The notes below the pieces were generated by a model. The model did no database searches and was not told the origin of the DNA. It was given only the letters and a program-made list of their open reading frames with translations. This document shows, piece by piece, positions 1 to 37,372 of a stretch of 37,372 nucleotides of DNA (position 1 is the stretch's first letter; every line of letters starts with the position of its first letter). Source of the stretch: a virus; IMG/VR virus record IMGVR_UViG_3300017987_000192, positions 1 through 37,372 of that record; one strand, written 5' to 3'. Both the position numbers and the translations under genes were made by a program.

Positions 1-140
1 ATCTATTATCGCAGCGACGCGCTGCTGGCAAGACTCCATCGTGCATCGGTGGTTGGCAGAGCGTGCCAGAGGGGATGTGGATCAGTCGTGTGGCGGGGTG
101 ACCACGCCCAGGGCGCGGACCACGTCGTCGTCCGGGTAGC
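1..140 (-). pseudogene. 3' end of an interrupted host gene (left flank of the prophage)
   Basis: Read on the minus strand, a frame open from about 162 down to a TGA at 84..82 encodes a C-terminus ending SYPDDDVVRALGVVTPPHD. The frame has no start and runs into the predicted phage end near base 141, as expected for a host gene split by transposition. Bases 1-81 beyond the stop show no gene I can support. The peptide is too short to assign a family. The missing N-terminal part should lie just to the right of the window, on the same strand. This is inference from reading frame and context; the short open frame could also be chance. Confidence 0.4.
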
Positions 141-279
141 TGTGTTGCTGTGTCGAAACTCAGGCCGAAAGTTGACGAAACTGGGGTTGCTGCGAAGTGA
201 GCAACACCGACACGACGTGACGAATACCGAAACGACGTTCGCGAGCCCTGTTACCCATTGCAGCACATGGTGACGAATA
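141..279 (+). repeat. Left phage end with CGAAA boxes and GTGACGAATA repeats (putative transposase-binding sites)
   Basis: After a TG at 141, CGAAA occurs at 154-158, 166-170, 176-180 and 228-232. The first three are spaced 12 and 10 bases apart, close to one helical turn. TGACGAA occurs at 173-179, 218-224 and 271-277. The last two extend to an exact 10-base repeat, GTGACGAATA, at 217-226 and 270-279. Mu ends are known to contain CGAAA-type transposase sites. The reverse complement of the window's last bases (CACACCGAAAAAGTCAG) resembles the left end at 149-163. Binding by the transposase at 28622 is inferred. The rest of 1-299 holds no gene I can support. Confidence 0.5.
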
Positions 280-299
280 GGAGCGCAGAATCCGCCCAA

Positions 300-740
300 T
301 CACCTCGCCCTGGCAGGCCCAGGATCCGTTTTTCGAAGACCTCGCGAACCGAGAAACCGTTCCGGCCTGGTGGGGGGGTCGCCAGCGCTGTCGGGGTCTC
401 GATCGACGCCGGCGTCGGCGAGCTGCTTGAGGAATCGAGTACGAACACCGTGCTCCTGGAGCGCGGCGTCGTACGGTTCGAGGAGCGTTCTCCACTCGGC
501 TTCTGCGCTCTCGTCCTCGAGGAGCTTGGCGCCGTCAGGAACGCGTGTAGGCACGAGCCCGGTCGTCAGGAGATACCGCTGCCCGTCAGCCGGTCGGCGG
601 CGCTCTGGGAGGTCCTGGGGAATCGGACCGATAGGGCGGCCCTTGTCGTCGCGCCAGATCCCGGCGTTGACGTCGGCGACGCCGATCTGGTTGTCGTCCG
701 GGACCGCTTCAAGGATTCGACGTTCGAGTACCAGTAGCAC
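300..740 (-). CDS. Hypothetical protein, last gene of the late operon
   Basis: This 146-residue protein has no family I recognise. It starts with GTG at 740, eight bases beyond the stop of the tail-spike gene, with a weak AGG upstream. The sequence is charged and soluble-looking, with no signal peptide or membrane segment. Its C-terminal third is rich in Arg, Pro and Asp. It lies between the tail spike and the left phage end. In many Mu-like phages a tail-fibre assembly chaperone or an adhesin accessory occupies this place, so such a role is possible. No motif supports it directly. Confidence 0.6.
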   Translation of the reverse strand: MLLVLERRILEAVPDDNQIGVADVNAGIWRDDKGRPIGPIPQDLPERRRPADGQRYLLTTGLVPTRVPDGAKLLEDESAEAEWRTLLEPYDAALQEHGVRTRFLKQLADAGVDRDPDSAGDPPTRPERFLGSRGLRKTDPGPARAR

Positions 741-747
741 GCTGACC

Positions 748-1662
748 TCACTCGTAGACGAAGCTGAACAGGAACGCGCCGAGACACGCTCGCAGGTTGG
801 CGGGAGCGCCGTTCTTGGTCCATTTCGCCGTGGCTCGCTGCACGTACGAGCCCGGGTTGTCGCCGTCAGCCGGCAGCGTCCACAGCTGGTTCACGGCGAT
901 GATGTACTCCTTCGAGCCACCGGTGGCACCGTCGGTGTTGTCCAGCTCGCTGGTGGTGCTGTTGAAAAGCCCGAGGGAGACGCCGTAGTTGTTCGACGGG
1001 TCGTGTGCGGCTCCCAGCGAGTACATCACCATCGAGATGGACTCGACCATCACCTTCGTTGCGACGGAGTCGTTCGGCGCCGCCCAGTACGTCGACGTCG
1101 TGGACGAGATCGTCGCGAACAGCGGCGACGCGCTCGCGCCGTGGCCAATTGCCTGCCGTGCACCGTGCCAGCGAACCGTCCCACCGATGTCCCGCGCGAG
1201 AAGCTCGAGCCCGGCGGTCTCGTGGTACAGGCGATCCCCGGCCGAGACCGGCACGACGCTTTCGTCCGCCGGCACGTACGTGGCGATGGCTTCCCCGTCG
1301 GGCAGGTAGTAGCAGTTGCCGGTCCGGGTGAGCCCCGAGCGGCTGCCGCTGACCGTGACCATTTCGCTGAGATGCAACACCCCGCCGATGCCGACGGAGA
1401 CGTTGACAACGGAGCCCTGGCCGCCGAGGTAGAAGTTGACGCCGGCGGCGAGCGTGATGTTGCCCAGGGCGATCCCGTACAGGACAACGCGAACCCCGTC
1501 CTTGCCGGTGATGTTCTCGCCGGCGCCGCCGTAGGCGTGGATGACGTCACCCGAGGAGGCGGCCGCCACTGCGGCCGCCAGGGTCTTGTAGTCGCAGCCG
1601 ACGTCGCCGACCGTGATCTGGTAGGTCGGCCAGTCGTCGGCCGGCTTGAGTACTCGTCCCAC
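748..1662 (-). CDS. Putative tail spike / receptor-binding protein with beta-helix-like N-terminus
   Basis: This 304-residue protein probably sits at the tip of the tail and contacts the host surface. Residues about 20-110 read like a right-handed beta-helix of the pectate-lyase type: a YKTLAAAVAAASSGD opening followed by short repeated strands rich in G, V, I and N (for example GVNFYLGGQGSVVNV). The rest is rich in S, T, G and aromatic residues, typical of fibre and spike C-termini. The GTG start at 1662 has a strong AGGAGG six bases upstream. It lies downstream of the baseplate genes and of two other small late genes, where Mu-like phages carry host-range genes. No catalytic residues can be named, so enzymatic activity is unproven. 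Confidence 0.6.
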   Translation of the reverse strand: MGRVLKPADDWPTYQITVGDVGCDYKTLAAAVAAASSGDVIHAYGGAGENITGKDGVRVVLYGIALGNITLAAGVNFYLGGQGSVVNVSVGIGGVLHLSEMVTVSGSRSGLTRTGNCYYLPDGEAIATYVPADESVVPVSAGDRLYHETAGLELLARDIGGTVRWHGARQAIGHGASASPLFATISSTTSTYWAAPNDSVATKVMVESISMVMYSLGAAHDPSNNYGVSLGLFNSTTSELDNTDGATGGSKEYIIAVNQLWTLPADGDNPGSYVQRATAKWTKNGAPANLRACLGAFLFSFVYE

Positions 1663-1671
1663 GTCGACCTC

Positions 1672-2031
1672 CTACGCTCCCCGGCCCCGCTCGCCGGAGA
1701 CGGTGATCGCGATGTCGTCCGAGCCGGTGTCGGCGGTGTCCTTGATCCGGACGTATGGACCGTCCGAGGATCGCCACGGCAGCGGGTGCCGCGGCGCCGC
1801 GACGTCGGTCGACCCGTCGCCGCTGAGCGTCAGCTCGGCCTGGCAGACCAGGTCCTCCAGGTCCGAGTCGGTGTACACCTCCACCGTGACGACGCCGTCG
1901 CCGGCGCCGGTGCGGTGGCCGCTGATGCGGCTGATCGTGCCGCGCCTCGGCGCAGCGGTGGCGGCCTGGGCGGTGCCGTAGGTCGCTTCGACGTCTTCGT
2001 GGGTCAGCGTCTGCTGCCAGATCTCGTCCAT
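1672..2031 (-). CDS. Hypothetical late protein, tail-associated
   Basis: This 119-residue protein is not recognised. It begins MDEIWQQTLTHEDVEATYG and continues as a beta-rich segment with alternating V, T and D residues. A GAGGAGAGG ribosome site lies directly before the ATG. No signal peptide or membrane segment is visible. It sits between a lipoprotein gene and the tail spike, with only nine bases to the spike, so it is probably co-translated with it. A small fibre-linked or adaptor protein is the most likely role, by position alone. Confidence 0.6.
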   Translation of the reverse strand: MDEIWQQTLTHEDVEATYGTAQAATAAPRRGTISRISGHRTGAGDGVVTVEVYTDSDLEDLVCQAELTLSGDGSTDVAAPRHPLPWRSSDGPYVRIKDTADTGSDDIAITVSGERGRGA

Positions 2032-2095
2032 GGTCCTCTCCTCGTCTCCGCGTGATTGCTGGCGCCGCTGGCGCCGCCCAGGGCCTGGTGCGGGA

Positions 2096-2716
2096 CTACG
2101 ACGGCAAGCAGCCGGCGCAGTCCCAGGACGTGCCCGGGACGGTGAACGGTGCTCCCGGCTGTTCGACGACGGTCAGAATGGAGTCGACGATCACTCCCGA
2201 CGGCGAGAGGAAGTCGCTGATCAGCTTCATCGCCACGCACAGCCCCGGATCTTCGGTGGTCGTGGCCGTGGCCTCGGCCATCCCGGCGGCGACCGGCATC
2301 GTCATGTTCAACCACTTCATCACCTCGTCTCGAGCCGCGTCCTGGCTCTCGACGGTGGGTACGCCCGGCAGTCCGAGGCACGGTCCCGGATCGATCGTCA
2401 CCGACTGCGTCACGCCGCTGCAGGTCCCCGCCTCGACGGCCTGCTTGATGGGGATCGCCACGCCGGTCGTGTGCTCGCCGACGGACTGCAGCACGACGCC
2501 GGCGATGCACTCGTCCCAGGTCGTCGCGTCGGCCTGCAGCAGCGTCCCGGACTCGGTCAGGCCCTCGCCGATGAGCTCGACGAAGACGTCGGGATCGGGC
2601 CCGTCGTCGTCCGGCAGCGGCTCGGGGGGCTTGTGGCTGGGGCAGCCGGCCACCACCAGGCCGACCGCCGCGGTGATCATCATCATCAGCATCAGGATCC
2701 TCGTTTTGCTTCCCAT
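2096..2716 (-). CDS. Lipoprotein encoded among the tail-fibre genes
   Basis: The protein (206 residues) begins with a lipoprotein signal: basic MGSKTR, a hydrophobic stretch at 7-22, and a VVAGC lipobox with lipidated Cys25. A Pro/Asp linker (PPEPLPDDDGPDPD) follows, then a globular part with several Cys that could form disulfides. It should be exported and anchored in a membrane on the periplasmic or surface side. The ribosome site GGAGACGGAG precedes the ATG. The position among fibre genes suggests superinfection exclusion or receptor masking, or an accessory lysis role. At this size it is longer than most outer-membrane spanins. The lipobox is clear; the function is not known. Confidence 0.7.
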   Translation of the reverse strand: MGSKTRILMLMMMITAAVGLVVAGCPSHKPPEPLPDDDGPDPDVFVELIGEGLTESGTLLQADATTWDECIAGVVLQSVGEHTTGVAIPIKQAVEAGTCSGVTQSVTIDPGPCLGLPGVPTVESQDAARDEVMKWLNMTMPVAAGMAEATATTTEDPGLCVAMKLISDFLSPSGVIVDSILTVVEQPGAPFTVPGTSWDCAGCLPS

Positions 2717-2768
2717 CTCCGTCTCCGTTCGTTCCTTGCGGGTGTTGTTGTTGGTGCTCGGGGCGTCC

Positions 2769-3347
2769 TCAGTCGAGCTCGTAGTCGACCTCCATCGCCC
2801 GCACGCCGATCTCCGACGCGGCGGCGTTGGCGTCGAACGAGAGGTCGAGGTAGTACATGTAGTTGGCGAAGTCGTAGGCCTCGCTCAGCACACCGGACTG
2901 CTCGGACACCCACGACCCGCTCGAGTCGGTCGCCGTCAGCGTCGAGATCACCGTCCTTGAGCCGTCGCTGAGCTTCTCCTTGACCAGCGCCAGCGACAAC
3001 GAGGCGCTCGCCGAGCCCCGCTGGAAGTACATCCGGATCCGGGTAAGGGTCTCGACCCCCAGCAGAGCGAGGTACTTGTCGATGCCGTAGAACAGGACGT
3101 GCGCGTTGACGTCGGCCGGCTCCAGCACGAGGTACGTGTAGACGCCGGCGCCGGACCGCACGGCGTCGCCGCCCGCCGCGGTGAGGGGATTCCCCTCGCC
3201 CCAGGGCACGATCCGCAAGGTCTTCTCCTTGTCGCCGATCGCGTCGGAGCAGGCGATGATCCCGTCCTGGATCGAGTTGAGGTCGGCCGAGGCGACCTGG
3301 TCGCCGCTGTTGTAGTCCTGTGTCCGGCTCGGGTACGGCTTGGCCAT
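2769..3347 (-). CDS. Putative tail fibre / distal tail protein
   Basis: This 192-residue protein directly follows the gp48-like gene, the usual site of the Mu S/tail-fibre gene. Its N-terminus (SGDQVASADLNSIQDGI) has the pattern often seen at the start of phage tail-fibre proteins, where a short helix attaches to the baseplate. The rest is beta-rich, as in a small sandwich domain. The ATG has a GGGAG ribosome site nearby and starts four bases after the upstream stop. The protein is much shorter than Mu gpS, so a separate spike (748-1662) probably supplies receptor recognition. The assignment rests on position and composition. Confidence 0.6.
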   Translation of the reverse strand: MAKPYPSRTQDYNSGDQVASADLNSIQDGIIACSDAIGDKEKTLRIVPWGEGNPLTAAGGDAVRSGAGVYTYLVLEPADVNAHVLFYGIDKYLALLGVETLTRIRMYFQRGSASASLSLALVKEKLSDGSRTVISTLTATDSSGSWVSEQSGVLSEAYDFANYMYYLDLSFDANAAASEIGVRAMEVDYELD

Positions 3348-3350
3348 CGG

Positions 3351-3938
3351 TCACGCTCCCAGCAGGTCTCGATCGGTGAGGCTGTACGGGTCGTTGCAGC
3401 GGAAGTCGTCGAAGCAGGCGACGCCCTGGGTGTGCCCGGGCTTGAGTCGGTCGAGCAGCGCCTGCTCTTCGACGAGCTCGTCGTCGACCGACGCGGCGAC
3501 GGCGGCCGCCCGGCCGAACGCAGCAAGGAAGAACCACTGCTTCTCGAGGCACTCGTAGTCGACACGGCTGCCGGCGTCGTCACAGTGGAACGCCATGAAC
3601 TCGACGATCGTCGGCTCGACGGTCGTCAGGATCTCGAGCTGGGCGGCGATGTACGCCGGCGTCATCAGCGGCACCCGGGCGAGCGCCTCGAGTACTCGCT
3701 GCTGGCGCACCGCGTCGCTGTCGCCGGCGGCGGGGTGCAGGTCGAGTAGCGCCTCCCAGCGGTCGAGCAGCTCGGGATCGGTCTGGGGGAAGCAGGCGTC
3801 GACCGACAGCGCGACCTGGTCGTCGACGCCGTCGATGCTGTCCGCCCAGGCGTCGAGCTCCTCGAGGTGCAGCGCGCCGTCGTCCCGGGACAGCGGTCCC
3901 CAGGGCAGCAGCTGCAGCATCCGGTCGTAGGTACTCAT
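3351..3938 (-). CDS. Baseplate protein, Mu gp48-like (YmfQ/DUF2313 family)
   Basis: The 195-residue protein begins MSTYDRMLQLLPWGPL, matching the start typical of the Mu gp48/YmfQ family, whose members begin with a YxxxLxxLLPxG motif. The family links the baseplate wedge to the fibres and is about 190-200 residues long, as here. An LDLHPAAGDSDAVRQQRVLEAL segment around residues 63-84 also fits the family, which has a P-x-T/G-D-x-x-x-R-R pattern. The start overlaps the stop of the gpJ-like gene by an ATGA quartet, implying coupled translation and similar stoichiometry. Confidence 0.8.
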   Translation of the reverse strand: MSTYDRMLQLLPWGPLSRDDGALHLEELDAWADSIDGVDDQVALSVDACFPQTDPELLDRWEALLDLHPAAGDSDAVRQQRVLEALARVPLMTPAYIAAQLEILTTVEPTIVEFMAFHCDDAGSRVDYECLEKQWFFLAAFGRAAAVAASVDDELVEEQALLDRLKPGHTQGVACFDDFRCNDPYSLTDRDLLGA

Positions 3939-5026
3939 GCGAGGTTCACCGTGATCGTGTTGGGCATGATCAGCTCGGCCGTGTCGCTGTCGAGCGTCGC
4001 GGTGACGTCCGCCGCCGGGGTGGTCAAGGTGAAGGACTCGACGCCGGCGACGGCCATAATCGCGGCGATCAGGCCGTAGACGAGCAGGGTGTCGCCCGGC
4101 TCGAGGCCGTCCATGTACGTCGGGATCGCCTCCTCGACGGCGTCCTCGACGGCGCCGGAGTCGTAGCCGTCAACGACGACCAGGTCGTCGACGGTGACGT
4201 TCTGGAGGACCTGGTCGGGCGCGAGAACCTCGAAGTCCTTCGTCGTGACGGGGCGGTTGTCGTCCAGGTGATCCTCGACGTCCGACAGCAGGCTGCCGCC
4301 GGGGAGATCGAGGTGGCCGTTGGAGCCGAGCGTCACGATGGACACGTCGATCGTGCCCAGGCCTCGGCGCAGCGGGTGCGTGTAGGCCAGGTGCACCCCG
4401 TCGACCTCCATCGCCCACTGGTACCAGTCCGACTCGGTGCCGCCGGCCGGCGGGTACTGAATCCGGGCGAGCAGGCGCACGAGCAGCGCTGCGTCGGTCT
4501 CCTCGTCGGTGCCGCCGGTGAAGTCGTCGGCCGCCTCACACGCGGTGTCGATGCCGGGCCCGGGCGCGCTGAACGAGAAGCTCTCACCGCTCGCCCAGTT
4601 CACCGCGACGCCGGTGTCGGTCGACTCCGCCTCGACGTCAACGCTGCCGCCGCCGGGAATCGTGCCGCCGGCGGTGAGCTCGCCGGCGTTGCCCTCGGCG
4701 TCGGTGAACGCGTCGCCGACGCTGTAGGTGCTGCCCGGCGTACCGGTGACGGTGACCTCGCCCTCGCTGCCGGTCGCGTCCTTGCGGTCGAGGTCGTAGA
4801 TCGCGCAGTGCCGCTCGAGGTTGTCGCTGTTCGCCGAGTCGGGGAACCGCTGGTCGAGCGACCAGTCGATGTACAGCGACTGGCCCTCGAGCAGCGACGC
4901 GATCACCTCGGCGCGGAGCCGCGCCTCGGACGCCGAGCCGGTGCTGGTGCCGGCGATGTTGCTGCGCAGCTTCGCCAGGATCTCGTCGAGCCAGTCCTCG
5001 TACGTCTTCGGCGTCAGGTCGGTCAC
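3935..5026 (-). CDS. Baseplate assembly protein J (Mu gp47-like wedge protein)
   Basis: This 363-residue protein matches the Baseplate_J family in length, order and motifs. It opens with an LTPKTYEDWLDEILAKL helix. A central segment near residues 170-215 (TGGTDEETDAALLVRLL, then GGTESDWYQWAMEVDGV) carries the family's G-G-x-D-x-E-x-D and R-x-R/L signature. The C-terminal part contains repeated V/D-rich strands and the expected YGLIAAIMAVAGVES helix. It forms the wedges of the baseplate around the hub. It overlaps both neighbours by four bases. Confidence 0.92.
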   Translation of the reverse strand: MTDLTPKTYEDWLDEILAKLRSNIAGTSTGSASEARLRAEVIASLLEGQSLYIDWSLDQRFPDSANSDNLERHCAIYDLDRKDATGSEGEVTVTGTPGSTYSVGDAFTDAEGNAGELTAGGTIPGGGSVDVEAESTDTGVAVNWASGESFSFSAPGPGIDTACEAADDFTGGTDEETDAALLVRLLARIQYPPAGGTESDWYQWAMEVDGVHLAYTHPLRRGLGTIDVSIVTLGSNGHLDLPGGSLLSDVEDHLDDNRPVTTKDFEVLAPDQVLQNVTVDDLVVVDGYDSGAVEDAVEEAIPTYMDGLEPGDTLLVYGLIAAIMAVAGVESFTLTTPAADVTATLDSDTAELIMPNTITVNLA

Positions 5027-5391
5027 GGGCCCACCTCTTGCCAGACCTCGAACGTCGCCGGCGGGAAGCCCGGGCCCTGCAGCGTGATGTACAGCGCCAC
5101 GCCGTCGGCACGCGCCTCGGCGACGGTGGAGATCTCCGCGACGATGCCTTCGTCGACGAGCGGCCGCAGCGCCTCCTCGACGAGCGCCGGCGCCCGGGCC
5201 GCGGCTGCCTCGGGGCTGCGCTCGCTCTGCAGCTCGTGCAGGCGGCTGCCGAACTCCAGGTCCCCGATCCGCGTGCCGCGCCGCGTCTCGAGGCAGAGGT
5301 ACACCTGCGTCGTGACGTCGTCGTCGACCTCGAACCGCCCGTCGGTCAGGACGAAGTCGCGCGTCGCGGGATCGATGCGGAGGTCCGTCAT
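5023..5391 (-). CDS. Baseplate wedge protein, Mu gp46/gpW-like (T4 gp25 fold)
   Basis: The 122-residue protein belongs to the phage GP46 family, related to the T4 gp25/lysozyme-like wedge proteins. It starts MTDLRIDPATRDFVLTDGRF and then has VYLCLETRRGTRIGDLEFGSRLHEL. The short E-x-x-x-G-x-x-x-x-x-x-x-G-S-x-L pattern is typical of the family. It works with gpJ in the sheath-baseplate junction. It is coupled by ATGA overlaps to the gp45-like gene before it and the gpJ-like gene after it. Confidence 0.88.
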   Translation of the reverse strand: MTDLRIDPATRDFVLTDGRFEVDDDVTTQVYLCLETRRGTRIGDLEFGSRLHELQSERSPEAAAARAPALVEEALRPLVDEGIVAEISTVAEARADGVALYITLQGPGFPPATFEVWQEVGP

Positions 5392-5927
5392 GACGGCACC
5401 TTGACGTTGCGGATCGAGCGCACGGTGATCGACCCGGTGACCGTGTACGGCCCGGCGGTGAGGGAGTGGACGCAGCTGTCGCCGTCGGCGGCGACTGCGG
5501 TCGCGCCGTTGTTGAGCCGGAGATCGCCGGTGGCGGCGACGTCGATCGTGCCGTCGTCGTTGAGCTGCACGGCCTGGCCGAGGTGGTCGTACAGCACGAC
5601 CTCGCCCTCGGACAGGACGGGGCGGTACTGCGGATCTTCGGTGCCGATGATGACGCCGGACGCCGTGCGGCCAGCGATCGGGAGCACGACCGCCTCGGCG
5701 TCGGCCTTCGGGTACGACGCGAGCCCGTAGTGCTGGACGACTCGGGCCGGCCGGGTCTGCTCGGTGTCGTTCGGGCCGACGAGGCCGGTCACCGCCGCCT
5801 TGAGCTTCTGCCCCGCGTCGAGCGCCTCGACCCGCGAGATCACGCCGCGGACGCCGCCGATGCGGACGCGCCGCAGCGCGCGCTGGACGCGCCGGTCGAT
5901 CACCCGAATGAGCTCAGGCAACCGCAT
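5388..5927 (-). CDS. Baseplate spike protein V, Mu gp45-like
   Basis: The 179-residue protein is a Mu gp45-type central spike. An RGVISRV motif near residues 27-33 and the LVGPNDTEQTRPARVVQHYGLAS-like segment (about 48-71, in part) match the OB-fold start of this family. A GTEDPQYRPVL/GEVVLYD region is the typical transition to the beta-helical needle. The C-terminal half (LNDDGTIDVAATGDLRLNNG) forms short repeats as in the triple-stranded beta-helix. It is the membrane-piercing tip of the contractile tail. It overlaps the hub gene upstream by 14 bases. Confidence 0.88.
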   Translation of the reverse strand: MRLPELIRVIDRRVQRALRRVRIGGVRGVISRVEALDAGQKLKAAVTGLVGPNDTEQTRPARVVQHYGLASYPKADAEAVVLPIAGRTASGVIIGTEDPQYRPVLSEGEVVLYDHLGQAVQLNDDGTIDVAATGDLRLNNGATAVAADGDSCVHSLTAGPYTVTGSITVRSIRNVKVPS

Positions 5928-6918
5928 CGAAGTACTCCGGGCGCTGCAGCGTCAGCTCGGTCCGCCGGCCGTCCTGACGAGAGCGGGTGAACCGCCGGCC
6001 GGTGATCAGCATCAGCTCGTCGAGGTCCTCGCGCTCGTCGACGAGGGCGACGAGGGTGTTCGGGGCCCAGGCGGGATCGCCGTGACCGACGACGGTGTAC
6101 CGGCAGACGAGCTCGCGAGCTCGTCGGCGGGAAAGCTCTTCGGCGGCCTGCAGCTCGGCCTCGGCCGAGGTCTCGACGTCGCCGGCGACGAGGATCAGCT
6201 CGCGCGTGAACGGAGCCTCGGGGTTCGTCGCGACGCCGGTGACGCCGGCCGTGTCCGTGTCGTGGTCCCACGAGCCGAGCACGGTGACCTTCGAGACCAC
6301 CTCGAGCGTCGAGCGGGTCACGGCGCCGCCGAGGATGTTGTTCATGAACGCCGGGGAACCGAGCCGCCGCTGCAGCACCGCGACCGGAGCGCCGGACGTC
6401 GAGTACTGGCCGACGTGCAGCGTCCCGTCGGGGGCAACCCAGATCCGCAGGCCGCGACGCTCGACGACCCGCGACAGGAACTCCCACATCGACTCGCCCG
6501 GTTCGGCCTTGCAGCCGAACGTCCCGGTGTCGGTCGTCGCCGGCGTCTTCGTCATCCCCGCCGCGGCCGCCACCGTCGACAGCAGCTGCGTCATCGTCGT
6601 CTTGCTGAAGCCCCAGGACAGCTTCGCCGACGCGTCGAGCAGCAGCGCCGCCTGGTCGCGACCGCGCAAGGTCACGGTCACGTGGGAGCGGTCGTAGCGT
6701 GTCTTGATCTCGTCGATGCGGCCGGACAGCACCGTCGTTCCGCCGACGAGGACCTCGACCCACGACCAGGCCAATAGGCCCGCTGGCCGAGCTGCGTCCT
6801 CGAGGCGGACGGCCGCCGACCAGGCCGACGCCGGCGTTTCGAGCTGCGCGTCGCACTCGTACGACAGCCACTGGGTGTAGCGGTTGCCGTCGATCAGCAG
6901 GGCGAGCTCGTCGGTCAT
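5914..6918 (-). CDS. Baseplate hub protein, Mu gp44 (gpP)-like
   Basis: The 334-residue protein matches the Mu gp44/gpD hub family (T4 gp27-like fold). The start region MTDELALLIDGNRYTQWLSY is followed by a conserved GRIDEI segment near residue 65, then TVTLRGRDQAALLLDAS near 82-98. The motif EFLSRVVERRGLRIWVAPDG near 147-166 is the typical second barrel. It forms the trimer that connects the tail tube to the spike. The ATG at 6918 overlaps the stop of the LysM-like gene (ATGA). A longer open frame extends upstream but would overlap the whole preceding gene, so this start is preferred. Confidence 0.88.
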   Translation of the reverse strand: MTDELALLIDGNRYTQWLSYECDAQLETPASAWSAAVRLEDAARPAGLLAWSWVEVLVGGTTVLSGRIDEIKTRYDRSHVTVTLRGRDQAALLLDASAKLSWGFSKTTMTQLLSTVAAAAGMTKTPATTDTGTFGCKAEPGESMWEFLSRVVERRGLRIWVAPDGTLHVGQYSTSGAPVAVLQRRLGSPAFMNNILGGAVTRSTLEVVSKVTVLGSWDHDTDTAGVTGVATNPEAPFTRELILVAGDVETSAEAELQAAEELSRRRARELVCRYTVVGHGDPAWAPNTLVALVDEREDLDELMLITGRRFTRSRQDGRRTELTLQRPEYFDAVA

Positions 6919-7337
6919 CGGTCGTACACCTGCAGCTCGGTCCCGGCCGGGATCGCGTTGGGGTTGGAGATGACGTCGCGGTTCAGCGCGACGATCTCGG
7001 GGCCGCGGGTGACGTCCTCGTACAGCGCGACGGCGACGAGCGAGTGGTTCGTGTCCTGCTCGACGGTGTATGGCACGACGGTGCGTAGCGACGCCGCGAC
7101 CTCCTCTCCGAGCTGCTGCAGGCGGTCGCCGACGAGCACGAGCGCGGTGCACGCCGCCGACGCGTCGACGCCGTATGTGCTGCGCAGCGCCGCGACCGAC
7201 GTGTCCAGGTCGGCCCGAAGCGCCGCGATCCGACGACCCATCTCGTCGACGGTGACGTCCGCGTCGTCCGCCGCGATCGTCGCGCGGTAGGCCATCGCCG
7301 CGGCCAGCGCCGCCTGGGCATCGGACTTGGCCGTCAC
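6915..7337 (-). CDS. Tail protein with C-terminal LysM-like segment
   Basis: The 140-residue protein starts with GTG at 7337, overlapping the upstream stop as GTGA. It is helical in its first 100 residues. It ends with VALNRDVISNPNAIPAGTELQVY, shown here split: VALNRDVIS then NPNAIPAGTELQVY. That is the second half of a LysM motif, as found in tail proteins that lie near the tube and hub of myophages. It sits where Mu carries the second half of gp43, so with its upstream neighbour it may replace that larger DNA-circulation protein. The LysM-like end is visible; the split-gp43 idea is inference. Confidence 0.65.
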   Translation of the reverse strand: MTAKSDAQAALAAAMAYRATIAADDADVTVDEMGRRIAALRADLDTSVAALRSTYGVDASAACTALVLVGDRLQQLGEEVAASLRTVVPYTVEQDTNHSLVAVALYEDVTRGPEIVALNRDVISNPNAIPAGTELQVYDR

Positions 7338-7786
7338 GGCAGCGCCTCCAGGGCCGACGACGCCGAGCTCGCCGCCTCGTCGAACGACGCCGCCGCGCCA
7401 CCGACGCCGGCCTGCGCGATCAGCAGGCCCGCTGTGACGCTGTTGTCTTCGACGAGCTGGAGCGTCGCGACCGCGCCGTTGAGGATCTGGGGCGAGTGCG
7501 TCGGCTGAAACCGTACGATCCGCACGTTGTAGCGGGCGCTCGTCACCGGGTGCGTGAAGGTGTACGCGCCTTCCGTTTCGGCCATCTGCTTGAGCCGGTC
7601 GAACGACGTACGCCAGAACTCCCCGATGAACCCGATCCGCAGCGTGCCCTTCCACGGCGCCCGGCCGACGTCGGCCTGCTCGGCGCCGTCCCGCTCGGGG
7701 TACCGCAACTCGACCAGGTCACGGCCGATGTCGTCGCGGATCTCGATGACGTGCAGGGCGAGCGGGCCGAGGTAGGCGGTGTCCAT
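7334..7786 (-). CDS. Tail/DNA circularisation protein N-like (Mu gp43 N-terminal part)
   Basis: The 150-residue protein resembles the N-terminal domain of Mu gp43 (DNA circulation family). The family's central pattern, in which a hydrophobic strand is followed by HP and another strand, is seen in TEGAYTFTHPVTSARYNVRI (residues about 70-90). It lies between the tape measure and the hub, as in Mu. It is much shorter than Mu gp43 (nearly 500 residues) and is followed by a separate LysM-like protein. It may link the tape measure to the baseplate hub. Confidence 0.65.
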   Translation of the reverse strand: MDTAYLGPLALHVIEIRDDIGRDLVELRYPERDGAEQADVGRAPWKGTLRIGFIGEFWRTSFDRLKQMAETEGAYTFTHPVTSARYNVRIVRFQPTHSPQILNGAVATLQLVEDNSVTAGLLIAQAGVGGAAASFDEAASSASSALEALP

Positions 7787-7787
7787 G

Positions 7788-9668
7788 TCAGTACCTCACC
7801 GCCTGGAACTCGACGTCGTCGACGCCCTCGACGTCGACGAGCTCGTACCGGTCGTCCATCACCAACATCGTCATGCTGAGGTTCACGTGGGCCTTCTCGG
7901 ACGCCTCGTCCGCGACCCCGGTCTCATAGTCCGTCACGCCGCCGAGCTTCTTCGGCGCCAGCAGCATCATCGGCAGCGACCAGGTGTTCGTCATCGCGTC
8001 GCCGAACCGCTCCCACCAGCCGGCGCCCTCCATCTGGCCGATCTGGGCGTAGTTGGCCTGCGACTTCGGGGCGATCAGCGACATCCACTTGGCCATCACC
8101 TGCTGGATCAGGGCGCCTCCGCCGGTCCCGCGCAGCGCGTGCTTCTCGATCGCCGCGCCGATGCCCGTGCCGGTTTCCCACGCCCCATAGGCGGCCATCG
8201 CCGTTTCTGCCCCGCTTGCCCTTCGCCCGCCGCGGCCGACAGTGGGGGCGTACCAGGCGGCCGCTGCCCTTCGCCCGCCGCCGGCTCGAGGCACGCCGGC
8301 GCCGGCGCCGGCCCCGCCGGCGAGCGCACCACCAGGACCACCCATCGCCGCCGGCCAGTTCGTCACGAACACCGGTGTCCCCGTCGCCGCGCGGGCGGCC
8401 GCGGCGAGGCCGCCGCCTCCCGCCGGTGCCCCGCGCATCGCGCCGGCGAGGCCGCCAAACACCGTGACGAGCTTCTGCACGCCGGCGGCCGCCGTCATCC
8501 CCAGCAACGCCGCGGTGATCGCGCGGATCGCCACCGGATGTTCGTTGAGGACGCGCAGCAGCCGGGTGAAGTTGTCCAACAGCCCACCGGTGCCCATTTG
8601 CAGGAACTTCTCGGCTTCCGCCCGAACGGCCCGGAGCTGTTCCTTGGTCGACTCCATGTGCCGCTCGAAACCGCCAGCGACGAACCCCTCGGAGTTCTGC
8701 GCGTCCTGCAGCAGCTGGTCGTAGGTCTCGAGCTCGGCGATCGCCGTCGAGATCCAGGTCAGCGCCTCCTTCTCGGTGAACACCTTCTGCAGCGCGACGA
8801 CGTCGCCGCCGGAGGCCTGGGCGATGTCGTGAAGGATGTCGCTGAAGTCCCGCCACTGGCGGACGCCGTTCTCGTCGACGCCGGCGAAGACGTCGACGCC
8901 GAGCTCCTTCTTGAGCTTCTTCGCGCGGGGGACGAGGGCGTTCATGAAGGCGAGCGTCGACGTCGCGGCCTTTGCCGGGTCACCCTTGGCCAGGATCCCC
9001 ATCTGCAGCGCGGCTGCCGACACGGCGACAGCGGTCTGGCCCTCCATCCCGATCGCCCGCATGCCGGCGGCGACCTCAGGAAGGTACTGCGCCATCATGT
9101 TCAGCGAGAAGCTGCCCTGGTTGGCGACAACGGCGAGCGCGCCGAGCGCCTGCTCCATCTCTTCGGGCGGCACGTTCAGGCTACGGTTGAGAAAGAACGC
9201 CGTCTTGGCCAGGTCCTCGAGCGGCGTTTGCGTCGCGGTCGCGACTCGGCCGACCTGGCCGATCAGGTCGACGGCGGTGTCCAGGTCCATCCCGGCCTCG
9301 ACGAGCTGGCTCAGCCCATCGACGAGCTCGTCGGCGGTCTTGCCCGTCGCCGAGCCGGACAGGCCCAGCAGCTGGCGCTTGAGCTCCTCCATCCGACCGT
9401 CGGTGATCTGCGCGGTGTTCGCGATCGTACGGAGCTTGCTGTCGAACTCGACCAGGCCGCGGCCGATCGCGCCGGTGCCGAGCAGCGCCGCGACGGTGCC
9501 CATGCCGTTGATCTGGTTGGACAGAAACTGCACGCCGCGGCCGGCGCCGCGCATCACCGTGTCGACGTGGCGGCCGAACCCGGTGACCTTGCGCTGGGCG
9601 CGACCCACCCCTCGGCTGAACCGGTCCTTCAGCCCCAGGATGATGTCTACGCGTCCGTCGGTCGGCAT
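7788..9668 (-). CDS. Tail tape measure protein (TP901 family)
   Basis: The 626-residue protein is the longest tail protein and lies right after the tail chaperone genes, as expected. It opens MPTDGRVDIILGLKDRFSRG, common in Mu-like tape measures. Residues about 70-330 form the TP901 core: FDSKLRTIANTA, then repeated amphipathic helices with the AAALQMGILAKGD segment. A low-complexity region of A, G, R and P near 425-500 contains GGAGAGAGVPRAGGG. At about 1.5 angstrom per residue the length predicts a tail of roughly 90 nm, a rule-of-thumb estimate. It sets tail length and is partly ejected ahead of the DNA. Confidence 0.92.
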   Translation of the reverse strand: MPTDGRVDIILGLKDRFSRGVGRAQRKVTGFGRHVDTVMRGAGRGVQFLSNQINGMGTVAALLGTGAIGRGLVEFDSKLRTIANTAQITDGRMEELKRQLLGLSGSATGKTADELVDGLSQLVEAGMDLDTAVDLIGQVGRVATATQTPLEDLAKTAFFLNRSLNVPPEEMEQALGALAVVANQGSFSLNMMAQYLPEVAAGMRAIGMEGQTAVAVSAAALQMGILAKGDPAKAATSTLAFMNALVPRAKKLKKELGVDVFAGVDENGVRQWRDFSDILHDIAQASGGDVVALQKVFTEKEALTWISTAIAELETYDQLLQDAQNSEGFVAGGFERHMESTKEQLRAVRAEAEKFLQMGTGGLLDNFTRLLRVLNEHPVAIRAITAALLGMTAAAGVQKLVTVFGGLAGAMRGAPAGGGGLAAAARAATGTPVFVTNWPAAMGGPGGALAGGAGAGAGVPRAGGGRRAAAAWYAPTVGRGGRRASGAETAMAAYGAWETGTGIGAAIEKHALRGTGGGALIQQVMAKWMSLIAPKSQANYAQIGQMEGAGWWERFGDAMTNTWSLPMMLLAPKKLGGVTDYETGVADEASEKAHVNLSMTMLVMDDRYELVDVEGVDDVEFQAVRY

Positions 9669-9803
9669 GCTACGGTGACCTCGTGATCCTCGTCGTCCTG
9701 CTCCTGGCGCTGCTCGCTGCGCCGCTGTACATCGCGGCGCTGTTCGAGCTGCTGCCGACCTGGGCGGCCTGGCCGGCGCTCATCGCGAGCGCCTGGGTCG
9801 TCC

Positions 9804-10357
9804 TCAGGTCGACTCCTTCTTCTTCATCGCCTCCTTCACCGCCTTGCCAATGACCAGCGCGGCCGCGATCTGCCCGTCGGTCAGCTCGTTCGCCGGAACG
9901 CCGAAGTAGGCGTGGAGCTTCTCGGCTCCGAGCCAGGCGAGCTGCTGGCCGACGGTGACGCTTCCCCCAGCTCGTCCATGGCCTCCTTCGGGAACGACTC
10001 CAGCGGCGGGCTCACCGACTCCTGGTGAACGCCCTGGTGAGCCGACAGGTAGTCGATCTCGCCGCGGTTCAGAGCCTTGCGGACCTCGTCGGGGCTCGAC
10101 GCGAGCGGCTCGCTCGTCTCGGGATCGACCAGCGCGCGGAACAGCGTCTGCACGCCGAGCTCGTAGCAGTACTCCTGCCAGCCCGGCGTCGTGCCGATCG
10201 CCACCTTCAGCTCGGCCAACCTCTGCAACGCGGCGGCGTTGGCGTTCTGGGCCTCCGACGCCGGCAGCGGGATCAGTCCGACCTTCGTGCCGGCCCGGGC
10301 GAGCTCGACCACCTTGATCGAGCCCTTGCCCGCGAGCATCTCGATGAGCTTGCCCAC
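9804..10357 (-). CDS. Frameshifted tail assembly chaperone (gp41 plus extension)
   Basis: This entry is the joint product expected if ribosomes slip by -1 near the heptamer GGGGGAA (plus-strand 9962-9968). The upstream frame runs from 10357 to the slip site. The downstream frame then continues to the stop at 9804 through SVTVGQQLAWLGAEK and ends KAVKEAMKKKEST, giving about 184 residues. Such -1 or related slips between sheath/tube genes and the tape measure are a well-known feature of long-tailed phages; the two products chaperone the tape measure. The frame change is in the -1 sense by coordinate. The efficiency of slipping on G GGG GAA is not known. Confidence 0.6.
9881..10357 (-). CDS. Tail assembly chaperone, short form (Mu gp41-like)
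   Basis: The 158-residue unshifted product starts MGKLIEMLAGKGSIKVVELA, typical of Mu gp41-like tail assembly proteins. It lies between the tail tube and the tape measure. Its last 25 or so residues are Ser/Pro-rich (SPSASSSPGSEP) and look unlike natural protein, as often happens past a frameshift site. The real functional C-terminus is then the alternative -1 frame described for 9804-10357. In length and position it matches the short chaperone G of lambda and gp41 of Mu. Confidence 0.75.
   Translation of the reverse strand: MGKLIEMLAGKGSIKVVELARAGTKVGLIPLPASEAQNANAAALQRLAELKVAIGTTPGWQEYCYELGVQTLFRALVDPETSEPLASSPDEVRKALNRGEIDYLSAHQGVHQESVSPPLESFPKEAMDELGEASPSASSSPGSEPRSSTPTSAFRRTS
9962..9968 (-). 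promoter_or_regulatory. Candidate -1 frameshift site GGGGGAA
   Basis: In the frame of the tail chaperone the codons are CTG GGG GAA GCG. A one-base backward slip on the G run gives GGA AGC GTC and opens the frame that ends at 9804. The P-site tRNA can re-pair perfectly (GGG to GGG). The A-site pairing is imperfect, so the site is not an ideal X XXY YYZ heptamer. Confidence 0.5.
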
Positions 10358-10366
10358 CGTGGCCTC

Positions 10367-10744
10367 CTACGCGATGCGCTTGCCGGTCAGCAGCAACAGC
10401 GACACGCGATCGACCGTCTCGCCCTGGTCGTTCTGGACCCCCGACTCGAACGAGGACGACGAGCACCGGGAGTACGAGTACTTCGGACAGCTCGGCCGCT
10501 TCGGCAGCAGCTGAACGACCGCCTCCTCGAGGTCCTCCCAGATCGGGAACTCCGGCGACGCGGGACACTCGAAGTCCAGCGTCCGTGTCTTCTTGCCGCG
10601 GAACGTCCCGACCGAGTCGCCGGTCAGGTCCACGAACGGCGCCTCGCGGCGGGCGGTGTCGACCCGCAGCGTGATCCGCGAGGTCGGAATGTGCTGACCG
10701 TTGATCCAGAGATCGCACTGGTCAGTGAGGGTGGAAACGGGCAT
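10367..10744 (-). CDS. Tail tube protein (Mu gpM/gp40-like)
   Basis: The 125-residue protein follows the sheath gene and has the length of Mu gp40 (118 residues). The N-terminus MPVSTLTDQCDLWINGQHIPTS and the strand pattern with TARREAPFVDLTGDSVG fit the family of small beta-barrel tube proteins that stack into hexameric rings inside the sheath. It carries a short run of Ser and Cys (KYSYSRCSSSSFESG). The ribosome site GGAGGAAC lies before the ATG. Assignment is strong by position, weaker by sequence. Confidence 0.8.
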   Translation of the reverse strand: MPVSTLTDQCDLWINGQHIPTSRITLRVDTARREAPFVDLTGDSVGTFRGKKTRTLDFECPASPEFPIWEDLEEAVVQLLPKRPSCPKYSYSRCSSSSFESGVQNDQGETVDRVSLLLLTGKRIA

Positions 10745-10780
10745 CTGTTCCTCCCGGCCGGCCCGTCACCGGCCTGCTGG

Positions 10781-12226
10781 TCAGCTCGTCAGGGCCGTCT
10801 CGAGGTAGTCGACCCGCGTGTAGATCTTGTGCAGCCCCGGCACGACGACGGCCGGGACGCGGACGTCCATCTGCGTCTGGTCGACGCTGTTGCGCTCCAC
10901 GATGACGTTGTCGAGGTTGTCGTCGACCTGGTGGAGGTACTCGAGCCGCTCGATCGCCTTGAGCACCTCGACGACCTCGCCCTTGACCACGTCGAGCAGC
11001 TCGTCGGTGAACTTGCCCTTGGCGAACTTGCTGCCGAACATCGCGTTGAGCTGGTACCGGACGAACTCGAGGACCCGCAGCGTCTGGACGTCGAGCATCG
11101 CCTCGAACGGCGTGCCTCCGGCGGTCTCGTAGCAGGTCGTGATCGTGCGAACGATCCGCATCCGCAGACCGTCGGGGGAGACGACCGGTCCAACGCCGGC
11201 CCAGAGCAACGTCTCGAGCTCGGTCGACGTCAGTCGGTTCGCCGCGGTCGGCACGTCGACGCCGAGCAGCTCGGTGTTGTTCAGGGGCATCGCCAGGTCG
11301 GTCTCGGCGGCGATCGCCGCGGCGTACTGCGCGGCGAGCTCCCACGGGGTGATCTTGGCGTTCTTGGCGAACGCCGCGGCCATCCGGTACGAGGTCTTGA
11401 AGTTGGCCGCGAGCGTTGTCGCCGCCGACAGCGTCCCGGTCGTCGCGTACACCCCGAACCCGCCCCGCATCTCCAGCGGCGCCCCGACGGTGTCGAGGTG
11501 GGTCTTGAGCTTGCCGAGCTCGGTGCTGTCCTCGAACCCGCCGAGGACGATGATGTCGAAGTGCTCGGCCTCGACCTCGCCCAGGGCGTCATCGGGATCG
11601 GCGTAGTTCGCACCGGACGCCATGTCGACGACGGTGACGCTGATCCCGGTCAGGCCGTTGAGCAGCTCGTAGCCGAGGTAGATGTCGTTGCCGTGCGGGC
11701 CGTCGTTGCGCGCGGTGACGTCGATGTTGTCGCTGTCGTCGGCGAAGGTGCACGGCATGTCGCCGAGCTCGGCCGAGCCCGACGCGATGAACGCGTCGAC
11801 GACGTCGGCGGCGGCGTCACCGACGGCGACCGGGACGTCGACGTACCGGTGCCCGCACCACAGCCGCAGCGTGCCGGCGACGGTGCACGTGCCGGACAGC
11901 TGGAACTCGCCGTCCGCGGCGACGCCGGTGTCCGAGTCGTCCAGCGCGATCGCCTCGGCGCGGATGTTCGGGTGCTGCTTGAACGCCGCGAGCAGCATCA
12001 TCGCCAGCGTCGAGCCCTCGCCGAAGAACTCCTTGGCCTTGGCGTCGGAGTACACCTGCTTGAGGACCTTTTCGGCGACGGTGCCGTCGCTGGTGCGCTG
12101 CCCGATGAACAGCACGCGCGGTGCTGCGGTCGCGATCAGCCCGGCCTGGGCGAGCAGGACGTTGAGCTCGATCGCGCGGCCCGGCGTCCGGCGGCCGCTG
12201 GGAATGCTGTCGAATTCGATGGTCAT
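10781..12226 (-). CDS. Contractile tail sheath protein (Mu gpL/gp39-like)
   Basis: The 481-residue protein has the size of Mu gpL (495) and its typical opening, TIEFDSIPSGRRTPGRAIEL, in which the family motif is F-x-x-I-P-x-x-x-R-x-P-G. Further marks are the VLFIGQR segment near residue 40, the central YADPDDALGEVEAEHFDIIV part, and the C-terminal swap-strand end KIYTRVDYLETALTS. These are known traits of Mu-type sheaths. It polymerises around the tube and contracts on infection. Its presence defines the particle as a myovirus. Confidence 0.93.
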   Translation of the reverse strand: MTIEFDSIPSGRRTPGRAIELNVLLAQAGLIATAAPRVLFIGQRTSDGTVAEKVLKQVYSDAKAKEFFGEGSTLAMMLLAAFKQHPNIRAEAIALDDSDTGVAADGEFQLSGTCTVAGTLRLWCGHRYVDVPVAVGDAAADVVDAFIASGSAELGDMPCTFADDSDNIDVTARNDGPHGNDIYLGYELLNGLTGISVTVVDMASGANYADPDDALGEVEAEHFDIIVLGGFEDSTELGKLKTHLDTVGAPLEMRGGFGVYATTGTLSAATTLAANFKTSYRMAAAFAKNAKITPWELAAQYAAAIAAETDLAMPLNNTELLGVDVPTAANRLTSTELETLLWAGVGPVVSPDGLRMRIVRTITTCYETAGGTPFEAMLDVQTLRVLEFVRYQLNAMFGSKFAKGKFTDELLDVVKGEVVEVLKAIERLEYLHQVDDNLDNVIVERNSVDQTQMDVRVPAVVVPGLHKIYTRVDYLETALTS

Positions 12227-12253
12227 CGGATCTGCCTCTCCGCGGCCTGGTCT

Positions 12254-12499
12254 CTACCGGCCGCCGTCCGTGGTCTTCTTCTGCTTGGGCTTGGGCTGCG
12301 GCCGGGCCTTCGCCTTCGGCACGACGATGACGGCGCCCTCGGCAATCATCGTCCGCCACCAGCGGCTCGAGTTGACGCGGACAGCCTTCTCGGCGTCTGC
12401 CGCGAGCGTCCCCTGGGGCAGGAACCGCCGGCGCTGGCCCTCGATGGGGATCGCCATCCCGGGCTTGGCCAGCAGGTACAGCTCTGCGTTGCGTTCCAT
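12254..12499 (-). CDS. Small Mu gp38-like protein (DUF2635)
   Basis: The 81-residue protein carries the DUF2635 pattern: AKPGMAIPIEGQRRRFLPQG near residues 11-30, then SRWWRTMIAEGAVIVV near 44-59. Mu gp38 has the same 'K-P-x-x-G ... FLP-x-x-G ... WxRRLxDGDV' layout in the same place, right before the sheath gene. The role in Mu is not established. The C-terminal tail is a basic Lys/Pro/Gln run (KAKARPQPKPKQKK), longer than in Mu. The ribosome region is weak, and the start is four bases after the gp37-like stop. Confidence 0.8.
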   Translation of the reverse strand: MERNAELYLLAKPGMAIPIEGQRRRFLPQGTLAADAEKAVRVNSSRWWRTMIAEGAVIVVPKAKARPQPKPKQKKTTDGGR

Positions 12500-12502
12500 G
12501 GC

Positions 12503-13096
12503 CTACTCGTCCTCCAGCTCGGTGATGCCCTGCAAAACCGGGTCGTCGGCCTCGGGGGGCTTGTGGATGCTCTGCTCGATCTGCTTGACGTCGGGGTACC
12601 CGTCGTCGTCCTCGGTCAGCGAGACCTCGAACGACGTCTCCCAGGGGTACTGGTAGACGATGACGGGCACCTCGTCGGCGGTCGCCTCGAGGGCGATCTG
12701 GTAGCCCTGGTCCGGCGACAGCGGCACCAGGTCGTCGAACCCCAGCTTCTGGCCAAACAGCCGCGTCCGGATCGACTGCAACAGCGGCAGCACGCCGGTC
12801 TGGGACGCCTTGCCGACGAGCCGGGCCTCCTCGCTGTATTTCGTCGAGACGGCGACGTAGACTGCCACCGTCAGCGTGACCCGCAGCATGTCGACGGTGA
12901 TGCGCTTTTCGGTGCTCCGCAGCGGGTAGACCCAGAGCGCCGGGAAGCCGCCCACCGGCTCGCCCTGGACGAGCTTCTCGAGCTCGGCGGCGTACAGCTT
13001 GACGACGGCGCAGGCGCCACCGTTCTCTCGGTGCAGCGTCGCCTTGAGCCGAGCGACGACGGCCTGGCTGATCGTCGTGTCGGTCGGCGCCGTCAT
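12503..13096 (-). CDS. Tail terminator-like protein, Mu gp37-like (DUF1834)
   Basis: The ATG at 13096 overlaps the previous stop as ATGA and gives 197 residues. The sequence has the compact alpha/beta plan of phage tail terminators: an N-terminal helix (TTISQAVVARLKATLH), LYAAELEKL, then strands (ALWVYPLR, ITVDMLRVTLTVAVYVAVST) and a middle helix VGKASQTGVLPLLQSIRTRLFG. It lies in the Mu gp37 place before gp38 and the sheath. The end is acidic. It probably caps the tail for head joining. A longer open frame upstream is a shadow inside the preceding gene. Confidence 0.75.
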   Translation of the reverse strand: MTAPTDTTISQAVVARLKATLHRENGGACAVVKLYAAELEKLVQGEPVGGFPALWVYPLRSTEKRITVDMLRVTLTVAVYVAVSTKYSEEARLVGKASQTGVLPLLQSIRTRLFGQKLGFDDLVPLSPDQGYQIALEATADEVPVIVYQYPWETSFEVSLTEDDDGYPDVKQIEQSIHKPPEADDPVLQGITELEDE

Positions 13097-13668
13097 CGGC
13101 TCGCCCCCAGGTACCGCACGAGCACCTGCTCGGCGCGCTGGACGTCCTCGGACAACCAGACCAGGAACGGCCTGGCGTCGATGTGGACCTGGGTCTTCAG
13201 CACGAACAGCGGCCGGAGCTTGTCGCGTCCGACCTTCTGCACGATCAGCCCGATCCGGTCGCCGTCCTTGCGGTACAGGATGAACGTCCGGCTGTACCGC
13301 CGCGGCGCCGCCTTCGTCCCCGGCAGCGGAACCGCGATGGCCCGCGCGTTTCGCGGACGGATGGTGCCGCCGAGCTGGTGCAGCCGAGCTCCCCGCCGAG
13401 CCGTGCCGACGCGGAGCTCGTTCCCCCGGACGACCCGGTGGGTGATGCTGCCCTGCAGGCGCCGGCTGTTCAGCAGGGGCTTGCCGCCGCGTAGAACCGG
13501 CTTCCACGGCTCCGGCCGGCCGCCGGACCTGAACGTCAACGGGATCGACGTGTCGACCATGTACCGGCCGATCGACTCCAGCGGTGGACGCAGGTCGTCG
13601 CCGCGCCGCTGGAGCCGCCCGAGCAGCTCCTGGACCCTGTCGTCGTCGACCTGGTGAAGAATCGTCAC
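13093..13668 (-). CDS. Phage virion morphogenesis / tail completion protein (gpG/gpS-like)
   Basis: The 191-residue protein shows the pattern of the phage virion morphogenesis family (P2 gpS, Mu gpG). It starts with a helical leader (VQELLGRLQRRGDDLRPPLE), then a strand with RYMVDTSIPLTFRSGGRPEPWKP split around residue 45; the F-x-x-x-G-x-P-x-x-W motif is diagnostic. Then come KPLLNSRRLQGSI and LHQLGGTIRPRN, also typical. It helps join head and tail. In Mu the G gene lies between F and I, whereas here it follows the gp36-like gene, so the order is rearranged relative to Mu. Confidence 0.85.
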   Translation of the reverse strand: MTILHQVDDDRVQELLGRLQRRGDDLRPPLESIGRYMVDTSIPLTFRSGGRPEPWKPVLRGGKPLLNSRRLQGSITHRVVRGNELRVGTARRGARLHQLGGTIRPRNARAIAVPLPGTKAAPRRYSRTFILYRKDGDRIGLIVQKVGRDKLRPLFVLKTQVHIDARPFLVWLSEDVQRAEQVLVRYLGASR

Positions 13669-14087
13669 AGCCCGCTCATCGATCCGTCAGTGAACTTCCG
13701 TTCCGGAGCGTCCCGCCCCGGAACCCGGGTCGTGCTCATCGCCTCGTCGCTCGTGCCGCCGAACGTCCCGGCCTTCGCGCCGGATGCCAGCGCCTCAAGC
13801 GCCTTGTCGTACCGCTCCTCGACCGTCTTGCCGACGACGCCGCCGCGGTGCAGGTGGTACCAAGCGATCCGGCAGGTCAGCAGGATCAGCCGATCGGGGG
13901 GGGAGGACAGGGGAACCGCCAGCCCGTGCCGCGCGAGGATCGCGTCGACCTCGGCCTCGGCGTCGGTGATCGCCGCGGTCACCCGCGACGTGACCACCGA
14001 GCCGGTGCCCTCGTCGTCCGTCAGGGCGACGAGATCGTCGGCCGGGTAGCGGGCCTCGATGTCGGACTGGCTGATGTAGTTCCCCAT
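13665..14087 (-). CDS. Head-tail connector protein, Mu gp36-like (DUF1320)
   Basis: The 140-residue protein matches DUF1320: the N-terminus MGNYISQSDIEARYPADDLVALTDDEG, shown by its motifs YISQSDIEARY and LTDDEG, is followed by VTAAITDAEAEVDAILARHG and a RIAWYHLHRG helix. DUF1320 proteins are about 140 residues long and lie just after the major capsid gene in Mu. They are regarded as adaptor proteins of the head-tail joint. It overlaps the gpG-like gene by an ATGA quartet. Confidence 0.88.
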   Translation of the reverse strand: MGNYISQSDIEARYPADDLVALTDDEGTGSVVTSRVTAAITDAEAEVDAILARHGLAVPLSSPPDRLILLTCRIAWYHLHRGGVVGKTVEERYDKALEALASGAKAGTFGGTSDEAMSTTRVPGRDAPERKFTDGSMSGL

Positions 14088-14105
14088 GTCCTCACGTCAC
14101 CCCGA

Positions 14106-15005
14106 TCAAGTGGTGCCGTCGCTACCGACGATCGACCAGTACGGGCCGACGCCCACGGCGTACCGGCCGCGGACCCCGTACACGTACTTGTCGCGGTTCC
14201 AGACGTTGTCCGAGTCGGGCTTCGTCTGGCTCTCGAACACGATCTTCTCCTGGATCTGATGCACGAACGGCGGCAGATCCTTGACGATCAGGAACCAGTA
14301 GCCCGGGTTGTCGTGCAGGTGCGGCAGCACGACGACGTCGGCCTTGCCCTTGCGGACGTTCGTCGCTCCGGACGAGCCGGTCGCGGCGACGACGATCTGC
14401 TCGGCGTCGTCCTCGAGATCCGGCGAGACGACGAGCGCCAGGCGCTCCATGCCGGTCCAGATGTACTCGCCCTCGCTGTCCTTGAGGCTGAACAGCGCGG
14501 CCCGAGCGTCGGCGAACGCGTCGCCGGCGAGCGCGGCGGTCTGCTTGTTGTCGATCGTCTGGCCGCCCCAGGAGTGGGCGTCGGCGCAGAGGGCGACGCC
14601 GTCGTAGGACTTGGTCGTGCCGAACGCGTTGTTCAGCAGGTCGCCGAGCATCTTCAGCGGGTGCAGCCGCGCCCGCGAGGCCATCATCTGGACCTCGGGA
14701 CCGTACTGCTCACCGCGACCCAGGCGCACGTGGTGCCCGGGCACGCCCAGGGTCGCCTCGTAGGCCTTGCTCAGGACGCTCAGCACGCCCAGCTTGTGGG
14801 CCTTCTCGGCGCGATCGCCGTCCCACTCCCGGGGGCTCGGCAGCCCGTCGGGGATCGGGTAGTCGACCTTGTCGGCCGAGTCGTGGACGACCCGCATCAG
14901 CCCGAACCCGGGATGCGAACCGGCCAGGTCGTAGTACTTGTTGAACACCGTCGACAGCCCGCGACCGTACATCGCGATCGCCGCCGCGCCTGCTACCTTG
15001 CTCAT
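14106..15005 (-). CDS. Major capsid protein (Mu gpT-like)
   Basis: The 299-residue protein has the length of Mu gpT (305) and its place after the protease/scaffold genes. Family traits are the opening that ends FNKYYDLAG, a SRARLHPLKMLGDLLNNAFG segment around residues 115-134, CADAHSWGG near 150, and the C-terminus DKYVYGVRGRYAVGVGPYW, equivalent to the YGVR-x-R-x-N-x-GFGxW end of Mu-type capsids. It forms the HK97-like shell. The ribosome site GGAGGAG sits before the ATG, consistent with strong expression. Confidence 0.93.
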   Translation of the reverse strand: MSKVAGAAAIAMYGRGLSTVFNKYYDLAGSHPGFGLMRVVHDSADKVDYPIPDGLPSPREWDGDRAEKAHKLGVLSVLSKAYEATLGVPGHHVRLGRGEQYGPEVQMMASRARLHPLKMLGDLLNNAFGTTKSYDGVALCADAHSWGGQTIDNKQTAALAGDAFADARAALFSLKDSEGEYIWTGMERLALVVSPDLEDDAEQIVVAATGSSGATNVRKGKADVVVLPHLHDNPGYWFLIVKDLPPFVHQIQEKIVFESQTKPDSDNVWNRDKYVYGVRGRYAVGVGPYWSIVGSDGTT

Positions 15006-15097
15006 CTGCTCCTCCTACGCCCCGGCCTGGGGCGGCTGTTCCAGCTCCTCGTTCGACCGGGGCGAGACCAGCCCGCCCCGGCCAGGGTTCACGCCGA

Positions 15098-16027
15098 TCA
15101 GGCGCTCCAGGTCGCGTCGTCCGGCACGCACTCGGTGACGAGGACGCCGTTGGCGTTCGCGTCGTGCCCGCCGTCGCTGGACGCGGCCGAGACGTAGACG
15201 GTCTCGTCGGCGGTGTTCGCCAGGGTGCAGGCGAACTCGCCGTTGGAGTCGGCCTTGACGACCGCGTAGCCGGCGCCCGAGCTCAGGATCGAGCCCTTCG
15301 TCGCCGTGGCGAACGTGCAGGTCGCGCTCAGGTCGTGCCCGCCCTCGTACTCGTCCTTGGTCGCCAGGATCTTGAAGACCCCGGTCTTGGCCAGCGCCGT
15401 GCCGCTGAGGGTCTTCAGCGCCGCCGTCAGCGCCGCGTCGGTGCCCCCGCCGCCGACGTCCGGGCACGCGACGTCGACGCGCACCATCTTCGTCGCGAGC
15501 TCGGCGATCGCCGCCTCGACGTCGGTCGCCGCGAGGTGTCCGTCGCCGTCCTCGAAGTCGATCTCGTCGGCGTCGTGCTTGCTCGAGTCGCCGTCCAGGT
15601 GCGTCTCGAGCTTCTCGAAGTCCGGCGCGATCCGGATCCAGTCCTCGGCGGAATTGACCTCCGCGACGAACCCCGCGAACACGTGGTTCGTGACGTCGGA
15701 GCTCAGGCCGAGGGTGTTGTTGTCCTTGACGTAGACCCGCTTGCCCACGTCGTCGACCGACAGCGCCGACTCCATGTCGGACTCGAACTCGCCGCTGACG
15801 TACACCTCGGCGTACAGGTCGCCGTCCGAGCCGTCGGAGTTGTCGACGTACTCGGCCGACTTGCCGGCGTACCGGTAGCCGGAGGTGTCCGCCGCGCTGA
15901 CGAGGTAGCCGCTGGCGTTGAGGCACACGTGGGTGCCCAGGTAGATGATGGTCGACGCCGCGACCGGGTAGCTCCGGAGCTGCCCGGCGCGCATCACGTT
16001 CTTCTGGTCTTCGGTGACCGCCGTCAT
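15098..16027 (-). CDS. Capsid decoration-like protein (DUF2190-type N-terminus)
   Basis: The 309-residue protein lies between the scaffold and the major capsid. Residues about 10-125 look like a capsid cement or DUF2190-type beta-barrel: a leader with SYPVAASTIIYLGTHVCLNASG, then YRYAGKS and VSGEFESD, DDVGKRVYVKDNNTL, with alternating polar and hydrophobic residues. The C-terminal half (from about 200) is Thr/Ala/Gly-rich and resembles an immunoglobulin-like or surface domain. It probably stabilises or decorates the outside of the head. A 92-base gap to the capsid gene (15006-15097) has no gene I can see. Confidence 0.65.
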   Translation of the reverse strand: MTAVTEDQKNVMRAGQLRSYPVAASTIIYLGTHVCLNASGYLVSAADTSGYRYAGKSAEYVDNSDGSDGDLYAEVYVSGEFESDMESALSVDDVGKRVYVKDNNTLGLSSDVTNHVFAGFVAEVNSAEDWIRIAPDFEKLETHLDGDSSKHDADEIDFEDGDGHLAATDVEAAIAELATKMVRVDVACPDVGGGGTDAALTAALKTLSGTALAKTGVFKILATKDEYEGGHDLSATCTFATATKGSILSSGAGYAVVKADSNGEFACTLANTADETVYVSAASSDGGHDANANGVLVTECVPDDATWSA

Positions 16028-16091
16028 GTCCTTCTCTCCTGCGTTGCCGGGTGCTCCCCGGGGGGTTCCGTTTCAGCTCCTCGCGTCGGGA

Positions 16092-16589
16092 CTAGTCGTC
16101 CTTCGGCGCGTACTTCTCCCAGTCCTCGTCGCTCAGGCCGAGCTGGGCGTTGATCTGGGCCTGGTCGTCATCGATCTCGAGCTCGTCGTCGTCGTCGCGC
16201 TCGGCCGGCGGCTTCGGGGCCGTTCCGGTGGGCGCCTGCGACGACATCGACGCGACGAACTCCTCGGCCGCCTCGGGGTTCTGCTCGGCCATCACCAGCA
16301 GGCTCTTGTGCATCTTGGACTCGGGGTCCTTCGGCACTTTGCCCGCGGCGACGGCGCTGGCGACGATGGCCTGGGCGCGCGACTGCTGGCGCTTGTCCAG
16401 CTCGGCGACGACCGCGTCGGCGTCGGCGTCGTCGGCCAGGCCGAGGCGCTCGACGATGCGCGGGTCGATGGCGATCGGCTCGAGGCTCGCCTCGACGTTT
16501 GTCACCGGGGCGACCTTCAGCTCGACGAGCAGCTTGGTCTTCAGGTCGGCGTCCTGCTCCAGGGCGCTCGTGATCTCCTCCAGCTTCAT
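16092..16589 (-). CDS. Nested scaffold protein in the protease frame (Mu gpZ-like)
   Basis: An in-frame ATG at 16589 is preceded by AGGAGG at plus-strand 16598-16603, eight bases away, which is a better ribosome site than that of many late genes here. It would give a 165-residue acidic helical protein beginning MKLEEITSALEQDADLKTKL and ending EKYAPKDD. In Mu the gpZ scaffold is produced in the same way, from the 3' part of gene I. It would fill the prohead and be removed by the protease. The start and spacing are seen; production is inferred. Confidence 0.75.
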   Translation of the reverse strand: MKLEEITSALEQDADLKTKLLVELKVAPVTNVEASLEPIAIDPRIVERLGLADDADADAVVAELDKRQQSRAQAIVASAVAAGKVPKDPESKMHKSLLVMAEQNPEAAEEFVASMSSQAPTGTAPKPPAERDDDDELEIDDDQAQINAQLGLSDEDWEKYAPKDD

Positions 16590-17114
16590 GTTCGTGTCCT
16601 CCTGACCGCCCTCCGCGAGCGCCGCGGCGCCGCCGAAGAACGGGGTGTTGGTGAGAGCCAGGTGGTGCATCACTGGCCCCATGGGCTTGTTCGTTAGGGG
16701 GTGCTTGGGGTTGCGAAGCATGCCAAGGCTGACGTAGCCGTACTCGTCGTCCGTCCAGGACTGGCGGCCGCGCTCGTTCCAGCGCAGGTCGGTCGCCCAC
16801 AGTTCGTCATCACGCCACTCGTACCGGCCCACCACACCGAACCGCGGAGCCGGAATGTACGGCATGCTCGATGTGTGTCGCTCGTCGATCGGCGGGTCGA
16901 ATCCCAGTTCGACGCGGTTGCGCTCGACGGTCTCGGCCAGCGCCTGGTCGATGGTGACCGCGCCCGACGGGTGCCCCTCGTACACACCCGCCAACGCGAG
17001 GCAGACCTCGGTCGGCGGCTCGTCGCTGCGCGGCATCGCGACGGGCTCGCACAGCACGAGGTTGCCCAGGTCGATCCCCTGCATCAGCCGCTCGAGGTCC
17101 TCGCGGTTCATCAC
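16092..17114 (-). CDS. Prohead protease with C-terminal scaffold (Mu gpI-like)
   Basis: The 340-residue protein corresponds to Mu gpI, the head maturation protease. The N-terminal half includes WAERG-type strands and the motif MHHLALTNTPFFGGAAAL near residues 148-165; the H-x-x-ALTN-x-P pattern is typical of the Mu I protease. The C-terminal half from Met176 is helical, charged and acidic, as expected for scaffold. A strong internal start there (see 16092-16589) gives the free scaffold. The start ATG at 17114 overlaps the stop of the portal-MuF gene, and GGAGGGG lies just upstream. Confidence 0.85.
   Translation of the reverse strand: MMNREDLERLMQGIDLGNLVLCEPVAMPRSDEPPTEVCLALAGVYEGHPSGAVTIDQALAETVERNRVELGFDPPIDERHTSSMPYIPAPRFGVVGRYEWRDDELWATDLRWNERGRQSWTDDEYGYVSLGMLRNPKHPLTNKPMGPVMHHLALTNTPFFGGAAALAEGGQEDTNMKLEEITSALEQDADLKTKLLVELKVAPVTNVEASLEPIAIDPRIVERLGLADDADADAVVAELDKRQQSRAQAIVASAVAAGKVPKDPESKMHKSLLVMAEQNPEAAEEFVASMSSQAPTGTAPKPPAERDDDDELEIDDDQAQINAQLGLSDEDWEKYAPKDD
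16598..16603 (-). promoter_or_regulatory. Internal ribosome-binding site AGGAGG for the nested scaffold
   Basis: On the minus strand AGGAGG lies eight bases before the ATG at 16589, inside the protease reading frame. It supports a separate translation start for the scaffold. Confidence 0.75.
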
Positions 17115-19864
17115 ACCCCTCCGCCGATGGCCCTGAGGAGCTGGGCGACGAGCTCCTCATCGGGCTTGTCCGTGATCCCCAGTGCCGCCCGCACCTCTGC
17201 GTCCCGTCTCGGGTAGAGGGCTCGAACGAGAGTCGCCCTCGAAGCGTCGGCCGCCCCGGGCACCAGGTCGTCGAGCCGCTCGGCCATCCGAGCCACCGCG
17301 GCGGTGAGGCCGGCGACGTGCGCCACCTCGAGCGCCGCCCCGCCGGCGTCGAGCGCGGCCTGCGTCTCGGCCGCCTCGAGCAGAAGCGGAGCCGCGCGCA
17401 GCCCCCCCCGTTCCAGCGACGCCGCGACGCCGCTGACCTCGAGCTCGGCGAGCGACGCAACGCCTCGCCGAAGCTGGTCCATCGACAGGTCGGACGCGAC
17501 GACGACGGCGCCGTCCTGGGCCTGTACAAGCTGTGCGATTCGGGTTGGATCGCCGAGCCCCGCGATCGGGCCGTAGGCCTGGGCCAGGTCCTGCTCGCTG
17601 TACCGCCAGAGGCTCTCGCCGAGCGCCTGCGCCGGCGGCCGATCCCAGGCCGGGCGAATCTCGACGTCCTCGCCCTGCTCGACCTCCTTGCCCAGCGTGG
17701 CGAGCTCGGCGTCGCCGACCTCGATCACGCCGCACCGGCAGTGGTGGTCGTTAGGCGGGAACCAGACGTCCCAGATCGGATCCGATTTGCGGAAGACGCG
17801 ACCGTCCATGGCCAGATGCGACGGCCGTGTGCGGCGATCGCCGACGGCGTCGTACATCCAGTAGGGCGCCCGCTCGATGCCCTCGTCGGACCGCTCCTCG
17901 GCGTACCGACCTGCCATCTGCGACTGGCGCACGGCGTTCTGGAACACGAGCTCGGCGCGGTGGGTCTTCAGCGCGCCGATGCCGTGGGACTCGAAGACCT
18001 CGTCGACCTCGTCGAGCCAGGCGGCGAACTCGGTGCCGTCCCGCTCGGCCCGGACGAGCGACGCCTGCACGGCGTCGATCGCCTCGAGGTTCTCGATCCC
18101 GCCGATCGTGAACGCCCGGGCCCGGTGCTCGGCGTCCAGGGCGTAATACGCGTCCGGCGTCATCCCCTGGCGCAGCGCAAGCGAGCGCAGCTCGTCGACG
18201 TTCGGGAGATCCGGCACGTCGGTCAGCGTCACCGCGGCGGCAACCTGGTGGCGGGCGCGGGACGCCTGTCGTGCCCGGAGGTGGGCGGCCAGCGTGGCCC
18301 GGAACACCAGGGCCTCGAGCTCGGCTCGGGGTCCTGCGAGCGCCTGGTTGAGCTGCTCGCGGGCCTGGTCGTAGGTCTCTGCGCCGCTCAGCCCGGCCGT
18401 GATCCCGGCTCGGATGGGACGGAAGACGTCCGGGGCCTGCTCGAGCATGCTCCGGATCAGGTCTTGCTCGTCTCCCTCGGGGGCTGTCGGTCGAGGACCC
18501 TCGGCGCTCACCTGCTGACCGCCCACCTGGGCGTGGAGCTCCGCGTCGACGTCCGGCGGCTCGGTCGGCGACGCAGGCGGAGTCGTCGCGGCCGGCCGCA
18601 GGATGACGTCGTCATCGCGGACCTCGGGGAGCTTGTAAGTCTCCTGGATGTAGCGCTCGGAGAAGCGGTACCCCATCCGCTGCAGCCGCTCGTCGATCTC
18701 CGACTGCTGCAGCAGGTCGGCCTCCTCCTCGAGCTGGAACTGCAGCCGCGGAGGGACGACCTCGGCCCCGTAGTTCCATGCGGTCCAGGGGGCGAGCAGC
18801 TGGTCGCTGAACGTGTCGGCGAGCAACCGACCGTCGTCCTCGACGATCTCCTGCTTGACCTTCCACTGGATCTCGCCGAGCGAACGGGCGCCGCGATCGC
18901 CAGCACGCGAGCTCAGGGACTGGCCCAGCAGCAGCAGCGCGTAAGCCTCGGCGCCCCAGTCGCACAGGTCGCGGTGGTTCGTGCCGCCCATCTTCTCGAG
19001 CGTCTTGATGACCTCGACCTGCATGTCCTCGGGGATCGCCGCCCAGGCGTCGCGGCCCATGTTCTCGAGCGCGGCCTCGAGGACCAAGCGCTCCTCCTTC
19101 TTGGCGCCCCGCGGGTACCTGCCGATCCGCATCGGCACGCCGAGGATCTCGAGCAGCTGGACCCAGCCCTTCTGCGCGAAGATCCGGAACAGGTAGAGCC
19201 ACGCCAGCGGCCGAAACAGCCCGGCGCGACAGATCGTTCCGGTCAGCGGGGCGTAGCGGTGCTCGATCCAGCGGCCGGGCTCGAGCGGCTCGCCCTCGGT
19301 CTGGTTTCCGGCGGTCAGCAGCCGCAGCTCGGAGCCCGTGTCCTCATCGACGGTGAACCACTTCTGGTGCCGGTGCTTGAAGTCGACCGGCGCGATCCCC
19401 GTCGGCGACGAGTCCCAGATCACCTCGACGGCGGCGTAGCCCTTGCCCGTCGCGTCGAGCAGCCACCAGCACGCCTGGCGGAACCGCCGGCCGAGGCTCG
19501 CCAGCATCTGCTCGGCATCCTCGGCGGCCTGCACCGACCGGTCGTCGTCGTCGTCGCCAGCGAGCACGACGTAGTCCGCCGACGCCACCGGCCGCAGCCG
19601 GTCGAGGTACCGGCCGAGCAGCTCGGTGTCCTTCTCGAGCATCTCCTCGAACAGCTCGGCCTGGTGGTAGGGATCGCCCTGGGCCGCGGCCTTGAGGTAC
19701 GAGGACAGCTTGTCCGGCGTCAGGCCCTCGGACGGGAAGTCCGACCAGATGCTGCGCACACCTCCGGTGCTCGGCGCGCCGACCTCGGTCATCGCCTTCG
19801 GCGGGCGGCCGTAGCGCCGCACCACCGACGAGCGGCGCACCAAATGTCCGGTCGCGCCCGCCAT
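17111..19864 (-). CDS. Portal protein fused to MuF-like head morphogenesis protein (Mu gp29-gp30 fusion)
   Basis: This 917-residue protein is about the sum of Mu gp29 (512) and gp30/F. The first 450 or so residues are a DUF935-type portal: TPDKLSSYLKAAAQGDPYHQ (about 55-74), LLGRYLDRL, WLYLFRIFAQKGW, and the AVEVIWD segment. Residues about 500-730 are the MuF-like part, with AERSDEGIERAPYWMYDA and the signature SHLAMDGRVFRKSDP then FPPNDHHCRCGVIEVGD near 685-715. The last 150 residues are Ala/Arg/Leu-rich helices with no known family. No stop or ribosome site separates the two parts. The ATG at 19864 shares one base with the terminase stop. Confidence 0.9.
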   Translation of the reverse strand: MAGATGHLVRRSSVVRRYGRPPKAMTEVGAPSTGGVRSIWSDFPSEGLTPDKLSSYLKAAAQGDPYHQAELFEEMLEKDTELLGRYLDRLRPVASADYVVLAGDDDDDRSVQAAEDAEQMLASLGRRFRQACWWLLDATGKGYAAVEVIWDSSPTGIAPVDFKHRHQKWFTVDEDTGSELRLLTAGNQTEGEPLEPGRWIEHRYAPLTGTICRAGLFRPLAWLYLFRIFAQKGWVQLLEILGVPMRIGRYPRGAKKEERLVLEAALENMGRDAWAAIPEDMQVEVIKTLEKMGGTNHRDLCDWGAEAYALLLLGQSLSSRAGDRGARSLGEIQWKVKQEIVEDDGRLLADTFSDQLLAPWTAWNYGAEVVPPRLQFQLEEEADLLQQSEIDERLQRMGYRFSERYIQETYKLPEVRDDDVILRPAATTPPASPTEPPDVDAELHAQVGGQQVSAEGPRPTAPEGDEQDLIRSMLEQAPDVFRPIRAGITAGLSGAETYDQAREQLNQALAGPRAELEALVFRATLAAHLRARQASRARHQVAAAVTLTDVPDLPNVDELRSLALRQGMTPDAYYALDAEHRARAFTIGGIENLEAIDAVQASLVRAERDGTEFAAWLDEVDEVFESHGIGALKTHRAELVFQNAVRQSQMAGRYAEERSDEGIERAPYWMYDAVGDRRTRPSHLAMDGRVFRKSDPIWDVWFPPNDHHCRCGVIEVGDAELATLGKEVEQGEDVEIRPAWDRPPAQALGESLWRYSEQDLAQAYGPIAGLGDPTRIAQLVQAQDGAVVVASDLSMDQLRRGVASLAELEVSGVAASLERGGLRAAPLLLEAAETQAALDAGGAALEVAHVAGLTAAVARMAERLDDLVPGAADASRATLVRALYPRRDAEVRAALGITDKPDEELVAQLLRAIGGGV

Positions 19865-21567
19865 CAGAAGGCCCCCGCGGCGAACTGGATGGACCGGGGA
19901 CGATGCGAGTACTCGGCCTTCCACGAGCCCGAGCGGGCGTGGTGCTGGTAGGCCGTCGCGACCAGGTCAGGGCCGTCCTTCTTCCCCTTCGGCTGCGTCA
20001 CGAACTGCCGTACGGCAGGCTTCTGGATGCGCCGGAAGCGGACGCGGCCGCGACGCACCGGAAGCGAGATCGTCGCGATGTGCGTGTCCTTGTCGCCCTC
20101 GTGCAGCTCGAAGCCGGTCGCGAACACATCGACGCCGGCCTCCTTGGCGATCTGCTCGAACAGGGGCTGCATCAGCTCCTGGAACCCGACGTCCTCGAAG
20201 CGTACCGCCTCGCCGAGCATGTCGTGCTCGAGCATCAGCTCGACGATCCGCTGGCAGGTCTGCTCCGGCCGGCGGATCGTCACGTCCAGCTCGATGCAGA
20301 ACAGCACCCGCTCCTTCGACCACCAGCGCTCGAGCAGGATCGCCGGCGAGTCGCTCTTGCGGTTGCGGCCCAGCGCCGGGTCGCACCAGATGATCGGCGG
20401 GTCCAGCCGCATCCCCTCGAGCTGCGACAGCTCGAAGTACTCGTAGTCGTCCAGGCTTGTCGGGAACGGCTTGCCCGCCTCGTCCGGGGCGATGCTGAGG
20501 AACTCCTTGCCGAACAGCTCCTCGCCGAGGTCCTCGCGCTCCTCGTACAGCGCCTCGAGGGACCACCGGTCCTCCCACAGCGCCCGCTCCTCGCCGGTCT
20601 CCGGATCGACGACGATCGCGGAGAAGCGGACCTTGTAGAAGCGCTTGTGCCGGTCGGGCCGGAGCAGCTCGTTCAGCAGGGTGTAGACGCCGAGGATCGT
20701 GCCGACGATGAAGATCCGCCCAGGACGGCCGTCCCGCGACGGCTTCGGCTCGCGGCCCGGCCGGACCGCTCCGCCGAACCAGCGGATCACCTTCGTCGTC
20801 GTGTCGGCGTTGCCGGCCTGCTCGTCGTCCTCGAGGTCGTCGCCCTTGATCCGATCGGGACGGTACGGGCCGTGGCGGCGGCCGCGGATCTTGCGCTGGC
20901 CGCGGCCGAAGGCCTCGACCATCGCAGTGCCGTCGTCGGCCAGGCGCTCGCCGACGATCGCCAGGACCTGCAACACGAACCACGCCTGGTCGTCGGGGTC
21001 GCAGTTGCCGGTGCAGGCCGCCAGCGCTTCGCGGTCGGCGACGGTCAGGGCCGCGGAGATCTCCGCCGCGGTGACCGTCGGCACCGGCTTGGCGCAGGGC
21101 CGCGTGATGAACTTGTTGTCGGTCCAGGTGTCCTCGCCGCGGAGGTTGCCGAAGTCGTACCGGAGCCGGTCGTTGTCGGCGAGCTCGTCGGCGATCCCCC
21201 CGACGAACTCCTTTGCCATCTCCGCCGAGGCGCAGATGATCTGCTCGTACCAGAAGAGCCGGAACGCCAGCTCGTACACCGAGTGGCCGAAGGTGATCGT
21301 CGTGCTCTTGGCGTGGCCGCGCGGCGCCGCCACGGCGGCGAACAGCTCGCGGTCGCAGATCCGGATCAGCTCCTTGTGGAACCGCGGCGACGGGTCCCGG
21401 AAGTAGTGCGGCAGGTACGTCCGGAAGAACGTCTCGATGTCGAGGAAGCTGCGGACCAGGCGGATCGCCTGCAGCGCCGGCGTGTCGTCCGGGAACGGCG
21501 AGGCGCCCAGCGCCGCGCGGCGCTCCAGCTCGTCGATCCGCTTCCACGCCTGGCGCTCCGTCGTCAC
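19864..21567 (-). CDS. Terminase large subunit (Mu gp28-like)
   Basis: Starting at GTG 21567, which overlaps the small-subunit stop (GTGA), the protein has 567 residues, close to Mu gp28 (551). A Walker A-like loop APRGHAKST lies at residues 81-89. The second half has the RNase H-like nuclease triad pattern: D396 in IIWCDPALG, D459 in RFEDVGF, and D534 in GPDLVATAYQHH. It cuts and pumps DNA into the prohead, headful style in Mu. Residues about 180-260 hold an insertion (CTGNCDPDDQAWF and a basic RGQRKIRGRRHG run) that I do not recognise. A longer open frame upstream belongs to a shadow of the small-subunit gene. Confidence 0.93.
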   Translation of the reverse strand: MTTERQAWKRIDELERRAALGASPFPDDTPALQAIRLVRSFLDIETFFRTYLPHYFRDPSPRFHKELIRICDRELFAAVAAPRGHAKSTTITFGHSVYELAFRLFWYEQIICASAEMAKEFVGGIADELADNDRLRYDFGNLRGEDTWTDNKFITRPCAKPVPTVTAAEISAALTVADREALAACTGNCDPDDQAWFVLQVLAIVGERLADDGTAMVEAFGRGQRKIRGRRHGPYRPDRIKGDDLEDDEQAGNADTTTKVIRWFGGAVRPGREPKPSRDGRPGRIFIVGTILGVYTLLNELLRPDRHKRFYKVRFSAIVVDPETGEERALWEDRWSLEALYEEREDLGEELFGKEFLSIAPDEAGKPFPTSLDDYEYFELSQLEGMRLDPPIIWCDPALGRNRKSDSPAILLERWWSKERVLFCIELDVTIRRPEQTCQRIVELMLEHDMLGEAVRFEDVGFQELMQPLFEQIAKEAGVDVFATGFELHEGDKDTHIATISLPVRRGRVRFRRIQKPAVRQFVTQPKGKKDGPDLVATAYQHHARSGSWKAEYSHRPRSIQFAAGAF

Positions 21568-22037
21568 TCGGCCACCCCCAGCGTGGTGAAGACGTGGGCT
21601 GTCAACGGGCGCAGGTACCGGCGGAACTCGTACAGCACCGAAGGTGCGTCGGTCTCCAGGTACGCGACGATCGCCTCGACCACCTGGACGACGAGCTCGC
21701 GCTTGGCTCGGTCGTCGATCCCCTCGTCGCCGGCGCGGTACCGGTACTCGGGGAACATCCGCTCGAGCTTCGCCAGCGCGTAGATCGCCTGGGGGTCGCC
21801 CTCCTCGAGGGCCCGCTGGGCGTGTCGCTTCTTCAGCTCGAAGACCATCTGCCGGTAGTCGCCGGCGTCCTCGGCGTGGGCCTTGCGCTCCTCGATCCAG
21901 TCCTGCTCGCGGCCCTTCTTCTGGATCGCGCTGAGGCTGATCCCGGTGCGCTCGGCGGCCTCGGCGTACGTGCACCCCTCCAGCACGACCAGGTCGTGGG
22001 CCTCGTGCCACTGGCTGGAGGAGTACCGGGTGTTCAT
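21564..22037 (-). CDS. Terminase small subunit-like protein (Mu gp27-like)
   Basis: The 157-residue protein begins with a predicted helix-turn-helix: YAEAAERTGISLSAIQKKG around residues 24-42, the kind used by small terminases to bind DNA. A helical part follows, with LKKRHAQRALEEGDPQAIYALAKL. It directly precedes the large subunit and shares a GTGA overlap with it, matching Mu gp27. It probably recognises packaging DNA and regulates the large subunit. Confidence 0.75.
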   Translation of the reverse strand: MNTRYSSSQWHEAHDLVVLEGCTYAEAAERTGISLSAIQKKGREQDWIEERKAHAEDAGDYRQMVFELKKRHAQRALEEGDPQAIYALAKLERMFPEYRYRAGDEGIDDRAKRELVVQVVEAIVAYLETDAPSVLYEFRRYLRPLTAHVFTTLGVAE

Positions 22038-22372
22038 TCGGGGCGGCGTCCGACACCGGGATGCTCGGTCGTGCCCTCGTACACGTCGATGCCCCGGCTG
22101 GTGATGCGGTAGAAGCTGAACTGCGCCTTGCCGACGATGCGGCGCTGCTCGCGGATCAGGCCCTCCTCCTCGAGGTAGCCGAGGTGGATGCCGAGCCGCG
22201 TGTCCATCCCGATCCCCTCGGCGGAGAAGAGCTTGCGGACCACGCGGTCGGCGAGCCAGTCGCCCTGCTCGTACAGGACCTGGAGGATGAGAGCCCGGGC
22301 GAGCTTCGACTCCTCGCTCATCGTGTCGATCGGCGTGGTCGGCTGGTCCTGGTGATCGCGACGAACGCGCAT
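22034..22372 (-). CDS. Winged-helix protein, Mu gp26-like
   Basis: The 112-residue protein has a winged-helix look: LARALILQVLYEQGDW, RVVRKLFSAEGI, then TRLGIHLGYLEEEGLIREQR (about 58-77) and a strand-wing KAQFSFYRITSRGIDV. Mu gp26 lies in the same place before gp27 and is of similar size. It could control packaging or late transcription. It overlaps the gp27-like gene (ATGA type) and starts two bases from the upstream gene's stop. Confidence 0.65.
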   Translation of the reverse strand: MRVRRDHQDQPTTPIDTMSEESKLARALILQVLYEQGDWLADRVVRKLFSAEGIGMDTRLGIHLGYLEEEGLIREQRRIVGKAQFSFYRITSRGIDVYEGTTEHPGVGRRPE

Positions 22373-22373
22373 G

Positions 22374-22802
22374 TCAGAAGCCCTTTCCCATCAGCTCGAG
22401 GATCGTCTTGGTCTGGCCGTTGATCTCGCCGAGCTGCTTCTCCTGTGCCTCGGTCGTGCGCTGGATGTGCCCGGTCCATTTCTCCTGTCTCGCGAGGGAC
22501 TCGCTGACCTTGGCGATCTGCTCGCCCTGCTCGTTCAGCGTCGTCTCGAGCTTCTCCATCCGGACGTTGAGCTGCTTGACCGTCTCGCAGTCGTCGCAGT
22601 CCGGCACCTCGAACCCCAGCGCCTGCAGCTGGCGGGTGGCGGCGGCCTCGGCCGGGTTGCCCGACGAGGGCTTCCGGAGCCTCCGGCCGCTGTGACGGTT
22701 GCGCAGGTAGGCCAGCGCCACCATGGGCAGCGCGACGGCGTTGGACAGGGACAAGGCCAGCAACGTGATCAGGAGAAGGGGCTGTTCCAGCAGCGCGACC
22801 AT
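22374..22802 (-). CDS. Membrane-anchored coiled-coil protein, Mu gp25-like (DUF2730 type)
   Basis: The 142-residue protein has an N-terminal membrane segment at residues 8-33 (LLLITLLALSLSNAVALPMV and on) followed by a basic stretch (RNRHSGRRLRKP). A CDDC pair lies near residues 68-71, then a long heptad-like helix from about 75 to 138. This layout matches DUF2730 proteins found in Mu-like phages at the same place, first in the head operon. In Mu the role is not known; some relatives may act in lysis or DNA entry. It is the first gene of the long late operon. Confidence 0.65.
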   Translation of the reverse strand: MVALLEQPLLLITLLALSLSNAVALPMVALAYLRNRHSGRRLRKPSSGNPAEAAATRQLQALGFEVPDCDDCETVKQLNVRMEKLETTLNEQGEQIAKVSESLARQEKWTGHIQRTTEAQEKQLGEINGQTKTILELMGKGF

Positions 22803-22829
22803 CGGCGTCCGGTTCCGCGTGTTGCAGCA

Positions 22830-22857
22830 GCGCCGGCGGCCCCTTGACCGCCGGCGC
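22830..22857 (-). terminator. Perfect 10-bp GC hairpin in the late leader
   Basis: The arms GCGCCGGCGG (22830-22839) and CCGCCGGCGC (22848-22857) are perfectly complementary, with an 8-base loop. No T-run follows on either strand, so intrinsic termination is uncertain. A leader structure or an antitermination target just before the ATG at 22802 is also possible. Confidence 0.4.
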
Positions 22858-22864
22858 CTGGCCT

Positions 22865-22881
22865 AGCGCCCGATGGGCGCT
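22865..22881 (-). terminator. Short perfect 7-bp hairpin
   Basis: The arms AGCGCCC and GGGCGCT enclose a 3-base loop (GAT) only seven bases from the neighbouring hairpin. It overlaps the region just downstream of the TATAGA-like sequence. It could be part of a composite terminator or an operator. Confidence 0.35.
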
Positions 22882-22921
22882 GCTCTATAGCCGCAACGTG
22901 TTCCTCAGCTTCGGGGGGTTG

Positions 22922-22956
22922 GGCCCTGGCCGGCACCCGTCGAACCGACCAGGGCC
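22922..22956 (-). terminator. Candidate terminator hairpin after the Fic gene
   Basis: The arms at 22922-22933 and 22945-22956 pair over 12 positions with one mismatch and an 11-base loop. It lies about 130 bases beyond the Fic stop codon. No T-run follows. It would stop transcription of the repressor-accessory block before the head genes, which fits a lysogen that expresses only that block. Confidence 0.45.
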
Positions 22957-23087
22957 AGCGCCCCGCTTACTGGCTCGCGGATGGTTCGGGCAACCTCAGC
23001 GGCCAGCTCGTACGATCTGAGGCTGGCACGGACGACGCCGATGCGCCCGCGCACCTGAAACCGTTTCGCGCTGTAGGACCGAAATCG

Positions 23088-23747
23088 TCAGGAAGAGGGG
23101 GCGGTTTCCTCGGAATCGGACGTCGGTTGCTGGGCGATGGCCAACAAGACGTGATCGAACAAGGGGTCGAAATCACCCGTCATGCAGCTCGCCATGACGT
23201 CGTCGTAGGGAGGATCCGGGTGCTTCAGGACGGTGTTCTCCCACTCAAAACCAAACTGGCGAAGAACCACCATCCAGAGCAACCTCGAGATCCGGCCGTT
23301 TCCATTCAGGAACGGGTGGATCTGGATGAACCGACCGACCGACCTGCAGACCAGCGACGCGATCTTGCTCAGCCGCTCCACGGGCTCAAGGTCTGCCCAC
23401 TTCGGAGATTGCTTGAGCTGCTTCCGCAGGTCCCTGCACAACCGATCCATGTCCCGCGGAACGTCCCGCCAGTCGGAGCCGGGGCGGCCTCGGACGTGGA
23501 TCGGCATCTCGAGACACGGCTTGTCATCGCTGGGTTGGCGGATGTTGCCGGCGTAGTACGGAACGGGGGGGAACCCGTTGAACAGGGTGCCGTGCCACAT
23601 CTCGATGTTGACGCGGGCGACGCGAAGGTTCTTGACGTCATCCGCGGCCAGCGAGATGGCTTGAGGCGCCTGGATTGCCATTTTGGTGCCCTTGCGTTCC
23701 AGGCGTGTCTCTCGCCATGGGGGGCAATTCACACCGGGGCGGGGCAT
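23088..23747 (-). CDS. Fic-domain protein (putative AMP transferase)
   Basis: The 219-residue protein contains the Fic core HPFLNGNGRISR at residues 144-155. Catalytic His144 and the GNGR anion-binding part are present. The acidic residue that usually holds Mg (D/E at position 5) is replaced by Asn148, a variant also seen in some Fic relatives. The upstream SKIASLVCRSVGRFIQI helix is typical. Fic enzymes transfer AMP or other groups to target proteins. No inhibitory helix motif is obvious, and no antitoxin gene adjoins. A shorter start at ATG 23681 (MAIQAPQ) is possible. It is the last gene of the accessory block. Confidence 0.8.
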   Translation of the reverse strand: MPRPGVNCPPWRETRLERKGTKMAIQAPQAISLAADDVKNLRVARVNIEMWHGTLFNGFPPVPYYAGNIRQPSDDKPCLEMPIHVRGRPGSDWRDVPRDMDRLCRDLRKQLKQSPKWADLEPVERLSKIASLVCRSVGRFIQIHPFLNGNGRISRLLWMVVLRQFGFEWENTVLKHPDPPYDDVMASCMTGDFDPLFDHVLLAIAQQPTSDSEETAPSS

Positions 23748-23761
23748 GATGTCGGCCGAGA

Positions 23762-24163
23762 TCAGCGTTCGTCGTCGGGGATGTGCGTCGGCAGCGGAGG
23801 ATCACCTCCGCGACTCTCTGCCCGCAGCATGTTCTCAACTGCTCTCGCGAGGATGTCCTCGACCGGCCGGCCGCGGGCGCGCATATAAGCGATGCCGCTG
23901 TCCCAGGTCTGCTGCAAGGTCTCGTCGTCGATCGTGAACTCGGTGTCGGCGTCCGCCACGGCGGCCTGATGTACGGTCGTCGTCGCAACGACCGGCGTCG
24001 CGACCACCAGCGATCCAATCGCGCACCCAACCGTCGCGGTGTACCGGACGGGGGTCCGAACCCAGTGCTCGAAGAACTCCTTGATCTGCTTGGCGGCCGA
24101 GTTGTCCTCGCAGAAATCCTGACGCCACGGCGGCGCGTCTCTCCAGAAGTAGTCTCGCATCAT
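23762..24163 (-). CDS. Hypothetical protein with one membrane segment
   Basis: The 133-residue protein is not recognised. A hydrophobic stretch at residues 41-63 (YTATVGCAIGSLVVATPVVA and on) should span the membrane once. The N-terminal part is charged (RDYFWRDAPPWRQDF), and the C-terminal part is acidic and helical (DDETLQQTWDSGIAYMRARG). The start overlaps the upstream stop (ATGA), so it is co-translated with the 24160-24819 protein, suggesting they act together. It lies in a lower-GC accessory block between repressor and Fic gene, so a lysogenic, host-changing or phage-exclusion role is plausible. Confidence 0.65.
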   Translation of the reverse strand: MMRDYFWRDAPPWRQDFCEDNSAAKQIKEFFEHWVRTPVRYTATVGCAIGSLVVATPVVATTTVHQAAVADADTEFTIDDETLQQTWDSGIAYMRARGRPVEDILARAVENMLRAESRGGDPPLPTHIPDDER

Positions 24164-24819
24164 TGGTTCCTCCCGGACGCGTCGGTGTCCTGGGTGAGCT
24201 CGAGCATCCTGAGAAACAGGTGATACATCAGGGACGTGGACATGGATACCTGCACTCTTCCCGTGACCAGATCAACGTTCTGTCCACGTCGTAACTGCTG
24301 AAAATCGTTCGCAGAAAGGTAGTAGAAGCGAGCTTCCGCGCTCTGCTCAGAGAACGCGAACAGCACGAGATGCGCGGTCTCCACCTGGGTCCGCTGAGAG
24401 GGCGGTTCAAAGGGATGAAGAACCGCCTTGACGTCATCCTTGTTCTCGCTGCCGGCGATCTCCCTCAAGTAGTACCCGTGCAGGATATCGTAGAACGAGA
24501 TTTCGCCATCCCCACCGGGAGTCGAGGAGTTCGCCCGCAGGGTCCGGTTCAGGTGCGATGCCGAGATGTCGATCAGGAGCGCCGCCAGGATCTTGTCGTC
24601 CCCGTACATCCCCTGGCCGAAACAGAGCTGGACCGTAGGCCCGCGGCGTTCCGCCCACGCGTGGGTCGCGGTCATCGACCACTGCGGCGCCGCAAGCATC
24701 GCCGGATTGATGTCGACGGCCTCGCCGCCGGCCGCAACACTGACCCCCGCGGGCAGCTTCGCGGGGAGGTTCATCCGCTGCGTCTGCGCGGCAGGTGGCT
24801 TCTTGGGTTTCTTCGTCAT
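24160..24819 (-). CDS. Hypothetical accessory protein, lower-GC moron
   Basis: The 219-residue protein is not recognised. It opens with a Lys/Pro-rich MTKKPKKPPAAQ tail. It has a middle part with QWSMTATHAWAERRG and QLCFGQGMYGDDKILAALL, and a C-terminal VQVSMSTSLMYHLFLRMLEL helix. No signal or membrane segment is seen. Hand counts over 24241-24360 give about 53 % GC, against about 67 % at 28141-28200, so this gene has a different base composition from the phage core and was probably acquired later. It is coupled to the membrane protein that follows. Confidence 0.65.
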   Translation of the reverse strand: MTKKPKKPPAAQTQRMNLPAKLPAGVSVAAGGEAVDINPAMLAAPQWSMTATHAWAERRGPTVQLCFGQGMYGDDKILAALLIDISASHLNRTLRANSSTPGGDGEISFYDILHGYYLREIAGSENKDDVKAVLHPFEPPSQRTQVETAHLVLFAFSEQSAEARFYYLSANDFQQLRRGQNVDLVTGRVQVSMSTSLMYHLFLRMLELTQDTDASGRNQ

Positions 24820-24949
24820 CGTCTTCTACTGAATCGTAGCCTGGGGCCCGAGCTCGACAAAGGCAAGATGCCTGTCCGCTCCCCCTGCAACGCCTCCAGG
24901 CCGGAGTAGCATAGCAGATACCGACAGTATGTTAGCCATAGTTGTACGC

Positions 24950-24970
24950 CTGTGAGGTCCAGTCTCACAG
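24950..24970 (-). terminator. Perfect 7-bp hairpin at the end of an accessory gene
   Basis: CTGTGAG (24950-24956) and CTCACAG (24964-24970) form an inverted repeat with a 7-base loop that covers the stop codon of the gene at 24965-25447. No T-run follows. It may be a weak terminator or an operator. The next 130 bases are AT-richer than the surroundings and may hold a promoter for the gene at 24160-24819. Confidence 0.35.
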
Positions 24971-25447
24971 CTTCTGCGCCTCCACGGCCTCTATGTCTAT
25001 CACCGCAAAAAGCGCAGCTGAGTGGCAGTCCGGGATAGATCCAGGCGGAGCCTCGTCGTGCAGCTGATTCATGAAGAACATCACCGTCAGACGCGGGTTG
25101 TCGACGGACAGGCCCTTGTCCTCGACCATCTTCCCGGCGGCCTCGACCTGGAGAGCGATGTCCCGCCTGGACTCGGGGCACTTCTGCTCGAGCAGGTCGA
25201 GCGATGAACGGTAGGCGACGAGGTTCTCGGGCGACACATACGAGCTCCCGGCGTCGTGCATCGCCAGGGTCTCCTCGTACAGACGAGTCGGCGTAGTCTC
25301 CGTGTTCGGGGGCGGCGGCGGCTTCTCGGTGCACACCTGCCAAAAAAGGCCGCTGCAGCACAGGATCACGAGACCACCGAGGAACAGCTGGCCAGCGCTG
25401 TACTTGCGGCGCTTTGGCTCTGCCGGTTGTTGTGCGGGTTCGTCCAT
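24965..25447 (-). CDS. Hypothetical inner-membrane-anchored protein
   Basis: The 160-residue protein has a Pro/Lys N-terminus (EPKRRKYSAG), a membrane segment at residues 19-39 (QLFLGGLVILCCSGLFWQVC) and a poly-Pro linker (EKPPPPPN). A mainly helical, probably periplasmic, domain follows. Two Cys in that domain (in KCPESRR and PDCHSAA) could form a disulfide. The type II membrane layout is clear; the family is not known. It lies 20 bases after the repressor stop and so is probably transcribed with it in the lysogen. A superinfection-exclusion role is possible. Confidence 0.65.
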   Translation of the reverse strand: MDEPAQQPAEPKRRKYSAGQLFLGGLVILCCSGLFWQVCTEKPPPPPNTETTPTRLYEETLAMHDAGSSYVSPENLVAYRSSLDLLEQKCPESRRDIALQVEAAGKMVEDKGLSVDNPRLTVMFFMNQLHDEAPPGSIPDCHSAALFAVIDIEAVEAQKL

Positions 25448-25467
25448 CTTCGTTTCTTCCCCGAGAT

Positions 25468-26469
25468 CTACTTCTCCCGCCGCTTCTTCGCACCCGCTGC
25501 AGCTCTCTGCAACCGGCCGATCCCGTCGGCTTCGTCGGAGCCGTCGGGGCGCAAGATGTTCAGCAGGAACTCGACCATCATCAGGCCGCGGGCATCGCCG
25601 CGCTCGGCCAGGTCGACGATCGCGGACATGATCCGCGGCACCCGCATCGGGGCGGTCGTGTCGCCGTAGCTGGCCGGGTCGATGTCGGCCCGCTGGAGCA
25701 GGTAGTCCCAGAGGTCGTCGACCATCCCCAGCCGGAAGGTCCGCAGCTGCAACTCGAGGTGCCGCAGGGCCTCGTCGAAGGGGAGACCCTCGGGCGGAGG
25801 GGACACCGTCCCGAGGGCCTCCTGGGCAGGAACCCGCTCCCGCCCTTCTCCGGCGGCTGCCGCCGCTCGTCTCTTCACCTCGAGCAGGACGATCGGGACG
25901 TCGGCCCAGTCGAGGTCGTACCCGGGACCGCTGGCTTGGCCTACGTCATAGTCGAGCCCCAAATGGAACTCCCGCTTGCGCCAGCGGTCCTCGAGCTCGT
26001 CGGCCTGCTCGGGCGTCATCGACGCGGCGAGCTGCTCGATGAGCCGCAGCTTGTGCAGCTCCTCCTCGACCGTCTTGCGGGAGACGACGGTCTCCCAGGC
26101 GGACGGCTCCCGGCTCGGCGCGGAGGCTGCGCCGTACGGAATCCACAGGCGTTCATGTAGCCGAGGCGCATCTTGTTTGTCTGTGCTGTCGATTTTTCCA
26201 GACGTCTGGAAAAACTGTGAGTCTTGCCTAACGGGCTCGACGGTCGATCGACCCGGTTCTCCAGTGAGCAGTTCTGATACGTCTATTCCGAGTTCGGCCA
26301 TCCCAGCGAGCATCTTCATCGACGGCTTGCTTCGACCGTTCTCCACATCAGACATGAAACCTGTGCTCAAGCCTAGCTTGCCCGCGAACTCCTTCGACGT
26401 GTTGTAGCCCAGCGCGACTCGCGCAATGCGTATCCGGTCTCCGACTGCTTTTCGGTCCGGCTCGTTCAT
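25468..26469 (-). CDS. Lysogeny repressor with N-terminal HTH (phage c-type regulator)
   Basis: The 333-residue protein begins with an XRE-type helix-turn-helix at residues about 8-60: RIRIARVALGYNTSKEFAGK, then LGLSTGFMSDVENGRSKPSM. The remaining 270 residues include a basic/acidic central part and a C-terminal helical domain. I see no S24 (LexA-type) Ser-Lys signature, so self-cleavage by RecA is not expected from sequence. It faces the early operon across the TACGTA boxes, one of which touches its own start codon (no space). It probably represses the early promoter and itself. No clear ribosome site precedes the ATG. Confidence 0.8.
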   Translation of the reverse strand: MNEPDRKAVGDRIRIARVALGYNTSKEFAGKLGLSTGFMSDVENGRSKPSMKMLAGMAELGIDVSELLTGEPGRSTVEPVRQDSQFFQTSGKIDSTDKQDAPRLHERLWIPYGAASAPSREPSAWETVVSRKTVEEELHKLRLIEQLAASMTPEQADELEDRWRKREFHLGLDYDVGQASGPGYDLDWADVPIVLLEVKRRAAAAAGEGRERVPAQEALGTVSPPPEGLPFDEALRHLELQLRTFRLGMVDDLWDYLLQRADIDPASYGDTTAPMRVPRIMSAIVDLAERGDARGLMMVEFLLNILRPDGSDEADGIGRLQRAAAGAKKRREK

Positions 26470-26559
26470 TACGTATTTTCCAGTTGCGAACGTCCCACTA
26501 CGTACCCTAGACTATTCGTGTCGCCTGACACACGGCAATGAAAAACGCCCGGCTACGTA
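26470..26559. repeat. TACGTA palindrome triplet
   Basis: Three copies of a 6-base perfect palindrome occur within 90 bases, with start-to-start distances of 29 and 55. Chance occurrence of three in 90 bases is unlikely for a GC-rich genome, so they are probably protein-binding sites. Confidence 0.6.
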
Positions 26560-26560
26560 C
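26470..26560. promoter_or_regulatory. Divergent switch region with three TACGTA operators
   Basis: The palindrome TACGTA occurs at 26470-26475, 26499-26504 and 26554-26559. The last two extend to CTACGTAC. The first lies directly against the repressor ATG (26469), and the third is one base from the ATG of the Ner-like gene (26561). Neither start has a good ribosome site. The AT-richer stretch between (TAGACTATT, 26507-26515) may contain the promoters. Binding by the repressor or the Ner-like protein is inferred. Confidence 0.65.
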
Positions 26561-26821
26561 ATGACGTCTCGCGAAATCCGATCCCAGATGGTCCTGAGTG
26601 GCGTAACGGTCGCCGGTCTCGGTCGTGACCTGGGCGTCAGCCGGAACCTCGTTTCCGAGGTCGTTCACCAACGCCGCACGAACCCCCGCGTCCGCCGTGC
26701 CGTCGCGCACGCGATCCACCGTTCGTATCTCGAGGTCTGGGGGGAACCCGATCCCGACCAGCCCGCCGAGGTTGCCCACGCGAACTCTACCACGCCCCCG
26801 GAGGAATCCCATGGGAACTAG
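26561..26821 (+). CDS. Small HTH DNA-binding protein, Ner-like early regulator
   Basis: The ATG at 26561 gives 86 residues. The N-terminus MTSREIRSQMVLSGVTVAGL and the following GRDLGVSRNLVSEVVHQRRT form a helix-turn-helix (residues about 12-45), as in Mu Ner and lambda Cro-type proteins; Mu Ner is 75 residues. It is the first early gene, opposite the repressor, as Ner is in Mu. It probably shuts down the early promoter after the start of lytic growth. An upstream longer frame from 26426 would overlap the operators and is rejected. Its stop overlaps the start of the next gene. Confidence 0.75.
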   Translation: MTSREIRSQMVLSGVTVAGLGRDLGVSRNLVSEVVHQRRTNPRVRRAVAHAIHRSYLEVWGEPDPDQPAEVAHANSTTPPEESHGN

Positions 26822-27182
26822 CCCCCGCTTCAAGATCACCGTCGACGGGATCCACCCGATCTCCAACTGCAACGCCGTGTTCGACACCTTCCACTCGGTG
26901 TTCGGCGTCGAGGGGGCCTTCAGCCGCATCCGCGACGACGCCGGCCGCCTCGGCCTGGTCTACGACAGGGGCGACGTCAAGCTGACCGAGTCGCCCTTCT
27001 TCGGCCTGGACCCGAAGACCGGCGGCTTCCGGTTCCGGGCCGCCCTGGAGTTCACGCGGGAGCACGTGTGCCAGGCCGACACCTGGCTCGAGCTCCTGCG
27101 CTCCGAGGTGATCGACCTGACGGTCGTCGCCCACGGCACGACCCTCCCTTCCCACAACCCCGAGACGACTGCGTCCGCGTAG
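26811..27182 (+). CDS. Hypothetical early protein
   Basis: The 123-residue protein begins MGTSPRFKITVDGIHPISNC. It has no membrane segment and no motif I recognise. The pattern mixes short strands and helices (VYDRGDVKLTESPFFG, FRFRAALEFTREHVCQADTW). The start overlaps the Ner-like stop by 11 bases, and GGAGG lies eight bases upstream, so the two are co-translated. Its place between the Ner-like and winged-helix genes suggests an early regulatory or host-takeover role. Confidence 0.7.
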   Translation: MGTSPRFKITVDGIHPISNCNAVFDTFHSVFGVEGAFSRIRDDAGRLGLVYDRGDVKLTESPFFGLDPKTGGFRFRAALEFTREHVCQADTWLELLRSEVIDLTVVAHGTTLPSHNPETTASA

Positions 27183-27194
27183 GAGACCGCCACG

Positions 27195-27512
27195 ATGGCC
27201 CAGGCACCGAAGACCACCCGCAACACCGTCCGGCTGCAGACGCTGATGATGAGCGCCTCGCGCACCGGAAAGCTCTCATGGAGCGTGCGCGAGCTGGCCG
27301 AGGAGCTCGACCTCGCCCGGCACCAGGTCCGCTCGATCCTGCTGGCGATGGAGGAGGTTGGCGGCGCCCAGCCGCTGCCGAGCTCCAGCGGCCGCAAGGA
27401 GGAGTGGGTCCTCGGCGAGCCGTTCCTGATCGCGGCCCGCCGGTACGACGCCGTCCTCACCGACCACATCCACGAGCTGCAGAACCGGCTCGAGCACATC
27501 CGCAACAGCTGA
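27195..27512 (+). CDS. Winged-helix DNA-binding protein
   Basis: The 105-residue protein has a typical winged-helix start: TVRLQTLMMSASRTGKLSWS, VRELAEELDLARHQVRSILL (about 30-49), then a wing with GRKEEWVLGEPFL. A C-terminal helix (TDHIHELQNRLEHI) may dimerise. GGAGA precedes the ATG. It lies in the early operon just before the DUF3102 and transposase genes. It may be an early transcription regulator or the activator of the late operon (the role of Mor/C in Mu), although it does not look like Mor/C. Confidence 0.7.
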   Translation: MAQAPKTTRNTVRLQTLMMSASRTGKLSWSVRELAEELDLARHQVRSILLAMEEVGGAQPLPSSSGRKEEWVLGEPFLIAARRYDAVLTDHIHELQNRLEHIRNS

Positions 27513-27525
27513 AGGAGCGCAGACG

Positions 27526-28611
27526 ATGACGCAGACCCCAGATGACCAGCCGACCGCCGGCGATCTCCTCGCCGCTGCCCGCAATCGGGCCAAGACCGAC
27601 CCGACCGTGCGCCTGCTGCAGTTCTGTTCCGATGGCAGGAAGTTCGACCTGCCGACGATCAACCTTGAGGTCCGGGACTACGAGACCCGGATCGCGCAGG
27701 ACTTCATCGAGATCGGCAAGCGGCTGGTCTGGGTCCGCCAGGAGCTCGGCCACGGTGGCTTCGTCCGCTGGCTCGACACCAACGTCCGGATGGGCCGAGC
27801 GACGGCCTACAACGCGATGAAGGTCGTCGAGGCGCTCGCCGACCGACCGAGCCTGCAGCCGATCAGCCGGCTCGGGGTCTCGAAGGCTCTGGAGCTGATC
27901 GGTCTGCCCGACGCCGACCTCGAGGAGTTCGAGGAGAAGGGGACGCTGCTCGAGCGCGGCCTGGACGACGTCGACCGGATGTCGGTGCGGGAGCTGCGCG
28001 ACGAGGTCCGCCGGCGGAAGAAGAAGGTCGAGAAGCTCGAGGAGGAGGTCGGCAAGAAGACCGACGAGCTCGCCGGCCGCGACCGCCGGATTCAGGAGCT
28101 AGAGTACGGGCGGTTCAAGGACCCGCTGCGGGTCGTCCGCAAGATCCAGGCGCTCGAGCACAAGCACGTCCAGGCCTGGGCGCAGACGCTGGCCTACCTC
28201 GACGAGCTCGACCTGGACCAGTACCCGGCCGACGTCCGGGTCGCCGTCTCGCGGCTGTTCGACAACGTCGCCCGCACCGCCAACCTCCACCGCATCAACT
28301 GGATCGACGGGGCGCCCGAGGACGCCCGGGCCGCTCACGCCCGCGTGGTCACCACCGAAGCCGAGGAGCCGATGCCGGACCGGGCCGGCCTCGTGACGGA
28401 CTTCCTCGTGTTCGCCGACGAGCCGGTCAACGCCGAGGAGCTGCTCGCGATCATCCAGGAGAAGCTGAACGACCAGTGGGACGGCACCGCCGAGGAGCTG
28501 CAGGAGGGGATCGACATCCTGGTGCGGCTGCGGGGCGTCGACGAGATCATCAACCCCGAAACCGGTGAGGTCCGCTACCAGCTGTCCGAGACCGCGAACG
28601 ACGTCTTCTGA
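27526..28611 (+). CDS. DUF3102-type early protein with coiled coil
   Basis: The 361-residue protein has a DUF3102 segment at residues about 50-125: AQDFIEIGKRLVWVRQELGH, then GGFVRWLDTNVRMGRATAYN, with the family pattern I-x-I-G-x-x-L-x-x-x-K/R ... W-x-x-W-L. The family occurs in plasmids and phages and looks like a ParB-type DNA-binding unit. A charged coiled coil (RRRKKKVEKLEEEVGKKTDE, about 163-182) follows, then a helical C-terminal domain. AAGGAG lies before the ATG. Its place upstream of the transposase suggests a role in transposition, DNA partition or regulation. The function of DUF3102 is not known. Confidence 0.75.
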   Translation: MTQTPDDQPTAGDLLAAARNRAKTDPTVRLLQFCSDGRKFDLPTINLEVRDYETRIAQDFIEIGKRLVWVRQELGHGGFVRWLDTNVRMGRATAYNAMKVVEALADRPSLQPISRLGVSKALELIGLPDADLEEFEEKGTLLERGLDDVDRMSVRELRDEVRRRKKKVEKLEEEVGKKTDELAGRDRRIQELEYGRFKDPLRVVRKIQALEHKHVQAWAQTLAYLDELDLDQYPADVRVAVSRLFDNVARTANLHRINWIDGAPEDARAAHARVVTTEAEEPMPDRAGLVTDFLVFADEPVNAEELLAIIQEKLNDQWDGTAEELQEGIDILVRLRGVDEIINPETGEVRYQLSETANDVF

Positions 28612-28621
28612 GGGGGCGATC

Positions 28622-30313
28622 GTGGCGGTACCAGCAGATGCGATTCGGGACCTGGTGGACGAGCTGAGGGCTGCGCCGGCCGCTCGTCATCGGGAGCTGA
28701 GGCAGCGGTCGGCGACGCGCTGGGGGGTGTCCGAGCGGACGGTGTACCGGCTCACCCAGGCGGCGATGGGTCGCCAGCGGCAGACGCGGTCGGACGCCGG
28801 CCAGCGGGTACTGAGCGCGGCCGTCGTCGCGCAAGCGGCGACGATGCTGGCCCGCACGAAGACCAAGAAGGAGAAGATCGTCGGTACGCTGCCGGTGATC
28901 CTCGACACGCTCGAGCGTCGCGGCCTGGTCGAGCCGGGAGCGGTGTCGCCAGCGACGCTGGGCCGCTGCCTGCGCGAGTACCGGCTGAGCCGGCGCCAGC
29001 AGAAGGCTCCCAGCGCGTCGATCCAGCGGATCTCGCGCCACCCGAACCACGTGCACCTGGTCGACGCGTCGATCTGCCTGACGTGGTACCTGCGCGAGGA
29101 CGGCCGGATCGTTCGCACGCCGGACGTCGAGCGGCGGTTCTATGCGGGCAAGCCGCACGAGTTCGCCAAGCTGCGCCAGATCCTGTACCGCTACATCCTC
29201 GTCGACCACTGCACGAACGCCTTCTTCGCCCACTACTACTACAGCTCGGGGGAGCGCGCCGAGGACCTGATCGACTTCTTGCTGCGGGCCTGGTCGGACA
29301 AGGCCGAGCCGCTGCAGTACCCGTTCCGCGGGGTGCCGCTCGTGCTCGCCGCCGACCAGGGCCCGGGGATGAAGGCCCAGACCACCCGCAACCTGCTCGC
29401 GAACCTCGACGTCGAGATCGACCTGCACATGCCCGGCGTCGCCCGGGCGTCCGGCGCTGTCGAGAACATGATGGGCACGTGGGAGCGGTGGTTCGAGGCG
29501 CGGCTGCTGCTGTCCCGGCCGATGGAGAGCCTCGGGGCGCTCAACGACCTGGCGCACGCGTACGCCATGTCCATCAACGCCCACCCCCGCTACAAGGTCG
29601 GCCGCCACGGGATGACCCGGCGCGACGCCTGGGTCGGCTGGATGCGGGACGAGTACCTGCGCACCTGCCCCGATCACGACACCTTCTGGATGCTCGCCCA
29701 CCGCGACGCGATGGAGCGCACCGTCGACAACCGCGGGCGGATCTCGGTGGCGCTGCCGGGCGCCGGCAAGACGGCGTTCGAGCTGCGCGGCGTCGTCCAC
29801 GTCGGCGAGAAGGTGTCCGTCCGGCTGCACCCGTACCAGGAGCGGACGGTTCGCGTCTGGAACGCCGACGGCGAGGAGCTCGAGGCAATCCGCCTCGAGG
29901 CGAACGAGCACGGCTTCCTCGTCGGCGGCCGGGTCGGCGGCTTCGCCGGCGAGGACTACGACCGCCACCGCGACCAGGAGGTCGACCGCGTCCGCCGCGC
30001 CGCGGCCGAGGAGTCCGAGCGCCTGACGCACGACGAGGCCTTCGGCGATCCGGTGAAGGAGACCCCGCCGATCCCGATGATCGGCGCCCCGTTGACGGGC
30101 CGGCCGGCGCTGTCCGAGCGCGCCCGGCTCGAGCGGGTGACCTACACCCAGGTCGAGGCGCTGCGCCGCGTCCGCGACGCCGTCAACCGACCCCTGACCC
30201 GCGACGAGTACGCCCACGTCACTGCCGCCTTCGACGGCGAGGTGATCGACGGCGACGAGCTCGACCGCCTGATCGAGGAGCTGCCCGCCCTGGCGCAGTC
30301 CGGGACGGCGTGA
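28622..30313 (+). CDS. DDE transposase, MuA-like
   Basis: Starting at GTG 28622 (GGGGG just upstream), the protein has 563 residues. Mu A has 663. An N-terminal HTH (SATRWGVSERTVYRLTQAAM) binds DNA. The catalytic RNase H-like core has D148 (LVDASI), D245 (AADQGPG) and E281 (SGAVENMMG), a DD35E spacing. A C-terminal beta-barrel resembling the Mu transposase C-terminal domain follows (VSVRLHPYQERTVRVWNADG). It integrates and replicates the phage by strand transfer, acting on the end repeats, together with the ATPase encoded next. The Mu N-terminal enhancer-binding domain is apparently reduced. The gap to the upstream stop is ten bases. Confidence 0.93.
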   Translation: MAVPADAIRDLVDELRAAPAARHRELRQRSATRWGVSERTVYRLTQAAMGRQRQTRSDAGQRVLSAAVVAQAATMLARTKTKKEKIVGTLPVILDTLERRGLVEPGAVSPATLGRCLREYRLSRRQQKAPSASIQRISRHPNHVHLVDASICLTWYLREDGRIVRTPDVERRFYAGKPHEFAKLRQILYRYILVDHCTNAFFAHYYYSSGERAEDLIDFLLRAWSDKAEPLQYPFRGVPLVLAADQGPGMKAQTTRNLLANLDVEIDLHMPGVARASGAVENMMGTWERWFEARLLLSRPMESLGALNDLAHAYAMSINAHPRYKVGRHGMTRRDAWVGWMRDEYLRTCPDHDTFWMLAHRDAMERTVDNRGRISVALPGAGKTAFELRGVVHVGEKVSVRLHPYQERTVRVWNADGEELEAIRLEANEHGFLVGGRVGGFAGEDYDRHRDQEVDRVRRAAAEESERLTHDEAFGDPVKETPPIPMIGAPLTGRPALSERARLERVTYTQVEALRRVRDAVNRPLTRDEYAHVTAAFDGEVIDGDELDRLIEELPALAQSGTA

Positions 30314-30323
30314 GGAGGAGACG

Positions 30324-31517
<1,194 letters not shown>

Positions 31518-31538
31518 GCCCGGAGAAAGGACCGCCCC

Positions 31539-32015
31539 ATGCCCCGCAAGACCGCCACGATGGACGAGATGATGTCGCAGCTGGCCGACCAGGACGTCCA
31601 GCTCGACCTGCTGCGCACCAACGCCGACGCCGAGATCAACCGGATCAAGGACCGGCTGAAGGACGACTCGGCCGAGCTGCTCAAGGAGAGCCGGAAGCTC
31701 CGCGGCCGCATCACCCGCAAGGCCAAGACCGCATTCGAGAAGAAGGGCACTGCTCGCCACGAGACTCCCTTCGGCCGCGTCACCGTCACACGCAACCCGC
31801 CCAAGCTCCACGTTCAGGACGAGCAGCTGACGCTGAAGCTGCTGCACACCGGCGGCCGCAAGGACCTGATCCGGACCTACGAGGAGCCGGACAAGGAGCG
31901 GATGGCCGGCGAGACCGACGACGAGCTGCAGAAGTACGGCGTCGAGCGGCGGCAGTCGGTGTCGGTCCGCATCGACATCGAGCGCGTCGAGCCGGACGAG
32001 GGGGGCTCGCCGTGA
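31539..32015 (+). CDS. Gam-like host-nuclease inhibitor
   Basis: The 158-residue protein has the Gam plan: an N-terminal helical part (residues 5-70, with LRTNADAEINRIKDRLKDDS), then a beta part with TPFGRVTVTRNPPKLHVQDE, in which the F/V-G-x-V-x-x-R-x-x-P motif parallels the Mu Gam 'GDVSWRVRPPSV' segment. LHTGGRKDLIRTYEEPDKER matches the Mu 'LQRFIRTKQEINKEA' part. Mu Gam has 174 residues and binds DNA ends to block exonucleases, like Ku. The order transposase - B - Gam is as in Mu. The ribosome site AGAAAGGA is present. Confidence 0.85.
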   Translation: MPRKTATMDEMMSQLADQDVQLDLLRTNADAEINRIKDRLKDDSAELLKESRKLRGRITRKAKTAFEKKGTARHETPFGRVTVTRNPPKLHVQDEQLTLKLLHTGGRKDLIRTYEEPDKERMAGETDDELQKYGVERRQSVSVRIDIERVEPDEGGSP

Positions 32016-32278
32016 ACCGCGTCCGTGGAACCCGCTGCGACTGCGGTCAGCCGGCGCTGAAGACCGGCCGCTGCCGCTCGTGCGCGGCGAAGCTCGCCAA
32101 CGTCACCCGCAAGCGCCAGGAGTTCGAGGCGGCGCTGCATGCGTTGCGCGAGGCCGAGAAGACCGAGGCGGACAAGTACGAGGCGATCTTCACCGCCCAG
32201 CAGGAGTACGACGCCGCCCGGACCGCCACGCGCCAGGCGTCGAGGCGCCTCGAGCTCGCTGCGGGGGCCCTGACGTGA
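32012..32278 (+). CDS. Small protein with Cys-rich N-terminus and coiled coil
   Basis: The 88-residue protein starts at GTG 32012, overlapping the Gam-like stop (GTGA). Its first 25 residues hold CDCGQPALKTGRCRSC, a possible zinc ribbon (C-x-C ... C-x-x-C). From about residue 30 to 88 it is a charged helix (KRQEFEAALHALREAEKTEA). It is unlike any Mu protein I know. The short spacing and overlaps on both sides point to a role linked to Gam and GemA-like neighbours. A zinc-stabilised dimeric nucleic-acid-binding protein is a reasonable guess. Confidence 0.6.
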   Translation: MNRVRGTRCDCGQPALKTGRCRSCAAKLANVTRKRQEFEAALHALREAEKTEADKYEAIFTAQQEYDAARTATRQASRRLELAAGALT

Positions 32279-32937
32279 GCAACGCCGCGACGAGCTCCTG
32301 GACGGCGACGATGCGCCGGGTCTGGGCGATGGCCGGACAGCTGGCGAAGGCGTCCGGCGTGGACAAGCGCGAGCTCGTCTACGACTGGACCCGCGAGCGG
32401 TTCGGCAAGGACAGCCTCCGCACCCTGAGCGGCCGCGAGCTGTCGATGCTGCAGAGCTGGCTCGAGGACCAGGTCGCCGGCCTGTCGCAGGCGCGGAAGC
32501 GGAAGGGCCCCGATCCCCGCGTCGCCGGCGACGAGTACTGCAAGGAGGCCGAGCCCCGGCCGAAGGCGCACGAGGGCATCACCCGCGAGCAGTCCAAGGC
32601 CCTGGACGACCTGCGCCGCAGCCTCGGCTGGTCGCTGCGGCGCTACCGCGGCTTCTGCGAGCGGCAGATCGGCCGGAGCTGGCCGCAGACCAAGCGTCAG
32701 GCCGTCGCCGTCCACGAGGGGCTCGAGGCGATGCTGCGGCGGGACTGGCCGTTGCAGCGGATCTGGGACGTCGCGACCGACCTGCTCGAACACCACCGCG
32801 ACGAGCTCACCCCCTGGGAACGCCGCTTCCTTTTCGACATGCGCGCCCGCATCCGGGACGACCAGGTCCTGGGGTTCGGGAAGCTGATCAAGGTCCAGGA
32901 GATCCACCGCAAGCGAGGACAGAACCGTGACGAGTAG
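32275..32937 (+). CDS. GemA/Mu gp16-like regulatory protein
   Basis: Starting with GTG 32275 (GTGA overlap), the protein has 220 residues. The N-terminal part (MRRVWAMAGQLAKASGVDKR, YDWTRERFGKDSLRTLSGRE, LSMLQSWLEDQV) follows the DUF1018/gp16 pattern of two helix pairs with a K/R-x-S-L-x-x-L-S-x-x-E-L core. Mu GemA (gp16) affects host gene expression and DNA supercoiling. The second part (EQSKALDDLRRSLGWSLRRY to about residue 150) is another helical repeat. It lies in the Mu-like order after Gam. The family match is moderate. Confidence 0.65.
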   Translation: MSNAATSSWTATMRRVWAMAGQLAKASGVDKRELVYDWTRERFGKDSLRTLSGRELSMLQSWLEDQVAGLSQARKRKGPDPRVAGDEYCKEAEPRPKAHEGITREQSKALDDLRRSLGWSLRRYRGFCERQIGRSWPQTKRQAVAVHEGLEAMLRRDWPLQRIWDVATDLLEHHRDELTPWERRFLFDMRARIRDDQVLGFGKLIKVQEIHRKRGQNRDE

Positions 32938-33274
32938 CCCCTACCTGACGACCGAGGAGGTCGCCGAGATCACCAGCAGGTCGACCCGCACCGTGCAGCA
33001 GTGGTGCGAAGAGGGTCGCGTGCGCGCGATCCGCGTTCGGTCCAAGTGGCGCATCTACTGCGATGCGTTCGGGATCGCCGCCCCGCCGATGCCGCGCCGC
33101 CCGAGCTGGCGCGTCAATGAGGTCGCCGACTGGCTCCGCATCTCGCGCCAGTCGGTCTGGCGGCTGATCCAGGACGGCGAGCTCGCCGTCGTCCGCCGCT
33201 GGTCCCGGCTCTGCATCGAGCGCGATTCCCTGCTCGCCTACATCCAACGAGCGATGGACACGGAGGCAGCATGA
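32927..33274 (+). CDS. Tandem excisionase/MerR-type HTH protein
   Basis: The 115-residue protein contains two similar DNA-binding units. The first (residues about 6-45) reads LTTEEVAEITSRSTRTVQQW ... RVRAIRVRSKWRI. The second (about 62-105) reads RVNEVADWLRISRQSVWRLI ... GELAVVRRWSRLCI. Each is of the helix-turn-helix 17/excisionase type. The GTG start lies inside the end of the GemA-like gene, and it overlaps the endolysin start by four bases. It is probably a regulator, possibly of late transcription or of excision. Two copies in one chain suggest binding to a direct repeat. Confidence 0.75.
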   Translation: MTSSPYLTTEEVAEITSRSTRTVQQWCEEGRVRAIRVRSKWRIYCDAFGIAAPPMPRRPSWRVNEVADWLRISRQSVWRLIQDGELAVVRRWSRLCIERDSLLAYIQRAMDTEAA

Positions 33275-33855
33275 GAACTGTCGTCATCGATCCCGGGCAC
33301 GGCGGCAGCGATCCCGGCTGCGTCCACCACGGCCTGGTCGAGGCCGACTGGACCTGGAGCCTCGCGAAGCGCCTCGTCGACGTCGTCGCGCCGGACGAGC
33401 AGCTTCGCGCGACGCTGACCCGGTACGAGCGGGACGCGTCGATGTCGCTGCGCTCCCGCTGCCGGATGGCCAACGCGCTGGACGCCGACCTCTTCCTGTC
33501 GATCCACGTCAACGCCAGCCGGCGCCCGTCGCCGCGGGGGCTCTGGCTGCTGCACGCGTCGAGCGCCTACCCCGAGACGAAGCGGGCCGCCTGCGTCGTC
33601 CTCGACCATGTGCGGCAGGGCCTCGCCGAGGTCGTCCCGCCGGCCTGGGTCGACCGGGATCCCCGGACGGACATGATGGCGAGCGGTCACGGCCTGACCG
33701 TCCTGCGCTCGACGAGGATGCCCGCCCTGCTCGTCGAGTGCGGCTTCGCCTCGAACCCCGACGACGCCGCGCTGATCCAGGACGAGACGTTCCAGGAGCT
33801 GCTCATCGGCGCGCTCGCGCTGGGGATCGTCCGCTGCTTCCGGGAGACCGACTGA
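33271..33855 (+). CDS. Endolysin, N-acetylmuramoyl-L-alanine amidase (Amidase_3)
   Basis: The 194-residue enzyme contains all motifs of the Amidase_3 family: IDPGHGG with zinc ligand His10, Glu24 as the second ligand, SIHVNA with His79, and LVECGF with catalytic Glu156. It cleaves the bond between MurNAc and the peptide stem. No signal peptide or binding domain is present, so a holin must let it out; the small membrane protein at 36193 is a candidate. It is in the early-strand operon, overlapping the HTH gene before it and, by one base, the next gene. Confidence 0.9.
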   Translation: MRTVVIDPGHGGSDPGCVHHGLVEADWTWSLAKRLVDVVAPDEQLRATLTRYERDASMSLRSRCRMANALDADLFLSIHVNASRRPSPRGLWLLHASSAYPETKRAACVVLDHVRQGLAEVVPPAWVDRDPRTDMMASGHGLTVLRSTRMPALLVECGFASNPDDAALIQDETFQELLIGALALGIVRCFRETD

Positions 33856-34235
33856 TGCCGGCGCCTCCCCGTCCCCTCGAGGGATTGCGTGCCGATCGTT
33901 CGGCGAAGCTGCAGCGGAGGATGCGGGCGTTCGGGGAGTCGTGGGAGCTCGCCGAGGTCGTCTACCTGTTCGCCGAATCCGACCCGATCGACGGGCATCG
34001 TCGCTGGCGATGCCCGGGCTACTACTTCCGCAAGGGGCCCGAGTGGTCCTGGGACCTGCTCGGCCGGAACTGGCCGTCCGCGCTCCAGGGCACCCGCGAG
34101 CTCGACCCCGATCCACCAACCACCCACGGCCCGGATCCCGACGACGTCGCGCGCTTCTTTCTCGAGCTGGGGAAGGCGCTGCTGCCGGCGGCCGTCCAGG
34201 GGATCGTCGAGGCCTCGAAGAAAGGAACTACCTGA
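33855..34235 (+). CDS. Hypothetical protein downstream of endolysin
   Basis: The 126-residue protein starts at ATG 33855, sharing a base with the endolysin stop. It has no membrane segment. Its centre is aromatic (CPGYYFRKGPEWSWDLLGRN, about 56-75). The tail ends in a helix (FFLELGKALLPAAVQGIVEA). The family is not recognised. Frequent overlaps on both sides suggest it is an authentic part of the early operon. Confidence 0.65.
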   Translation: MPAPPRPLEGLRADRSAKLQRRMRAFGESWELAEVVYLFAESDPIDGHRRWRCPGYYFRKGPEWSWDLLGRNWPSALQGTRELDPDPPTTHGPDPDDVARFFLELGKALLPAAVQGIVEASKKGTT

Positions 34236-34729
34236 TGCTCCGCGCCCTGACCCTGCACCAACCGTGGGCCTACGCCGTCGCCCACCTCAACAAGCGGATC
34301 GAGAACCGATCTTGGAGACCTCCGAACCACCTGCTCGGCCAGAAGCGGGCGCTCGCCATCCACGCGGGCAAGCAGTCGTACGACCTGCCCGAGCTCGAGG
34401 TCCGGATCGTCAACCCGCTGCCCAACGGCGAGATCTACACCTCGCCGCCGCAGCTCTACCGGACGGAGCTCCCCCGCGGCTGCATCGTCGCGGTCTGCAC
34501 CGTTCGCGGCTCCAGCGATCGCGCCTACGACCTCTGCTCCGAGCTGGGCCTCGACCAGCTGCAGTGGTTCATGCCGGGCTCGATCGGTTGGGTCCTCGAC
34601 GACGTCGTCGTACTCGACGAGCCCGTGCCGTGCCGCGGACGCCAGCGGGTCTGGACCGTCCCCGACGACGTCGAGCTGCTCGTCCGCGCCCAGGTCGATC
34701 GCAAGCTGGCCTGCCTGGAGGCCTCGTGA
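34235..34729 (+). CDS. ASCH-domain protein
   Basis: The 164-residue protein has an ASCH/PUA-like fold. The start LRALTLHQPWAYAVAHLNKR with IENRSWRPP matches the family pattern (S-x-x-x-P-W-A-x-x-I-x-x-G-x-K-x-x-E-x-R). The middle LAIHAGK (about 44-50) and the strand GCIVAVCTVRG (about 84-94) are also typical. ASCH domains bind RNA or modified nucleotides and are common in phages. The family role here is not known. The ATG shares a base with the previous stop. Confidence 0.8.
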   Translation: MLRALTLHQPWAYAVAHLNKRIENRSWRPPNHLLGQKRALAIHAGKQSYDLPELEVRIVNPLPNGEIYTSPPQLYRTELPRGCIVAVCTVRGSSDRAYDLCSELGLDQLQWFMPGSIGWVLDDVVVLDEPVPCRGRQRVWTVPDDVELLVRAQVDRKLACLEAS

Positions 34730-34974
34730 CCCGCGCGAAGAACCTCCATCACCGCCTGAACCTCTGGGCCGGCGACCTCGGTGCGTACATCACCGCGCGC
34801 ATCCAGGCCGGCGACCTCGAGGAACGCCTGGGCCGCATGAAGGCGACCCAGGCGCTCGAACACGTCGAGGGCTTGCTCGGCGTCGTCGACGAGCTCGGCG
34901 ACAGCGAGACGGCCTCACAGGGCGACCTGGCTCACGGCCTGCGCCCCACCCCGAGACCACGGAGGACCGCATGA
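34726..34974 (+). CDS. Small helical hypothetical protein
   Basis: The 82-residue protein starts with GTG 34726, overlapping the ASCH stop (GTGA). It is helical and charged (DLGAYITARIQAGDLEERLG, then MKATQALEHVEGLLGVVDEL) with a short Pro/Arg tail. No motif is recognised. It is followed directly by a lipoprotein gene (ATGA overlap). Its place between the endolysin and lipoprotein genes gives no firm clue. Confidence 0.6.
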   Translation: MTRAKNLHHRLNLWAGDLGAYITARIQAGDLEERLGRMKATQALEHVEGLLGVVDELGDSETASQGDLAHGLRPTPRPRRTA

Positions 34975-35372
34975 ACCGCCCCATCACCCTGCTCGTCCTG
35001 CTCGTCGCAGTCGTTGTCGGCTGCGAGAGCTACGACACCCCCGACAACGACGACCAGGTCGTCGACCAGGCCGACGCCGTCGTCGCCTGGGGGGAGGTCC
35101 AGTACATCGACACGACGCCCGAGCTGAAGAGCGGGCACCGCGTCGCCGACCTCGAGGACCTCGACGTCGGCCGCGTCCGGCTCTACCTCGAGGACGGCCC
35201 CGACGACCCCTCGGACGTCGCCGTGCTGGTGACCGCCAAGGGGTTCTACACCCCGACGGTCTGCCACTGGCACTACGACGAGGCCGACGCGTCCGTCACC
35301 GTCTGGACCTACAACGCGACGACCGGCGACCAGGAGCGCGCGACGTTCACGTTCGTCGTTTTCGGCCGATGA
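34971..35372 (+). CDS. Small lipoprotein in the lysis region (spanin candidate)
   Basis: The 133-residue protein has a lipoprotein signal: MNRP, a hydrophobic run at 5-16, and VVVGC with lipidated Cys18, followed by Glu19. The mature part is acidic and beta-rich (DVGRVRLYLEDGPDDPSDVA, ATFTFVVFG). It should be attached to a membrane facing the periplasm. Its position 1.1 kb beyond the endolysin fits an outer-membrane spanin, but spanins are usually Pro-rich and partnered by a coiled-coil inner-membrane protein, which I do not see here. Superinfection exclusion is another option. Confidence 0.7.
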   Translation: MNRPITLLVLLVAVVVGCESYDTPDNDDQVVDQADAVVAWGEVQYIDTTPELKSGHRVADLEDLDVGRVRLYLEDGPDDPSDVAVLVTAKGFYTPTVCHWHYDEADASVTVWTYNATTGDQERATFTFVVFGR

Positions 35373-36190
35373 CCGATCCCCAGGCCCACATCCAAACCCA
35401 GGCCGAGCTCGACGAGCTCGCCGCCTTCAAGCGCCTCGAGGGCTTCCTCGAGGACTTCGAGCCCCCGGAGGAAGACATGTCCACCCGCAAAGAGATCGAA
35501 GCCCACATCCGCGACCGGGTCGCGAAGGATCCCGAGCTGATCTTGAACCCCCCGGCAGTGGCCGTAGCCCTCGCCGAGAAGTTCGACGCCGACGCCAAGC
35601 GCGCCCAGGTCATCGTCCAGCAGGTGTTCGAGGAGATCCGCGCCCACTGGACCGAGAAGAACTGCGTCACCACCAACACGCGGCCGTTCAAGTTGCAGCT
35701 GCTGCGGAACTGGATCGTGCGCAACGTGGAAGCCGAGCTGCCGCCGCCGACCACGCCGACGATCGACGCCCGGTTCAAGGAGGTGTTCGGATCGGGCTGT
35801 AGCTCGAACCTCTCTGCCGATCTGCGTCGCCAGCTCGAGAAAGAAGGCCTCAAGGTCCGGTCGGCGCAGACGCCGGCGAAGAGTTGCCAGCCGGAGCCCT
35901 CCAGCCCACGGCCGCCGGCCGCGGATCCAGACTCGTCGTACGTGTTCGAGGCGGTCCGGCTCGTCGACCAGGCCGAGCACGAGAAGCTCTGGCTGGTCCT
36001 GCAGTCCTGCAAGGCCGCCGGCGTGCCGGTGCCCGCCAAGGTGAAGAACTACTTCAAGAGCCGCGAGGCGACCCGCAAGGCGCAGCCCCAGGTCGTGGCG
36101 CGGTTCCCGCTGAAGGACAACGAGCCCGTGCCCTTCAACAAGCAGTGGCTCAAGGGCGCGACGCACGTCCGCCTGGTCGTCGGGAAGTAG
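35369..36190 (+). CDS. Hypothetical early protein with a possible second start
   Basis: The 273-residue protein is helical and soluble, with a Pro/Ser-rich linker in the middle (SCQPEPSSPRPPAADP, about 171-186). The start at 35369 overlaps the previous stop (ATGA) but has no ribosome site. An in-frame ATG at 35477 has GGAGGA four bases upstream (35467-35472) and would give a 237-residue protein starting MSTRKEIEAHIRDRV. Either the longer acidic N-terminus is real or the shorter form is the true one; both may be made. No family is recognised. A second small domain near the end (PLKDNEPVPFNKQWLKGATH) looks beta-rich. Confidence 0.65.
   Translation: MTDPQAHIQTQAELDELAAFKRLEGFLEDFEPPEEDMSTRKEIEAHIRDRVAKDPELILNPPAVAVALAEKFDADAKRAQVIVQQVFEEIRAHWTEKNCVTTNTRPFKLQLLRNWIVRNVEAELPPPTTPTIDARFKEVFGSGCSSNLSADLRRQLEKEGLKVRSAQTPAKSCQPEPSSPRPPAADPDSSYVFEAVRLVDQAEHEKLWLVLQSCKAAGVPVPAKVKNYFKSREATRKAQPQVVARFPLKDNEPVPFNKQWLKGATHVRLVVGK
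35467..35472 (+). promoter_or_regulatory. Internal ribosome site GGAGGA with ATG at 35477
   Basis: GGAGGA lies four bases before an in-frame ATG in the gene at 35369. It is better than the site of the upstream start and so decides between the long and short forms. Confidence 0.5.
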
Positions 36191-36192
36191 CA

Positions 36193-36465
36193 ATGGCCAC
36201 CATCAACGTCCCCACCCCCAAGGACCGACCGCTCCCGACCGATCCGGGGCGCAAGTACCGGATGGCCTACACCGGCCTCTGGATCCTCACCGGGTTGACG
36301 GTGCTGGCTGCCGTCGGGCTGTTCGTCGTCGGCGAGCACGCGTCCGCCGCCCGGTGCGTTCAGGCCGGGATCGGCTCCGTCGCCGGTCTCCTCGCCATCT
36401 ACATCGGCGGTCAGGCCCACGTCGACCGTCACCGCGGCGAACCCCTTGGCCCGCCATCATCGTAG
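36193..36465 (+). CDS. Small two-helix membrane protein (holin candidate)
   Basis: The 90-residue protein has a charged N-terminus, a first membrane segment at about 27-46 (TGLWILTGLTVLAAVGLFVV) and a second at about 55-73 (CVQAGIGSVAGLLAIYIGG). A short charged tail ends PLGPPSS. This is the layout of a class II holin. It lies three bases after the previous stop, in the same operon as the endolysin. Without a matching family the holin role is inferred from topology and context. Confidence 0.6.
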   Translation: MATINVPTPKDRPLPTDPGRKYRMAYTGLWILTGLTVLAAVGLFVVGEHASAARCVQAGIGSVAGLLAIYIGGQAHVDRHRGEPLGPPSS

Positions 36466-36730
36466 ACGTCGCTGGCACTGCTGTGCGGCCTGCGACCACT
36501 GGACCCTGATCCGTGACCTCAACAACGGCCCTCGAGGCTCGTGCCGCGCCGGGCACGGCCTGCGCGTCGCCGGTCCGGAGTACTGCCTCTGGGACTGGCG
36601 CGGCACGACCCACGCCCTCGAGGGGAAGAGCTGCCCCAACCACACAGGACGGGTCGTGTTCGCAGACCTCGACGTGTTCAAGGACCCGGCGACCTGGCTA
36701 CCAATCCTGATGTACGGAGGACGACGATGA
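36446..36730 (+). CDS. Small Cys/His-rich protein, probable zinc binder
   Basis: The 94-residue frame starts with TTG at 36446 (overlapping the holin candidate by 20 bases) and has a basic N-terminus RHHRRRRW. The residues CCAACDHW (11-18), SCRAGHGL, YCLWDWRG and SCPNHTG provide six Cys and several His for zinc. No family is recognised. A conserved-looking WD-rich centre suggests a compact fold. The start is uncertain because the only ATG in the frame is near the end. The stop overlaps the next gene (ATGA). Confidence 0.55.
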   Translation: MARHHRRRRWHCCAACDHWTLIRDLNNGPRGSCRAGHGLRVAGPEYCLWDWRGTTHALEGKSCPNHTGRVVFADLDVFKDPATWLPILMYGGRR

Positions 36731-37353
36731 CGGTGATCGCGATGGCGATGGACCACACAGGGACCTGGCTCGCCAGCGACGGCCAGGGAACCTCGCACGT
36801 CTGCCACGACTTCGGCCCAAAGCTGGTGGAGCTCCCGCAGTCGGTGATCGCCGGGTTCGGCGACAGCTACCTGCTCGGTACCTGGCTGCGTCGTTCGTTC
36901 GCATACGCCATCCAGGAGTTCGCGAAGGACGCTCGCCCGCCGGCGACGTGGTCGCAGCCGTGGCTGGGTGCCGCGTGGCTGGACTTCCTCGAGGACCAGT
37001 GGCTACACGGCTGGCGGCCCTGGGCGAACAAGCAGGGGTACGGCGAAGCCGACGGGGATGGCGCGTCGGTCGTGTCCGGCGTGGGGCTCATCGCCTGGCC
37101 GGGTGGCGCGGTTCATCTCTCGCCGGACGGCGCGGTCCTTCCGGTCTGGAACCGCTGGGCGATCGGTTCGGGTTCGGAGGCCGCGCTCGGCTCTCTCGAG
37201 TCCACCGTCCGATGGACGAGCGGCAAGCGTCGCGTCATCGAGGCCGTCCGGGTGGCGAAGCTCCTCTCACCCACGTGCGGCGGCGAGACTTACGTCGTGC
37301 ATTCTACGCGCCCCAAGGAGGACCCCCAGTTCGTTGCATCGACGCCGCAGTAG
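36727..37353 (+). CDS. Ntn-hydrolase related to HslV/proteasome beta subunits
   Basis: The 208-residue protein starts MTVIAMAMD. Removal of Met would leave Thr1, the nucleophile of this superfamily. Other hallmarks in mature numbering are Asp17 in ASDGQGT (same number and surroundings as in HslV), Lys31 in FGPKLVEL (Lys33 in HslV), VIAGFGDS at 39-46, and AIGSGSEAALGSL near 144-156, the typical active-site loop. HslV has about 175 residues; the extra part lies near 70-110 and is Trp-rich. No HslU-like unfoldase is encoded. GGAGGA lies five bases before the ATG. It is the last gene before the right phage end. Confidence 0.75.
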   Translation: MTVIAMAMDHTGTWLASDGQGTSHVCHDFGPKLVELPQSVIAGFGDSYLLGTWLRRSFAYAIQEFAKDARPPATWSQPWLGAAWLDFLEDQWLHGWRPWANKQGYGEADGDGASVVSGVGLIAWPGGAVHLSPDGAVLPVWNRWAIGSGSEAALGSLESTVRWTSGKRRVIEAVRVAKLLSPTCGGETYVVHSTRPKEDPQFVASTPQ

Positions 37354-37372
37354 CTCTGACTTTTTCGGTGTG
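37354..37372 (-). repeat. Start of the right phage end (inverted copy of the left end)
   Basis: Reverse complement of the last bases reads CACACCGAAAAAGTCAG. The CGAAA box and following TCAG match the left end (CGAAACTCAG at 154-163). The Mu right end also has CACGAAAAA about 10 bases from its TG. The terminal TG should therefore lie a few bases outside the window. The resemblance is short. Confidence 0.4.

Follow-up and report, generated by a model that had tools for sequence, protein, structure and literature searches.

A divergent proteasome-like N-terminal-threonine hydrolase predicted in a Mu-like transposable phage

The window analysed here (the whole stretch of viral DNA, 37,372 nt) carries at positions 36727–37353 of the + strand a gene for a 208-aa proteasome-like (HslV/BPH-type) N-terminal-threonine hydrolase, as indicated by a match to PHROG 1040, a leave-one-out HMM, an AlphaFold2 (AF2) model and structural matches. 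Judged by its sequence, the gene encodes a strongly divergent member of a known phage threonine-hydrolase family. In the explanation that we consider probable on the basis of sequence and model, the protein is a divergent group I proteasome-like (HslV/BPH/AAH/PPH) member, catalytically intact as far as its residues are concerned and of a kind carried by many tailed phages, which would act as a Thr1 peptidase by the mechanism proposed below.

Homology, active site and predicted fold

The hydrolase matched PHROG 1040 ('peptidase HslV family') over residues 1–197 with an E-value of 5.4e-9. An HMM of 10 phage homologues, from which the hydrolase was excluded to avoid circularity, recognized it over residues 1–194 with an E-value of 6.8e-10, and none of 2000 shuffled copies was reported even at E 10. 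When a profile of the hydrolase together with phage homologues was compared with solved structures, BPH (7e-13) and HslV (1e-11) were found. The match to the Pfam Proteasome family (PF00227) was only marginal (E 0.052; 13.6 bits, with the gathering cut-off of 22.4 not reached), and a phmmer search of the PDB with the single sequence gave no match at E up to 10. No close relatives were found in IMG/VR scans with the hydrolase's own sequence, with the hydrolase plus the Siara group, with its C-terminal segment or with the Siara group alone, or in one bacterial genome scan; a plasmid collection and 591 genomes of two phyla also yielded none, both searches having been run without a positive control, so that they show little.

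Conservation and fold were assessed with an alignment of 68 related IMG/VR phage proteins (18–27% identity). T2, D18, K32, G43, S47, G118, G147, and G149 are invariant in the hydrolase and all 68 relatives. The predicted nucleophile is Thr2, which becomes Thr1 once Met is removed (codon 36730–36732, + strand; Thr in 68/68 relatives). Asp18, corresponding to Asp17 (36778–36780, + strand; Asp in 68/68), is aligned with HslV Asp17, and Lys32, which is Lys31 after Met removal and the equivalent of HslV Lys33 (36820–36822, + strand; Lys in 68/68), is aligned with the conserved HslV lysine. The AIGSGS loop (residues 145–150; 37159–37176, + strand) corresponds to AIGSGG in HslV, and its two GxG-motif glycines (G147 and G149) are kept in all relatives, as is the oxyanion glycine G43. 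The SDGQGT stretch corresponds to GDGQVT/S in HslV, and the spacing is HslV-like. The complete proteasome/HslV active-site set that the preliminary description had listed (Thr after Met, Asp17, Lys31, the AIGSG loop and the DGQGT spacing) is present as stated, and the three residues whose conservation it had proposed to check do not vary among the phage relatives. That the triad is conserved in phages so different from one another speaks for a catalytic role that is probably real.

With the family alignment as input, AF2 predicted a proteasome-like fold (pLDDT 80.6, pTM 0.80), in which the conserved proteasome beta fold is accompanied by flanking helices. The predicted strands comprise residues 4–9, 12–17, 33–36, 40–44, 120–124, 127–131, 137–139, 144–148, and 189–194, and the helices residues 48–68, 79–102, 151–159, and 166–180; pLDDT falls below 50 at residues 70–73 and at the C-terminal end (205–208). 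The best Foldseek matches to the model were HslV, BPH and proteasome beta subunits, with HslV ranking first (E 1e-9) and 1117 chains found at E < 0.001. In VIA-align comparisons, Z reached 20.1 for BPH and 19 to 20.1 for HslV entries, and residue 2 of the model falls on residue 1 of the template, i.e. Thr on Thr1. The fold prediction called for in the preliminary description returned a proteasome-like fold with structural matches to HslV and BPH. Folding of the single sequence gave no usable model (pLDDT 35), and because the AF2 model depends on a family alignment of ∼22% identity, the fold and the homology claim are to some extent tied together; the model supports the homology without being independent proof of it.

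The active site of the hydrolase (DGQ, IAGFG, AIGSGS) is nearer to that of HslV than are those of other phage relatives (DSAG, MGFTSS, AVGCG), and the hydrolase shares with HslV (ClpQ, the peptidase of HslUV) the fold (Z 19–20), the triad, and the DGQ and AIGSG motifs. However, its helix region (residues 48–102) is longer than that of HslV, the window encodes no HslU, and our own HMM built from six bacterial HslV sequences scored it at −1.5 bits (E 0.09), compared with 21.7 bits (E 6.7e-9) for the phage-family HMM. HslV sensu stricto was rejected, as the HslV profile does not recognize the protein and NCBIfam contained no match to it. The earlier assignment as an HslV/proteasome Ntn-hydrolase thus holds for the fold and the catalytic residues and fails for HslV in the strict sense. 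The top structural match is BPH, the betaproteobacterial proteasome homologue (5ovs/5ovt; Z 20.1, rmsd 2.6, 172 residues), which has no known unfoldase partner; the identity, however, is 13%, and the BPH gene is bacterial, not phage.

Fuchs, Alva and Lupas (2021) reported 22 new homologues of the proteasome, among them PPH and AAH, both of which occur in phages (PMC8665760). The group I homologues (BPH, AAH, CPH, and PPH) resemble the hydrolase in their compact beta fold, their triad, and in having neither a propeptide nor a known AAA partner, and AAH and PPH also in being phage-carried (PMC8665760). PPH, which comprises ∼140 residues and is missing H2 according to Fuchs et al. (PMC8665760), was rejected because the hydrolase has 208 residues and contains the second helix (helices 48–68 and 79–102). 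AAH or CPH is possible as its subfamily. The members of PHROG 1040 (e.g. Moorella phage MTATph1 CDS0188, Salmonella phage S133 orf61, and Stenotrophomonas phage Siara 023) are phage genes that share with the hydrolase the N-terminal Thr (Ser in the Siara group), Asp17, Lys and the GxG loop. The hydrolase is nevertheless only 15–27% identical to the members aligned, its helix region is longer, and its carrier is a transposable phage; it also has GSG, in contrast to the GCG of most IMG/VR relatives.

The gene and its carrier

The open reading frame at 36727–37353 is a real gene, with an ATG start, a TAG stop, and a 208-aa product. Its ATG overlaps the stop codon of the upstream ORF (ATGA, 36727–36730), and the good ribosome site claimed for it is borne out by GGAGGA just 5′ of the ATG (ribosome-binding region TACGGAGGAC, 36712–36721, + strand; AATCCTGATGTACGGAGGACGACG immediately 5′ of the ATG). 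GC content per codon position (0.66/0.54/0.87) resembles that of the adjacent phage genes, with GC3 (0.87) slightly below the 0.93–0.95 of the larger neighbours.

The assignment of the carrier to the transposable phages was confirmed by genes for a MuA-type transposase (28622–30313, + strand; phrog_310, E 9.3e-43) and a MuB-type DNA transposition protein (30324–31517, + strand; phrog_296, E 4.5e-33). They lie in a rightward run that extends from 27.5 kb to the contig end and further contains an endolysin gene (33271–33855, + strand; phrog_435, E 4.7e-29), small genes, and the hydrolase gene. The leftward run encodes the portal, the head maturation protease (16092–17114, − strand; phrog_328, E 7.8e-22), which belongs to another family than the hydrolase, the major head protein, the sheath of a contractile tail, and tape measure and baseplate proteins. 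The head genes are thus on the other strand from the hydrolase gene and at least 14 kb away from it, and the endolysin is in the same run. The MuA protein itself sits on a long branch: in IMG/VR, GenBank phages and bacterial genomes, even the best matches reach only 26–34% identity. Between the endolysin and hydrolase genes, small orphan genes without informative family matches occupy positions 34971–36730: a lipoprotein-like ORF (34971–35372), a 273-aa ORF (35369–36190), a small membrane protein that is holin-like by appearance only (36193–36465, + strand; weak DUF981 match, E 0.0014, below the cut-off), and a Cys-rich ORF without a family match that overlaps the hydrolase ATG (36446–36730, + strand). 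In agreement with the preliminary description, no HslU-like ATPase is present: no HslU/ClpX-type AAA_2 domain is encoded in the window. Its further statement that the hydrolase gene is the last one at the phage end is unproven, because the contig merely stops 19 nt past the gene, the IMG/VR record is classed as linear and has no end repeats, and a search of the window for phage-end repeats revealed no convincing terminal repeat.

Relatives in other phages and their gene context

Related genes are widespread in phages. The Moorella phage homologue matches 179 INPHARED phage records, the Siara homologue matches 16 Stenotrophomonas and Pseudomonas records, one pattern pair retrieved at least 351 further loci from IMG/VR, and annotated viral models of the HslV-like family are present in BFVD. 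The INPHARED and IMG/VR counts, the existence of a named PHROG family, and the survey of Fuchs et al. 2021 (PMC8665760) contradict the earlier statement that phages rarely carry such genes. The rare feature appears to be the transposable-phage setting, for which no other Mu-like case was found. The profile search of Mu-like phages that had been proposed gave PHROG 1040 in 0/50 full MuA-bearing records, and conversely the MuA transposase was found in 0/50 related Ntn-bearing phage records. No hydrolase gene was located near MuA in the examined stretches of 80 viral and 43 bacterial loci taken from MuA alignments, a scan with the MuA sequence alone gave no matches, and in the literature we found no transposable phage reported to carry a proteasome homologue. 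The absence from transposable phages is only suggestive, since many of the records are fragments.

Several relatives have features of their own. HslV-like genes occur in actinobacterial phages, namely Microbacterium phage Pumpernickel (1405–1944 of its locus) and Gordonia phage Daredevil (BFVD A0A345MIR8); Fuchs et al. 2021 found no actinobacterial phage with AAH (PMC8665760). Aeromonas phage 2L372X carries tandem HslV-family genes, 2L372X_210 and 2L372X_211 (1414–2376 of the locus), the second of which is more divergent. In a Stenotrophomonas/Pseudomonas phage subgroup (locus positions 4677–5258, 3692–4258, and 1501–2085), the residue after Met is Ser in place of Thr, so that the nucleophile may have changed. 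In Pseudoalteromonas phage J2-1 (1456–2622 of the locus), the HslV-like domain is followed by a C-terminal extension of ∼200 residues.

Among the best 80 IMG/VR relatives, which are the best-scoring loci of one clade and hence related rather than independent, a gene for the terminase large subunit, portal or major head protein lies within 3 kb of the HslV-like gene in 44 loci. All of these neighbouring genes (56/56) are on the same strand as the HslV-like gene, and the terminases belong to several families. A terminase is near the gene in at least 34 of the 80 loci (42%), compared with a rough and uncontrolled expectation of ∼20% (∼8 kb of a 40 kb genome). In Siara and 20Sep420, the homologue also lies upstream of the terminases, at a distance of a few genes. 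The 2021 survey found neither an AAA partner nor an informative gene context for the proteasome homologues (PMC8665760), and the frequent terminase/portal adjacency in the relatives gives a first testable hint at a role.

Proposed activity and alternatives

Most likely, the protein is an unpaired N-terminal-threonine peptidase whose targets in lytic growth would be proteins of the phage or the host. Methionine aminopeptidase removes Met1 before small second residues such as Thr, and the host enzyme would strip Met1 from the hydrolase to expose Thr1, with no propeptide involved. By analogy with the family, Thr1 would be the nucleophile, assisted by Asp17 and Lys31 (the Lys33 equivalent), and the subunits would assemble into a homo-oligomeric ring that encloses the active sites. 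As it is not an HslV and has no HslU encoded alongside it, the protein may do without a dedicated unfoldase in lytic growth; its substrates would be phage or host proteins that are small, unfolded or specifically presented. This mode is argued from absence in one, possibly incomplete, contig. From its place in the rightward run, where it follows MuA, MuB and the endolysin, the gene is likely to be a lytic-cycle gene that the prophage does not express.

Other roles were weighed against this peptidase reading. The product might be a phage HslV that docks on host HslU and redirects the host HslUV protease, as the closeness of its DGQ, IAGFG and AIGSGS motifs to HslV and the first rank of HslV in the Foldseek search would suggest; with the six-HslV profile scoring so far below the phage-family profile and no NCBIfam match, we consider this quite improbable. 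A role in virion assembly or DNA packaging, in which the hydrolase would trim a head or packaging protein, is suggested by the gene context in the relatives: the terminase, portal and head genes, 56 in all, that lie within 3 kb in 44 of the 80 loci share the strand of the HslV-like gene, and the Siara and 20Sep420 homologues are shortly upstream of terminases. This role is unlikely for the protein studied here, as the window has its head genes far away on the opposite strand and encodes a separate head maturation protease (phrog_328); moreover, the 80 loci are non-independent members of one clade, and the association may be positional only.

A non-degradative Ntn enzyme, e.g. a sequence-specific ligase or amidase, possibly monomeric, has a precedent in connectase, a proteasome-like homologue that is a monomeric protein ligase (PMC8665760), and would be consistent with the missing unfoldase in the window and with a helix region (48–102) that exceeds that of HslV in length. 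However, the predicted architecture is that of ring-forming members, with four flanking helices and no evident S3/S4 insertion, whereas connectase is without the first helix pair (PMC8665760), so this activity is distinctly unlikely. If the gene came from a host and were either decaying or recently captured, serving the phage in no way, this would account for a GC3 below that of the larger neighbours and for the failure of the IMG/VR scans (own sequence or close set), the bacterial scan and the 591 genomes of two phyla to yield a close relative. Such an origin is very improbable for an open frame with an overlapping start, a good ribosome site and all catalytic residues kept, whose nearest profile is phage-derived and not that of host HslV. 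For the anti-defence role suggested earlier no backing was obtained, as the hydrolase had no match in the defence-gene library PADLOC.

No experimentally established function for the phage threonine-hydrolase family was found in the literature. It is an unlikely generalization that phage proteasome-like hydrolases are assembly- or packaging-associated threonine peptidases working without an unfoldase, a class that would also have entered transposable phages. In summary, such genes are already known in hundreds of phages, and what is new here is the divergent member in a Mu-like phage. The phage threonine hydrolases thereby gain a new type of carrier, the Mu-like transposable phage, together with a strongly divergent member.
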